In this document: positions 1-64,000 of the stretch, in pieces | How the letters are laid out: every line of letters starts with the position of its first letter | How positions within the stretch are numbered: the stretch's first letter is position 1 | Assembly: GCA_945888625.1 (NCBI GenBank) | Contig: CAMDAH010000001.1 | Location: 1 to 64,000 of the forward strand | DNA: 64,000 bases | Source of the DNA: Chryseobacterium gleum | GTDB lineage: Bacteria > Bacteroidota > Bacteroidia > Flavobacteriales_D > Crocinitomicaceae | Direction: 5' to 3' | Notes under the pieces: model-generated | Database searches by the model: none | What the model was told of the DNA's origin: nothing | Seen by the model: the letters and a program-made list of their open reading frames with translations, nothing else | Made by a program: the position numbers and the translations under genes

Positions 1-1421
1 GTATAGGGCGCAACTCCATAGCGTGCATAAGCGGTTGCATTAACCGTACACTTGTTTGTGCAGAAAGGTGTTTGTGGCGTAAACCATTGATTTCCGTATG
101 ATTCCGGTGTTTTTCCGTACACAATAACTTGAAAAGGCCAAAGAGTAGAAAATGGGTCGTATCGAATGTAATTTTGGTTACACCCTGCTCCCCAAGCGTT
201 TCTACCAAGATGCATGCGTACATAAATATTTGTCGGGGAACAAGATTCTGGATAGCAACAAGTCAAGGGCGCCATCATATTAAAACTGTCTAAATAAGCC
301 GTTCCAGCAAAATTAGCCGTCGCTCCCGTAACTGTAAATGTTTGTGAGTTGCCACAAACGGTGCTAAAATACATGGCGCCATTACTCATGGTGGCAGGAG
401 TAAATGGATCGGCATAAAAGCTAGCGGAAACATACAAACCAGAAACAGAGATGCCCGCAGGTATTGTAACAAGAACGCTATCCATATTATAAGAGGGCAT
501 GAAGCAAGAAGGCATATATCCTCCGCCCCAATTGGCCATCGGACCAGCGACTAAAGGATCAATTACAACCGGATAATTTCTAGACGGATCGTTTAACCAA
601 CTACTTGGTATAGCCAGCTGAATTACGGTGCTTCCATCTTCTTTTTGTATTATTTTGTGTGAGCCCAACAAGCTTGATTTATTGGCATCGTAATAAAATG
701 GAATGAAAATTTTACCTGTTGATAAACCGTTTTGATTATTAATAAGAATGTCCCCTTGAAAATAACCATCCGATAAAGCGACCGATTCTTCTTGCATCGA
801 AAGCGTATACCCTTTTGGTAATTCGATTTTTTCTTCAATAATTAAATTCTCGCCTATTACCTGAGGGGAGCTTTGAAGAATATAGTTGCTTTTTATGGCA
901 TTTTCAAAAAAGCTTACTTCTTTTCTTAGTTGATCGTTATAAATTAACTGCGCCTTATTGTTTGCTACTGTTAAATTTCCTGAGGACAAAACGCCATTTA
1001 TCCAAACTTTATCGGCAACATGTATTTCTTGACCATCGCTGGAGGAAATAGCATAGGAGCCATTGGTAAATAATTTAGTAGGATAAGGTTGCTGTGCAGC
1101 GACCCAATTTCCTGACTCATTGTCCTTTATTAATAACGGACTAATAGGAGTTAGTAGTCCGTCTTTCCCGATATAATTTATCGGTTTTTTACTAAAAATG
1201 CTCTTCGTATCGCCATTCGTATTGGTAAAAGAAGTGGAGAAAATGGAACGCATTGAGATGGCTTCACTCCACAAGCCGGTATCTAGTGCCACTAACTTTT
1301 TTGTTTGATCGTCTGAAAATAAAGGAGCACTAAAGCCCGCTAATTGCCCAAAAGAGGTTAGGCCTATAAAAACGGAAATTATGCTTAACAGAATGCTTCT
1401 ATTCGCCTGAGGTAACTTCAT
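1..1421 (-). CDS. Secreted surface protein, partial: N-terminus present, 3' end runs off the left edge
   Basis: Read on the minus strand from ATG at 1421 (MKLPQANRSILLSIISVFIGLTSFGQLAGFSAPLFSDDQ...) with no stop to base 1. Signal peptide ending SFGQ; Cys-rich part near the edge (PLTCCYPESCSPTN). Missing from the ORF track because it is truncated by the window. Confidence 0.8.
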   Translation of the reverse strand, partial: MKLPQANRSILLSIISVFIGLTSFGQLAGFSAPLFSDDQTKKLVALDTGLWSEAISMRSIFSTSFTNTNGDTKSIFSKKPINYIGKDGLLTPISPLLIKDNESGNWVAAQQPYPTKLFTNGSYAISSSDGQEIHVADKVWINGVLSSGNLTVANNKAQLIYNDQLRKEVSFFENAIKSNYILQSSPQVIGENLIIEEKIELPKGYTLSMQEESVALSDGYFQGDILINNQNGLSTGKIFIPFYYDANKSSLLGSHKIIQKEDGSTVIQLAIPSSWLNDPSRNYPVVIDPLVAGPMANWGGGYMPSCFMPSYNMDSVLVTIPAGISVSGLYVSASFYADPFTPATMSNGAMYFSTVCGNSQTFTVTGATANFAGTAYLDSFNMMAPLTCCYPESCSPTNIYVRMHLGRNAWGAGCNQNYIRYDPFSTLWPFQVIVYGKTPESYGNQWFTPQTPFCTNKCTVNATAYARYGVAPY

Positions 1422-1527
1422 TTGTTTGTTTCAATTATTTGCACTAATTTAATAAATACATTTTAATTATCTGCTTTTTGAGATAATTCGATAGGGCTAT
1501 TCTTTGAAATGCATTATTTTTGCATCT

Positions 1528-2976
1528 ATGAGTCGCATAAAAATAAAATACATTTTAAGTAATGAAGGGCAATTGCTCATTGGACAACGAATTACTGTCA
1601 AAGGGTGGGTAAGAGCATTTAGAAGTAATCGTTTTATTCAAATTAACGATGGTTCTTGTTTATCAAACATTCAAGCTGTCATTGACTTTGAAAAGTATGA
1701 TGAAGGAATAATTAACCAGATCACAACAGCTGCTGCCGTTTCCGTTTCGGGAATATTGGTCGCTTCTATTGGGACGGGGCAATCAGTAGAATTACAAACA
1801 GATGCCATCGAAATTATTGGCGCTGCGCATCCAGACGAAGTCCAAAAGACCGTACTGCAACCCAAAAAACATAGCCTGGAATTATTACGCGAACAAGCTC
1901 ACTTGCGCTTCAGAACCAATACATTCAGCGCTGTATTTAGAATTCGACACCATGTCGCCTATGCTATTCATCATTATTTCCATGAAAAAGGGTTTTATTA
2001 TTTACACACACCCATAATCACTGGATCTGACGCCGAAGGTGCTGGAGAAATGTTTCATGTTTCAACCCTAGATCCCCTTTCGCCACCGCTAGATTCCGAT
2101 GGAAATGTGGATTACAAACAGGATTTTTTTGGAAAACCCGTAAACCTAACCGTTTCAGGACAATTGGAAGCAGAGTTAGCAGCATTGGCGCTTGGGCAAG
2201 TGTATACCTTTGGTCCTACGTTTCGTGCAGAAAACTCTAATACCTCAAGGCACCTTGCAGAATTTTGGATGATAGAGCCCGAGGTTGCTTTTAATGACTT
2301 GAAGGACAATATGGATTTGACAGAAGATTTTTTAAAGTATATCTGTTCCTATGTTATTGAAAATTGTCAAGAAGATCTTCAGTTTTTAGATCAGCGTGAA
2401 AAGCAAGAGCAAAGTCAAAAACCAGAAAGTGAACGCAATGAAATTGGACTAATCGAACGATTAAATTTTGTTATAGAAAATCCATTTAAACGATTGACGT
2501 ATACGGAAGCTATAACTGTTTTATTAAACTCCAATCACCACAAAAAGAAAAAATTTAATTTCCCAATTCAATGGGGAATTGATTTACAAAGCGAACATGA
2601 GCGTTATTTAGTCGAAAAAGAGTTTAAATGCCCCGTGATTTTAAGCGATTATCCAGCTGAAATAAAAGCTTTTTACATGCGCCAAAACGATGATAACAAA
2701 ACCGTTGCAGCCATGGATGTTTTGTTTCCTGGAATAGGTGAAATTGTTGGTGGATCACAACGCGAAGAACGATACGATGTTTTATTAGAAAAATGTAAAG
2801 CCTTCAATATTCCCGAAGAGGAACTTTGGTGGTATTTGCAAACAAGAAAGTTGGGAACGGTTCCACATGCTGGTTTTGGCTTGGGATTTGAAAGGATGAT
2901 TATGTTCGTAACAGGAATGACCAACATTAGAGATGTTATCCCATTTCCAAGGACGCCTTTAAATGCTTCTTTTTAA
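1528..2976 (+). CDS. asnS: Asparagine--tRNA ligase
   Basis: Class II aaRS motifs ([50 protein letters not shown]). ORF opens at 1504, but ATG at 1528 ([10 protein letters not shown]) fits better. Confidence 0.95.
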
Positions 2977-2980
2977 TATT

Positions 2981-4423
2981 ATGGCACTAAAGCAATATTT
3001 AACGCAAAAAACCGAACAGCGTTTATCGCCTCAACAAATTCAATTAATGAAATTATTGCAGGTGCCAACCTTGGAATTAGACCAGCGCATTAAGCAGGAA
3101 TTAGAAGAAAATCCTGCGTTAGAGGAGGGAATAGAAAGAGATGATGAAGAGTTTGATAAAGAAGAGGACATTAGTTCTTCAGAAGAGGACGACGAATTTG
3201 ACATTTCTGATTATTTTGATGAAGATGTTGCCGATTACAAAACACAAGCAAACAATGCCTCAAAAGATGAAGAAGATCGTGTAGTGCCGCTATCCGGCGA
3301 ACAAAGCTTTCAAGAAAAATTAACGGAACAACTGCATTTAATTGTGCTCAATGACACGCAGTTTTTAATTGCAGATGTATTAATTGGCAACCTCGATGAA
3401 TCCGGTTATCTAAATAGAGAAATAAGTGCCATTGTAGATGATTTAGCCTTTTCCCAAAACATCATGGTGGAAGAAAAAGAAATAGAGGCAGTCCTCCTTT
3501 TGGTACAATCCCTAGACCCTGCCGGTATTGGCGCTCGAAATTTAAGAGAATGCCTGCTAATTCAAATGAATAGAAGACAAGATAAATCGTTAAACCGTAT
3601 TCGAGCAAAACAAATACTTGAGAATTATTTCGACGAATTTACCAAAAAACACTACGATAAAATTGCCAAGAAATTAAATGTGGAAGAAGAAGAGTTAAAA
3701 CAAGCCATTAACGAAATCTTAAAGTTAAATCCGAAGCCGGGAGGATCCACGAAAGAATCCACCAAAAATTACCAACAAATCATTCCTGATTTTCTTTTAA
3801 TAGAAAATGAAGGGGCATTAGAACTCACCTTGAACAGCAGAAATGCGCCAGACTTAAAAATCAGTAAAGAATACGAAGTCATGTTGCGTGCTTATGCCGA
3901 AGGAGCTAAAACATCAAAGTCAGACAAGCAAGCGATGACTTTTGTGAAGCACAAATTGGACAGCGCAATGTGGTTTATTGATGCCATCAAACAAAGGCAA
4001 CAAACTCTATTGCTTACCATGTCTGCCATATTGCGCTATCAAGAAAGTTTTTTCCTAAGTGGTGATGAAACGAAACTAAAACCGATGATTCTCAAAGACA
4101 TTGCCGAAATTGTTAGCTTGGATATTTCAACCGTATCACGAGTGGCTAATAGTAAATATATTCAAACTACTTTTGGTGTTTTCTCGTTAAAATACTTCTT
4201 TTCAGAATCGCTTTCAACGGACTCGGGAGAGGAGGTTTCTACCCGAGAAGTAAAACAAATACTATTAACAGCCATAGAAAACGAAGATAAGCGAAACCCA
4301 CTACCCGATGAAAAACTAATGGCATTACTAAACGATAAGGGCTACAATATCGCCCGCCGAACAGTTGCTAAATATAGAGAACAACTTAATCTTCCGGTGG
4401 CACGAATGCGAAAAGAACTATAA
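2981..4423 (+). CDS. rpoN: RNA polymerase sigma-54 factor
   Basis: MALKQYLTQKTEQRLSPQQIQLMKLLQVPTLELDQRIKQELEENPALEE and C-terminal RpoN box NIARRTVAKYREQLNLPVARMRKEL. ORF opens at 2963; likely ATG at 2981. Confidence 0.95.
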   Translation: MALKQYLTQKTEQRLSPQQIQLMKLLQVPTLELDQRIKQELEENPALEEGIERDDEEFDKEEDISSSEEDDEFDISDYFDEDVADYKTQANNASKDEEDRVVPLSGEQSFQEKLTEQLHLIVLNDTQFLIADVLIGNLDESGYLNREISAIVDDLAFSQNIMVEEKEIEAVLLLVQSLDPAGIGARNLRECLLIQMNRRQDKSLNRIRAKQILENYFDEFTKKHYDKIAKKLNVEEEELKQAINEILKLNPKPGGSTKESTKNYQQIIPDFLLIENEGALELTLNSRNAPDLKISKEYEVMLRAYAEGAKTSKSDKQAMTFVKHKLDSAMWFIDAIKQRQQTLLLTMSAILRYQESFFLSGDETKLKPMILKDIAEIVSLDISTVSRVANSKYIQTTFGVFSLKYFFSESLSTDSGEEVSTREVKQILLTAIENEDKRNPLPDEKLMALLNDKGYNIARRTVAKYREQLNLPVARMRKEL

Positions 4424-4425
4424 GT

Positions 4426-5073
4426 ATGCGAATAATTTCACATGTTTTATCCTGGGTTTTTTTACCCTTATTAATGCCATCTTATGGCTTACTCATAAGT
4501 TTATATTATCCCTCTGAACAACTGAACCAATCGGTTAATAGCATGTTTGCATTGCCGAGCGCAATAAAATCACAGCTCTTTTGGCTCTTTTTTACTTTTA
4601 GCTTCGTTGCTCCCGGTATTTCATTTGTAATGCTCCACCGGCGGAAAATAATTAGTACGATTGATATGGAAAACGGTAAGGAAAGAAATATTCCTTTGTT
4701 AATAATGTTTGGTTATTGTATTTTCTTATTTGCATTGTTCCTTTACAAAGCGCCTAATGGTATTTTACCTTCCTTTTTTTATGCCCTGCCTCTATCCGGT
4801 GCGATCGTTACAGCTGCATTTATGCTAATTAATCGTTGGATTAAAATTTCTATGCACGCCGGTGGTGGTGGTATCTTGTGTGGGTATTTAATTGCCTTTT
4901 TTATTGGGCAGTTTAATCCGCCTATCTTCATAATTACTCTTGCTTTTTTGTTTTCTGGACTAACGATTTCTGCGCGATTATTCCTAAATAAACACCTTGA
5001 AATTGAAGTTTATTCCGGGTGGATTTTGGCCTTTTTAATTACTTTTTCTTGTAATTGGTTATATCCCGCCTAA
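4426..5073 (+). CDS. Polytopic integral membrane protein, function unknown
   Basis: About six hydrophobic segments; directly follows rpoN with a 2-bp gap. Confidence 0.7.
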   Translation: MRIISHVLSWVFLPLLMPSYGLLISLYYPSEQLNQSVNSMFALPSAIKSQLFWLFFTFSFVAPGISFVMLHRRKIISTIDMENGKERNIPLLIMFGYCIFLFALFLYKAPNGILPSFFYALPLSGAIVTAAFMLINRWIKISMHAGGGGILCGYLIAFFIGQFNPPIFIITLAFLFSGLTISARLFLNKHLEIEVYSGWILAFLITFSCNWLYPA

Positions 5074-6918
5074 TTACTCCACCGTAACGCTTTTCGCCAA
5101 ATTTCTTGGTTGATCAACATTACATCCGCGCATAACGGCAATATGATAAGATAATAATTGGAAAGGTATAGTGGCCAATAAAGGAACCAAAAACTCATGG
5201 GTTTCGGGTATTTCAATTGTGTGATCTGCCATTGACTTAACCTGTACGTCTCCCTCAGTTACAACAGCAATTATTTTTCCTTTTCGGGCTTTTACCTCTT
5301 GAATATTGGACACCACTTTTTCATAGGAATTTCCTTGGGTTGCAATTACAAAAATGGGCATATTTTCGTCAATAAGTGCAATCGGTCCGTGCTTCATTTC
5401 AGCGGCAGGATACCCCTCAGCATGGATATAAGAAATCTCTTTAAGTTTCAATGCCCCTTCAAGCGCAACGGGAAAAGAACTTCCTCTACCTAAATATAAC
5501 GCGTTTGTGGCCTCTTTATATTCGGTTGCTATCGCCTCAATTTTATCATTTAACAACAATACTTTTTTAACTTTTTCCGGTATTGCCTCCAATTCAGCAA
5601 GTAAAACACGGAAGTTTGTCTCAGAGACAGTTCCTTTTCGATGCGCAAGTGAAAGGGCCATAAGGATTAAAACCGTTACTTGAGCGGTGAACGCTTTGGT
5701 TGATGCAACTCCTATCTCTGGACCTGCATGGGTGTAAGACCCCGCATCGGTTATGCGTGAAATCGATGAACCGACCACATTACAAATCCCTAAAATAGTT
5801 GCCCCTTTCGTTTTTGCTAACTCTAAAGCGGCCATAGTATCAGCGGTCTCGCCAGACTGGGAAATAGCTATTACCACATCGTTTTCGGTTAAGATTGGGT
5901 TGCGATAACGAAATTCACTTGCGTACTCAACCTCAACATTTATGCGAGCAAGATCCTCAATTAAGTATTCCCCCACTAGCCCTGCATGCCATGATGTGCC
6001 ACAAGCAACTAAAATTAATCGATTCGCTTGTATCATTTTTTGTTCGTAGTCTTTGATGCCCCCCAAAGAAACCCAACCTTCCTGCGCATTTAATCGGCCT
6101 CTAAAGCAATCTTGTATAGACCGCGGCTGTTCGTTGATTTCCTTTAGCATAAAATGCTCATATCCCCCTTTCTCCAACGCCTCTAATTCTAATTCTAACT
6201 GCTGAACATAGGGTGTTTTTTGTTGATCTGCAATATTAAATATTTTCAACTCTTCTCCTAACTTAACAACAGCTATCTCCTCGTCTTCTAAATACACTAC
6301 ACGTTTAGTATACTCGACAATGGGCGTGGCATCTGAAGCCAAATAAAAATCCCCTTCTGAACCAATCCCCACAACGAGTGGACTACTTTTACGAGCGGCT
6401 ACCAATTGATTTGGAAAATCCTTGTGCACGGCTACAATAGCGTATGCACCTACTACATTTAAGAGCGCCAAACGCAAAGCCTCGCCAAACCAAACTTTTT
6501 CTTTAATAGAAATGAAATCTACTAAATGAACGAGTACTTCGGTGTCCGTCTGACTCTTAAAAAGATAGCCTTGCTTTATTAATTCCCGCTTAAGCGCATC
6601 ATAATTTTCTATAATTCCGTTGTGAATAAGCGCAAGAGATCCATCCATTGATACATGAGGATGTGCATTTATGTCCGTTGGCAAACCGTGTGTCGCCCAT
6701 CTAGTATGACCAATTCCAGTAGTCCCTTCGGCATTTTTATTTGCAACAAATGACTCTAAATTTGCCACTTTCCCGGCACATTTAAAAACATTCAACTCCC
6801 CGTTGTTAATTAATGCAACACCAGCACTATCATAACCGCGGTATTCAAGACGCTTCAATCCCTTTAAAATAATTGGATAAGCGTCTTTTTCTCCGATGTA
6901 TGCTACAATTCCACACAT
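5074..6918 (-). CDS. glmS: Glutamine--fructose-6-phosphate aminotransferase (isomerizing)
   Basis: MCGIVAYIGEKDAYPIILKGLKRLEYRGYDSAG class II GATase start, two SIS domains, C-terminus NVDQPRNLAKSVTVE. Confidence 0.97.
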   Translation of the reverse strand: MCGIVAYIGEKDAYPIILKGLKRLEYRGYDSAGVALINNGELNVFKCAGKVANLESFVANKNAEGTTGIGHTRWATHGLPTDINAHPHVSMDGSLALIHNGIIENYDALKRELIKQGYLFKSQTDTEVLVHLVDFISIKEKVWFGEALRLALLNVVGAYAIVAVHKDFPNQLVAARKSSPLVVGIGSEGDFYLASDATPIVEYTKRVVYLEDEEIAVVKLGEELKIFNIADQQKTPYVQQLELELEALEKGGYEHFMLKEINEQPRSIQDCFRGRLNAQEGWVSLGGIKDYEQKMIQANRLILVACGTSWHAGLVGEYLIEDLARINVEVEYASEFRYRNPILTENDVVIAISQSGETADTMAALELAKTKGATILGICNVVGSSISRITDAGSYTHAGPEIGVASTKAFTAQVTVLILMALSLAHRKGTVSETNFRVLLAELEAIPEKVKKVLLLNDKIEAIATEYKEATNALYLGRGSSFPVALEGALKLKEISYIHAEGYPAAEMKHGPIALIDENMPIFVIATQGNSYEKVVSNIQEVKARKGKIIAVVTEGDVQVKSMADHTIEIPETHEFLVPLLATIPFQLLSYHIAVMRGCNVDQPRNLAKSVTVE

Positions 6919-6921
6919 AAA

Positions 6922-8208
6922 TTAGTACGTTGTATAAGTTACTACTAAACGAGGTTTAAATTTGTTATTCGTGTTTTTTCCGTTAAAGATAATACGCTCA
7001 GCGGAATTTATAAAAAACCTTGGGGAAAGTATTAGTCCTGTATTTTCAATGTCTTTATTTAAGATTGCTTGAACGTATTGTTTGATGTCCAACCTGAACT
7101 CCTTATTAAAGTCATCTAACACTCCTAATATTCCTAAATTAGTAAATCCCGTGGCTGTTTCTTTTATCCGAGTTGCAACAGATATGCTTACTCCTGGTTT
7201 ATAACGATAATTACTTTGGTATTGAATCGGCAGGTGCAGCTCTGCTCGATGAATCAACTTGTTTTTTGTTAAATTATTTAACCCGGGTATTTTAACTACT
7301 GCTCGTAAATTAAATGCTTGGGCATAAAATGAATTGTTTCCATTTGTACTATCAAGTAAAATTTGATTTATGGGTGTTCCGGTATGGTCTTTATCTATGT
7401 GTGTAAAATCAGCACAAGAACTATTGATTAATAAATCATACGTTTTCTTTACACCTGCTTGTGTAAAATACACCGTCATTTTTGTCGCTGGATCGCTCAA
7501 ATTAAAATAAAATATTCCTCCATTACCTGGCGACTGAACCCCATTGTTTGTAACAATTTTTAGCCCTTTAAAATACGCTGTAAATGCGTCATTACTGCTA
7601 AACGTTGCGCTTCCACTTGCCGCTTCGTTAATCAAACTTCTTGCTAGGTTTGTGTCAAGAGGTATTCTCAGTTGAGGGCTCAAACTATCCACACCTACAA
7701 CGGTTTTATTAATTGGGTCAGGCGTTATTGTTCCTTGTCCTAGCACCACTAAATTGGTTGGGTTGGTTGTTTTTGACGTAAAGGTATAATAACTCGAATC
7801 GATGTAAAGTGCTTCGTTCAATTCATAAACTTCAAACGTTTGAGGTTTTAAATCGCCATAATATCCCACATATTTTAATGACAAAACGAATGAATCTAAT
7901 ACAATTGATGCGGTATTGCCGAAATTAGGGTTGATGCCGGCGAGACGAACCTGCGTGTAAAATGAGGCGTTAAACTTTCCAAAGACTGGGTCAGTATAAC
8001 TTCCCAATATAACATTGGCTGCATTGTCCGTAGTTATCGAATCCTCATCGATCGTGTATGAAATGATATCGAAAGTGTCCGTGGTCGTTCCGCTCAAATA
8101 CGATGCGTTGTCTAAAATATCTTTGCCTAAAGCGTTTTCTTTTTTCTTACACGAAGAGCTTAGTATGACCAGAAAAAACAGAAAAGAAAAGAGTTGGCGC
8201 TTATTCAT
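6922..8208 (-). CDS. DUF4270-type lipoprotein
   Basis: Lipoprotein signal MNKRQLFSFLFFLVILSSSCKKKE. Family call by overall pattern and position between glmS and the GT5 gene. ORF opens at 8226; start at 8208 gives the better signal peptide. Confidence 0.75.
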   Translation of the reverse strand: MNKRQLFSFLFFLVILSSSCKKKENALGKDILDNASYLSGTTTDTFDIISYTIDEDSITTDNAANVILGSYTDPVFGKFNASFYTQVRLAGINPNFGNTASIVLDSFVLSLKYVGYYGDLKPQTFEVYELNEALYIDSSYYTFTSKTTNPTNLVVLGQGTITPDPINKTVVGVDSLSPQLRIPLDTNLARSLINEAASGSATFSSNDAFTAYFKGLKIVTNNGVQSPGNGGIFYFNLSDPATKMTVYFTQAGVKKTYDLLINSSCADFTHIDKDHTGTPINQILLDSTNGNNSFYAQAFNLRAVVKIPGLNNLTKNKLIHRAELHLPIQYQSNYRYKPGVSISVATRIKETATGFTNLGILGVLDDFNKEFRLDIKQYVQAILNKDIENTGLILSPRFFINSAERIIFNGKNTNNKFKPRLVVTYTTY

Positions 8209-8226
8209 AAGAACGTCTATCGCCAA

Positions 8227-9048
8227 TTAAACTAAAACAGGCTCATCCACTACTTTATCAATAAAAGCGGATAGTTGTTTGCCCATTGCTTCTTCTGAAG
8301 TGAAGCCCATTTTATGACTCGATGATTCTTCATAAATCTGTTGGAGCGCGGGAGTTAATTGTTCTTCTGCACAGCTAACACCATCGCAATGATCTACAAT
8401 AATTTTAGTGATATTGGTAAGCGAAGAGTCTTTCAGGTTATCGGTTAATTTTGAGGGAAATCCGTCTTTCTTTAACTTCTCAGCAAAACGAGTGCTCCAG
8501 ACTTGATCTATTCCATCATTATATAAGTTATAGATAACTTTAGTTAACTTGAAGTGAGGGTCTTTGTTGTAAACATGTTTTACATAAAGCGCCATTATTC
8601 CCGAAAACCAACCGCTACAATGAATTACATCGGGTTGCCATCCTAATTTCTTAACCGTTTCTAAAACACCCCTGCAAAAAAACATGGACCTTTCATCATT
8701 GTCGGCATAATATGAATTATCATCTTCTCGCCAATTATTATTTCGTTTAAAATAATCGTCATTGTCAATAAAATAAACTTGCATTTTTGCGGAGGAAACG
8801 GAAGCAACCTTAATTATCAATGGATGGTCTTGGTCGTCAATAGACAGATTGAGTCCCGATAAACGTATAACCTCGTGCAATTGGTGTCTTCGTTCGTTTA
8901 TTGCACTGTACCTTGGCGTAAACACCCTGATCTCCTTTCCCTCTTCCTGTGTAATTTGTGGCAATCTTCTGGATTGTGAGGAAACGTCCGTTTTTGGTAA
9001 AAAGGGGAATATTTCTTGTGAAATAAATAACACTTTCTTTTTTTCCAT
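8227..9048 (-). CDS. Glycogen/starch synthase-like GT5 N-terminal half protein
   Basis: MEKKKVLFISQEIFPF...LPQITQEEGKEIRVFTPRYS...PDVIHCSGWFSGIMALYVK resembles the GT5 N-terminal Rossmann half. Only 273 aa, no second GT-B domain. Confidence 0.75.
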   Translation of the reverse strand: MEKKKVLFISQEIFPFLPKTDVSSQSRRLPQITQEEGKEIRVFTPRYSAINERRHQLHEVIRLSGLNLSIDDQDHPLIIKVASVSSAKMQVYFIDNDDYFKRNNNWREDDNSYYADNDERSMFFCRGVLETVKKLGWQPDVIHCSGWFSGIMALYVKHVYNKDPHFKLTKVIYNLYNDGIDQVWSTRFAEKLKKDGFPSKLTDNLKDSSLTNITKIIVDHCDGVSCAEEQLTPALQQIYEESSSHKMGFTSEEAMGKQLSAFIDKVVDEPVLV

Positions 9049-9077
9049 TTGTAGCTTACTTTAGTGTTAATGAGGTG

Positions 9078-9085
9078 CAAAAGTA
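9078..9085 (-). promoter_or_regulatory. -7 box TACTTTTG for the GT5/DUF4270/glmS gene block
   Basis: CAAAAGTA on plus reads TACTTTTG on minus, 29 bp upstream of the start at 9048. Confidence 0.4.
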
Positions 9086-9116
9086 CAATAAAATATGATA
9101 ATTACATAAAAACCAA

Positions 9117-9124
9117 TAGCTTTG
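9117..9124 (+). promoter_or_regulatory. -7 box TAGCTTTG for panC
   Basis: Exact TAnnTTTG match 22 bp before the ATG at 9147. Confidence 0.4.
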
Positions 9125-9146
9125 GACGTTTAAAAAGAATAATTAC

Positions 9147-9992
9147 ATGGCCGGTTTACGTGTTTTCGAAAATAAATCGAGCTTAATTTCCACAATTAGT
9201 GCGCTAAAAACGCTTGGGAAAACGATTGGTTTTGTGCCCACCATGGGGGCATTACATCTCGGACACCTTTCGTTGATTCAAAAAGCACTGCATCAATGTG
9301 ATCATGTGGTCGTTAGTATCTTTGTTAACCCACTTCAGTTTAATAACCCTTCGGATTTTGAACGGTACCCAAACACCTTAAATGAGGACCTTGATCTACT
9401 CAGCCAGTTTTCCAATTTATCTGTTTTTACGCCCTCGTTTGACTGCTTATTTACTTCCCCAGCGCTTAATTACAAGGTAGAACTTGGCGAAATCACCTCT
9501 ATTCTAGAAGGCGCATACCGGCCTGGACACTTTGAAGGCGTCATTCAAGTAGTTCATGTGCTTTTTGAAACCGTTCAGCCAGACAAGGCATTCTTTGGGA
9601 GTAAGGATTATCAACAAGTCGCCGTAATCAAAAAAATGGTGGGAAAACTAAAGTTGCCGATCGAAATTGTGGCCTGTGCCACCGTCAGAAATGAGGATGG
9701 TTTAGCGATGAGTAGTAGAAATTTATTGCTAAGCGAAACTGCTCGATACCAAGCGAAAATTATTTGGGAAACATTACTGTTTGTAAAAGAAAAAAAAGTT
9801 GCGTTTTATCCTAAAGCATTACAAATCATTGGAGAAACTTTTTTTAATAGGGGCGAATTGCAATTAGAGTACTTAGAAATTGTAGATGCGGAAACACTTC
9901 TTCCCGTCACCAATTGGAGTCAAAAAAGCGTTTGTTGCATTGCTGCCTTCTGCGGAAAGATTCGTTTGATTGATAATTTAGTGCTGAATTAA
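9147..9992 (+). CDS. panC: Pantoate--beta-alanine ligase
   Basis: GFVPTMGALHLGHLSLIQKA, VVSIFVNPLQF, FFGSKDYQQVAVIKKMV, EDGLAMSSRN. Confidence 0.97.
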   Translation: MAGLRVFENKSSLISTISALKTLGKTIGFVPTMGALHLGHLSLIQKALHQCDHVVVSIFVNPLQFNNPSDFERYPNTLNEDLDLLSQFSNLSVFTPSFDCLFTSPALNYKVELGEITSILEGAYRPGHFEGVIQVVHVLFETVQPDKAFFGSKDYQQVAVIKKMVGKLKLPIEIVACATVRNEDGLAMSSRNLLLSETARYQAKIIWETLLFVKEKKVAFYPKALQIIGETFFNRGELQLEYLEIVDAETLLPVTNWSQKSVCCIAAFCGKIRLIDNLVLN

Positions 9993-10025
9993 TTGTTTTG
10001 GCTTAATTTTACACAAAATTTAGGT

Positions 10026-10379
10026 ATGCAAATTCAGGTTTTAAAATCGAAAATACACCGGGTTAGAGTTACACAAGCCGAGCTAGACTATATCGGAAGC
10101 ATAACCATTGATGAGACGCTGATGGTTGCTGCAAATTTAATTGAAGGAGAGCGCGTTCAAATTGTGAATCTAAACAACGGAGAGCGTTTAGAAACCTACG
10201 TAATAAAAGGATTGGCAAACAGCGGAAATATCTGTTTAAATGGCCCCGCGGCACGTCGAGTAGCTATTAACGATATTATCATCGTAATTGGATATGGATA
10301 CCTGGATTTTGAAGAAGCAAAAACCTTTAAGCCTTCGCTTGTTTTTCCAAATGAAAAAACAAATTTATTGGAAAATTGA
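10026..10379 (+). CDS. panD: Aspartate 1-decarboxylase
   Basis: [33 protein letters not shown] with the YIGS processing motif. ORF opens at 9993; true start ATG 10026. Confidence 0.97.
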
Positions 10380-10891
10380 GTAAGATAGATCATTGGGCAG
10401 CTACCAACGCTAAGATTATTGGTCTGCAAGAGGCAATTGTACTTTCTGCTGGATGGAAAAAAGCAGGTCAAAAAATTGTTTTTACCAACGGCTGCTTTGA
10501 TATCTTACATTTAGGACACGTTACCTATTTAGCAAAAGCGGCATCGCTTGGCGACCGCTTGATTGTTGCCTTAAATACAGACGAATCAGTTCGAAAACTA
10601 AATAAAGCACCAAACCGACCGATTCACGACGAAAAAGCAAGACAAATTGTAATCGCTGCTTTGAGTTTTGTTGATGGTGTTTTGTTGTTCAATGAACACA
10701 CTCCTCTTTCAACGATACAAGCATTATTGCCTGATGTCTTAGTAAAAGGAGCAGACTACAACGCAGAGGAAACAAATAAAGCCGCTTTGAACTACATTGT
10801 AGGGTCGGATATTGTTAGAAAAAACGGTGGGGAAATAAAAACCATCGAATTGGTTTCTGGTCATTCTACAACAACGATTTTATCGAAATGA
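10376..10891 (+). CDS. rfaE2: D-glycero-beta-D-manno-heptose 1-phosphate adenylyltransferase-like nucleotidyltransferase
   Basis: [37 protein letters not shown]...VLVKGADY...[13 protein letters not shown] start overlaps the panD stop. Confidence 0.88.
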
Positions 10892-11563
10892 TTTTTTTTT
10901 ACTTCGCTCGTAAAAGGCAATTATTGGAAAAAGCATGCAGAAATTATAGTACAAATCCTCAAAAGGTATCGTTATAAATCGCCATCCAATAATGTGGTTT
11001 TCTGAATACCAAACAATTGGTTCCGCAGTAAAGGATCCCGTCAAAATACCATTAACAATAAAAAAGGGGATTAAACAAACCAGGTAGGTAAATGTGAAAC
11101 TCCCTAACCAACTTGGCTTAAAAATCCATGCATATACGACAAAAGCGAAAGCAAGGAGGCACGTAGACATAGTATACCAGTTCTCGTTATAAATAACAGC
11201 GAAAAATAAACTGCTTACACCCAATAAAATAAAAAACCAACTTGATAATTTGGTGAGTTTTACCGCCGGAAAATACCCTTTAAGAACCTGGTGAATAAAA
11301 ACACAATTGTATGGAACGACAACGAAAAACAACACCTCTTCAATAGGTAAACGTCCTAAAAATATATTCAATAAATATTCGCTATTAAATCCCCAAATTT
11401 TATGAAGAGTAAAATACTGGTCCCAAATTAAAAAGCCTACTGCCGTAATTAATAAACCAAGAATTAAGTGAGTCCACTCCCTATAGAATGCAATTTTTTT
11501 ATCAAAACTTAATGCAAAAGGGCCTAAAAAAGAAAAAATAATAAGGTAGCCGTACAAACTCAT
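10880..11563 (-). CDS. crtYcd: Lycopene cyclase domain protein (fused CrtYc/CrtYd type)
   Basis: Polytopic; PIEEVLFFVVVPYNCVFIHQVL and second-half PFEDLYYNFCMLFPIIAFYER match the two-half PxE(E/D) cyclase motif. Confidence 0.85.
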   Translation of the reverse strand: MSLYGYLIIFSFLGPFALSFDKKIAFYREWTHLILGLLITAVGFLIWDQYFTLHKIWGFNSEYLLNIFLGRLPIEEVLFFVVVPYNCVFIHQVLKGYFPAVKLTKLSSWFFILLGVSSLFFAVIYNENWYTMSTCLLAFAFVVYAWIFKPSWLGSFTFTYLVCLIPFFIVNGILTGSFTAEPIVWYSENHIIGWRFITIPFEDLYYNFCMLFPIIAFYERSKKKSFR

Positions 11564-12081
11564 TTTAAGGGTTTATTCCTTCGATAGGCTGTACGCGCTT
11601 CTTTATAAAATTTAGGCGGAACTAAAAGCATTCCAAAACACTGGCCATGCTCTTTCCCAGTATTTTTATGGTGTATCTTATGGGCTTTACGAATAGCATA
11701 AAAATAAGGGTGGTCAATATTTCTTAACCAACGAAGACGTTGATGAATATAAACGTCGTGAATTAGAAAGTAAGCAAGTCCATAAGCTGCTATGCCATAA
11801 CCTATCCATACAAAAACGTATTGATTAAACATCATGCCTAACATGATGCACAACCAAGAGGGTATTGCATAAATAAGAAAAAAAATATCGTTTTTTTCCA
11901 TAAACCCTGGCTCAACTTGATGATGATCACGATGAAAAAACCACATTGTGCCGTGCATTAAAAACTTGTGCGTGCACCAAGCCATAAACTCCATGGCAAA
12001 AAAAGTTGCTATCAATAAAAAAGGGCCCCACCAATACATCAAAACAAATTTAATAGAATAAAAAACAATAACATAATGCAA
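11560..12081 (-). CDS. crtZ: Beta-carotene hydroxylase, fatty-acid hydroxylase superfamily
   Basis: Histidine motifs HKFLMHG, HRDHHQ, HDVYIHQR, HKIHHK. Exact start uncertain (possibly an internal Met). Confidence 0.88.
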   Translation of the reverse strand: MHYVIVFYSIKFVLMYWWGPFLLIATFFAMEFMAWCTHKFLMHGTMWFFHRDHHQVEPGFMEKNDIFFLIYAIPSWLCIMLGMMFNQYVFVWIGYGIAAYGLAYFLIHDVYIHQRLRWLRNIDHPYFYAIRKAHKIHHKNTGKEHGQCFGMLLVPPKFYKEARTAYRRNKPLK

Positions 12082-12680
12082 AACAAAACCATAAAAACTT
12101 TGTTCGGGGCTTCTTTGATAAACTGCACATAAACGAATTGAATTAATAAGCTAATCACAAACCAACAAACATAATTATAAATCGGAATTACTCCTCCTTC
12201 CCAAAACCAATAATGACTTTTAATTGCAACAGGTTCCATGATAATATCGAAAAGTAACATTAACGTGGCGGCCAACAACACCCTAAGCCCTCTGGTTTTT
12301 GTAATAAAGAAAGAAAGATGTGCGGCACCAATGGAAAGAACGGACCAATTAGCAGCGATTATAAGTGGGGCTCCTCCGATCTTCAATCCTAAATTAGTTT
12401 CATATTGATAGGTGCCAAATAAAATACTTGTATTAACACCGATAAGCTCCGCAATAAAACCAATGGAGCCGGAAAACACAATAAAAAGTACCGTACGTTT
12501 TATCGGGCGCTCAATTGAAATTAAAACAGCCATAAGAGACAAACTAAGAATAACAGGAGAAAGCGATAAAAAAAAGTTTTTATAGACTGGGGAAACAATT
12601 CCAAAAAAACCAACAATATATAAAACCAGTAAAACTACTAACACCAACTGGTTCCTATCAAACTTGTCTCTCTTGATCAT
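12039..12680 (-). CDS. cruF: Carotenoid biosynthesis protein, CruF/DUF422 family (putative carotenoid 1,2-hydratase)
   Basis: Polytopic protein with GFIAELIGVNTSILFGTYQYETNLGLKIGGAPLIIAANWSVL and DIIMEPVAIKSHYWFWEGGVIPIYNYVCWF. Confidence 0.8.
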   Translation of the reverse strand: MIKRDKFDRNQLVLVVLLVLYIVGFFGIVSPVYKNFFLSLSPVILSLSLMAVLISIERPIKRTVLFIVFSGSIGFIAELIGVNTSILFGTYQYETNLGLKIGGAPLIIAANWSVLSIGAAHLSFFITKTRGLRVLLAATLMLLFDIIMEPVAIKSHYWFWEGGVIPIYNYVCWFVISLLIQFVYVQFIKEAPNKVFMVLFCIMLLFFILLNLF

Positions 12681-12682
12681 TT

Positions 12683-13684
12683 TTAATCGATTCTTCCTTT
12701 AATTGCATGCGCTAATGATTCGCTGAGCGGAGTAAACGCCAAACCTGTTTCGCCGATAAGCAAACTACTATCATAAGAAATATTTTTATAAGCAGAATAA
12801 ACGGACTCCAAGGTTAACCCTCTTCTTTTTCGCAATAATAAACTAATTACCTCGGAAAACGATGCAAAAATTAATGCGATTAGTTTTGGTGCCATAACCA
12901 ATGGGGCTTGTTTTTTAAACTGTAGCGCTAAGGCATTTAATAATTCCTTGTAGCTTAAGTTGTGGCCCGTACATAAAAACTTGCGATTAACAATATCTGA
13001 ATGCATTAAAAACAACATGTTTGAAACAAGATCCCTCACGTCAACAAGGGCATTTGCCCCACTTGGATAGAATAAAATTCCTTTTGATGAGGTGCGAAGT
13101 AAAGATAGCGAACCCTCATTCCATGATCCTGGACCAATGATTATGCAGGGATTAATTATAACCACAGACAATCCCTCCTCTACTCCTCTCCAAACCTCTT
13201 TCTCCGCACTGTACTTTGAAACAGAATAGCCCGAAACGTCTTTTCCTGGACGCCATTTCACAAGTTCATTAGTCATTGAATTATTGTTTGAACCCAGGGC
13301 CGCAGTAGAACTAACATAGCACAATTTTTTGACTTTAAAATCCAAACACATATTTACAATGTTTGCCGTTCCCTGTCTATTTATTTCCAAACAAGTATAA
13401 AAATCAATTTTATGAAAAGAAACCAAGGCCGCGCAATGATATACATAACAAACACCTTCAAATAATGAATTTAAATCGATTAGTGAACGAATGTCTGCTT
13501 TAACCCATTCTATCTTACTGAAATAAAGAGAAGATTTGTCCTTGAAATAAAAATCAAATAGTTTTTTCGTCATCAACTTTTTTTTCTCGCTTCGATAACT
13601 TGCTCTAACGGATTCTTCCTGCTGTGTTAATTTGCACAACAAATGCGCACCAACAAGACCTGTTCCACCAGTTACTAAAATCAT
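12683..13684 (-). CDS. NAD-dependent epimerase/dehydratase (extended SDR, dihydroflavonol-reductase-like)
   Basis: MILVTGGTGLVGAHLL, YVSSTAALG, SGYSVSKYSAEKEVWR (YxxxK), VDVRDLV. Confidence 0.88.
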   Translation of the reverse strand: MILVTGGTGLVGAHLLCKLTQQEESVRASYRSEKKKLMTKKLFDFYFKDKSSLYFSKIEWVKADIRSLIDLNSLFEGVCYVYHCAALVSFHKIDFYTCLEINRQGTANIVNMCLDFKVKKLCYVSSTAALGSNNNSMTNELVKWRPGKDVSGYSVSKYSAEKEVWRGVEEGLSVVIINPCIIIGPGSWNEGSLSLLRTSSKGILFYPSGANALVDVRDLVSNMLFLMHSDIVNRKFLCTGHNLSYKELLNALALQFKKQAPLVMAPKLIALIFASFSEVISLLLRKRRGLTLESVYSAYKNISYDSSLLIGETGLAFTPLSESLAHAIKGRID

Positions 13685-14985
13685 CTTGCAACAAAGATAC
13701 TATCCAAAGAAGCACAAAACTTGCTTGCTGCTAAATCGAGGACGTTTTCTGTGTGGGCCTCGGAAACAAACCCTACTTCATAACCACTCGGTCCAATGTA
13801 AATCCCGTGCTCTAGTAATGATTTGTGTAAGGCATTAAAATTGCTCATATCAGGATTTATCTGATCTGCAGCAGCTATTCGCTTTTTTTTATCAAACGAC
13901 AACCAAAAGACTGACCCAATTGAAAAAATTTCAAAAGGATATCCCTGTGATGTAGCATGATTATTTATTTTCTCAACAAACCGTTTGGTTTTTGATGCTA
14001 GTAATTGATAAAAATTTGGTTTCAAACAATTTGTTAACTGTGCGATACCGGCCGCCATAGCAACGGGATTCCCTGATAACGTGCCCGCTTGATAAACAGG
14101 CCCTTCAGGTGAAACGTTTGCCATTAATTTTTCGCTTGCGCCATATGCGCCAACAGGCAAGCCCCCACCCATGATTTTTCCATAGGTCACAATGTCCGGA
14201 GCAATACCATAATGTTCTGCTGCGCCGCCAAAAGCAACCCTAAAACCAGAAATAACCTCATCAAAAATTAATAGTATGCCTAATTCAGTGCACAATTCTC
14301 TTAACGCTAAAAGAAATGTTTTGTCTTGTAAAAGCAATCCATTATTCGCCGGTATCGGCTCGATAATAACCGCAGCAATTACGTTCTGATACTCATGTAA
14401 GCATTTGCTTAATAGAACAATATCATTAAGTGGCAATACAATGGTTTCATTTGCTAGTGCCTCCGGAACCCCAGCGCTTGAAGAATTTCCAAAAGTTATC
14501 AATCCACTCCCCGCTTTAACCATCAACGAATCAACATGCCCATGATAGCACCCGTCAAATTTTACCAACTTATCCTTTCCGGTAGCGCCTCTTGCTAATC
14601 GAATAGCTGACATAACCGCCTCTGTCCCAGAGGATACAAACCTTAACTTATCGATAAATGGAATATTTGAAAGAATTAAGTCCGCTAATTCGTTTTCCTT
14701 TTTTGTTGGGGCACCAAAACTAGCGCCTTTGGCCAGCGTAGCAACCGTTTCTCTATAAATATCCGGGTGATTGTGACCTAAAATTAAAGGGCCCCAACTA
14801 CAGCAAAAGTCGATGAACTGGTTGTCATCCTCATCCCACAAATAGGGACCGTCTCCTTTTTGAATGAAAAGTGGCGTGCCACCAACCGACTTAAATGCAC
14901 GAACAGGCGAGTTTACCCCTCCGGGAAAATACTTCCTTGCCTTATCGTATAATTGTTTAGAATTTACTCTGATTAATTCACTCAT
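13681..14985 (-). CDS. hemL: Glutamate-1-semialdehyde 2,1-aminomutase
   Basis: ARKYFPGGVNSPVRAFKSVGGTPLF, RFVSSGTEAVMSAIRLARGATG, TYGKIMGGGLPVGAYG. ORF opens at 15027; likely start 14985 (MSELIRVNSK). Confidence 0.96.
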   Translation of the reverse strand: MSELIRVNSKQLYDKARKYFPGGVNSPVRAFKSVGGTPLFIQKGDGPYLWDEDDNQFIDFCCSWGPLILGHNHPDIYRETVATLAKGASFGAPTKKENELADLILSNIPFIDKLRFVSSGTEAVMSAIRLARGATGKDKLVKFDGCYHGHVDSLMVKAGSGLITFGNSSSAGVPEALANETIVLPLNDIVLLSKCLHEYQNVIAAVIIEPIPANNGLLLQDKTFLLALRELCTELGILLIFDEVISGFRVAFGGAAEHYGIAPDIVTYGKIMGGGLPVGAYGASEKLMANVSPEGPVYQAGTLSGNPVAMAAGIAQLTNCLKPNFYQLLASKTKRFVEKINNHATSQGYPFEIFSIGSVFWLSFDKKKRIAAADQINPDMSNFNALHKSLLEHGIYIGPSGYEVGFVSEAHTENVLDLAASKFCASLDSIFVAR

Positions 14986-14994
14986 TTTCTTCTC

Positions 14995-15002
14995 TATCTT
15001 TG
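14995..15002 (+). promoter_or_regulatory. -7 box TATCTTTG for kynU
   Basis: Exact TAnnTTTG match 31 bp before the kynU ATG. Confidence 0.4.
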
Positions 15003-15008
15003 CGTTTA

Positions 15009-15016
15009 CAAACTTA
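15009..15016 (-). promoter_or_regulatory. -7 box TAAGTTTG for hemL
   Basis: CAAACTTA on plus reads TAAGTTTG on minus, 23 bp before the hemL ATG at 14985. Confidence 0.38.
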
Positions 15017-15033
15017 ACAAATTTCACTGGCTT

Positions 15034-16317
15034 ATGTTTTTCGAATCAACGCTCGAATTTGCGCAATCACTTGATGCAAAAGATCCCCTACTCGCTTTTA
15101 GGCAAGAATTTATTTTTCCTACCTATCATGAAAAACCAATGCGTTATTTTACAGGAAATTCTTTAGGGCTACAACCAAAAAACGCTAGAAAATATATTCT
15201 TGAGGAACTAGATGATTGGGGAAAGTTTGGCGTAGAGGGGCACTTTATAGCACGTCGCCCATGGTATTCCTACCACGAAAATTTAACCGACATGATGGCA
15301 AAAATCGTAGGTGCTAAACCAATTGAGGTTGTTGTTACCCACTCGCTAACCACAAACCTTCACCTTCTATTGGTGTCTTTTTTTCAACCTAGAGGAAAAA
15401 GAACAAAAATTCTTTGTGAATCAAAAGCATTTCCAAGCGACCAATACGCCTTGACATCCCAAGTCGCGTTTCACCAATTAGAAGCCTCTAATTTAGTTGA
15501 AATCTCCCCAAGAACAGGTGAGTATTTACTTCGAGAGGAGGATATTTTAAATAAAATACATGAATTAGGAGATGAGTTAGCTTGTGTAATGATTGGCGGA
15601 GTAAATTATTACACTGGCCAACTTTTCGACATGGAAGCAATAACAGCCGCTGGACATTCAGTTGGCGCGAAAGTAGGATTTGATTTAGCGCATGCTGCTG
15701 GCAACGTTTCTCTCTCACTGCATGAGTGGGAAGTTGATTTTGCCGCTTGGTGTGGTTATAAATACCTAAATTCTTCTCCTGGGGGTGTTTCAGGCATATT
15801 TGTACATGAAAAACACGCAACAGACAGCTCCCTACCGCGATTTACTGGTTGGTGGGGTCATGATAAATCTTTGCGCTTTCAAATGGAGAATGGCTTTCAA
15901 GCTATTCCTGGTGCGGAAGGATGGCAGTTAAGTAACGCACCAATACTTGGCATGGCTGCCCAACTGGCCTCACTTGAAATTTTTGAACGCGCGGGAATGG
16001 ATCAGATTGGAGAAAAAAGAAACTTGCTAACTGCTTATTTAGAATTTATTGTTTTAGCTATTTCAAAGCAAAACATTGCGGGATGCTCTTTTGAAATCAT
16101 TACACCAAAAGACGTTGAAAAAAGAGGGTCGCAATTGTCTATTTTACTACACGGAAAAGGAAAAGAAGTGTTTGAGAGTTTAACGAAACAAGGTGTTGTA
16201 GCAGATTGGCGAGAACCAAACGTTATTCGCGTGGCAGCAGTTCCTCTGTACAATAGTTTTGAAGATTGTTACTGGTTTGGAAAATGTTTAGAGGAATCGC
16301 TTGTAGAGACATCATAG
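15034..16317 (+). CDS. kynU: Kynureninase
   Basis: YFTGNSLGLQPK, GFDLAHAAGNVSLSLHEWEVDFAAWCGYKYLNSSPGGVSGIFVHEKH. Confidence 0.95.
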   Translation: MFFESTLEFAQSLDAKDPLLAFRQEFIFPTYHEKPMRYFTGNSLGLQPKNARKYILEELDDWGKFGVEGHFIARRPWYSYHENLTDMMAKIVGAKPIEVVVTHSLTTNLHLLLVSFFQPRGKRTKILCESKAFPSDQYALTSQVAFHQLEASNLVEISPRTGEYLLREEDILNKIHELGDELACVMIGGVNYYTGQLFDMEAITAAGHSVGAKVGFDLAHAAGNVSLSLHEWEVDFAAWCGYKYLNSSPGGVSGIFVHEKHATDSSLPRFTGWWGHDKSLRFQMENGFQAIPGAEGWQLSNAPILGMAAQLASLEIFERAGMDQIGEKRNLLTAYLEFIVLAISKQNIAGCSFEIITPKDVEKRGSQLSILLHGKGKEVFESLTKQGVVADWREPNVIRVAAVPLYNSFEDCYWFGKCLEESLVETS

Positions 16318-16886
16318 TCTTTAATTATAGCGGCAATAGCTGAGGGGAAATATCGCTGTTCAAGAACATGAATTTTATTTTCTAACGTTAAAATGGTTTC
16401 GTTTTCTTGAATCTCGCAGGTATATTGCCTTAAAATACGCCCATCATCGAAGGCGTCACTTACAAGATGTATAGTTATTCCTGAGTGTGTTTCTTTATTT
16501 GCGATAACCGCCTTGTGTACGTTTTTTCCATACATTCCTTGGCCGCCAAATTTAGGAAGAAGGGAAGGATGAAGGTTAATTATCTTAAAATTAACACATT
16601 TAATTAATTCTGTATTAACTTTTTTTAAGTAACCTGCTAATACAATCCAATCTATATCGTATTTTAAGCATAATTCAATTTGAAAAACGTCGGGTACAAT
16701 TTGATTGGTAACCGTAAAAAAATCGGTGTTGTGTAACGCACAAAAAGTAGCCATTTCAATATTTTCTTTAGACGAAAAAACAAACTGAACTTTTACGGCC
16801 GGGGAAGCGTGGAAAAAATGGACAATATTTTTTGCATTAGAGCCCTTGCCGGAAATAAAAATCGCTAATTTCTTTTGAACGTCCAC
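16269..16886 (-). CDS. purN: Phosphoribosylglycinamide formyltransferase
   Basis: KKLAIFISGKGSNAKNI, INLHPSLLPKFGGQGMYGKNVHKAVI, ETHSGITIHLVSDAFDDGRIL. GTG start; in-frame stop just upstream. Confidence 0.93.
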   Translation of the reverse strand: MDVQKKLAIFISGKGSNAKNIVHFFHASPAVKVQFVFSSKENIEMATFCALHNTDFFTVTNQIVPDVFQIELCLKYDIDWIVLAGYLKKVNTELIKCVNFKIINLHPSLLPKFGGQGMYGKNVHKAVIANKETHSGITIHLVSDAFDDGRILRQYTCEIQENETILTLENKIHVLEQRYFPSAIAAIIKDYDVSTSDSSKHFPNQ

Positions 16887-16890
16887 AAGA

Positions 16891-16898
16891 CAAATTTA
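16891..16898 (-). promoter_or_regulatory. -7 box TAAATTTG for purN
   Basis: CAAATTTA on plus reads TAAATTTG on minus, only 4 bp before the GTG start. Confidence 0.35.
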
Positions 16899-17023
16899 GG
16901 GATTACTTTTTAACTTATATTTACGTTAGAAAAAGACAATGTAAATAAAAAACTAAGAATTACTTTGATAATTGCTTGTTTGTTTTTTTCTTTGTGCTCA
17001 TTATTAATTAAAATAATTTCAAT

Positions 17024-17257
17024 ATGTCCGAAATAGAAGATAAAGTTATCGCAATTATTGTTGATAAATTAGGTGTTGACCAAGCTGACGTAACTAAAGA
17101 AGCAAGCTTTACAAATGACCTTGGTGCTGACTCACTTGACACTGTCGAGCTGATTATGGAATTTGAAAAAACATTTAACATTTCTATACCAGACGATAAG
17201 GCAGAGGGCATTCAAACTGTTGGAGATGCAATCAGCTATATCGAGACAAACAAATAG
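17024..17257 (+). CDS. acpP: Acyl carrier protein
   Basis: [18 protein letters not shown]...[23 protein letters not shown] (4'-phosphopantetheine DSL motif). Confidence 0.98.
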
Positions 17258-17284
17258 TACCCGCTACTTTTTAAGTTTAAATAC

Positions 17285-18535
17285 ATGGAACTCAAACGCG
17301 TAGTCATTACTGGGCTCGGAGCCTTAACGCCCATTGGAAACGATGTAAATTCGTTTTGGTCATCCTTAATAGCCGGCAAAAGTGGCGCAGCAATGATTAA
17401 GCAATTTGATGCTTCCTTGTTCAAAACTCAATTCGCCTGTGAACTAAAGGACTTTAACATCGAAAACCACCTTGACCGTAAAGAGGCGCGAAAAATGGAT
17501 CAGTTCTCACAGTATGCCGTAGTTGCTTCAACAGAAGCAATAGAAGACGCGGGGATATTAGCCAGCAATCCAAATCTTGACCGTATTGGTGTGGTTTGGG
17601 GCTCTGGTGTAGGCGGGCTAAAAACATTTCAGGAAGAAGCAAAAGGTTTTTTTGAAGGGGATGGTACGCCTCGTTTTAATCCTTATTTTATTCCTAAAAT
17701 GATTGCCGACATCGCTTCGGGACACATTTCCATTAAATATGGCTTTCGCGGCCCAAACTATGTAACTGTTTCTGCCTGCGCATCAGCAACAAATGCAATT
17801 ATTGATGCCTTCAACCTCATCCGACTTGGAAAAGCAGATGCCATAATAACAGGTGGGTCTGAGGCAGCCGTTAATCAGATGGGAATGGGAGGATTTAATG
17901 CGTTAAAAGCGCTTTCCACGCGAAATGATTCTCCTGAAACGGCTTCAAGGCCTTTTGACTTAGATAGAGATGGGTTTGTTCTAGGTGAAGGTGCAGGAGC
18001 ACTGATACTTGAGGAACTAAATCATGCCATTAAACGTGGCGCAAAAATTTATGCTGAAGTTGCTGGCGGAGGAATGTCTGGAGATGCTTACCATTTAACG
18101 GCTCCACATCCAGAAGGAATCGGCGCTAAAAACACAATGAAAGCAGCTTTAGAAGATGCTGAAATGAACCCGTCAGAAGTGGACTACGTGAACGTACACG
18201 GAACATCAACTCCATTAGGAGACATCGCTGAAGTAAAAGCAATTGAATCCATTTTTGGAGAACATGCTTACAAGTTAAACATAAGCTCAACCAAATCTAT
18301 GACCGGACACTTACTTGGCGCGGCAGGGGCAATTGAGGCTATTGCTTGTGTACTTAGCGTAAAACATGACCTAGTTCCTCCAACGATTAATCACTTCACC
18401 GATGATCCCGAGTTAAACCCGAAGCTTAACTTTACCTTTGATAAGGCAGAAGCTAGAACTATCAACGTTGCTATGTCAAACACTTTCGGATTTGGTGGAC
18501 ATAATACCAGTGTTATAGTTAAAAAATTCCAATAA
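17285..18535 (+). CDS. fabF: Beta-ketoacyl-ACP synthase II
   Basis: ELKRVVITGLGALTPIGNDVN, active site VSACASATNAI, VNVHGTSTPLGD, SMTGHLLGAAGAIEAI. Confidence 0.98.
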   Translation: MELKRVVITGLGALTPIGNDVNSFWSSLIAGKSGAAMIKQFDASLFKTQFACELKDFNIENHLDRKEARKMDQFSQYAVVASTEAIEDAGILASNPNLDRIGVVWGSGVGGLKTFQEEAKGFFEGDGTPRFNPYFIPKMIADIASGHISIKYGFRGPNYVTVSACASATNAIIDAFNLIRLGKADAIITGGSEAAVNQMGMGGFNALKALSTRNDSPETASRPFDLDRDGFVLGEGAGALILEELNHAIKRGAKIYAEVAGGGMSGDAYHLTAPHPEGIGAKNTMKAALEDAEMNPSEVDYVNVHGTSTPLGDIAEVKAIESIFGEHAYKLNISSTKSMTGHLLGAAGAIEAIACVLSVKHDLVPPTINHFTDDPELNPKLNFTFDKAEARTINVAMSNTFGFGGHNTSVIVKKFQ

Positions 18536-18538
18536 ACA

Positions 18539-19264
18539 TTGGGTGTTTTAAAATCCTTTTTTTTAAAGAAAAAAACACCCGAAGACATAGGTCTAATTCG
18601 TTTTGTTATTCAATCGTTCGGATACCGGCCAAAAAACCTCACTTTATTTAGGAAAGCGTTAACACACAAATCGATCGTTAGTAATAACGACGAGGAAAAT
18701 TCTAATGAGAGACTTGAGTTTTTGGGAGACGCGATACTAGATGCTGTCATTGCAGAATACCTCTATGAAAAATATCCTGGAGAGGACGAAGGATATTTGA
18801 CTACTTTAAAATCAAAAATTGTTAATCGGAAAACGCTATCGGATATTGGTGAAAAAATGGGTGTTCGTAACTACCTAAATTATAGTTCTGCTAGAAGCAT
18901 AAATCTTCTCGCAATTGAAGGGAATGCGTTAGAGGCGCTTGTGGGGGCGGTTTACCTTGATGCAGGATATAAACAAGTACGGGAAAGTGTGAGTAACTAT
19001 GTACTTAGAAAATTCGTGGACATTAACAAATTACTTGAAGAGGAGCTCGACTTTAAATCGCGTTTAATAATCTGGTGTCAAAAAAAACGCTTGCCTTTGG
19101 CTTTTTCTCTGATTTCGGAAACGAAAGACAAAGGCGTAAATAAATATACCGTTGAAGCGAGAATAAATAATGCCGCATACGGCAAAGGTGTTGGCGGAAA
19201 CAAAAAGGAGGCCGAACAAAATGCAGCAAAAGAAACCTTTAATTTATTAACGGAAATCGATTAA
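18539..19264 (+). CDS. rnc: Ribonuclease III
   Basis: NERLEFLGDAILDAVIAEYLYEKYP signature, EALVGAVYLDAGY, C-terminal dsRBD. TTG start as given by the track. Confidence 0.96.
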   Translation: MGVLKSFFLKKKTPEDIGLIRFVIQSFGYRPKNLTLFRKALTHKSIVSNNDEENSNERLEFLGDAILDAVIAEYLYEKYPGEDEGYLTTLKSKIVNRKTLSDIGEKMGVRNYLNYSSARSINLLAIEGNALEALVGAVYLDAGYKQVRESVSNYVLRKFVDINKLLEEELDFKSRLIIWCQKKRLPLAFSLISETKDKGVNKYTVEARINNAAYGKGVGGNKKEAEQNAAKETFNLLTEID

Positions 19265-19317
19265 TACTTTATTTAGTTAAAAATAATTGTTTTCTTTGCA
19301 TTGTTAAATTTTCAGGT

Positions 19318-19548
19318 ATGACCTACACAGACTTTATTTATTCTATCGGTGACTTATTTAAATGGGCATTTGGCTTTTTTGAGTTCGTACAAAACTATTT
19401 TAACAATGTGCTTTTATTGTTGGGTTTTGTTGGATTCGCTTTTTGGATGAATACACAGCGAAAGTTTAATTCCAAATCAAATGTGCCTGTTGAATCAAGT
19501 GAAAATACGGGTTGGTATAAAAAAGGCGAGGAAAATCAAATTAAATAA
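19318..19548 (+). CDS. Small conserved membrane protein, function unknown
   Basis: 76 aa, one or two hydrophobic segments (NNVLLLLGFVGFAFWMN); well-placed ORF in an otherwise empty gap. Confidence 0.65.
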   Translation: MTYTDFIYSIGDLFKWAFGFFEFVQNYFNNVLLLLGFVGFAFWMNTQRKFNSKSNVPVESSENTGWYKKGEENQIK

Positions 19549-19569
19549 GTATTTGTTTAATTTCACTTC

Positions 19570-20313
19570 TTAAATAATGGAGGCCTTTAAATACTCTCTA
19601 TTCATTCTCGCAATATTTTCTAAAGAAATTCCTTTTGGGCATTCCACTTCACAAGCGCCAGTATTAGTGCAATTTCCAAAACCTTCTGCGTCCATTTGAT
19701 TCACCATGTTCATTACTCGTTCTTTTGCCTCGACCTTTCCTTGAGGTAATAATGAAAACTGAGAAACTTTTGCAGCGACAAACAACATCGCAGACGAATT
19801 CTTACACGTTGCTACGCAAGCACCACAACCGATACAAGTGGCCGCATCAAAAGCTCTATCGGCATCGTGTTTTGGAATAGGTATCGTGTTGGCATCTATT
19901 GTATTGCCAGAAGTATTAACAGAAATAAAACCCCCTGACTGCTGAATTCTATCAAAAGCAGTACGATCAACAACTAAATCTTTAATAACAGGGAAGGCTT
20001 TCGCGCGAAACGGCTCTATGTAAATCGTGTCGCCGTCTTTGAATTTCCGCATGTGTAATTGACATGTAGTAACCAATCGGTCCGGGCCATGGGCCTCTCC
20101 GTTAATGAAAAGTGAACACATTCCACAAATTCCTTCACGACAATCATGGTCAAAAGCAACCGTGTCTTCTCCTTTAACGAGCAATTCATCATTTAAAATA
20201 TCTAACATCTCCAGGAAAGACATGTCTGGTTCAATATTATCAACAGTATAATCTACCATTTTTCCTTTTGAACTCGCGTTATTTTGTCTCCAAATTTTAA
20301 GGGCTAATTTCAT
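19570..20313 (-). CDS. sdhB: Succinate dehydrogenase/fumarate reductase iron-sulfur subunit
   Basis: [19 protein letters not shown] [2Fe-2S] motif and [13 protein letters not shown] / [15 protein letters not shown] clusters. Confidence 0.96.
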
Positions 20314-20338
20314 CTTTTCTTGCTGCTATACGTTAATG

Positions 20339-22339
20339 CTATTTATAACTTCGTTGAACTAATTTCACATTGTCAAATTCCAACTGCTCCATGTGAAGAA
20401 CGGCGTCATTTGGATTTCCTTTATATTCCCAAGCAGCAACGTAAGCAAAATTTTCATCATCTCGCTGTGCCTCGCCCTCGGGAGTCTGATATTCTTCTCT
20501 AAAATGCCCACCGCAAGATTCGTTTCGATGAAGTGCGTCTTTAGCAAACAACTCTCCCAATTCCAAAAAATCGGCCACCCTCATTGCTTTTGCTAATTCC
20601 GGATTGAAGTTGTCTGCAGTGCCTGGTATTTTAACTTCTTTATAAAACGCCTCCCTAATTTGCGCAATTTCTGCCTGAGCTTCCTTTAGGCCTTTTTCAT
20701 TTCTTGACATCCCAACCTTGTCCCACATAATTTTACCTAGCCGTTTATGAAAGTAATCTGCCGGCTTCGTTCCGCCGTTATTCATAAGGCGATTAATTTG
20801 TTCTGTCACATTCATTTCTGCTTGTTCAAATTCAACGGTATCCGTTGAAATACTTCCCATTTTAATGTCTGGTGATAAATAGTCTCCTATGGTATAAGGC
20901 AATACAAAATAGCCATCTGCCAAACCTTGCATTAATGCCGATGCGCCGAGTCGATTTGCGCCGTGATCAGAAAAATTTGACTCGCCTATGGAAAAGCAGC
21001 CGGGGATGGTTGTCTGAAGATTGTAGTCGACCCATGTTCCTCCCATCGTATAATGAACCGCAGGATATATCATCATTGGTGTAACATACGGATTCTCATC
21101 TACTATTTTTTCATACATCTGAAATAGATTTCCGTATTTATTCGCAACTATTTCTGTACCTAATTTCATTACTAAAGCATGGTCAGCTTCATCTAGGTGC
21201 TTTAATCTCGCCTGATCAATTCCATAACGCTCAATTGCCGCAGCAAAATCCAAGTACACAGCCTCTCCAGTTTTATTTACACCAAAGCCTGCATCACATC
21301 GTTCCTTAGCGGCTCGAGAAGCAATATCACGAGGAACTAAATTACCAAAAGCAGGATAACGACGTTCTAAATAATAATCCCTGTCTTCTTCAGAAAGGGC
21401 TGTTGGCTTCAACTTCCCTTCACGAATTGCTTTAGCATCTTCCAGTTTGGCGGGCACCCAAATTCTTCCGTCGTTTCTCAACGATTCCGACATTAGGGTA
21501 AGCTTTGCTTGGTGATCGCCTGAAACAGGAATACACGTTGGGTGAATTTGTGTGTAACAAGGATTCGCAAAAAACGCCCCTCTTTTATGGATTTTCCAGG
21601 CTGCAGTTACATTGCTTCCCATTGCATTAGTTGAAAGAAAGAAAACATTTCCATAACCACCCGAAGCAATAACCACTGCATGGGCAGAATGCCTTTCTAA
21701 TTTTCCAGTAATAAGATTTCTAGCGATTATGCCTCGAGCCTTTCCGCCTACAATAACTAAGTCTAACATTTCATGTCGACTATACATCTTAATCTTACCC
21801 CTCCCTATCTGCCTATTCATGGCAGAATAAGCGCCTAATAATAATTGTTGGCCCGTTTGTCCCTTAGCATAAAACGTTCGCGAAACGAGGGTTCCACCGA
21901 AAGAACGATTGTCTAGTAGTCCTGAGTATTCTCTTGCGAAAGGAACACCTTGTGCGACGCATTGATCTATGATGTTGGTTGAAACTTCCGCTAAACGGTG
22001 AACGTTTGCCTCTCTTGATCGGTAATCACCTCCTTTAACGGTGTCGTAAAATAAACGAAACGTAGAGTCGCCATCACCTTGGTAATTTTTTGCTGCATTA
22101 ATTCCCCCTTGTGCAGCGATTGAATGGGCACGTCTTGGAGAATCCTGGAAACAAAAGGTTTTAACGTTGTAACCCAATTCAGCAAGCGTTGCTGCAGCAG
22201 AACTACCCGCCAAACCAGTACCAACAATTATGATGTCGAGGTTTCGTTTATTTGATGGATTAACTAAATTAATGTGGTTTTTATATTGTGTCCACTTATC
22301 AGCTATATTACCCGATGGGATTTTAGAATCTAAAGCCAT
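20339..22339 (-). CDS. sdhA: Succinate dehydrogenase/fumarate reductase flavoprotein subunit
   Basis: [92 protein letters not shown]. Confidence 0.97.
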
Positions 22340-22345
22340 TATTAA

Positions 22346-23011
22346 TTAATGATTAAAGTGATGAAAAAGAGCAACAAAAATAAATCCAAATGGTACAACT
22401 ATCGCAAAGGAATAACCCATTTTGTGTATGGTTTTTGAATATTTATTATTTATTCCAACTGATTGGAATGAGGAGTTAAATCCGTGCCACAAATGGAGAA
22501 AAAGAAAGAAAAATGAAACGCAATAAAGTGCTGTTCTTGCAGGGCTTTCGAATTTTTTCGCTAACTCATGAAAATAGCGGTTGGGATCTAATGGTTTGAT
22601 TTGAACGTACTTATAGTCTAACTCTGGAAGCCAAAAATCGTAAAAGTGAAGCCCTAAAAATGATAATACTACAACGCCGGAAATAATCATGTTTCGCGAA
22701 GGCCATGATGCGTTGGATGCCCCATTGTATTTGGCATAAGCTATTGGTCTTGATTTTCTGTTTTTTATATCCAAAACGAACCCCATGATAAAATGAAACA
22801 TTACGCCAACGATTAAGATTGGCTGCATAACAAATTGAATAACTGGGTTATTTCCCATAAAATGAGATAACCAATTAAACAAGTCTTTACTAAAAACGGA
22901 AGTTATATTTAAAGAAACATGTATGGTTAAAAAACTAACTAAAAACAAACCAGAAAGTGCCATGGCTACTTTTTTTGCTATTGAGGAATTTAACGTTTTT
23001 GGTAAGCTCAT
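22346..23011 (-). CDS. sdhC: Succinate dehydrogenase cytochrome b subunit
   Basis: Five-TM cytochrome b558-like protein, LHLWHGFNSSFQSVGINNKYS; contiguous with sdhA/sdhB. Confidence 0.94.
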   Translation of the reverse strand: MSLPKTLNSSIAKKVAMALSGLFLVSFLTIHVSLNITSVFSKDLFNWLSHFMGNNPVIQFVMQPILIVGVMFHFIMGFVLDIKNRKSRPIAYAKYNGASNASWPSRNMIISGVVVLSFLGLHFYDFWLPELDYKYVQIKPLDPNRYFHELAKKFESPARTALYCVSFFFLFLHLWHGFNSSFQSVGINNKYSKTIHKMGYSFAIVVPFGFIFVALFHHFNH

Positions 23012-23031
23012 AAATTTTTATTTTATCACTG

Positions 23032-23039
23032 CAAAATTA
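23032..23039 (-). promoter_or_regulatory. -7 box TAATTTTG for sdhC-sdhA-sdhB
   Basis: CAAAATTA on plus reads TAATTTTG on minus, 20 bp before the sdhC start. Confidence 0.4.
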
Positions 23040-23082
23040 CTCGTTTTAACAATCACAATCGGGTTTTTGTTCTTATTTAGAA

Positions 23083-23982
23083 TTAGTTCAAATAGCTCAA
23101 AGAACAATTCGCTTTATTTACAGTAAGCTTTACTTCTCTGCCTATAATAAGTGCTTGGTTATCCTCTATGTGGCCCACTGGAAAACTAAACAACACAGGG
23201 TAGTTTAAGAACTGAACTTGCTCAAGCACCATTTCCTCGATCGTTTTGCCAAGAGGTGGAGTAGTATCTTCAAGCGCAGTGAAAGCACCAATTATAACTC
23301 CTTTTAACTTTTGAAACACCCCTGCTTTTGACAAAGCAAAAAGCATTCTTTCAATTTGATAATAATGTTCTCCTACATCTTCTAAAAAAAGTACGGCGTC
23401 TTCAAAAACATACTGATCATTTGTCCCCAACATACTGTAAACAATGCTAAGGTTGCCACCAATTAATTTACCCGTCGAAATGCCCATTTTATTTGCAGAA
23501 TGAGCTAGAATGCTAAAAGTCAATAAAGACCCTGTTAAGCTCGATAAAAGCGTGCTTAATGCTTCTTGCGTGTTCTTTTCGAAATTAATGGGCATGGAGC
23601 CGTGTATACTTTGGATACCAAGTTTACTAAGGTGATGGTGAAAGACCGTGATGTCGCTAAAACCAACAAGCCATTTAGGCTCAAGCAGCATGTTCGCCCA
23701 ATTTAATTGCTCAACAATTCGGACGCAACCATAACCACCTCTTGCGCATACGATGGCCCTTACATCTGGGTGGTCTATGCCAACTTGCATGTCTTTTCGG
23801 CGTTCGTCATCCGTTCCTGAAAAATAATTAAATTGTCCCAGACAATGCTTGCTAACAAGTACTTCAAATCCATTTTTTTTAAAAAAACTAATGGCATAAT
23901 CTATTTCTTTAACATCCATTAATTTGGCTGGCGAGGTAATGTATATTAAATCGCCTTGTTTAAGTGGAGGGGGCTGAATCAT
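23083..23982 (-). CDS. LD-carboxypeptidase (peptidase family S66)
   Basis: PPPLKQGDLIYITSPA, AIVCARGGYGCVRI, GFSDITVFHHHLSK, GKLIGGNLSIVYSMLGT, LFLEDVGEHYYQIERML. Confidence 0.93.
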   Translation of the reverse strand: MIQPPPLKQGDLIYITSPAKLMDVKEIDYAISFFKKNGFEVLVSKHCLGQFNYFSGTDDERRKDMQVGIDHPDVRAIVCARGGYGCVRIVEQLNWANMLLEPKWLVGFSDITVFHHHLSKLGIQSIHGSMPINFEKNTQEALSTLLSSLTGSLLTFSILAHSANKMGISTGKLIGGNLSIVYSMLGTNDQYVFEDAVLFLEDVGEHYYQIERMLFALSKAGVFQKLKGVIIGAFTALEDTTPPLGKTIEEMVLEQVQFLNYPVLFSFPVGHIEDNQALIIGREVKLTVNKANCSLSYLN

Positions 23983-24653
23983 AAGCGATTTATCATAAAC
24001 TGTGCGAACAACAAATCGCTCGGAGTGGTTATTTTAATATTTTCCTCATTGCTTTCAACCAAATGGATAGACTCCCCCACTTGCTCAACAAGTGTAGCAT
24101 CGTCGGTTATGTTTAATGCGTAGACTTGCTGATAGGCCAAGTACAAAACCTCAGCATGAAAACATTGCGGCGTATGTACTATCCTAAAGTTTATACGATT
24201 TGAAGCTTTGCTCTCTTTATCGTTTACAATTCTTATCGAATCTTTTACCGATAAGACAGGAATGACAGCTTTGAAATTTGTTAACCCTGCAAAACAACGA
24301 CTTATGGTTTCTTTGGAAACGAAAGGTCTTACGCCATCATGAATAGCGATCTGATCCCCATTTGCATAACTAAGTGCATTGCGAATTGAATGAAACCGCT
24401 CTTCTCCTCCGGCAACAGTTTGGTGTGGCACCTCAAATTTTATTTCTTTTACTTTTGATTCCCAAAATGTAATCCAATCTTTTGGTAAAGTAATAATTAC
24501 CTGTATCGTTTGGTCGAACTCATAAAAAACTTTTATGGAATGAGCCAAAATCGGCAAGTCACCCAACATTAGAAACTGCTTTGGAATATCGTTTGCTAAG
24601 CGCTTACCAATGCCGCCAGCGGTGATAATAACGGTACGTTTTAACATGCTCAA
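23979..24653 (-). CDS. ispD: 2-C-methyl-D-erythritol 4-phosphate cytidylyltransferase
   Basis: VIITAGGIGKRLANDIPKQFLMLGDLPILAHSI, VAGGEERFHSIRNAL, IAIHDGVRPFVS, TDDATLVEQVG. Confidence 0.95.
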   Translation of the reverse strand: MSMLKRTVIITAGGIGKRLANDIPKQFLMLGDLPILAHSIKVFYEFDQTIQVIITLPKDWITFWESKVKEIKFEVPHQTVAGGEERFHSIRNALSYANGDQIAIHDGVRPFVSKETISRCFAGLTNFKAVIPVLSVKDSIRIVNDKESKASNRINFRIVHTPQCFHAEVLYLAYQQVYALNITDDATLVEQVGESIHLVESNEENIKITTPSDLLFAQFMINRL

Positions 24654-24706
24654 AAATAAGTATAAGTCTTGTATTCACAAACTTTACATTTCTAGTTGCG
24701 TTTTTC

Positions 24707-24714
24707 TACCTTTG
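24707..24714 (+). promoter_or_regulatory. Bacteroidota promoter upstream of cysS (-7 TACCTTTG)
   Basis: Exact TAnnTTTG with TTTAC about 20 bp upstream (24683-24687) as a possible -33; ATG at 24733. Confidence 0.45.
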
Positions 24715-24732
24715 TGTAAATGATCAGTCAAA

Positions 24733-26196
24733 ATGCGTTCAGGAAACCTTTCCATATACAATACATTAACAGGTAAAAAAGAATTGTTTTTACCTATTCA
24801 TGAAGGGCAAGTTGGGCTCTACGTTTGTGGACCAACGGTATACAATTATGTGCACCTAGGGAATTGTCGAACATTCATTTCTTTCGACTTAGCATACCGC
24901 TATTTACTGCACCTTGGATACCAAGTTCGTTATGTAAGAAACATCACGGATGTTGGTCATTTAGAAAGCGACGCTGATGAAGGGGAGGATAAAATCTCCA
25001 TTAAAGCGCGGCTCGAAAAATTGGAGCCGATGGAAATTGTACAACAATACACCATCGATTTTCATCAAGTAATGAATGCCTTCAATGCACTACCGCCAAA
25101 TATTGAGCCCACTGCAACGGGACATCTTATCGAACAAATTGAGTTCACCCATTCGATCCTTAAAAATGGCTTTGCTTATGAATCAAATGGCTCTGTGTAT
25201 TTTGATGTAGAAAAATACAATAAGGTATATCCTTATGGCGAATTGTCTGGAAGAAAAATTGAGGATTTAATTGCTAATTCAAGGCCACTTGACGGCCAAA
25301 ATGAAAAACGAGCCCCTCTTGATTTTGCGCTTTGGAAAAATGCTTCGGCAGGACATATTATGAAGTGGCCATCGCCATGGGGAATTGGTTTTCCCGGATG
25401 GCATTTAGAGTGCTCCGCAATGAGTGGTAAATATTTAGGAGAAACGTTTGATATTCACGGAGGTGGAATGGACCTTAAATTCCCACATCACGAATGCGAA
25501 ATTGCGCAGGGTTGTGCAGCAACTGGTAAAAAACCAGTGAATTATTGGATGCATGCCAATATGCTCACGCTTAACGGAAAAAAAATGAGTAAATCAGCAG
25601 GGAATTCATTGCTGCCAAACGAATTATTTTCAGGAGAAAACGAGTTGCTAAACAAAGGGTTTGATCCCATGGTTGTTCGGTTTTTTATGATGCAAGCACA
25701 TTATCGAAGCACCCTAGACTTTACAAGTGAGGCGCTGAGTGCTGCAGAAAAAGGATTCAAAAAACTTATGGTATCAGTAGAAAACTTAGGGTTGATTGTC
25801 CCTTCCAATAAATCAACTTTAGATGTTTCAACGCTTGTTGATGGTTTTTATGCCGCAATGAATGATGATTTTAATGCGCCCGCTTTGGTCGCTAATTTAT
25901 TTGAGGCCGTTAAACAAATCAATGCCGTCCTTGAAGACAAAGAATCACTAAACACAGAAGATTTAAATCTCCTGAAAAAAGAAATGCATGGGTTTGTTTT
26001 CGACGTTTTGGGATTAAAACCTACAATTGAAAAATTAGGTGATGACCGTTTAGTGGGCGTAATGGACTTAATGATGGATTTACGCTCAAGCGCACGTGAA
26101 AATAAAGACTGGGCAACATCGGATAAAATTAGAGACGGGCTCCTAAATGCTGGCATTCATGTTAAGGATGAAAAAAATGGCGCAAGTTGGAAATAA
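24733..26196 (+). CDS. cysS: Cysteine--tRNA ligase
   Basis: [67 protein letters not shown]. Confidence 0.98.
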
Positions 26197-26217
26197 CAAT
26201 ATATATTCTTTTAGGCA

Positions 26218-26730
26218 ATGGCATTAATTAAATCTTGTAAAGATTTTTCTCCTCAATTCGGAGAAGATTGTTATTTGGCTGAGAACGCTACCATAATTGG
26301 CGACGTGGTAATGGGACAACAATGCTCTGTTTGGTTCAATGCAGTTATTAGAGGAGATGTGAATTCTATCCGAATCGGAAATAAGGTTAATATTCAAGAT
26401 GGGGCGGTATTGCATTGCACCTATCAAAAAACAACTGTAACAATTGGTAATAACGTTTCAATTGGTCACAATGCACTGGTCCACGGAAGTACGATTGAAG
26501 ATAATGTTTTAATTGGAATGGGGGCAATAATAATGGATAACTGTTACATCGAAACAAACTCGATTGTTGCTGCGGGCGCTGTTTTATTGGAAGGAACACG
26601 CGTCGAATCCTGGTGTATCTATGCGGGCGTTCCTGCAAAAAGAGTTAAAACACTTTCACCCGAATTGTTTAAAGATGAGGTAATGCGAATAGCGGATAAT
26701 TATGTGTTTTACGCTAGTTGGTTTAAATGA
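26218..26730 (+). CDS. Gamma carbonic anhydrase family protein (left-handed beta-helix)
   Basis: Hexapeptide repeats; SVWFNAVIRGDVNSIRIGNKVNIQDGAVLHCTYQKTTVTIGNNVSIGHNALVHGSTIEDNVLIGMGA. Confidence 0.92.
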   Translation: MALIKSCKDFSPQFGEDCYLAENATIIGDVVMGQQCSVWFNAVIRGDVNSIRIGNKVNIQDGAVLHCTYQKTTVTIGNNVSIGHNALVHGSTIEDNVLIGMGAIIMDNCYIETNSIVAAGAVLLEGTRVESWCIYAGVPAKRVKTLSPELFKDEVMRIADNYVFYASWFK

Positions 26731-26776
26731 TTCTGATTTGCTTTTTTTTTAGTTATTTTGTTTAAAATATAATCCT

Positions 26777-27223
26777 ATGCGACGCACTAACTTATTTTAT
26801 TTATTACTAATCTCTTTATGCTTGTTTTCCTGTAAAAAATATGAAGATGGGGGAGTTAAATCCTTGGCGTTAAATAACATTAGAGGAACCTGGAAATTAG
26901 AAAGCTACTCGAGAAACAACATTGATTTTACGGGTGATTTACTAATCAACAGTTACAAAGAGACATATAACGAAGAGGGTACTTACTCACGAGAATTAAT
27001 TGACACTTTTGACTTAGTTGTAACGTCTAGTGGGGGTTGGGATTTTGAGGGAGAAAGAGCATTATTAAGAATTTATGATGCCGGTCCATTCAATTTAACA
27101 CCTGGCGTTTCAACAGCGACAGCCCCATCTAGTTATGTTATTGAACGATTAACCAAATCAGAATTATGGTATACCTATGAAGACGGCTTGGGAAAACATG
27201 ACTTTAGGCTAATTAAACAATAA
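26777..27223 (+). CDS. Lipocalin-like lipoprotein, function unknown
   Basis: Lipobox LCLFSCKKYED; RGTWKLESY and SELWYTYEDGLGKHDFRLI pattern. Confidence 0.7.
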   Translation: MRRTNLFYLLLISLCLFSCKKYEDGGVKSLALNNIRGTWKLESYSRNNIDFTGDLLINSYKETYNEEGTYSRELIDTFDLVVTSSGGWDFEGERALLRIYDAGPFNLTPGVSTATAPSSYVIERLTKSELWYTYEDGLGKHDFRLIKQ

Positions 27224-27239
27224 CCTTCGTAAACTAACA

Positions 27240-28532
27240 ATGAAGTACCTCCCAATAGACGCTACTCTTTTTATTCAACATCGCGCTGCTTTTGTTAAAC
27301 AAATGGAAAAGGGTGCTTTGGCCGTTTTTAATTCCAATGATATTTTCCCAATAAGCGCAGATAGCTCGATGCCTTTTCAGCAACATCGCGATATTTTCTA
27401 CTTAAGCGGAGTAGATCAAGCGGAATCCATTTTATTATTATTCCCTAGTGCTGGCAATCCTGCTCATCGCGAAATACTATTCCTAAAAGAAACGAGTGAA
27501 TTAATTGCCATCTGGGAAGGAGAAAAACTTACGAAGGAAACAGCGCTGCAAGTCTCTGGCATAAAAACGGTCTATTGGTTGCAACAATTCCCTGTTATCT
27601 TCAAGCAATTAATGGCGGAATGCGATGCTATTTATCTAAATACCAACGAACATTTAAGAGCTTCAACGGAAGTAGAAACAAGAGAAGATCGATTTATAAA
27701 AAAAGTGCGGATTGAATATCCCGCGCATCAGACATTGAAATCTGCGCCAATATTACACCAAATTCGCTCTATTAAAAGCCAACTAGAAATAGATTTAATG
27801 CAAACGGCCTGTAATATAACGGAAGCCGGTTTCAGAAGGCTTTTGAGGTTTGTAAAGCCCAGTGTTTGGGAATATGAAATTGAAGCGGAACTTGTACATG
27901 AATTTATTAAACGCAGATCGAAAGGTTTTGCTTATACGCCAATTATTGCATCGGGGAAAAATGCTTGTGTGCTTCACTATATTGAAAACAACCAACAATG
28001 TCAAGATGGCGAAGTTGTTTTATTAGATGTTGCTGCTGAATATGCTAATTATTCATCTGACTTAACGAGATGTATTCCGGTATCTGGTCGATTTACAAAA
28101 CGTCAAAAGGCAGTATACAATGCTGTGCTTCATGTAAAAAATGAAGCCGAAAAATTGTTGGTGCCTGGCGTAATTATGGCGGATTATCATAAAAATGTAG
28201 GGTTATTAATGGAGGAGCAACTCGTTGGTCTTAATCTAATTTCAATCGACGATATTAAAAACCAAAAACCTGAATGGCCTGCTTATAAAAAATATTTTAT
28301 GCACGGAACCTCTCATTTTATCGGACTTGACACGCATGATGTGGGGCTTTGGAACCAACCAATTCAAGCAGGAATGGTCTTTACTTGTGAGCCGGGTATT
28401 TACATCCCGGAAGAAAATTTAGGCATCCGTTTGGAAGACGATTTAGTAGTCCAAGAAAAAGGGGGGCCATTTAACCTGATGAAAAATATCCCACTTGAAG
28501 CAGAAGCGATTGAAGATTTGATGAACGCTTAA
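27240..28532 (+). CDS. pepP: Xaa-Pro aminopeptidase (M24B)
   Basis: VVLLDVAAEYANYSSDLTRCIPVSGRFTKRQKAVYNAVL, HGTSHFIGLDTHDVG, VFTCEPGIYIPEENLGIRLEDDLVV. Confidence 0.95.
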   Translation: MKYLPIDATLFIQHRAAFVKQMEKGALAVFNSNDIFPISADSSMPFQQHRDIFYLSGVDQAESILLLFPSAGNPAHREILFLKETSELIAIWEGEKLTKETALQVSGIKTVYWLQQFPVIFKQLMAECDAIYLNTNEHLRASTEVETREDRFIKKVRIEYPAHQTLKSAPILHQIRSIKSQLEIDLMQTACNITEAGFRRLLRFVKPSVWEYEIEAELVHEFIKRRSKGFAYTPIIASGKNACVLHYIENNQQCQDGEVVLLDVAAEYANYSSDLTRCIPVSGRFTKRQKAVYNAVLHVKNEAEKLLVPGVIMADYHKNVGLLMEEQLVGLNLISIDDIKNQKPEWPAYKKYFMHGTSHFIGLDTHDVGLWNQPIQAGMVFTCEPGIYIPEENLGIRLEDDLVVQEKGGPFNLMKNIPLEAEAIEDLMNA

Positions 28533-28533
28533 C

Positions 28534-29277
28534 ATGCTTTACTCAACTGGTTTTGGTTCGGGACCGGCCCTGGTTTTTGTTCATGGTTTTTTAGAATCCT
28601 CCACCATGTGGGAGGCTTTACCTCTCGGAACACTTAGACACCAATGTATCTTTATTGACCTGCCTGGTCATGGAAAATCCGCTTTAGAAAGCACACCGGA
28701 AGATCCCTCTATTTGTTGGATGGCAAATCAAGTTATCTCTACCCTGGAGGAATTGGGTATTAATTCCTTTTCCATCGTTGGACATTCGATGGGAGGTTAT
28801 GTGGCGCTGGAAATTAAAAGACAAATGCCTGGTTGCAGAAAAGTCGTTTTGCTTAATTCTAATTTTTGGACCGACGGGGAACAGAAGAAAAAAGACAGGG
28901 TGCGGGTTGCATCACATGTTATTAAGGCAAAGAATCTTTTTATTCAAGAGGCTATTCCTCATTTATTTCATGATACCATAAAACACGAAAAAACCATTTT
29001 ATCTTTAGTTAGGGATGCGAAAAAAATGGAGGCGAGCGCAATCGCTTTTTCGTCGTTGGCGATGAGAGATAGAACGGATTTTAGTGCCCCTATTCAGGAA
29101 AACCCACTTGATTATCTTTTTATTCATGGGGTATTGGACAGGCTTATTGAGGTGGAAGAATATCGTCGAAAAACCGCCTCGTTTTCAGAACAGCTCTACC
29201 TAATAGATAGGGCCGGTCATATGTCGCCCTGGGAAAATCCTTCGGAGGTAATGAAGGGTATTAAGTCCGCATTATAA
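28534..29277 (+). CDS. Alpha/beta hydrolase
   Basis: LVFVHGFLESSTMW, GHSMGGYVAL nucleophile elbow, C-terminal RAGHMSPWENP histidine. Confidence 0.92.
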   Translation: MLYSTGFGSGPALVFVHGFLESSTMWEALPLGTLRHQCIFIDLPGHGKSALESTPEDPSICWMANQVISTLEELGINSFSIVGHSMGGYVALEIKRQMPGCRKVVLLNSNFWTDGEQKKKDRVRVASHVIKAKNLFIQEAIPHLFHDTIKHEKTILSLVRDAKKMEASAIAFSSLAMRDRTDFSAPIQENPLDYLFIHGVLDRLIEVEEYRRKTASFSEQLYLIDRAGHMSPWENPSEVMKGIKSAL

Positions 29278-32097
29278 AATAGTAATGTGGCCAACTGCCT
29301 CACGACCATCATTGGTAATTAATCGATAAAAATAAACCCCGGCCTGTAATTTATTGCCGTTAAAGTCTTCTCCTTTGAAAATAGCCGACTGATTGTTCAT
29401 TTCGTAAACTGTAATACCCCATCTATTTAAAATAAACAAAGTGAAGGTGGTGCAATCTACAAATAACGAATTAATAGAAAGGACATCGTTCGTTTGATCC
29501 CCATTTGGCGTTATTACATTGGGTATTTCTAAGTTATCAATCGTTACCGAAGGAATTATCGTGAACGGTAAATCCACATTAAAATCACAGCCATTTGCAC
29601 CTTCCACAAAAAGAGTAGCGTTATAATTTCCCGGATTAACAAATGTGTTGACAAATGTTGATGTGGAAAAATCGCCAATGCCATCAATCGTCCAATAAAG
29701 TTGATCAATGCTGTAATTCCCTAAATTTAAAGTGGCACTGAATTCAGCCTTCTGGCCACAAGCGGGGAGAATTTGAGGAAGAATTTGTGGTACTGAGGTA
29801 ATTGTTACCGAAGCAGTGTCGCTATCTACGCAGCCTTCACTGCTCGTAGCAGTAATCGTTACACTGTAATTACCCACAGAGTCGTATAAAAAGACGCCGT
29901 TTGCGGTCGAGCCCGATTGACCATTACCATAATCAATAAAATAATTACAATTTGTATTGGGAGGAGGCGTGATTGTCCAGGTTAAGATTGATGCGTAATT
30001 GGCTGTTTCCCCATCACATTGTGGAGTTAAAGTTAGCTCAATAGATGGATACGGCTGATACGTTACAGTAAATGTATCACTTACTAAACAACCGTTCTGA
30101 CTCGTTAACTCAACCCAATACGTTTGAACAGAATAAGCCCCATTACTTGCTATCACATTACTTAAGTTTTGTCCTGATCCTAGTGAGTTGTTGCCATCAT
30201 ACCAAGTAATCGTTGCCATAGAATCTGCCCCGCCTATCTGAAATGAACTTAGGAAGTCCGTTCTGTTTCCACACGTGTCGCTTGGACCACTAAACACAAT
30301 CGAGTTAGGAGCTAATACGTATACGGTGTCGTATGATAGGGGTGATACGCAATTTCCTAGGGAAGATCCTAATGAAATAGGGTAGCTTCCGGGTGCGAGA
30401 TCGCCCAAATTAAAAGAATAAGCTTGCAAATTTAAGGTGTCGTTAAAAACCCAATCATAAACCAAAGGAAATGTTGCATTTGTCGATGCAAAAAGAGTAT
30501 CGCCAATACACAGTGGTGTATTAGTGACTATTGCAGGCAGTGCTGGCGTTGAAATAATGCTTATTGCCACAGTGTCTGGTATGAGTTCGCAGGCTCCTGG
30601 ACTATAGCCACTAATAACATAATTACCTGATTGCGAAGGAAGTACATTTGACAACTGTAAATTAACACCATTGGAATTTAATCCCAATGGACCCGTCCAA
30701 TTATAGGTTGCACCAGGCAACGAATCAGCAGTTAAAGTCAAGGTGTCGCCACTACATAAAAGGGCCTCATCTACATCGATTTCATATTTATAGGCAGCGA
30801 AATCACTAAAATACCCATATCGACAACCCGAGTTAGCCCCGCCATGTATTACACCTAAATGAAACTTCGAACTTGGATTTTCCACTCGACTCGCCTGTTG
30901 GGCAGTGATAAAGGAGGTGCCGTCTAATTGAGCATATTTCCAAGCCCCTGCTGTACCAGGCACGTTTTGAAATATTCCCGGACCAATGTTTGCAGTCGAT
31001 CCATTCAATGTAAATGTATTCTCCCCTCCAGAGGGAACAAGTATATTCATGGCAAAAAACTCGTTTGTTGATCTTACAAAAGCAACGGTGTTCGATCCAG
31101 TACACACAATCGGTGGAACAATTGCCCCGCCTACTTCACATCCAAACCCTGTTGTATGTAACACATAAATCGGTTTATCTGCTTGAATGTATCCAGTAGC
31201 AGTCGACAAGGTGTGGACATAAAGGTTCGTTGCGTTTAAATTGGTAACAAAAAGGCCGTCTATCGTAAGTTGGGTGTTGTTTTGAGTGGCAACGATGTAA
31301 ACTTTGTCAGGACCATTCAAATACCCTTTTAATGTGATGTATTCCTTTCCTGTAACAGGAACTGGAATGGTTTGGTCGCCCATTAAGTCTGCGCAGCCGC
31401 CATAAGGTGCCCCCGACATGGAATCATCTTTTAAAGTAATCGCAATGGGTTTTGTTGCCAATATAGTGGAGCCAGATAAATGCATAGCGCCAGAAATATT
31501 AAGGGCTTCTGCGCTGTAGGTTTGACCTTTATTCAAAATAATAACAAACGGCACCCCTGCAGCATGACCAACAATATCATTGGCAGGAAGAATGGTAATA
31601 CTTGTGTTGTTTTGAGTAGCAACGATATCAAAACCCGATCGTGCGTAATTAGCGTTCGATAAAAAAGTTTGAGCTGTAATTATAAAACTAGTTCCAAGTG
31701 CATTCCTTCCTTTTAATGTAAAAATATCTGGATTACAATTACATGAAGTAACCACCTCATAATATGCCATAATGGGCGCGGTGGAATGAATTCTAAAGCC
31801 ATAATTAAGCGTGGTGTTGGAGGGCTTATTTTCAGTCATATCAATCCAAGGAGTTAAATCCAAGGTTTGTGCCGCATTTATACCAAGGTTTATTACTTGT
31901 ACCGGAAAAGCAGGGTTTGCAGGCTGAGAAATGGTAATTGTTGATGGGGAGTTCAACGTAGCAAACCGTAACACAATCGGTCTGTCGCCATGACTTTGAG
32001 CAACCTCAGGTGCTACAAACCAAAATAGCGTATCCAATTGCCCAAATGAAATGCTAGCTTGAAGAAGAAATATAAAAAAGAATATCTTTCTTGACAT
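29272..32097 (-). CDS. T9SS type B sorting-domain protein with IgGFc-binding-like N-terminal region and PKD-like repeats
   Basis: Signal peptide ISFGQ; HGDRPIVLRFATLNSPSTITIS..., QNNTSITILPANDIVG; C-terminus NVITPNGDQTNDVLSI...ILNRWGITVYE...GNKLQAGVYFYRLITNDGREAVGHITIL. Confidence 0.85.
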   Translation of the reverse strand: MSRKIFFFIFLLQASISFGQLDTLFWFVAPEVAQSHGDRPIVLRFATLNSPSTITISQPANPAFPVQVINLGINAAQTLDLTPWIDMTENKPSNTTLNYGFRIHSTAPIMAYYEVVTSCNCNPDIFTLKGRNALGTSFIITAQTFLSNANYARSGFDIVATQNNTSITILPANDIVGHAAGVPFVIILNKGQTYSAEALNISGAMHLSGSTILATKPIAITLKDDSMSGAPYGGCADLMGDQTIPVPVTGKEYITLKGYLNGPDKVYIVATQNNTQLTIDGLFVTNLNATNLYVHTLSTATGYIQADKPIYVLHTTGFGCEVGGAIVPPIVCTGSNTVAFVRSTNEFFAMNILVPSGGENTFTLNGSTANIGPGIFQNVPGTAGAWKYAQLDGTSFITAQQASRVENPSSKFHLGVIHGGANSGCRYGYFSDFAAYKYEIDVDEALLCSGDTLTLTADSLPGATYNWTGPLGLNSNGVNLQLSNVLPSQSGNYVISGYSPGACELIPDTVAISIISTPALPAIVTNTPLCIGDTLFASTNATFPLVYDWVFNDTLNLQAYSFNLGDLAPGSYPISLGSSLGNCVSPLSYDTVYVLAPNSIVFSGPSDTCGNRTDFLSSFQIGGADSMATITWYDGNNSLGSGQNLSNVIASNGAYSVQTYWVELTSQNGCLVSDTFTVTYQPYPSIELTLTPQCDGETANYASILTWTITPPPNTNCNYFIDYGNGQSGSTANGVFLYDSVGNYSVTITATSSEGCVDSDTASVTITSVPQILPQILPACGQKAEFSATLNLGNYSIDQLYWTIDGIGDFSTSTFVNTFVNPGNYNATLFVEGANGCDFNVDLPFTIIPSVTIDNLEIPNVITPNGDQTNDVLSINSLFVDCTTFTLFILNRWGITVYEMNNQSAIFKGEDFNGNKLQAGVYFYRLITNDGREAVGHITIL

Positions 32098-32107
32098 GGA
32101 TGGTTCT

Positions 32108-34423
32108 TTAATAGAAACTTTTAACTAAACGAAGTGAATAATTGTATTCATTTAATTTTAAGTAATAAATGCCTGGTGCGTAGTCCATAACTTCGTTCAG
32201 CTCCTTCTCATTAGTCAACGAATAACATTTTAAAAAGCGGCCATTTGCATCGAATAAACCGACTTCTCCAGTGTATGTTTTTGAAAAAGTAAGCGTGAAA
32301 TAATCTACTACTGGGTTGGGGAAAAGCGTAACAAAAGAAGTGTTTGCCTCATCTAAACCAAGATTGTTTATTGTAATACAATTTGATGTGTCTGAACACC
32401 CATTGGCATTCGTCGAAACCACAGCGTAAATTCCATTTTGCGTAACGGTGTAATTTGCACTTGTTGCCGTTGGAATATCCCCTAATGTGGTACAATTTAT
32501 CCACTGATATTGGAGTCCTGCCAAACTTGAGCTTAAAACAAGCCCGTTTGCACTTATGTTATTGTTTAACTGGTCAATGGAAAGAATGAGCGTCACCGTA
32601 CTGTCACATCCTTGAGAATTTGTGTAATCAGCAACGTAACTGCCGGCCTGCGAATAGTTTGTCCCGTTAAAAAAGTAACTTTCTCCTTGACAAATGGAAA
32701 CGTCCAAGGTAGTTGATTCGCTTTGACACGAAATATAAATAAAGTCGGTATAATTACTCGTTGACTGGGTAATTGCAAGATATCCAATAGCAGACGATGT
32801 TGCTGTAGCTGGATTTTGATTGGAAACAGAAGTGCTTACTGGATCTGAAAACGTCCAAGATGTTGCGCCTACTGGAGCTAATAAATCCGTTACAATCATG
32901 GGTTGATTTGTACAGATTACATAAGAAACTTGTATTTCCGGTTGTCCTTGTAAATCAAAAGAAGTAGTGTTAGTTAAAAGCGTGTCGCCCGACCCGAGGT
33001 AAAAAGGATATGAAACACCAGCTGCACCCGCTCCGCCTAAACCGCCTGCACCGCCGATACCCCCCGAACCTCCGTTACCGCCATCACCAATTTCACTAGA
33101 ACAAGCAGCTTGAATTGGGCCACCAGAACCGCCTTGGCCACCAGAACCACCTTGACCACCAAGCCCACCTAAACCAGCGGTACCAACTTGAACAAAACAA
33201 TCTATTAAACAGCCGTTTAATCCATTAGAATTAATATAAACGCCAAAAGTCGCGCCACCACCGTAACCTCCCGTTCCACCTTGTCCTCCTTGACCTCCTC
33301 CCCCTCCTCCTGCACCACCATTTCCTGGGCCATTATCGCAGAAAGTACAATTCTGTCGACCACCACCGCCACCGCCTCCAGCACCGCTACCACCACACCC
33401 ATCAACACCATTTGACGCTTGTCCGCCTGGCATCCAAAACCCATTTTGATGAACGCCCTGAAGACCATTGGCCCCAATAGCGCCTGCTGCGCCTGGCAAC
33501 CCACTTCCTCCTGCTGTACCATTTCCTCCTGGATCGCCATCATTGCCTTTAATACCTGCAGAACCGCCGTTTACACAAGTAGCGCCACCGACGCCACCAT
33601 TTCCAGCGTTATTGGAAGAGCACTCGTCCCCGCCGGCTCCACCGCCAGCACCAGAGCCACCATTTCTTCCAGTTCCTAAACTTCCGTTTCCACCGGGATT
33701 ACTAGCGCCATTCTGTTGAGCGCCACCAGCGCCACTTAATACACCTCCTCCTCCGATACCACCACTTCCTCCACCACCGCCTGGGCTTCCACTGCCGAAA
33801 GTACAATCACTACCATTACAAGAACCTGGAGAACCTTGACTACCATTTCCTCCAACCACTCCGTTAGCGCCAGCAACACCGGCAAAGCCCGACGATGCCG
33901 AACCTATTAGAAATTGACAGCGCACAAACTTGTAGTCGGTACAACTGTCTAAATATACCCCATAAACAGATGTTCCGAAGGGATTAATAGCAGAAGAAGG
34001 AAGCGCATTGGCCACCTGAAACGTTAAATCTTGAAATCTGAAAAAGTTTTTATTTGATATTTCGAAAACACTCAAACGTGGAGACGATAAAGGTCCTTGG
34101 ACATTTAAATTTGATCTATAAATTACGCTTGCACCTGCCAAACTTGTTTTTGTCCACGCTAATGAATCAATAAACCCCCCTTCAAGGGTTATGTTATTTC
34201 CGTTTAAAGTTAGGCTGCTGTCAATAATGTATTGTCCTGTTGCTATTCGGATGTACGTATTATTTCCCGCTGTTAATAGCGCTGTGCTTAAATCCAAAGG
34301 GGAAACTTGTGTTCCTAATCCTATCGATGTTCCGCTTGTGGACACGTAAGTAAATTGACATTGTGACTTTATACTATTAGATAAAAAACCACAAATAAAA
34401 AATGAAAATAAAACTCGAGTCAT
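32108..34423 (-). CDS. Secreted glycine-rich protein with predicted beta-helix-like N-terminus and T9SS type A sorting domain
   Basis: Beta-helix-like N-terminus (YIRIATGQYIIDSSLTLNGNNITLEGGF), about 290-aa Gly-rich Cys-punctuated stretch, C-terminus VTLFPNPVVDYFTLTFSKTYTGEVGLFDANGRFLK...YYLKLNEYNYSLRLVKSFY. Confidence 0.85.
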   Translation of the reverse strand: MTRVLFSFFICGFLSNSIKSQCQFTYVSTSGTSIGLGTQVSPLDLSTALLTAGNNTYIRIATGQYIIDSSLTLNGNNITLEGGFIDSLAWTKTSLAGASVIYRSNLNVQGPLSSPRLSVFEISNKNFFRFQDLTFQVANALPSSAINPFGTSVYGVYLDSCTDYKFVRCQFLIGSASSGFAGVAGANGVVGGNGSQGSPGSCNGSDCTFGSGSPGGGGGSGGIGGGGVLSGAGGAQQNGASNPGGNGSLGTGRNGGSGAGGGAGGDECSSNNAGNGGVGGATCVNGGSAGIKGNDGDPGGNGTAGGSGLPGAAGAIGANGLQGVHQNGFWMPGGQASNGVDGCGGSGAGGGGGGGRQNCTFCDNGPGNGGAGGGGGGQGGQGGTGGYGGGATFGVYINSNGLNGCLIDCFVQVGTAGLGGLGGQGGSGGQGGSGGPIQAACSSEIGDGGNGGSGGIGGAGGLGGAGAAGVSYPFYLGSGDTLLTNTTSFDLQGQPEIQVSYVICTNQPMIVTDLLAPVGATSWTFSDPVSTSVSNQNPATATSSAIGYLAITQSTSNYTDFIYISCQSESTTLDVSICQGESYFFNGTNYSQAGSYVADYTNSQGCDSTVTLILSIDQLNNNISANGLVLSSSLAGLQYQWINCTTLGDIPTATSANYTVTQNGIYAVVSTNANGCSDTSNCITINNLGLDEANTSFVTLFPNPVVDYFTLTFSKTYTGEVGLFDANGRFLKCYSLTNEKELNEVMDYAPGIYYLKLNEYNYSLRLVKSFY
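33010..33885 (-). repeat. Low-complexity Gly-rich (GG/GXX) coding repeat region
   Basis: Plus strand shows runs of ccacc/accgcc/acctcc; translated minus strand GGAGGGGGGQGGQGGTGGYGGGA... Boundaries approximate. Confidence 0.85.
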
Positions 34424-34469
34424 TTGGCATTTTTTGGCTAAAAATACAATTATTATTTAGTAACAAAAA

Positions 34470-35159
34470 TTAATCTTCATTATTAATTTTAGAAATCCAC
34501 CAATCTACCGATTTCGCATCGGAAAGCAAATGTGGGCCTGACTGCGTTCTCTTCAAGCTTATCAGTGTTGCGCCAATTCCTAATTTTAAACCGAAATCAT
34601 TTGCGATTGATCTTATGTAAGTACCTTTTGTACAAGTAATGGAAAAGAATAATTCAGGAAAATTTGAAGTGTCCAAAACAAAAGATTTTATTGTTATTTT
34701 ATTAGGTTGTAGCACCAAATCTTTTCCTTCCCGTGCGTAATCGTATGCTCGCTTTCCCTCAATTTTTTTTGCCGAAAACAAAGGAGGAATTTGGCTTTGT
34801 TCGCCCAAAAAACTTAATCTTACCGACTCCATTGCCGTTTCGGTAATGCCAGCACAATCAAACAAGTGATTAAATTCCGTTTCTAAATCGTATGACGGCG
34901 TTGTTTTTCCTAATAAAATAATTCCAGTATACGCTTTGTCTTGGCCGATCATTTCAGTAATTAACTTCGTGTTTTTACCCGTACAAATAAGCAATAAACC
35001 GGAAGCAAGCGGATCGAGCGTTCCCGCATGCCCCACTTTTATTTTTTTTATGTTATGCTTTTGCTTGATGTGCCAACGAATTTTATTTACCACATCAAAG
35101 GAGGTCCATCCCAAAGGTTTATCCACCAATAATGTTTGGCCAGACTGAAAATCTATCAT
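34470..35159 (-). CDS. truB: tRNA pseudouridine(55) synthase
   Basis: LLVDKPLGWTSFDVVNKIRW, KVGHAGTLDPLASGLLLICTGKNTK, GTYIRSIANDFG. Confidence 0.97.
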   Translation of the reverse strand: MIDFQSGQTLLVDKPLGWTSFDVVNKIRWHIKQKHNIKKIKVGHAGTLDPLASGLLLICTGKNTKLITEMIGQDKAYTGIILLGKTTPSYDLETEFNHLFDCAGITETAMESVRLSFLGEQSQIPPLFSAKKIEGKRAYDYAREGKDLVLQPNKITIKSFVLDTSNFPELFFSITCTKGTYIRSIANDFGLKLGIGATLISLKRTQSGPHLLSDAKSVDWWISKINNED

Positions 35160-35170
35160 GCCAATTTTTT

Positions 35171-35998
35171 TTAAACGATAAACGTGTAATAAACAATAAA
35201 TGAAATGCCTAATAAGATTCTATACCAAGCCCAAAGTTTGAATCCATACTTCTTTAATACGCCAATAAAGAATTTAATCGCTAAAAATGCTACCATAAAA
35301 GCAATACAATTTCCTAAAATAAATAGCAACAAATGGTTGTCTTGAACCAACATTTCATACCCTTTTACTTCAATACCTAGACCAGATGAGTTAATTGTTG
35401 ACCAGTTTTTGATAAAAACAGAATAAGACGTAACAGCTAACATAGTTGGAACAGCTAAAAAAAAACTAAATTCAGCAGCCATACGCATCGTAAGTCCCTG
35501 TTGCATTCCGCCAATAATCGACGCAGCCGAACGACTCGTTCCGGGCATCATGGCCAGGCATTGCCAAAAACCTATGGTTACTGCACTTTTATTACTCACC
35601 TTCGCCTCCTCGTCGATAGTGGACTTAGTAAATAATTTATGAATAAATAAAAGGACAATGCCTCCCAAAATTAATGCTATTGCTATAGGTAATGGTTTTT
35701 CAAGAATCGCCTCAATTTTGTCGTCAAATAACTTCCCTAATACAAGGGCTGGAATTACGGCCAAACCGATTTTAAGGTAAAATTTATACGAGGTAAAATC
35801 GATAAACTTTTTCCAATACAAAACAACAACCGCTAAAATTGCACCGAATTGTATCGATACCAAAAACATTTTAACAAAAGGATCTTTCTCGATACCAAAA
35901 ATAGAACTAGTGAAAATCATATGAGCCGTTGAGGAAACAGGTATAAATTCCGTTAATCCCTCAATTATGGCAAGTGCGACCGCTTGTAAAAAAGTCAT
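35171..35998 (-). CDS. uppP: Undecaprenyl-diphosphate phosphatase
   Basis: AIIEGLTEFIPVSSTAHMI and MPGTSRSAASIIGGMQQGL. Confidence 0.96.
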   Translation of the reverse strand: MTFLQAVALAIIEGLTEFIPVSSTAHMIFTSSIFGIEKDPFVKMFLVSIQFGAILAVVVLYWKKFIDFTSYKFYLKIGLAVIPALVLGKLFDDKIEAILEKPLPIAIALILGGIVLLFIHKLFTKSTIDEEAKVSNKSAVTIGFWQCLAMMPGTSRSAASIIGGMQQGLTMRMAAEFSFFLAVPTMLAVTSYSVFIKNWSTINSSGLGIEVKGYEMLVQDNHLLLFILGNCIAFMVAFLAIKFFIGVLKKYGFKLWAWYRILLGISFIVYYTFIV

Positions 35999-36006
35999 AG
36001 CGAATG

Positions 36007-36327
36007 TTACTTTTTAGACTTCTTAACAACGACTTCCTTTTCGTTTTTCGGCTCTTCTTTTACAGGATTAGGATCACTTTCAGTGATGTTTAATTTTTTT
36101 GGTTTCTTTACAATGCTAAAAAGAATTACTCCATATCCTGCCACAATAAACATTGGCGCTATTGTTATGCGAACAGTACTAAATAATGCCTCGCCATCAA
36201 ATTTGTTGGGATCATCTGAGCCCCCTCCAATCATTAATAAAAAACCAATTAAATTTAAAGCAATTCCTATTAACAAAATTCGGTAGTTTTTTGGTTGGAA
36301 ACCAAAGTGCTTGATTTGATTGCTCAT
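36007..36327 (-). CDS. DUF3098-type small membrane protein
   Basis: FGFQPKNYRILLIGIALNLIGFLLMIGGGSDDPNKFDGEALFSTVRITIAPMFIVAGYG; located between uppP and ftsX. Confidence 0.85.
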   Translation of the reverse strand: MSNQIKHFGFQPKNYRILLIGIALNLIGFLLMIGGGSDDPNKFDGEALFSTVRITIAPMFIVAGYGVILFSIVKKPKKLNITESDPNPVKEEPKNEKEVVVKKSKK

Positions 36328-36332
36328 AGTAG

Positions 36333-37217
36333 TTAGTATAGGTTATCTAATTTCATACGAAGATACTTGTTTAATGCAAACCATGTTGATACTAGCGTGA
36401 TTAAAATGCCTAAAAATACTAAGGACCCCGACAATAATAAAAGTACTTGCCAAGAAAAAGTTATTTCTATGGTTTCCATTACATTGTTTAATGCAAAGAA
36501 AACGCTTACTAATAAAAACAAAGAAATAATTGCAGAAATAACACCCTGAAAAATTGACGCCATTAAAAATGGTCTGCGAATATGCGATGATGTTGCGCCA
36601 ACAAGCGTCATTGTTTTTATTGTAAAACGTTTGGCATAAAGTGACATCCGAATTGTATTGTTGATCATAGCAACAGCGATAGTTATTAAAAGAGCCGCTA
36701 TTGATAGAAATAATAAAACAAATTGTTTAAACCCCAAGTTCACTTTTTCGACACTTGCCTCATCATAATTGACCTCATCAATTTGGTTAGGAAAAGATTT
36801 TAACAGCTTATATTTTATTTTTTTCATGCCTTTTTTATTTGCAAAAGAAGCGTTTGGAGAAAAACACAGCGAAGGAGGTAAGGGGTTCTCTCCCTCCAAC
36901 AATTCAATTATCTCTTCCTGCTCCCTGCCGCCAAACTCTTGTATGGCCCTTTCAGCTGAGACAAACCAAACCTTTTTAAATTCTTTCCAATTCTTTATCC
37001 GCAACTCAATTTGTTTAATATCGGCGTCATTAAGTTTGGTGTTAAAAAACACGTCTCCCTGTAGGCTTTCTTTTGCTTGATTTTGAATATTGCTAAGTCC
37101 AAACATACCACTTAGCACTATACCAATCATAAAGAGGACTAGTGAGATGCCTATTATTGTTGAGACATAACTGGTTTTAACGCCTCGTTTATTGTATTTC
37201 TCTATTGCTTCTGACAT
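36333..37217 (-). CDS. ftsX: Cell division protein FtsX (ABC permease-like)
   Basis: Four-TM FtsX architecture; TKLNDADIKQIELRIKNWKEFKKVWFVSAERAIQEF; KTMTLVGATSSHIRRPFLMASIFQGVISAI. Confidence 0.9.
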   Translation of the reverse strand: MSEAIEKYNKRGVKTSYVSTIIGISLVLFMIGIVLSGMFGLSNIQNQAKESLQGDVFFNTKLNDADIKQIELRIKNWKEFKKVWFVSAERAIQEFGGREQEEIIELLEGENPLPPSLCFSPNASFANKKGMKKIKYKLLKSFPNQIDEVNYDEASVEKVNLGFKQFVLLFLSIAALLITIAVAMINNTIRMSLYAKRFTIKTMTLVGATSSHIRRPFLMASIFQGVISAIISLFLLVSVFFALNNVMETIEITFSWQVLLLLSGSLVFLGILITLVSTWFALNKYLRMKLDNLY

Positions 37218-37313
37218 ATTTCAAAAGTAGTTTAAAACCAATCTGTTAAATCGCAATCCTCAAGGAATAATCAACCATGCATTGTGGATTGAAAATAACT
37301 TTTTACTATTTAA

Positions 37314-39212
37314 TTAATTTGGAACCCAGTCACCGTACTCTTTTATTAGATCAATAAGTGCTTGAACGGCTTCTTTTTCAGGCACATTTTTTCTAACCAC
37401 TTGCTTTTCCTTATACAACGTTATTTTACCTGGCCCCGTTCCGACATAACCGTAATCTGCATCTGCCATTTCTCCTGGACCATTTACTATGCATCCCATT
37501 ATTCCTATTTTAATTCCCTTTAAGTGAGCTGTTCGTTGTCTAATTTTTGCCGTTGTTTCCTGCAAGTCAAATAAGGTACGCCCGCACGATGGGCAGGAAA
37601 TATACTCTGTTTTTGAAATGCGCGTTCGTGTAGCCTGTAAAATCCCAAATGCCGTGGAATTTATGGCTGTTAGTGGTTGTTTGCCACTAAGCCAAATTCC
37701 ATCGCCAAACCCATCAATAAACAACGAACCACAATCGCTAGCAACATGCAACTGAAAAGTTTCCATGTCCTCTGAATCGTTCACTACTTTCAAAATAACT
37801 GGATTATTCCATTTCAATTTCAATAAATCAATATATACCTTGCGAAAAAGTTGTGTCTTATTGCTATAAGCTGTTTTTAATACTAAAATCATGTCTTCGA
37901 ACTCTACTAAATTTGCCGGTAAAGGTTGACTGCACTCCACTTCCAAAAAAGCACGCTGTTTCTTATCCAAAATTGGAAGGTGCTCCGTTTTAACCAAAGG
38001 ATAAAATCCTTTTTTACCCGAATAATGTTTTTCCCAAACATCAAAATCAACGAGCACTCCTAATGTTCCGGGACATTCGAAATCAAGTATGTTTTGGCCA
38101 AGGTAAACGTAATCTGCTGCTAAATCTTGTATGTTCCATTTATCAAGTTGTACAGAATAGTTATACCCAAAGCCGTAAAAATTAGCGGGAACAATCGTCT
38201 GCTTCCTTGAAAAATCGGCAATAACAACAGGCACATTTTTTCCGCCAATATTATGTATTTCCCTACTCGTTCTTCGCGCATACGTATAAGGACTATAAAG
38301 AGGGTCTTCCGTTTTATCTAAAATGAAAAAATCGTTGGTATCATCAAATTTTGCTGCTAATTTGCGTGCTACAGGAAGTTCAAACTCGGGGTCCTCTGTT
38401 AATGAAACTCGAATAGTATCCCCAATGCCATCCTCCAATAAAGCGCCTATGCCAACTGCCGACTTAATTCTACCGTCCTCTCCATCTCCTGCTTCTGTTA
38501 CGCCAAGGTGTAAGGGATAGCAACGCTTTTGATTTAACATTTTAGCAACCAAAAGACGATAAGCTTGAACCATAACGATGGTATTACTTGCCTTCATGGA
38601 AATGGTTAAATTAAAGTATTCGTTCTTTTCACATATTCGGATAAACTCCAAAGCCGATTCCACCATGCCTTCAGGCGTATCGCCATAACGACTTAAAATT
38701 CTGTCTGAAAGGGATCCATGATTTGTTCCAATTCGCATGGCTGTATGGTGCTTTTTACACAACAAAACAAGGGGCGTAAACTTATCTTCAATCCGGTCTA
38801 TTTCTGCCTGATAACTTGCATCTGTATAGTCAATTTCTTCAAACTTTTTCTTATCGGCGTAATTTCCAGGGTTAATGCGGACTTTCTCGACTAAGGTGGC
38901 AGCAATTTCCGCTGCATTGGGTGTAAAATGAATGTCGGCTACCAATGGCGTAGTGTAGCCTTTATCTTGTAATAATTTTCTAATTACCCCTAAATTTTCT
39001 GCTTCCTTTTTACTAGGGGCGGTTAATCTAACGAGTTCGGATCCGGCTTCAATCATGCGAATGGACTGGTTAACAGAATCTTCGGTAGCCATGGTGTCAG
39101 TTGTTGTCATGGATTGCAAACGAATAGGATTTTCGCCGCCCATTTTTAAACCCCCAATACTAACCTCCAATGTGGTAATTCTTTTTCTATTTAATAAATC
39201 GATACAATACAT
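37314..39212 (-). CDS. ispG: (E)-4-hydroxy-3-methylbut-2-enyl-diphosphate synthase, long form with insert
   Basis: IRLQSMTTTDTMATEDSVNQSIRMIEAGSELVRLTAPS, GTNHGSLSDRIL, SCPSCGRTLFDLQ, GIMGCIVNGPGEMADADYGYVG. Confidence 0.95.
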   Translation of the reverse strand: MYCIDLLNRKRITTLEVSIGGLKMGGENPIRLQSMTTTDTMATEDSVNQSIRMIEAGSELVRLTAPSKKEAENLGVIRKLLQDKGYTTPLVADIHFTPNAAEIAATLVEKVRINPGNYADKKKFEEIDYTDASYQAEIDRIEDKFTPLVLLCKKHHTAMRIGTNHGSLSDRILSRYGDTPEGMVESALEFIRICEKNEYFNLTISMKASNTIVMVQAYRLLVAKMLNQKRCYPLHLGVTEAGDGEDGRIKSAVGIGALLEDGIGDTIRVSLTEDPEFELPVARKLAAKFDDTNDFFILDKTEDPLYSPYTYARRTSREIHNIGGKNVPVVIADFSRKQTIVPANFYGFGYNYSVQLDKWNIQDLAADYVYLGQNILDFECPGTLGVLVDFDVWEKHYSGKKGFYPLVKTEHLPILDKKQRAFLEVECSQPLPANLVEFEDMILVLKTAYSNKTQLFRKVYIDLLKLKWNNPVILKVVNDSEDMETFQLHVASDCGSLFIDGFGDGIWLSGKQPLTAINSTAFGILQATRTRISKTEYISCPSCGRTLFDLQETTAKIRQRTAHLKGIKIGIMGCIVNGPGEMADADYGYVGTGPGKITLYKEKQVVRKNVPEKEAVQALIDLIKEYGDWVPN

Positions 39213-39321
39213 GTAATTGACATTTTAAGTATAAATACATCAGCTTCCGTTCAGCAAAGTTAGCTAATAGTTTTCTTTGATATCCAAATCCACGCTATGG
39301 ATACTTTTTTGTTTTTATCCT

Positions 39322-42300
39322 TTATTCTTCCTTACTATTTAACAACACCTTAAATACAGTACCACCACTTTTTGTTGATGTAAAAGAAATAGTACCCCCG
39401 TGATTATCAACTATTTGTTTAACCAAAGAAAGTCCTATTCCACTACCCGTTGATTTTGTCGTAAAATGAGGGGTAAATATTTTGTCGTATTGATTTACAG
39501 AAATGCCACATCCGTTGTCTTTAATTGCTATCTGTATAATGTTGTTCGTTTGGGTTATAGAAATATTAATTTCTGGATAAGCAACCTCTGAACAAGCTTG
39601 AGATGCGTTTTTAAGAAGGTTATTAATTACCTGAATCCATTGGTCTTTATCTATTTTTACAATACATTTTTCTAACGCACAATCCAATGTGATTTTTACT
39701 TTTTCATCGAAAAGAAAAACGGGTAAAATACGTTTTATAAGTAACACGAGATCGGTCTCTTTTTTGTTAGGAATTGGTAACTGCGCAAAAAGTGAGAAGT
39801 CATTGGCAATCTTAACTAAACTATCAACCTGCTCAATTATGGATTTTACCACTAATTCAATTTTCGTTTTTGACTCCGAATCGTTAGGGTCATAAGAACG
39901 AAGTAACTGCTGAACGCTTAGTTTTATTGGAGTTAATGGATTTTTAATCTCATGTGCTACTTGCTTTGCCATTTCTCTCCATGCCGATTCTCGTTCGTTT
40001 GATTTTAGTTGCTTGATAGCAAGGTCTAACTCATCCAGTTTGTTGTTGTAAGCGTCAACAATTGTACTTATTTCATCTTTAGCAGAATAAATTATATGCT
40101 GGTTTCTTTGTCCGAAACTTATGGCTCTTACTTTTAATTGAAGCTGCTTTAATGGTTGCACCAATCGATTAGAAACGAGTAACGAAATAATTATAGCGCC
40201 TGCGAGCAACAAGATGAAGATATTCATGATGGAGACTAAAAAAGACTGTATTTGTCTTTCAAAATCGCGTTGTTTTCCAAACTGCTGTATATTTAAAAAA
40301 CCAACGGTTTCATTTTTTCCATTATTCAAGGGCATGTATACCGAATAGAACGTTAGTTTCCCTATGTTTTCCTTTTGGGAATATAAACTTTTAGCGTTAA
40401 ATTTTAATTCATTTAAAGCGGTAGGATTAATTTGTTCACTTTGAAGCCCCAAAGAGAAAACTTCTGGCTTTGAACCGCCGATTAAGTAACCGTTTAAATC
40501 ATAAATGTTAATGTCTGTTTCAAAAATTGCTGCTAATTTTTCGGTAAATAATTCGAGAAACGTTCTGTCTTTAACTCGTGAAATCGTTGTAGATTGACCA
40601 ATTTTATTACTTAACTCTGATGATATCGCTTTTACTTTGTCTATAGTGGTTTTGTTATTATATAATTCGTATTGACGACTAACAAATAAGCCACTCACCG
40701 AACCAAAGAAAACAAGTGATAAAACGACTAGGGAAACAGACATTATTTGAATTTTTAACGCTAAAGTCCAACTGTATGCATCTTTTTTTACAAATACCAA
40801 GTTGACAATATTGGCAATGACTAATAATAAGCCCCAAAAACAAAACACATAAGAGAAAGAAGTTAGTTTATCATAGCTGGTTTTAGCTTTTTCTGACAAA
40901 ACAACTGCCTCGTTATTTCCTTTAAATAATACATAATGATTGTAAGCATCTTCATTAAAAAATAGTCCTTTTGCAAAGTGTTTTTTGAAAGAAAAAACAC
41001 ATGTTGGAAAATGAAAATCACCGTTTTGCTTAACTAGTTTTCCTTTAAAATAATTAGCTGTAGAATAACGGGAAAGGCCGCTTATCTCTTTTGCCTCCTT
41101 CGATAACAATAGCCTCGGAAAACCTATTTCTTCCGGTATTTTTTTTGACTTTAAACTAAATACAATAATTCCCTTGCGTTCATTAATTGTTTGTTTAATC
41201 AAATAACTAAAGCCTAAATAAGAATCGTTAAGAAAGAAAATGCTTTCGTTAATTTCTGATTTTTCACTGTGATTTTTCACTAAATCATCTAGCTTATTTT
41301 CGTCTAATCCATCCTGTGATATAAGGGTGTTTGATAACGAATCGATAACGGTAATGCCTAAATCATATGCGTCCCAAACACCGTTAAAATAAGTCCGTTT
41401 GAAATAATCTTCCACATCCGATGCAATTAGGGTGCTTGCACCGGCAAAAAAAAGTGCTTGTATTGTTGAGTCCGCCTGTAATTCCTTTTGAAATGTTGAA
41501 TAATTAATTTCAACCTCATAATCACGAACCAATAACAACTGAGTGGCATAAAGCTTTCTCATCGCGCGTTCTTTCTGGCTGTTCTGGGTGTCCAATTCAT
41601 TAGTTATTACAAATGAAAAAAGAGCCAAAAGACATAGTTGCAAGACTATATTTTTATTGCCCGTTTGATTATTTTGTGTTATTAAACTAATTAAACACAA
41701 CATAACAGGTAATAGCAAAGAAATTGCCGAAGTGTTTCTATATAAATACATTCTAAAGACAATGAAACCTATTGCTAAAGCAATAATTAAAATCCACGCT
41801 CTCGGTTTTAATGCTTCCAATTCATATAACTGGCGCAATACCTTCATAAGGCCAGTATAAAAACAATAAAAAATAATGCCTACTAAAACAATAATTAAAT
41901 AGGAATAAAGGGAAAGTGTAAACGGTAAATCCAATGCCAAAGAAATATCGGCGTTTTCCACCAAAACAACTATAAAATCTAAAATAAACCACCATAAAAC
42001 GTAAATTATTACGATAAAAATGAATTTCCAAAAAATAACCTGTTTAGAAATTACAAATTTTAACAGAATTAAATAACCGAAAATTAAAATGCCAATATTT
42101 ACAAATAATGCTAAAATGGTAGGAAATAGTTTGTTGAAAGGAAATAAAGTGGCTGATTGGAACTCTTGGTTTTGAAAAAAATTAAGAGAAAAAAAATAAA
42201 CCGACAAAAAGCGAAATGAAAGGAATGCCAAAAATGCAAATAGGCCATAAAGTTGATTCTTTTTAATCAAACTATATAAGGCACAAAAAAAAGAGCCATA

Positions 42301-42936
42301 CGCTAAGAGTAATAAAACAAAAGTTAGGCGCGTGTTAAGTGCATGAGCACCCGTTTCAATTAGTTGAGTAATATAAAATAAATGCCTTGAATTTTTATCT
42401 TTAACTGAAAAGAATCCTTCAGTTGAAACGGCCAATTTAATTGGTCCATCGTAAATAGATGAGCTGAAATTATTCGTTAAGTATTCATTCTCGAGTTTAT
42501 AGATGGATTGAACTAAAAAAGCGCACTGGATATGGAACCCATCTTTTTTCTTTGAAATAATGTAATAATAACCGTTAGCTAATTTGTAAAAACCGTTTTT
42601 TAATTCATTTGATTTAATCCTCGTTTCAACCGGTATTTGATTAGTATTCCAATAAATCAATTGATTATTGCGATAAACATGTAAAAAAAAGGGCGTTTTA
42701 TTAAATCTTACATGATGATTAGCTGGTTTTGAAACACTATTGACTAATGCGCGGACTTCTTTTTCCATTGCATCTTGTGCAAGGTTAAATGAATGCTGAA
42801 TTTGTTGATGTATTGCCGGAGTTAATTGCTTGCTATTGTCGTACTTATCTATAAAAAGAGCTGAAATGAATAAAACACTCGACAAAAAAAACCACCCCCA
42901 CTTTTTTAAACGAATAGCTGATTTTATCTTAATCAT
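39322..42936 (-). CDS. Large multi-pass sensor histidine kinase (HAMP-HisKA-HATPase)
   Basis: AKQVAHEIKNPLTPIKLSVQQLLRSYD (H-box), DQWIQVINNLLKNASQA (N-box), DNGCGISVNQYDKIF, TKSTGSGIGLSLVKQIVDNHGG (G-box); many N-terminal TM segments. Confidence 0.93.
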   Translation of the reverse strand: MIKIKSAIRLKKWGWFFLSSVLFISALFIDKYDNSKQLTPAIHQQIQHSFNLAQDAMEKEVRALVNSVSKPANHHVRFNKTPFFLHVYRNNQLIYWNTNQIPVETRIKSNELKNGFYKLANGYYYIISKKKDGFHIQCAFLVQSIYKLENEYLTNNFSSSIYDGPIKLAVSTEGFFSVKDKNSRHLFYITQLIETGAHALNTRLTFVLLLLAYGSFFCALYSLIKKNQLYGLFAFLAFLSFRFLSVYFFSLNFFQNQEFQSATLFPFNKLFPTILALFVNIGILIFGYLILLKFVISKQVIFWKFIFIVIIYVLWWFILDFIVVLVENADISLALDLPFTLSLYSYLIIVLVGIIFYCFYTGLMKVLRQLYELEALKPRAWILIIALAIGFIVFRMYLYRNTSAISLLLPVMLCLISLITQNNQTGNKNIVLQLCLLALFSFVITNELDTQNSQKERAMRKLYATQLLLVRDYEVEINYSTFQKELQADSTIQALFFAGASTLIASDVEDYFKRTYFNGVWDAYDLGITVIDSLSNTLISQDGLDENKLDDLVKNHSEKSEINESIFFLNDSYLGFSYLIKQTINERKGIIVFSLKSKKIPEEIGFPRLLLSKEAKEISGLSRYSTANYFKGKLVKQNGDFHFPTCVFSFKKHFAKGLFFNEDAYNHYVLFKGNNEAVVLSEKAKTSYDKLTSFSYVFCFWGLLLVIANIVNLVFVKKDAYSWTLALKIQIMSVSLVVLSLVFFGSVSGLFVSRQYELYNNKTTIDKVKAISSELSNKIGQSTTISRVKDRTFLELFTEKLAAIFETDINIYDLNGYLIGGSKPEVFSLGLQSEQINPTALNELKFNAKSLYSQKENIGKLTFYSVYMPLNNGKNETVGFLNIQQFGKQRDFERQIQSFLVSIMNIFILLLAGAIIISLLVSNRLVQPLKQLQLKVRAISFGQRNQHIIYSAKDEISTIVDAYNNKLDELDLAIKQLKSNERESAWREMAKQVAHEIKNPLTPIKLSVQQLLRSYDPNDSESKTKIELVVKSIIEQVDSLVKIANDFSLFAQLPIPNKKETDLVLLIKRILPVFLFDEKVKITLDCALEKCIVKIDKDQWIQVINNLLKNASQACSEVAYPEINISITQTNNIIQIAIKDNGCGISVNQYDKIFTPHFTTKSTGSGIGLSLVKQIVDNHGGTISFTSTKSGGTVFKVLLNSKEE

Positions 42937-43594
42937 TAAGTATTAAAGTTGGAAATCTACTTTGTAATGATAACAATAACTTTCTAAAGTCCTCATCAGC
43001 ATGGTGGTTATTTCGGTAAATAAAACTCGCCTCTTTTTTGTAAGGTAAAATAAATTCATTAAAACAGGGAACGGCATGGTTTTCCCACTGATAAATGATA
43101 TCTGATCTTCTATAGCCTCTTGTTTCTTGGTCGCGGTAAATGCGTCTGTCTAACTGGACATTCGGTTCAACGTCAACAAAAATAGTATAGTCTAATAAAT
43201 TTCTAACGCCTACGTAATGATAAAGAAAAAGCCCTTCTACTATAAGAATTCGGCTTGGCTGAATAGTTAATAAAACATTTTTTGCGGGGCTGGAATTAAA
43301 AAAATATTCCTTTACTTCTATTGGAATTCCATTGGATAGCGCAATTAAATCTGTTGTTAATTGTTGTTCGTTTAATGCTGTTGGTAAATCAAAATTTATT
43401 ACTCCCCGCGTATCTTTTTGTTGGTTATCAATAGTGTTATAGTAATTGTCCATACTGAAGATAGAAGGTTTTTGCTGATGTAAAACCTCCCCCAAACGGC
43501 GTAACAAAGTGGTTTTACCGGCGCCACTACCGCCGCTGATTCCAATAATTATGCTTTTTTTCGTACAAGTTAAATTCGATTTCATACAATGCAA
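42929..43594 (-). CDS. udk: Uridine kinase-like P-loop kinase
   Basis: IIIGISGGSGAGKTTLLRRLGEVL (Walker A), FSMDNYY, NFDLPTAL, ILIVEGLFLYH, DRRIYRDQETRGYR. Confidence 0.85.
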   Translation of the reverse strand: MHCMKSNLTCTKKSIIIGISGGSGAGKTTLLRRLGEVLHQQKPSIFSMDNYYNTIDNQQKDTRGVINFDLPTALNEQQLTTDLIALSNGIPIEVKEYFFNSSPAKNVLLTIQPSRILIVEGLFLYHYVGVRNLLDYTIFVDVEPNVQLDRRIYRDQETRGYRRSDIIYQWENHAVPCFNEFILPYKKEASFIYRNNHHADEDFRKLLLSLQSRFPTLILND

Positions 43595-43690
43595 AAATAA
43601 GTATTCATAAAAGATTTTCTCAAACCATTAAAAGTAGATTTAATAGATTAAGTTGTAATTTTGAATAAATTCTATGTTTAAACTTTTTAT

Positions 43691-44305
43691 ATGATAAAAT
43701 TGTGTTTGTACTTGCTTTTTTTTCTATTGGTAAATAGTACGGTTTCAGGTCAATTAAAACTGAAAGATAAAGCGCCACTAAGTGATAAATTGATGGTGTC
43801 TGCTAATACGGAAAGTTTATCCTTGATAAAAGCCATGAAAAAAAATGGCTTGGTTGTTATCTTTAGTTGTAATACTTGTCCTTTTGTAGTGGGAACAGAA
43901 AGTTTTCCCGGTTGGGAACTTCAATATAATGAACTGTACGCCCAAGCAACTAAAAACAATATTGGTTTCTTGATTTTAAATTCCAACGAAGGAAAACGTG
44001 CTGGTGATGACTCTTTTATTGAAATGAAAAAGCACGCTGAGGAAAAGAAATATAACATGCCGTATTTAATGGATGAAAACAGTGCTTTAGCAAATGCGTT
44101 TGGAGCAAAAACAACCCCTCATGTCTATTTTTTTAATGAAAAATTATCGTTGATTTATATGGGGTCTATTGATAATATCTGGGATAAGAATCGAACCCAA
44201 ACCATTCCTTACTTAATGAATGCTATGTTAGCGAAAAACCAAGGGAATCGAATTAAAATAAAAAATACTACCCCAAAGGGTTGTAGTATTAAACGGACTA
44301 AATAA
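43691..44305 (+). CDS. Secreted thioredoxin-family protein
   Basis: Signal peptide; VVIFSCNTCPFVVGTESFPGWELQYNELYAQ, AFGAKTTPHVYFFNEKLSLIYMGSIDN. Confidence 0.88.
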   Translation: MIKLCLYLLFFLLVNSTVSGQLKLKDKAPLSDKLMVSANTESLSLIKAMKKNGLVVIFSCNTCPFVVGTESFPGWELQYNELYAQATKNNIGFLILNSNEGKRAGDDSFIEMKKHAEEKKYNMPYLMDENSALANAFGAKTTPHVYFFNEKLSLIYMGSIDNIWDKNRTQTIPYLMNAMLAKNQGNRIKIKNTTPKGCSIKRTK

Positions 44306-44318
44306 AATCTCAGCAAAA

Positions 44319-46586
44319 ATGAATAAAATAATTATTTTTCTTTTTATTAGTTACACTGCTTTTTCGCAACAAGGTGATGGCGGCGTCCCCAGAAGTTACA
44401 AGTTAAGTTACAAGTTAAAAAGCGATCAAACCATAGATAAAATTTCTTTTTTAGAACCAAATATCTTAGCGTTGAAAGCGGAGGATGCTATAACTGATAA
44501 AACAGGCCTATCGCCTTGGCGATTTGGATTTAATAACCCTAGTTCAGCCACGTTATTTAATTGCGGAACATGGGACACGTTGCCTAATAAAGATCTTATC
44601 TGGAGATTGTTGGTGCATTGCGATAAGGCGCTCACGGTAAATTTGACTTTTGAAAATTTAATAATTCCAGAAGGGAATGAATTATTCGTTTATAAACCAG
44701 ATAAATCTTTCGTTTTAGGTCGGTTTACAGCAAATCATATTTATGAAGGGCAATTAGGCTCAGAACTTGTTCCTGGTGAAGATGTTATGATCGAGTACTA
44801 TATTCCTTCTAATAATGATCTTGGCAATTTAAAGTTGGGTATCGTTACGCACGGGTATAGATCCTCAAATGAGTTTCAAGAAAAAGCTTTTGGAAGTTCG
44901 GGTGGCTGTAATATCAATGTAAATTGCCCCCTAGGTGCACAATGGGTGAATGAAAGAAATAGCGCTGTGATGTTGGTATCAGGTAGTAATGGTTTTTGTT
45001 CCGGTGCCTTGGTGAATAATGTGTTAAATAATGGTAAGCCATATGTTTTAACCGCCGATCATTGCTACAGTAATCCTGCGTCATGGATTTTTCGCTTCAA
45101 TTGGCAAGCAACTAATTGCACCAACCCCGCGGCTTCTCCTAGTTTTGTATCTTTAAGTGGGGCGGTATTAAGGGCTCGAGGAGCGGCTTCTGATTTTTGT
45201 TTAGTAGAAATAACAGGAGGATTAATTGGTAATACAGTACCTGCTGCTTACATTCCTTATTTTGCTGGTTGGGATAATTCTAATGTGACACCTGCATCGG
45301 CGGTATGTATTCACCACCCAGATGGCGATATTAAAAAAATCTCGTTTGAAAATGACCCGTTAATTTCTACTTCTTGGCCAGGATGTCCAGCAAATAGTCA
45401 TTGGGGAATAACAAATTGGGATGATGGAGTTACAGAACCTGGGTCTTCGGGCTCGCCTATATTTGATCAAAACCATCGGATTGTTGGTCAACTTCATGGA
45501 GGTGCCTCTGCTTGTGGTGCTCCGGCATTATCTGATGAATATGGAAAATTTAGTTATTCTTGGAATCCTGCTGGGAGCGACAGTACCAATCAACTCAAAT
45601 ATTGGTTAGACCCTTCTGTTAGTGGAGCTTTATTTATTGACGGCTTTGATCCTTCTGGAGGAGTGCCTATACAAGTAGATCCAGGTGTTAGTAATTTACA
45701 AGGGGTTTCTGGAACATATTGTTCAGCTGAGGTTACCCCTTCTTTTTCCTTGGTTAATAATGGGGCGGTCACTTTAACATCCGCTACAATAAGCTATGGA
45801 TTTGATGGGGTAAATAATCTAATTTATAATTGGTCAGGAATTTTGCCTCAATGGCAATCTGTTGTAGTTAATTTACCCGCAGCTACACTTACAAATGGCG
45901 CACACACCTTTAGTGCAACTGTAACAAGTACCAATGCTGGGGTGGATGAAAATAATTTAAATAATGCTGTCAATAGCTCTTTTTTAATTGTATTAAATGG
46001 GGTTTCTGTCGTGATGGATTTGACCTTAGATTGTTTTGGTTCTGAAACTTCGTGGGAGCTTCAAAACACGAGTGGTACGGCTATTTACGCGGGTAACGGT
46101 TATGCGGATGACGAACCCGGAATGGTAAGTGAAACCTGGTGCTTAAATTATGGTTGTTACTCCTATGTGCTTATGGATAGTTACGGTGATGGTTTATCTA
46201 ATAATGGCTTATGTGTAACGGGAGATGGTAACCTTTATATTAGTCAAGCGGGGGATTCTCTCACTTCAATTCCTACTAGTGGTGCTGATTTTGGAGATCA
46301 AGTTACACTTAATTTTTGTTTGTCGGGGGCCGGTTTAAATGACCTTGAAAATAATAATATGATGATTTTTCCTAACCCTAGTAATGGGGTTGTAATGATC
46401 AGTTTAGAACATCAAACAACTGGGGTATTCCAGGTTTTAACTCTTACTGGTCAGATAATGGAAGAATATGATTTTAATGGGCAACAGTTTAAAATGAATC
46501 TTGCAGCTCTTTCTGCTGGATCGTATTTTATACGATTTATTGAACAGAACGGTAAATCAAGCATTAATAAACTTGTTTTAAATTAA
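44319..46586 (+). CDS. T9SS-secreted trypsin-like serine protease (lysyl-endopeptidase-like)
   Basis: Catalytic motifs NGKPYVLTADHCYS (H), ASDFCLVEITG (D), EPGSSGSPIFDQNHRIVGQLHGG (S); C-terminal sorting domain MIFPNPSNGVVMISLEHQTTGVFQVLTLTGQ...GSYFIRFIEQNGKSSINKLVLN. Confidence 0.92.
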   Translation: MNKIIIFLFISYTAFSQQGDGGVPRSYKLSYKLKSDQTIDKISFLEPNILALKAEDAITDKTGLSPWRFGFNNPSSATLFNCGTWDTLPNKDLIWRLLVHCDKALTVNLTFENLIIPEGNELFVYKPDKSFVLGRFTANHIYEGQLGSELVPGEDVMIEYYIPSNNDLGNLKLGIVTHGYRSSNEFQEKAFGSSGGCNINVNCPLGAQWVNERNSAVMLVSGSNGFCSGALVNNVLNNGKPYVLTADHCYSNPASWIFRFNWQATNCTNPAASPSFVSLSGAVLRARGAASDFCLVEITGGLIGNTVPAAYIPYFAGWDNSNVTPASAVCIHHPDGDIKKISFENDPLISTSWPGCPANSHWGITNWDDGVTEPGSSGSPIFDQNHRIVGQLHGGASACGAPALSDEYGKFSYSWNPAGSDSTNQLKYWLDPSVSGALFIDGFDPSGGVPIQVDPGVSNLQGVSGTYCSAEVTPSFSLVNNGAVTLTSATISYGFDGVNNLIYNWSGILPQWQSVVVNLPAATLTNGAHTFSATVTSTNAGVDENNLNNAVNSSFLIVLNGVSVVMDLTLDCFGSETSWELQNTSGTAIYAGNGYADDEPGMVSETWCLNYGCYSYVLMDSYGDGLSNNGLCVTGDGNLYISQAGDSLTSIPTSGADFGDQVTLNFCLSGAGLNDLENNNMMIFPNPSNGVVMISLEHQTTGVFQVLTLTGQIMEEYDFNGQQFKMNLAALSAGSYFIRFIEQNGKSSINKLVLN

Positions 46587-46589
46587 GGT

Positions 46590-47729
46590 GTGGCGGGTAT
46601 TTATCTCCACATTCCTTTTTGTAAACAACGTTGTACCTACTGTGATTTTCACTTCTCCACTAATTTTGAAAAATATAGAAATGACTTGATTCTTTCTATG
46701 TGTAAGGAACTTGTTTTGAGGAATAAAGAAGTTTCGGAAGAAGTTGATACCATCTATTTTGGTGGAGGAACCCCGAGTTTGTTGCAAAAAAATGAATTTA
46801 CATTGCTTCTTGATACTGTTTTTACAAATTTTACCGTGAATCCTCACGCGGAAATTACCATTGAAGTGAATCCAGATGATTGCTCAGAAACTAAACTAAA
46901 GGATTGGATTGACTTAGGGATAAATCGTTTGAGTATTGGTTTACAATCCTTCAAAGAGGGAGATTTAAATTGGATGAATCGATCTCACAATTCAAGGCAA
47001 GGAATAGATGCTGTTAAAAACGCAGGCCGTGCTGGCTTCAAAAATATATCTATAGACTTAATGTATGGTTTACCAAATTTGAGTAAAGAAGAGTGGTTGA
47101 TAAATCTCAAGAGCGCTGTTGCGTTGAAACCAACACATATTTCTGCGTATTGCCTGACTATTGAACCTAAAACTGCTGTACATAGTTGGGTTATTAATGA
47201 GAAATTTATTCCGTTAAATGAAGATTACCAAAACGAACAGTTTTTGGATATGATTGAATTTTTGTCAGAAGTAGGATATGAACAATATGAAATTTCGAAT
47301 TTTGCAAAAGGAGGTGTTTATGCGAAACATAATACCGCCTATTGGGAGGGAAAGCCTTATCTAGGTGTTGGTCCTTCTGCTCATTCATATGATAAGAAAA
47401 GTAGGAGGTGGAACATAAGTAATAACGCCTTATATGTAAAAAATGTGGGTATAAACGAATGTTGGTATGAAAATGAACACTTAAATTTTAATGATAAATG
47501 GAATGAACTATTTTTAACTGGATTAAGAACCAAATGGGGAGTAAACAAAGCTAAAATAAATTCATTGGGTGGTTTAAATTCAGGTGAACTAAAATTAATT
47601 GAAAACTACACTAAAAATGGTTCCCTAATTGAAAATAATACTGCCTTAATTTTAACTCAGCAAGGAAAATTATATGCTGATGGCATTGCTAGTTCCTTTT
47701 TTAGAGTTATTAAAAATATTAGCAATTAA
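46590..47729 (+). CDS. hemW: Radical SAM HemW-like protein
   Basis: MAGIYLHIPFCKQRCTYCDFHFS (CxxxCxxC), TIYFGGGTPSLL, RLSIGLQSFKEGDLNWMNRSH. GTG start. Confidence 0.95.
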   Translation: MAGIYLHIPFCKQRCTYCDFHFSTNFEKYRNDLILSMCKELVLRNKEVSEEVDTIYFGGGTPSLLQKNEFTLLLDTVFTNFTVNPHAEITIEVNPDDCSETKLKDWIDLGINRLSIGLQSFKEGDLNWMNRSHNSRQGIDAVKNAGRAGFKNISIDLMYGLPNLSKEEWLINLKSAVALKPTHISAYCLTIEPKTAVHSWVINEKFIPLNEDYQNEQFLDMIEFLSEVGYEQYEISNFAKGGVYAKHNTAYWEGKPYLGVGPSAHSYDKKSRRWNISNNALYVKNVGINECWYENEHLNFNDKWNELFLTGLRTKWGVNKAKINSLGGLNSGELKLIENYTKNGSLIENNTALILTQQGKLYADGIASSFFRVIKNISN

Positions 47730-48171
47730 TTTTGTTTATCCTTAACAAGTGTCTTCCTCCTTCAAATTCAGTATTTAAAAATACATTAACAATCTTGATA
47801 GCTTCCTCTGTTGATAAAAACCGAGCAGGTAAAGTAAGAATATTTGCATTGTTATGCTGTCTTGCAAGTAAAGCAATTTCCTCTTTCCAGCATAAAGCAC
47901 TTCTAATGTCTTTGTGTTTATTAGCAGTCATATTTATTCCATTCCCTGAGCCACAAATAAGTATGCCCACTATTCCTTCGTTTTCAGTAATATAATTAGA
48001 AACAGCGTGGGCATAGTCTGGATAGTCTATACTTTCCTCCGATAAACAACCAAAATCTAAACACTCGTAACCCTTACTACTTAAAGCACTTATAATACTA
48101 TTCTTTAGTAAGTATCCTGCATGATCACATCCAATTGGTATTATATTTCTTTTCATGGTCTTTTTATTCAA
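47719..48171 (-). CDS. rpiB: Ribose 5-phosphate isomerase B
   Basis: IPIGCDHAGYLLKNSIISALSSKGYECLDFG, DYPDYAHAVSNYI, GILICGSGNGINMTANKHKDIRSALCW. ORF opens at 48171; start may be 48156 (MKRNIIPIGCDH). Confidence 0.95.
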   Translation of the reverse strand: MNKKTMKRNIIPIGCDHAGYLLKNSIISALSSKGYECLDFGCLSEESIDYPDYAHAVSNYITENEGIVGILICGSGNGINMTANKHKDIRSALCWKEEIALLARQHNNANILTLPARFLSTEEAIKIVNVFLNTEFEGGRHLLRINKINC

Positions 48172-48800
48172 AGTTAAAACTAAATAACAATTTACTAAAC
48201 TTATTAACTTTCTGCTAGGATTAAAAAAAATAAATGACTGTAAACCAACTCATTGAGTTTTATAGTTATTAACTGAAAAAGAAAATAATTGTTTATTTGT
48301 TCTAATAAGTTCTGAAAAATAAACGCTTGTTTATTGGAAATTAATTACAATCTAAATTGTTTTCTTGATATGCTATTTTTATACCTTGAATTTATGATCG
48401 ATTTTGAAACAGTTAATCCACAATTAATTAATTAACAATCATTTTTATTTTATAACAATTTGAATTACTGTAGCATTGTTTGTTTCGTTGTGGAATCAAT
48501 AGAATAAATAACAATAAAGAGTTTTGAATTGTTACTAAATTGTTAGTGTAACAACATTTGAAATAAAAACTTTTTTAAATGATTTTTTTATGCACATATA
48601 AACAAACCTAATAGTAGTAGTAAATTCTTTTATTTATAAATTATTTATTTATTCTTTATAATTAAATCCATATTTTAAGACTCAGTTTAAAAGAATTATA
48701 TTTGTTGAATGTCTTAAGTAGTGATTAGTTTTGAAGAAAATAGAATTCCTTAAATTTATTAATTGAATAGGAAACATGTTATTTTTGCAGTAAGAAAAGT
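48172..48800. other. AT-rich non-coding gap; candidate replication origin (oriC)
   Basis: Largest non-coding gap in the window, very AT-rich. Contains exact TTATNCACA DnaA-type box (TTATGCACA 48588-48596), near match TAATCCACA (48414-48422), hairpin AATAAAC-GCTT-GTTTATT (48318-48335) and many ATTGTT/AACAAT repeats; parS about 4 kb away. Function is inferred. Confidence 0.45.
48780..48787 (+). promoter_or_regulatory. Bacteroidota -7 box TATTTTTG upstream of the DUF4175 gene
   Basis: Exact TAnnTTTG match ending 13 bp before the ATG at 48801; no good -33 element seen. Confidence 0.4.
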
Positions 48801-51800
48801 ATGGACAATTCATTCGATCGCTTGTTAAACCAAGTTGATGCTTTCATTCGAAAATATTACACAAACGAACTAATAAAAGGTATTATCTTTTTCTTTGGTC
48901 TGTTTTTATTGTCTTATCTTTTTGTTTCTGTTCTTGAATACCTAGGTCGATTTAACTCTTTAATACGGGGTGTTTTTCTTTTTGGATTTATTTTATTTAA
49001 CTTATATGTACTAGTGCGGTACATTATTATTCCATTTGCAAAGTTATATTCTTTTGGTAGTAGAATCAATCGGGTGCAAGCAAGTGAAATTATTGGTTCT
49101 TTTTTTCCGTCGATCTCTGATAGGTTAAAAAACACACTACAATTAAACGATCTATTACTAACGCACGATGGAAATCTGGAATTATTATCTGCCACAATAA
49201 ACCAGCGCTCTGAACAACTGAATACGATTCCTTTTACAGGAGCAATTAAGATTAAGGATAATAAAAAATATTTAAAATTTATTGTTCCTTTACTGTTGGT
49301 TTTATTTGCCTTAATTATTTTTATTCCATCACTTTTAATGCAGGGCACTGAGCGGGTTATTAATTTTAATGAAGAGTTTAAGCCCTTAGCCCCATTCAAT
49401 TTTTTAGTAAATACAAATAAGTTGCTTGTTGAAGAGGGAAACGATGTGGAGGTTATACTAACGCTTAAAGGGTCATTTTTGCCTGACAATGTTTATATTA
49501 ATTGTGTTAATGGCAAATTTATCATGACAAAAAACGCTAAAAATGCATTTAGCGCTATTATTAAAAAGCCCAAGAATTCAGCATCGTTTAGTTTTACAGC
49601 GAATGAATTTGAAAGTCAAATGTTTAATTATAAGGTCTTGGGTAAATCGGTTGTATCTAAACTGGATGCCGCTATATTTTACCCTACCTATTTGGGTAAG
49701 AAAAATATAATTATAAATAACTCTGGTGATTTAACTGTTCCAGAAGGTACAAAAATTGAATGGAGTATATTAACCAAGAATACCAAAAGTACAAGAGTAT
49801 GTTACAATAACGAAAACACCGAATACAACGATAACGGTTTTGTTATTAGTAAAATAATCAAAAACAATGCTTTGTTATCTCTCAATTTAAAAAATCAATA
49901 TTCCCCTAAAATTGATTCAACTAGTATTCACGTTACTGTTATCAAAGATGCCTTTCCGACCATAGTGCTAAGTGAATCAATCGATTCTTTATCAGATGGA
50001 GTACGTTTTTTTCAAGGTAATGTTGGCGACGATTATGGATTAAAATCTTTACGTTTTGTTTATATACTTACTAATTCCAAAGGAGTCAAAAAAAATACGT
50101 TTATTAATGTTAAACCAGTAAATGGAACAAGGGCTTATTTTGATTTTGCAGTAGATTTTCGTAGAGAAAATGTACAGTTGGATGACCGTATTGACTATTA
50201 TTTCATAGTGAGTGATAATGACGGTGTTAATGGAAGTAAAAGCACAATGAGTAATGTAAGTACTTATAAGTTACCGAGTTTAGAACAATTAAATGAACAA
50301 CGCGGTGAGGATCAACAAAAAAATAAAGATGACTTGACTAAACTATTAAAGGAAACTAAAGATTTTCAAAAAAATGTCGATAAACTAAAAAAAGACATTT
50401 TGAATTCAAAGTCAAACGATTGGAATAAAGTAAATAAAGCGACTCAGTTAAAAGAAGATCAAAAAAAATTGGTTGAATCATTAGAAAATCTTAAGTCTGA
50501 AATGAGTCAAAGCACCCAGGAAAAAAATCAACTTTCAGAAATAAATAAGGAAATAACCGACAAACAAGATTTAATAGAAAAGCTACTGGAGGAGTTAATG
50601 GATGATGAATTAAAAAAGTTGTTGGAAGAATTAGAAGAGTTAATGAAGCAAAACAATAAAGAAGAATTAAAGGATAAAATGGAGCAAATAAGCCAATCGG
50701 CTGAGGATATGAAAAAACAATTAGATAGGAGTTTAGAAATGCTCAAAAAGTTGCAGGTTAATGAGAAAATTGATGATACAGAGAAGGAACTAAAAAAATT
50801 AGCTAGTGATCAAGAAGAGTTTAAAAAGCAAGTTGAAGAAAAAAAATTAGGGCAAACTGACGCATTAGATAAACAAGATGTTTTGAATAATAAATTTGAT
50901 AATATTAAAAAAGATTTAGAAGAAATTAAAGAGTTGAATAAGGCCTTAGATAATCCTATTCCATTGACTGAAACCAATTCTTTGGAAAAAAAGATTACTG
51001 AAGATTTAAACGATGCAAAAGAATCTTTAAAGCAAGGTAAAGAAAAGAAAGCGGGTGAAAACCAACAATCCGCAGCCGATGACATGAATGAATTAGCTGA
51101 GCAATTAGATCAAAGCCAACAGGATGCTAATAAACAAGAAGCTGAGGAAGACATGGAGGCCATTCGCAACATATTAGAAAGTTTGATGACACTTAGTTTT
51201 AATCAAGAAACATTGATTTCAAAATTTAAAAAAATTAACCCAACTAATCCCATTTATAAAAAATACGGTCGTTTACAACGCGAAATAGTTACGGACACAG
51301 AAATTGTAAGGGATAGCTTATTAGCCTTAGCTAAACGTCAAGCCAAAATCGCTTCTTTTATCGATAAAGAACTAAATACGATTAAAGATAACCACGAATT
51401 AACCATTAATTCAATTGATGATCACCGAGTTAAAGATTTAGAGAACTACCAACAATTAACAATGACATCGTACAATAATTTAGCTTTGCTATTAAATGAA
51501 GCGCTCCAACAAATGCAATCCGATTTGCAATCTCAACAAAAAGGATCGGGAAGTTGTAGTAAACCAGGAAGTGGAAAACCAAAGCCAGGATCAATGTCTT
51601 CAGGTGATATGAAAGAAATGTTAAAAAAGCAATTAGAAAAGTTAAAAAAAGGAGCTTCTCCAGGGGAGGGTAAAGAAGGGGATAAGCCGGGAAATAAACC
51701 AGGCGAGAAACCAGGCATTGGTATGTCAGGGCTTGGAAACAAAGAAATTGCAAAAATGGCTGCAGAACAAACTGCTATGCGCCAACGATTAGAACAGATG

Positions 51801-52157
51801 AGAAATGAGCTAAATAAAGATGGTAATGGTTTAGGCAATAAACTATCACCACTTATTAAAGAGTTAGAAGAGCAAGAAAAGGCATTAATAAATAATCGTA
51901 CGAATACAGATTTGGTTAAACGTCAGCAGGAAATATTGTCAAGGCTTTTAGAAAGTGAAAAAGCGTTGAGGGAACGAGGTTTTGAAGAGAAACGAGAATC
52001 AAAATCGGGTCAAAACGATATGAATGGTAACAAAATAAGATTTGACGAGTATAACAAATTAAAACTTAACCAAATTGATCTAATACAGACAGTTGATCCA
52101 TCTTTTAATAAGTACTATAAAGATAAGGCGAATCAGTTCTTTAATTTGTTTGAGTAA
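48801..52157 (+). CDS. DUF4175-family membrane protein with long coiled-coil region
   Basis: Two N-terminal TM segments plus a third (YLKFIVPLLLVLFALIIFIPSLL), then long Lys/Glu/Gln-rich heptad region and GKPGEKPG-rich linker. Confidence 0.82.
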   Translation: MDNSFDRLLNQVDAFIRKYYTNELIKGIIFFFGLFLLSYLFVSVLEYLGRFNSLIRGVFLFGFILFNLYVLVRYIIIPFAKLYSFGSRINRVQASEIIGSFFPSISDRLKNTLQLNDLLLTHDGNLELLSATINQRSEQLNTIPFTGAIKIKDNKKYLKFIVPLLLVLFALIIFIPSLLMQGTERVINFNEEFKPLAPFNFLVNTNKLLVEEGNDVEVILTLKGSFLPDNVYINCVNGKFIMTKNAKNAFSAIIKKPKNSASFSFTANEFESQMFNYKVLGKSVVSKLDAAIFYPTYLGKKNIIINNSGDLTVPEGTKIEWSILTKNTKSTRVCYNNENTEYNDNGFVISKIIKNNALLSLNLKNQYSPKIDSTSIHVTVIKDAFPTIVLSESIDSLSDGVRFFQGNVGDDYGLKSLRFVYILTNSKGVKKNTFINVKPVNGTRAYFDFAVDFRRENVQLDDRIDYYFIVSDNDGVNGSKSTMSNVSTYKLPSLEQLNEQRGEDQQKNKDDLTKLLKETKDFQKNVDKLKKDILNSKSNDWNKVNKATQLKEDQKKLVESLENLKSEMSQSTQEKNQLSEINKEITDKQDLIEKLLEELMDDELKKLLEELEELMKQNNKEELKDKMEQISQSAEDMKKQLDRSLEMLKKLQVNEKIDDTEKELKKLASDQEEFKKQVEEKKLGQTDALDKQDVLNNKFDNIKKDLEEIKELNKALDNPIPLTETNSLEKKITEDLNDAKESLKQGKEKKAGENQQSAADDMNELAEQLDQSQQDANKQEAEEDMEAIRNILESLMTLSFNQETLISKFKKINPTNPIYKKYGRLQREIVTDTEIVRDSLLALAKRQAKIASFIDKELNTIKDNHELTINSIDDHRVKDLENYQQLTMTSYNNLALLLNEALQQMQSDLQSQQKGSGSCSKPGSGKPKPGSMSSGDMKEMLKKQLEKLKKGASPGEGKEGDKPGNKPGEKPGIGMSGLGNKEIAKMAAEQTAMRQRLEQMRNELNKDGNGLGNKLSPLIKELEEQEKALINNRTNTDLVKRQQEILSRLLESEKALRERGFEEKRESKSGQNDMNGNKIRFDEYNKLKLNQIDLIQTVDPSFNKYYKDKANQFFNLFE

Positions 52158-52172
52158 ATTATATAACTATTT

Positions 52173-52586
52173 ATGAAAGAGGGATTTATACTTATAAAAT
52201 CATTAAAACTGGCTTCTAACCAGCACGCTATCTTGTCTGCTGAACACTTAATAGACCTTATTTGTGGAGAATATAGTATTAATGAAGATGTCTACGGAAA
52301 TGTTTTAATAAGCGTAACAGAAGCTGTTAATAATGCAGTTTTTCACGGTAATTTAAACGATTCATCCTTATCTTTGGATTTAAGTGTTTATTTATCTGAT
52401 TCAGAAGTTTGTTTTGTTGTTTCCGATCAAGGTACAGGGTTTAACTATGACGAATTGCCAGATCCAACCTCACCCGATAATTTATTAAAGGAAAATGGTA
52501 GAGGTGTTTTCTTAATGCGAAGTTTATGCGATGAACTGGCTTTTGAAAATGCTGGTAGTATCGTTTTACTTTATTTTAATCGATGA
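52173..52586 (+). CDS. ATP-binding protein, RsbW-like HATPase
   Basis: ISVTEAVNNAVFHGNL (N-box), VVSDQGTGFNYDELPDPTSPDNLLKENGRGVFLMRSLCDEL (G-boxes). Confidence 0.92.
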   Translation: MKEGFILIKSLKLASNQHAILSAEHLIDLICGEYSINEDVYGNVLISVTEAVNNAVFHGNLNDSSLSLDLSVYLSDSEVCFVVSDQGTGFNYDELPDPTSPDNLLKENGRGVFLMRSLCDELAFENAGSIVLLYFNR

Positions 52587-53011
52587 TAACTCTTCATTTC
52601 AATTGCGAGGATTGTCCTGTTTTTGACACAGAATTTTTTACCTTAACCTTGCCTAAATTACTCGTTTTAGAGGATAGACAAGAAGGAGACATTGCAATTA
52701 TCTTTACTAGCGACGAAGAATTGCTCTCGATTAATCAAGCGCATCTAAAGCACGATTTTTATACAGACATAATTACATTTGACTATTCTGTAGAGCAGCG
52801 CGTTTGTGGCGATTTGTTTATATCACTCGAGCGTGTCGCAGATAATGCTATAGCGTATGACACCTTGTTTTTCACTGAACTTTGCAGGGTAGTATATCAT
52901 GGAGTGTTACATTTGTGTGGCTACAACGACAAAGATGAAGCAGATAAATTGCTTATGCGTACTAAGGAAGATTTCTATATTGCTCATTTTGTTTCACGTG
53001 AAACAAATTAA
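52583..53011 (+). CDS. ybeY: Endoribonuclease YbeY (rRNA maturation)
   Basis: [47 protein letters not shown] (HGxLHLxGY[D/N]H-like). Confidence 0.94.
52990..53005. promoter_or_regulatory. parS: parS centromere site TGTTTCACGTGAAACA
   Basis: Perfect 16-bp palindrome identical to the bacterial parS consensus, extendable to 20 bp TTTGTTTCACGTGAAACAAA (52988-53007). Lies in the final codons (FVSRET) of ybeY, 30 bp upstream of mnmG. Confidence 0.88.
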
Positions 53012-53034
53012 ATTGTTGTAATGAATATTTTTGG

Positions 53035-54906
53035 ATGTTAAAAAAATACGATGTTATTGTTGTTGGTGCTGGACACGCAGGTTGTGAAGCAGCAAATGCA
53101 GCGGCAAAGATGGGAAGTAGTGTTTTACTCATTACTATGAACATGAATACAATTGCTCAAATGAGTTGCAATCCAGCTATGGGCGGTGTAGCTAAAGGAC
53201 AAATTGTAAGAGAAATTGATGCGCTTGGTGGCGGTTCTGGTTTAGTTAGTGATAGAAGTGCTATTCAGTTTAGGATGTTGAATTTATCAAAGGGTCCCGC
53301 TATGTGGTCGCCAAGAACCCAGAATGACCGTATGTTGTTTGCTACAGAATGGCGAATGTTGCTAGAACGAAATCCCAATGTGGATTTTTGGCAAGACATG
53401 TGCGCTGGATTAATCGTAGAAGACAAGGTTATCAAAGGGATTTATACAGCATTAGGGATTCCTATTTATGGAAGTTCGGTTGTATTAACCAACGGGACTT
53501 TTCTAAATGGATTGATTCATTTGGGAGAAAAACAATTTGGTGGCGGTCGTGCAGCAGAAAAAGCATCAACAGGAATTACCGAAGAATTAATAGCATTGGG
53601 ATTTGAGTCAGGTAGAATGAAAACGGGTACACCGCCTCGTGTAGATGGTCGCTCATTAGATTATTCTAAAATGGAGTTGCAAGATGGAGATGATAACCCT
53701 TCCAAATTTAGTTATTCAGACACCCCAAATCTCACAAAACAAAGGCCTTGTTATATTACTTATACCAACACTAATACACACGATGTATTACGAACTGGTT
53801 TCGATCGATCACCAATGTTTAATGGGGCTATTAAAAGTACGGGACCACGCTATTGTCCAAGTATTGAAGATAAAATAAATCGCTTCGCTGAAAGGGATAG
53901 GCACCAAATTTTTGTGGAACCAGAAGGTTGGGACACTATTGAGATTTATGTGAACGGTTTCAGCACTTCACTTCCAGAGGATGTTCAATTAGATGCATTG
54001 AAAACAATTGCGGGTTTTGAGAATGTAAAAATGTTTCGTCCCGGTTATGCAATAGAGTACGATTTCTTTCCTCCTACTCAATTAAAACACACCTTAGAAA
54101 CAAAACGCATTCGCAATTTATATTTTGCAGGCCAAATTAATGGTACAACGGGTTATGAAGAGGCAGCGTGTCAGGGTTTAATGGCGGGCATCAATGCCCA
54201 CTTAAAGAATAATGATTTACCCGAGTTTATTTTGTCTCGCAACGAGGCTTATATTGGTGTATTGATAGACGACTTGGTAACCAAAGGTACCGACGAACCT
54301 TACAGAATGTTTACAAGTAGAGCCGAATTTCGAATTTTGTTGCGACAGGATAATGCTGATGTTCGTTTGACTGCCAAGGGATTTGAAATTGGTCTTGCCG
54401 ACCAAACCGCAATGGATAAAGTACTGATAAAAGTAGAGGGTACAGAAAAGTTAAAAGTGGCTTTGCGGTCAATTGGGATTAGCCCCAACGACGCTAACCC
54501 AATGTTAATAGCCAAAGAATCTTCTCCAATAAGTCAGCAGGTTAAATTATCAAATCTTATTTTACGTCCACAAGTAACATTGATGGATTTATTAGAAATT
54601 GCTCCTGAGGCAAAGTACTTAGCAAATGAGTTGGGCGCATTGCATCCAGATATATTAACGCAAACAGAAATTTTACTTAAATATGAAGGATACATTGAGC
54701 GTGAAGAAGAACTTGTGGATAAAATGCTAAAATTAGACGATGTAAAAATTCCTAAAAACATTCAATTTAATCAATTGAAAAACTTGAGTTTAGAAGCGAT
54801 AGAGAAATTAACGGCAATTCAACCGATTACAATTGGTCAGGCCTCAAGAATATCTGGTGTTTCACCAAGTGATGTTTCCGTGCTTTTAATTTATTTGAGT
54901 CGCTAA
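53035..54906 (+). CDS. mnmG: tRNA uridine-5-carboxymethylaminomethyl(34) synthesis enzyme MnmG
   Basis: [87 protein letters not shown]. Confidence 0.98.
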
Positions 54907-55029
54907 TGTACTGTAAAATCTGTTTTAATGCGTTTTAAGCGCGTTTGTTAATGCTCGATATAGAATTACAAGGAGTTTGTGGAGAAAGTGGTTTTAAAAG
55001 CATGTTTTTCATGGTTAATTTAGAAAAAA

Positions 55030-55977
55030 ATGAAAAAAATAGTGTTATTTCTTGATAGTGTTCATCCGGTACTTTCTGAACGACTGATGGATGAGGATTA
55101 TTATTGTCTCTATGATTATCAAAATTCAATAGAATTTATCTATAACACTTATCCCGATATTTTTGGTTTGGTTATCCGATCAAGAATCAATTTAACAAGT
55201 GAGGCATTGGCTAGATTTACTAATTTACGTTTTATTGCTCGGTCGGGCTCTGGTTTGGAAAATATAGACACTGAGTATTGTCGAGAAAACAACATCGCAG
55301 TTTTTAATTCTCCAGAGGGAAACAGAAATGCTGTTGCAGAGCACGCAATGGGTTTGCTTTTAACAATGCTGAATAATATTACTAAGTCTAATAATCAAAT
55401 CAAACAGGCCGTTTGGGAAAGGGAGTTAAACAGAGGAGAGGAGTTAAAGGGCAAAACTGTTGGGATCATTGGATTTGGTCACAATGGAAAAGCTTTCGCA
55501 GAAAAACTTCTATCGTTTGGAGTATTAATTTTAGCATTTGACAAGTACGTAGAAGTGGAATCAAATCAAGGAATTAGGTCGGCTTCTTTGGAGGAAATTT
55601 ATGAGCTATCTGATGTTGTTTCATTGCATTTACCTTTAACAGATGAAACTTTTTATTATGCTAACAAGGCATTTTTTCAGTACTTCAAAAAGAACATATA
55701 TTTTTTAAATATTGCTCGCGGAAAGCTTGTCCAAACTACGGAATTGGTTGAAGCGCTTAAGTGTGGAAAAGTATTAGCGGCGGGTTTAGACGTGGTTGAA
55801 TATGAGGAAGGGAGTTTCGAATCACTTCAAGTAGACGAAACTCCCGAACCATTGACTTATTTAATGAATTCGTCGTTGGTTATTTTAACACCTCATATTG
55901 CTGGATGGACAAAAGAAAGTTATTTTTTATTAAGCGATGTTCTTGCAGATAAAATTTTATCTTTTTCTTTCCCTTAA
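55030..55977 (+). CDS. D-isomer-specific 2-hydroxyacid dehydrogenase (phosphoglycerate dehydrogenase-like)
   Basis: RFIARSGSGLENIDTEYCRENNIAVFNSPEGNRNAVAEHAMGLLLTML, GKTVGIIGFGHNGKAFAEKL, AAGLDVVEYE, LTPHIAGWT. Confidence 0.93.
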   Translation: MKKIVLFLDSVHPVLSERLMDEDYYCLYDYQNSIEFIYNTYPDIFGLVIRSRINLTSEALARFTNLRFIARSGSGLENIDTEYCRENNIAVFNSPEGNRNAVAEHAMGLLLTMLNNITKSNNQIKQAVWERELNRGEELKGKTVGIIGFGHNGKAFAEKLLSFGVLILAFDKYVEVESNQGIRSASLEEIYELSDVVSLHLPLTDETFYYANKAFFQYFKKNIYFLNIARGKLVQTTELVEALKCGKVLAAGLDVVEYEEGSFESLQVDETPEPLTYLMNSSLVILTPHIAGWTKESYFLLSDVLADKILSFSFP

Positions 55978-55982
55978 ATCGC

Positions 55983-58943
55983 TTAATTAATAACTAGCTT
56001 TTTAATAATTAATTGATTACGACTAGTTATAACCACGTTATAATAGCCAATAGACAACTGGGGTGTTTCAATAAAACCGCTGCTTTCTATGGTAGTACTG
56101 TGGATTAATTTTCCTGCAGCATCATATATTGATACATCAGCTGGATTTATTAAATTACCAATCCAAAAACCATTACCACTGCTTGGATTAGGATATATGA
56201 TAAGCGACGCTAGTTCATTTTCAATTTGACCTGCACTTGGATTTTGAAGCAACTTTTGGCCATCAGAACTTAATTGGGAATTTAATAGTGCGCCATTTTC
56301 TGCTTTTATGGTGAAATAATAGGTTTGACCATAAATAGGGTTCGTCAATAGGTGCTGAATAGCGGTATTGAGTGCAGTATTAGTCCAGGTGATAATATTA
56401 GTTCCTCCAGAAGTGGTTCCTAAGGCCCATTTGTAATTGGAAATACTTGAGTGTATATCTGCTGCATTCCAATTGCATGAAAGCGTATTAGTGTAAACAG
56501 TATCAATGTCTGATGCGGCGCCATCGTTACAAGAACTAATTACCGGAGGAGTCCAATCAATTAGGTATTGTTTAGAGGCAGTGTTTCCCCAATTTTGATC
56601 GAGATCGATTACTTCAGATTGAATGAGCCCTGTTGTAATCGCTGCGTTGCTCTGAAAGCGCATTTGTTGATTATTTCCTACAGTTACTGATACATTTGTA
56701 GCTCTTGACTTAAACACTTTAACATTATCAAATCGAACGGTACATGCACCGCTTCGAAGCGATATTGAATTGCCTGAAACAATTGGATTGGAATCTTGCC
56801 ATTGCGATATTAACTGATTGTTTACATATACTTTAATTATTCCGGTTGTTGGGTTATACCATGTTTTAATAGCATAATTAACTTGAGGTGTAATAACTAA
56901 AGAGTCTTCGTTTACCACGGTAAAAACATCATTCGTTACTTTATAAAGTTGCACTTTATCGGTTTCTTCTCTTAAATAAACGAAGTAAGAATTTCCTCGG
57001 TTTGGTAGTGTTGGGTCGGAACAAAAAAAGTGCATTCCTGCCCGCTGATTTAAATTGCTGGATGTTATTTTTTGTTCCCACTCATATAGGTACTGAGCAC
57101 TATTATTTTGTGTAACATTTAAATATGCGTTAGCATTATTTTGTGAAGCATCATTCATTAAAAATCCCTGGTTGTTAATACTAAATAAGCCCGTTTGCAG
57201 CGTCCAATTCACATTAACATCTTCAAAATCTTCGTGTGCGAATCCAAAACTACCATTAGCCATCCACCCGATGTTAGCTGGATTTCTGTCTGCCACAAGA
57301 TAAAAGCCTTTTTCTACTCCGCTACCCGCATCAACATCATTTATTTGTGCCTGAAAATCAGCAACTTGCCATGTTGGTCCATTGCTTATAGTGCTAGTTG
57401 GTGGGGTATTATCGACGGTGTTAATAATAGATGTATACCCTGCGGCCCATCCACTAGAAGTGGAACCACAATCAGATCGAAACTCTACAAGCAAGGAACC
57501 ACTGGTTCCTGTTAGAGCCGCCGGAAGAGTTGTTCCTGTATAGCTACCAAGTAGCGGGGCGTTGATGGTAGAGCCGTTGTAAACGAAAAGTTTGTCCGTG
57601 CTGTGCACTGAAAAGGCTGTAAAAGACAAGGTTACAGAGGTAGCGTTTGCGGGCTGAATTAGCCATAGCTTTCGCTCATCATTACCATAATTGCCATTGC
57701 TTCCCCCGGAATCATAAAAATTACCGCTAGCATTGGTAATTGTAGTGATCGTAGGGCTTGAGTTTATCAATCGATAATATTTTTCCCAGTCCCAGTTTAT
57801 TCCTGGGTCTGTATGGGTTTGGTTGGGATAGTGCTGATGACCTTTAATTTTAACGCAGCTTCCGAGTACGTTTGAGCCCGATGACGCAGCGCCATAATAG
57901 GTACGTAAACCATTTATTCCATAACCACTTAGGATAATGTCTTTGGATAAATTAGCAGACGCCTGGTACATGGCATTTGTGTACCAAGCGGGATTATTAA
58001 CATATCCTTCGTGCTCGTATCCTATTGTGTAAGGATTTTCTGATCCAACATGCCATGCTTTTGACCCCTCTAACACCATCTGTGTTACTTGTCCATCTGA
58101 ACTTCTAATAACATAGTGGTAAGAAACACCTGAGTTACAATTCTGAGCCCACGAGATCGCTCCGGAGTATGATCCTTGGACGGTATGAATGGTAATTGCG
58201 GAAATGGCTGTACCACTTCTACTACTAAAGTTACACGATGGAGTTGGTGTCCAAATAGCAGGGCCATATTCTTGGGATTTATTGGTTATTGGTGCGTAGC
58301 TTACACCATTTTGAGAAACAACGCCGTTTTTTTTTACACTAACTTTTTCCGCCGTTAATACAGAATAATTTTGTGAACCAAATAATGCTTCAAGATCGTA
58401 ATTTTTAACTTCAAAATGGTGAAGATGGGCAAATGAAGGTTCATTTAATCGTCTAAACACTTCGATTGCGAATGAGTTTCTAGCGAAATCGTTTACAGCT
58501 CCTGAATTAGGAATTTCAGAAAGAACAAGTAGTGCAATTCTCAATCGTTCCTCTATTTTAAGGCCCGATTGTATAGTCAATTTCATAACGGAATCTAAGG
58601 CAAGTGCGTAAGCTAAAATTTGCATTTCTACGGACGCTTTTTGTTGCTGTATAGAAATACCACTTAACTTTCCAATTAGTTTTCCGTTTTCTATAAAGTA
58701 ATTCTTTCCATCCTCAAACACGCCCATTATGCCATAGGGAGAAGGTAAACCTGAGCAAGATGATAGGTCTGGACTTTTAATTTCGATTAATCTAGTATTG
58801 GTGAAGGAAACAGCTTCTAATGTGCCTCTAGGCACCTCGGATAATTGTAGGTAAGCGGAGTTAAAAAAAGCTTCGTTTTGTTTTTGTGAAAAACCAAAGA
58901 CGGTGTTTAGTAAAAGGAATATATAGATGATATTTCGACGCAT
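55983..58943 (-). CDS. T9SS-secreted N-acetylmuramoyl-L-alanine amidase-like protein with CUB-like domain
   Basis: Amidase_2-like motifs (SAITIHTVQG, SYHYVIRSSDGQVTQMVLEGSKAWHVG, YTIGYEHEGY, IKGHQHYPNQTHTDPGINWDWEKYY); CUB-like NFYDSGGSNGNYGNDERKLWLIQP; C-terminal sorting domain LIIYPNPSSGNGFWIGN...IKKLVIN. ORF opens at 58970; likely start 58943. Confidence 0.88.
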   Translation of the reverse strand: MRRNIIYIFLLLNTVFGFSQKQNEAFFNSAYLQLSEVPRGTLEAVSFTNTRLIEIKSPDLSSCSGLPSPYGIMGVFEDGKNYFIENGKLIGKLSGISIQQQKASVEMQILAYALALDSVMKLTIQSGLKIEERLRIALLVLSEIPNSGAVNDFARNSFAIEVFRRLNEPSFAHLHHFEVKNYDLEALFGSQNYSVLTAEKVSVKKNGVVSQNGVSYAPITNKSQEYGPAIWTPTPSCNFSSRSGTAISAITIHTVQGSYSGAISWAQNCNSGVSYHYVIRSSDGQVTQMVLEGSKAWHVGSENPYTIGYEHEGYVNNPAWYTNAMYQASANLSKDIILSGYGINGLRTYYGAASSGSNVLGSCVKIKGHQHYPNQTHTDPGINWDWEKYYRLINSSPTITTITNASGNFYDSGGSNGNYGNDERKLWLIQPANATSVTLSFTAFSVHSTDKLFVYNGSTINAPLLGSYTGTTLPAALTGTSGSLLVEFRSDCGSTSSGWAAGYTSIINTVDNTPPTSTISNGPTWQVADFQAQINDVDAGSGVEKGFYLVADRNPANIGWMANGSFGFAHEDFEDVNVNWTLQTGLFSINNQGFLMNDASQNNANAYLNVTQNNSAQYLYEWEQKITSSNLNQRAGMHFFCSDPTLPNRGNSYFVYLREETDKVQLYKVTNDVFTVVNEDSLVITPQVNYAIKTWYNPTTGIIKVYVNNQLISQWQDSNPIVSGNSISLRSGACTVRFDNVKVFKSRATNVSVTVGNNQQMRFQSNAAITTGLIQSEVIDLDQNWGNTASKQYLIDWTPPVISSCNDGAASDIDTVYTNTLSCNWNAADIHSSISNYKWALGTTSGGTNIITWTNTALNTAIQHLLTNPIYGQTYYFTIKAENGALLNSQLSSDGQKLLQNPSAGQIENELASLIIYPNPSSGNGFWIGNLINPADVSIYDAAGKLIHSTTIESSGFIETPQLSIGYYNVVITSRNQLIIKKLVIN

Positions 58944-59092
58944 ATTAATTATTATTAAGTTGAAACCCATTAACGCATACTTTAACAGTATGTTATTAAG
59001 TTAGCAAAATTACTATACATCAAACAAAGTAAAATTAAATTTATATTAATAATTTTAATCACAATATTTTATAAGATTTTGTTAGGCTTTCA

Positions 59093-59126
59093 ATTTTAAC
59101 AAATAAACGCGTTGTTTAGTTAAAAT
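59093..59126 (-). terminator. Stem-loop spanning the stop of the outer-membrane-barrel gene (possible terminator)
   Basis: ATTTTAAC (59093-59100) pairs with GTTAAAAT (59119-59126), inner TAAAC/GTTTA pairing with a small bulge; no long U-tract. Confidence 0.3.
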
Positions 59127-60841
59127 CGAGCAGTAATTCCAGCCATTACTTGAATGGGCATTACAGGATAATTTAACCATCTATTGTAGCGCTGACTGGC
59201 CACATTGTTAATTTGTATGAATGCAGCCAATCTTTTATTATACCGGTATTCGACTCCTAGATTACCGTCAGCAATAAATCCTAAGGCTTGTAAATATTGG
59301 TTGTTTTCGCTGCTAATTCCTGGACCAGGGCCATAGACCTTTGCCGTTCTTCCTGCTTCCAAAGTTAAATCTGCCCGTATAATGAATTTGTCATACAAGT
59401 TATAAACCCCCCTTATTATAAATTGTAGTTGAGGTAAATTCCACGCCCTTGCCTCATTCATCATTTCGTAGCTGTAAAACCTTCCGATTCCATCTAGCTT
59501 AATTTTATCATTTAACTGATATGAAAGAGCGCCTTCAATAGTGGTCAAATTTAAGGAATAATAAATTAAAGAAAAACGATTTCCTAAGGCAGAGTAAGTG
59601 GTGTCTGTAACAAAGAACGCCTTATTGTCCACACGCGCAAAACTGGTGTTAAGCATAAAAGTAATCCGCTTGCTAAATCCGCCTCGGATACCAAAGAATA
59701 AATCATATGGAGTATTTTCGTTTGCCAGAACGACATTATTTAACAGGTAAGGATTTACATTATTTAAGGCACTAAAGGTTGTTTGATTTAAGCCGCCGCG
59801 GATACCGAAAAAAGGGATTAAAAGGTCGTTAAATAAAGAATAATGTATAGAAGCCCTCGGGTATAAGTAAGCTTTAGTGGATGAATGAATATCGACACTT
59901 ATTCCTAGTCCAACGTCTACGCGTAATTTTTTTTGAAGTAAAGTAGAACTGATGCCTGGATTTAGGTCGATTATTGTGTTATTGCTTACTATTCCAGTAT
60001 CTAAAAAAGTAAGTAACGAATCAGCAATACCATAATTGTATCCGTTGTAGCGAAAGCCAACATTGCCATAAAAAGTTTCATTTCCGAGATTATACCAACC
60101 TCGCGTATTAAAAGAAACCGTGTTTTCTCGTGTTCTCCAATTACTTAACGAATCAACTGGTGACTTTTGCGTGGATAGATTTTTATAATTAAAATCGAAT
60201 TTAAGATTTAAGCGAGAACTATCACCGCGATTAGCAAGTAAACCTAAACTAAATCCTGTGCGTTTAATACGCTGGCTGATAGAGTCGGCATTTATGTTTT
60301 CTAGCGGTATTCCGTAATAATGATAACCAAAATTTTCATAGTTAACATCACTTGTAAAGGTTAAAGCGTTCTTGCTAATTTGTCCAAATAAATTTACAGC
60401 GGTTTGGTCGAATTGAGCTGGTGCATAGGTAATTTTATTACGGTCTTTTACTTGTCCGAACGAACTGAGGTGTTTTAACGATGCGCCATATACGATACTT
60501 CTTGATCTATCTGAGTTGTAAAATAACTCACCCAGGGGCATAAGAGTTGAACCGACTCCTATTTTTGCATAAAACGGGTAAAGTTTTTTAATTTTTTCAT
60601 TCGTTTCTATAGTTGCAGCTTCAATAGTATCTATTTGTATTTTTGTTTCTTTGTATAGCTGAAGTAATGGTTTTTGATTAACAACAGTTACTTTAAGACT
60701 ATCGATTATTGTTGGGTTGCTGATTAATCGAAAGGACGGCTCTATTTCCCTATTACCTAATCCTTCAGTTTCAAAAACATCAGGTTGTGCCATTAGCGGG
60801 GAGGTAATAAAAATCAAAAAAAGGAGAAATGGTGTTTTCAT
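59120..60841 (-). CDS. Outer-membrane beta-barrel protein
   Basis: Signal peptide MKTPFLLFLIFITSPLMAQ; alternating amphipathic strands through the C-terminal half, ending in aromatic ITARF. Confidence 0.82.
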   Translation of the reverse strand: MKTPFLLFLIFITSPLMAQPDVFETEGLGNREIEPSFRLISNPTIIDSLKVTVVNQKPLLQLYKETKIQIDTIEAATIETNEKIKKLYPFYAKIGVGSTLMPLGELFYNSDRSRSIVYGASLKHLSSFGQVKDRNKITYAPAQFDQTAVNLFGQISKNALTFTSDVNYENFGYHYYGIPLENINADSISQRIKRTGFSLGLLANRGDSSRLNLKFDFNYKNLSTQKSPVDSLSNWRTRENTVSFNTRGWYNLGNETFYGNVGFRYNGYNYGIADSLLTFLDTGIVSNNTIIDLNPGISSTLLQKKLRVDVGLGISVDIHSSTKAYLYPRASIHYSLFNDLLIPFFGIRGGLNQTTFSALNNVNPYLLNNVVLANENTPYDLFFGIRGGFSKRITFMLNTSFARVDNKAFFVTDTTYSALGNRFSLIYYSLNLTTIEGALSYQLNDKIKLDGIGRFYSYEMMNEARAWNLPQLQFIIRGVYNLYDKFIIRADLTLEAGRTAKVYGPGPGISSENNQYLQALGFIADGNLGVEYRYNKRLAAFIQINNVASQRYNRWLNYPVMPIQVMAGITARF

Positions 60842-63800
60842 TCGTTATTTTGATTTATTTCAATTTTTTTATTGGGCGTTTCATCAATAATTTTTTCGGG
60901 GTTTTTGAGTTGCAATAGTTCGGCATACAATTCATTTGCTTCGTTAAGTATGCCATCATTAAGTTCTTTAGGATAGAAATCAAGGACAGATTTTAAGTTT
61001 TGCTCTGCCTGAACATAATCGCCATCTAAAATATCTATTCTTGTTTTTAACATTAATGATTTTCCAATCCAAAAGTTATGGCTTGGCTTCATTTTAAGGA
61101 TGGTATTAATTTCGTTTTCAGCTCGAATTAGGTCATTGTTTTTTACGTGTATTTGGGCAAGGGAGTACCTACATTCTGCAGTTATGGCGCCACTTGTGTT
61201 TTTTATTAACCAGTTCAGGGATACAGAGGCATCATTATAATTAGCGAGTTGGATGTAGCTCATAGCTAGTACATACTCGCATTCAATACGATTGGTGATG
61301 GTTAAGGCACTGTTTTCTAACGAAACTTTTGCATAATTTATAGCTTCAAGGTAATTTTTAGTAAAAAAATAGGACCTTGTCAGTCCAAGTTTTGCGGCAA
61401 ATAAGTTGCTGGCTTTGGAAGCAACTAAATCTAATTTTTGATAATACTTTATACTTTCGACGTATGCCTTTTTTGCATAATGGAAAGTAGCAACGCGCAG
61501 TGCTGCAAATTCTGAGTATGCACTATTTGTACCAGCTAAAAACACCTCATAGTTTTCAATTCCTTTGATAGTATCTTTTATTTTAAAGTAGCAATTCCCC
61601 AAGAAGTAACGGGTTTCATGTGTATATCTTCCGACAGGAAATTTTACAAGATAGGTTACAAATTTGGGAATCGCTTCGGAATAATTACTGTCCACATAGC
61701 TTTGTAGCGCGGGATTATAATAAAGGTTTTCTTTTTCGTCTGGCGAAACGTTTGCGCATGGGTAGCGATCAGCTAGTTCTGCTGATTTATCCGGTGATTT
61801 TTGTGCAATGTACACATCCATTAAGCCTTTTACGGCTGCTGCACAAACGTCGCGAACGTTATCGTATTCCATTAGCAGTTGTTTGAAGGCAAGCTCGGCT
61901 TGCGCATAATCCCATTTTTTATAGTGAATATCTGCAATTTCGAGTTGACAATCAATAGACAAGGTAGATTGTGGAAAGTCAGTAAGGAATTTTCTGAAAT
62001 AGTTCATTGCAGGGTCATATTCTGAATTGGACTTATAACTTTTGGCAAGTTCATAAAGTCCAGTCATGATGTATTTAGATGTTTTATAGTCGTTAATCAG
62101 TGTGAGCAGGGTGTTTATTTTTAATTGTACTTGTCCATTATACCCATAGCTTTTGGCAAGATAGTAGGTCGCTCTATCAGAAAGAGGTGATTTAAGATTA
62201 ATCGTTTCTTTATAAAATTGAATGGCAAGTGCGTTTTGTTTGCTCGCGTAGTACCCGTCAGCTAATTTGAGATTGGCGTCTATTTTTTTCGCTTTGTTTT
62301 TTGGGTTTCCTTGCAGGTAAATTTGAAAGGCATCAAGCGCATCATTATTTTGTTTTTTATTCCAGTATGCATAGCCTAAATTGTAATAGGCATCAAGTTT
62401 TTCCTCTAGGGAACTGGAGGCCGGAGAGGCAAGAAAAAGTTTGTATTCTTCAATGCTTTCTGTGTATTTTTCTAAGCGATAATACGCATCTGCTCGCCAA
62501 TATTTTGATAGCGCCACTAATTGCGGATCAATGTTGTATTTAGTTACTAGCGTAAAGCTCGTAAGCGCCTCTGCATAGCGCATTTTTTGAAATAATTCTA
62601 CGCTGTAATTGTAGGCAATTATTTGATAAATAGACTTAAGTTTAGTGTCTTTTGACGGCAGTTTATCTAAAGATTCTAGTGCTTTGACGTAGTTGCTAGT
62701 ATTCGAGTAAACATTGACTAGGCATTGGTAAATATCATTTTTACGTGTTGATTCAGGGTATTTTTTTAAATAATTTTCAAATGCTTTAACCGATTCGTCA
62801 TAGGGGTTGATGTCTACTTTAAATGATAAAATAGCAAAATTATACAATGCGTCTTCTTGTATTTTCGCATTTGACTTCATTTCTGAAGCCCTAAAGAAAG
62901 CGCTTCTCGCCGGCAACAGTTTATTTAATTTTTGGTAAGCGTCTGCAAGTTGATACATGGCTGTCTGACCGAGCGAATCATCTATCCTCGCCACTCTGTC
63001 GAAGTATTTTATTGCTTTTTCATAATCATCAGTTCGGAACAGGGCATAAGCGATTTGATAATCGTCTACTCGAGTTGTTTTTGCCTTTTGATAGTATATT
63101 TCGAGGTATTTTGCCGCTTCTTTAAACTGGTTTAATTTGTAATAAGAATCCCCTAATAAGTGATAAACATTAGAAAGATCATTTAATGCTGCTGAATCGA
63201 GGACCTTGGGTGCATAGTCAATTACGAATTCATAACGTTCTTGTTTGTGTGCTATTTGAATAATGTAATAGGGTACTACCGAGCTGTAAGAAGGGTCTTT
63301 TTGGAGTTTTTCGAATCCCTCTAAAGCGATTTGAAGTGAGCCCTCTAAATAATTTAAGTGAGAAAAAAAGTAAAGACTTGGTGCTGCATAAGCTGACGTG
63401 CCGTCTTTCACATCCCTCAGGTTATTTAGCGCAGTTTTTCTTGCGCCCAATTGCATTGCAGCATAACCGCGTTTAAATAAAACTTCTTCCCGCTTATTTT
63501 TTTCCACATCATTAATAGGAATTTTTTCATACCATAGTAAAGCATTTTCAAAATCATCTTCTTGAAAGAAATAATTGCCAATTTTAACATAAATAGTTAC
63601 CTTATTTATATTTTCAGGATACCGATTAATGTATGCTTCTAATAAAGAAATAGCGTCATCATTGTACATTTCCAAGGCGGCTATTGCTTCATAATATCTT
63701 GCTTTTTCAACAAAGGGGTCGTTTTCGGAAAGGGTTGAATTAATGAACGTTCTGAAGGTTATGCGCGCAGCACTGAATTGTGTTTTGTCAAAAAGTTCTT

Positions 63801-63912
63801 CTGCTTGAAAATAAGCAGCTAGTGAACTTTCGTATTTAAGCGTGTTTTGTCCTATGACCTGGAAAGTCAACTTTGACAATATTAAAAAAGTTAATAAAAA
63901 GCTTGTTTTCAT
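60838..63912 (-). CDS. Large tetratricopeptide-repeat protein with signal peptide
   Basis: Many TPR-like units (ALLWYEKIP, AAKYLEIYYQKA, YEKAIKYFDRVARID, YTESIEEYKLFLAS, AIQFYKETI). Overlaps the downstream barrel gene by 4 bp. ORF opens at 63921; start may be 63912. Confidence 0.9.
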   Translation of the reverse strand: MKTSFLLTFLILSKLTFQVIGQNTLKYESSLAAYFQAEELFDKTQFSAARITFRTFINSTLSENDPFVEKARYYEAIAALEMYNDDAISLLEAYINRYPENINKVTIYVKIGNYFFQEDDFENALLWYEKIPINDVEKNKREEVLFKRGYAAMQLGARKTALNNLRDVKDGTSAYAAPSLYFFSHLNYLEGSLQIALEGFEKLQKDPSYSSVVPYYIIQIAHKQERYEFVIDYAPKVLDSAALNDLSNVYHLLGDSYYKLNQFKEAAKYLEIYYQKAKTTRVDDYQIAYALFRTDDYEKAIKYFDRVARIDDSLGQTAMYQLADAYQKLNKLLPARSAFFRASEMKSNAKIQEDALYNFAILSFKVDINPYDESVKAFENYLKKYPESTRKNDIYQCLVNVYSNTSNYVKALESLDKLPSKDTKLKSIYQIIAYNYSVELFQKMRYAEALTSFTLVTKYNIDPQLVALSKYWRADAYYRLEKYTESIEEYKLFLASPASSSLEEKLDAYYNLGYAYWNKKQNNDALDAFQIYLQGNPKNKAKKIDANLKLADGYYASKQNALAIQFYKETINLKSPLSDRATYYLAKSYGYNGQVQLKINTLLTLINDYKTSKYIMTGLYELAKSYKSNSEYDPAMNYFRKFLTDFPQSTLSIDCQLEIADIHYKKWDYAQAELAFKQLLMEYDNVRDVCAAAVKGLMDVYIAQKSPDKSAELADRYPCANVSPDEKENLYYNPALQSYVDSNYSEAIPKFVTYLVKFPVGRYTHETRYFLGNCYFKIKDTIKGIENYEVFLAGTNSAYSEFAALRVATFHYAKKAYVESIKYYQKLDLVASKASNLFAAKLGLTRSYFFTKNYLEAINYAKVSLENSALTITNRIECEYVLAMSYIQLANYNDASVSLNWLIKNTSGAITAECRYSLAQIHVKNNDLIRAENEINTILKMKPSHNFWIGKSLMLKTRIDILDGDYVQAEQNLKSVLDFYPKELNDGILNEANELYAELLQLKNPEKIIDETPNKKIEINQNNE

Positions 63913-64000
63913 CAGGTACAAATTTACACGTCCAATCTACTGACCTCAGTTGAAAAACTAAAAGTTATGCACTTTGACGTGTTAAGATTTTATACTAAAA

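Follow-up and report, generated by a model that had tools for sequence, protein, structure and literature searches.

The last codons of ybeY in this genome coincide with a perfect palindrome, raising two linked questions: is the site a chromosomal centromere, and does selection act on the DNA or on the peptide that it encodes? An earlier note on the window (the whole 64,000-nucleotide stretch analysed here) described a perfect 16-bp parS palindrome at 52990-53005, with symmetry extending to 20 bp, that doubles as the final codons of YbeY (F-V-S-R-E-T-N-stop) just upstream of mnmG and has no second full copy in the window. The sequence agrees on each of these points.

The palindrome and its predicted partner proteins

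The palindrome reads TGTTTCACGTGAAACA, without a mismatch to the canonical ParB-binding site, and two additional symmetric bases on each side extend it to TTTGTTTCACGTGAAACAAA. The exact 16-bp TGTTNCACGTGNAACA palindrome that is the defining feature of chromosomal parS is present here. The site and its surroundings comprise the following features:

48172-48800, no strand: AT-rich divergent gap of 629 bp between rpiB (minus strand) and the DUF4175 gene (plus strand); candidate oriC, ~4.2 kb from parS
48801-52157, plus strand: DUF4175 protein, member of a conserved DUF4175-ATPase-ybeY-mnmG run
52173-52586, plus strand: HATPase_c_2 (RsbW-like) ATPase, member of the same run
52583-53011, plus strand: ybeY, rRNA maturation endoribonuclease (Pfam PF02130, E 1.2e-23), whose last seven codons overlap parS
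52988-53007, no strand: full perfect palindrome, 20 bp
52990-53005, no strand: parS, canonical 16-bp ParB-binding palindrome, exact match
53012-53034, no strand: ybeY-mnmG gap, which holds a second parS in close relatives and none recognisable in this genome
53035-54906, plus strand: mnmG (gidA; Pfam PF01134, GIDA, E 9.7e-162), beside which parS stays across Bacteroidota

The ybeY reading frame ends in ...HFVSRETN-stop, with parS read in frame 2 (xxT, GTT, TCA, CGT, GAA, ACA) to give V-S-R-E-T, and the site lies 30 bp from the mnmG start. It is the sole match in the window even at three or fewer mismatches. A scan of the whole assembly (2,416,613 bp, 42 contigs), as the earlier note proposed, recovers exactly one exact parS rather than a scatter of sites. 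The next best three sites have two mismatches, and the background at three mismatches is comparable to that of a reversed-pattern control (23 vs 16 per strand). Under an order-2 Markov model fitted to the window, 9e-4 exact copies are expected in an assembly of this length; this expectation, together with conservation of the site in relatives, rejects a chance palindrome. The window gives no match in Rfam or tRNA scans.

The earlier note asked whether the genome has a parB at all. One ParB is encoded on another contig than parS (contig C6 of this genome, G000; E 2.4e-54), with the Pfam domains ParB_N, HTH_ParB and ParB_C. ParA (L105, 8480-9289; AAA_31, E 1.8e-68) is encoded directly upstream, and parB is followed by dapB and a lepB-like gene, names that are readings of the open reading frames. 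Compared with Caulobacter ParB (6t1f, E 2e-51), the protein keeps K-S-R at 171-173, N178, G201 and R204. R173 and G201 are absolutely conserved in ParB and are replaced by Q and R in Noc (Jalal et al., PMC7383237). Because the equivalents of these residues are kept, the recognition side of this ParB, as predicted from its sequence, fits parS. The palindrome at the end of ybeY is very probably the centromere-like site of a ParABS system, a chromosomal parS with this ParB as its predicted ligand.

Association with mnmG and probable place in the origin domain

Named MnmG relatives place the window among Crocinitomicaceae-like Flavobacteriales. parS is found within one mismatch in 45 of 60 relatives and is kept at the same place in most members of the genus. 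Genus members usually carry two copies, 24-50 bp apart. Nearly all copies fall where ybeY meets mnmG, the first in the ybeY end or just past it and the second in the intergenic gap. Elsewhere in the order and phylum, other families have parS on either side of mnmG. Across a phylum sample, exact TGTTNCACGTGNAACA occurs in 111 of 148 genomes, and some genomes lack any consensus parS. Among the parS sites listed, a non-random subset of that sample, 72 of 75 are no more than 1 kb away from mnmG, as seen in 41 of 44 genomes. The association extends through Crocinitomicaceae, the wider Flavobacteriales and much of Bacteroidota, and it is an association with mnmG; ybeY is the neighbour that parS overlaps.

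A site so close to mnmG might instead be a transcription-factor operator or an mRNA element for that gene, centred on the CACGTG palindrome. Operators are often palindromic, and within the genus 30-45 bp separate the site from mnmG downstream of it. Such a role is nevertheless very improbable: the site is also found downstream of mnmG in other families (for example at dn+1 and dn+158), the whole 16-bp parS is matched including its two wobble positions, and a parS-type ParB is present.

Other arrangements occur among the relatives. Ten loci (L239, L244, L248, L251, L255, L261, L272, L274, L276 and L289) carry a parS-like AGTTTCACGTGG/AAACA directly 3' of mnmG. The mnmG stop codon contains the start of this element (offset -2) and alters the first parS base, making these loci a second case of a gene end fused with parS. 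The class members G121, G129 and G084 have their consensus parS on a different contig or 25 kb from mnmG, a possible centromere relocation. Five loci that form one clade on the MnmG tree (L278, L279, L288, L293 and L294; Spirosomataceae/Flectobacillaceae-like by tree labels) have no recognisable parS near ybeY-mnmG, suggesting that this lineage lost or moved parS.

The nearest relative (L042) has a second parS, TGTTTCACGTGAAACT, in the ybeY-mnmG gap, at +2 after the ybeY stop. In this genome, no position in the gap (53012-53034) comes closer than six mismatches. The intergenic partner present in most relatives is gone here, which leaves the site embedded in ybeY as the only recognisable parS. 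A further copy might lie in a gap of the assembly, which consists of 42 contigs at 98% completeness, and two copies are usual in relatives; the embedded site could then be a real but secondary parS, with the main centromere missing from the assembly. This is very improbable: relatives have their sites clustered at mnmG, a region without a break in this assembly, and no other site in the assembly falls within one mismatch. Should the embedded site truly be the sole parS, this lineage would offer a naturally minimal centromere.

The earlier note also assigned parS to the origin domain. Skew in relatives mostly agrees. In G038 (complete, same order), parS lies at 17.4 kb, and skew is positive to ~1.7 Mb and mostly negative after, with its minimum near 0. 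In G191 (complete, same class), where skew was sampled in stretches, its cumulative value is lowest at 1.50 Mb and parS lies at 1.587 Mb. Noisier support comes from G017, a near-complete member of the same genus with parS at 1.119 Mb of a 2.2-Mb contig, where skew is mostly negative to the left and more often positive to the right. In G152 (complete), skew is ambiguous. The cumulative minimum of the window itself, at 42.1 kb, is ~11 kb from parS; here the contig begins at base 1, the left arm spans only ~42 kb, and the signal is weak.

The replication origin might be the gap between rpiB and the DUF4175 gene (48172-48800), a candidate that rests on AT-richness recurring in the genus and on skew in G017. 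No other part of the genus neighbourhoods compared is as AT-rich as the gap region. A local skew minimum falls at or near it in few neighbourhoods and clearly only in G017 (1,114,596, ~0.1 kb past the gap), and most local minima fall at the left edge of the stretch compared. DnaA-box-like matches (TAATCCACA at 48414, TTATGCACA at 48588) are few and not conserved, and add no support. The dnaA gene is on another contig than parS. A Hi-C study of gut species including Bacteroides caecimuris reports clustered parS sites at the origin and warns that origin and dnaA can lie apart (PMC10197239); the separation seen here fits that warning. parS beside mnmG would serve as an easy sequence landmark for the origin region of fragmented Bacteroidota assemblies, in which dnaA is an unreliable guide.

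The parAB genes do not share this position. In the 24 relatives assembled as a single contig, the distance between parB and mnmG is 0.15-1.0 of a half-chromosome, with a median of 0.57. The centromere thus stays with mnmG and not with parAB.

Three reading frames at the end of ybeY

The overlap with ybeY takes three forms. Frame 2 of parS gives x-V-S-R-E-T (VSRET or VPRET in relatives), frame 1 gives x-F-H-V-K-Q/H (FHVKQ or FHVEQ), and frame 0 gives [C/G/S]FT-stop, whose stop codon comes from parS. The comparison covered 121 loci at which mnmG directly follows ybeY. Of these, 53 show ybeY overlapping parS in frame 2, 14 in frame 1, four in frame 0 and one in two frames; in three of the overlapping loci, the overlap is limited to the stop codon. 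parS is intergenic in 37 loci, lying just past the ybeY stop in some species, and is absent near ybeY in the remaining 12. Frames 1 and 2 both occur inside one genus. On a quick MnmG tree with several open forks, the three frames call for no fewer than 12, 7 and 4 changes, and they have switched repeatedly on this tree.

The palindrome could in principle be a by-product of a conserved C-terminal peptide, VSRET, encoded by a chance choice of codons. parS does lie within the ybeY frame, and among the loci frame 2 is seen more often than any other state. This account is extremely unlikely, and frame switching within one genus refutes it: the DNA stays in place while the peptide shifts frame and identity (FHVKQ, CFT-stop) or is missing, and second parS copies are intergenic. 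The Pfam match also covers YbeY only to residue 134 of 142 and leaves out the parS-encoded tail, and at synonymous sites the base is almost always the one that parS has. The earlier note had considered loss of the palindrome where the VSRET peptide is kept. The opposite is found, as the palindrome persists when the peptide becomes VPRET, FHVKQ or CFT-stop.

Codon choice tells the same story from the side of the peptide. Most variation among the tails falls at the two wobble positions of parS: S or P at the fifth base, and E or G, or K or E, at the twelfth. Among 49 tails of the V-S-R-E-T-, F-H-V-K- or F-T-stop type, taken from loci fetched by MnmG alone, nearly all use the parS codons, and the few that depart from them look like sites 1-2 bases off the consensus. 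From codon usage, the chance of parS codons for a single VSRET tail is 5e-3. The proposal that the palindrome is conserved beyond the need of the protein is upheld by its presence in three frames and at intergenic sites across relatives. Because parS is kept across all frames, the peptides vary mostly at wobble positions and the parS codons are used, the comparison of sequences argues that it is the DNA that is selected and that the YbeY tail is its by-product. As an experiment of nature, the overlap in three frames cleanly shows DNA-level selection within a coding region.

These observations suggest a mechanism. ParB, encoded elsewhere on the chromosome, would bind parS, load CTP and spread over the flanking origin-proximal DNA, including ybeY, mnmG and the DUF4175 side. 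The resulting partition complex would be moved by ParA, giving the site its presumed role in segregation. Because there is little room between ybeY and mnmG, changes around the ybeY stop may repeatedly have let ybeY run into parS, in any frame. Selection on the DNA would then fix which last residues of YbeY are possible and, in frame 0, provide the stop. Across Bacteroidota, the centromere is thus probably tied to mnmG, with parAB having moved away and the ybeY 3' end having repeatedly incorporated parS in three frames, one of which takes its stop from parS, so that a non-coding centromere likely dictates the C-terminus of a conserved protein.

No canonical SMC (TIGR02168, E<=1e-20) is detected in 45 Flavobacteriales (this genome and 44 relatives) among the best candidates scored, at most 12 per genome. 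ParB-parS in these Flavobacteriales may therefore work without the usual condensin partner.

Comparison with known systems

The site resembles parS of the ParABS systems of Bacillus subtilis, Pseudomonas aeruginosa and Caulobacter in its 16-bp consensus with two wobble positions, in its ordinary ParB with R173 and G201 equivalents, and probably in a place in the origin domain, as suggested by skew, mostly in relatives. Unlike in those species, parAB is not beside parS, one copy of parS is present, and parS overlaps the end of a gene, in three frames among relatives. Placement within coding sequence is itself known: nine of the ten PAO1 sites are predicted to be so placed, and one origin-proximal parS suffices in that strain (PMC4368675). 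The binding site of Noc (NBS) is likewise a 16-bp palindrome bound by a member of the ParB family, but it has a different half-site. An identity as Noc/NBS is rejected, as the site is parS and the protein has R and G at 173 and 201, where Noc has Q and R (PMC7383237).

The closest parallels within the phylum come from gut Bacteroidetes. As in B. caecimuris, parS probably marks the origin region, and dnaA can lie away from the origin; two gut Bacteroidetes are also reported in passages of the same study to be without a known condensin (PMC10197239). Those passages make no mention of an association with mnmG, gene overlap or frame switching. A literature search by title and abstract found no published report of a parS-mnmG/gidA arrangement in Bacteroidetes, and none of three-frame capture of the ybeY end was found in a search of incomplete coverage. 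parS in coding sequence and parS at the Bacteroides origin are known already; what is unusual and informative here is the arrangement.
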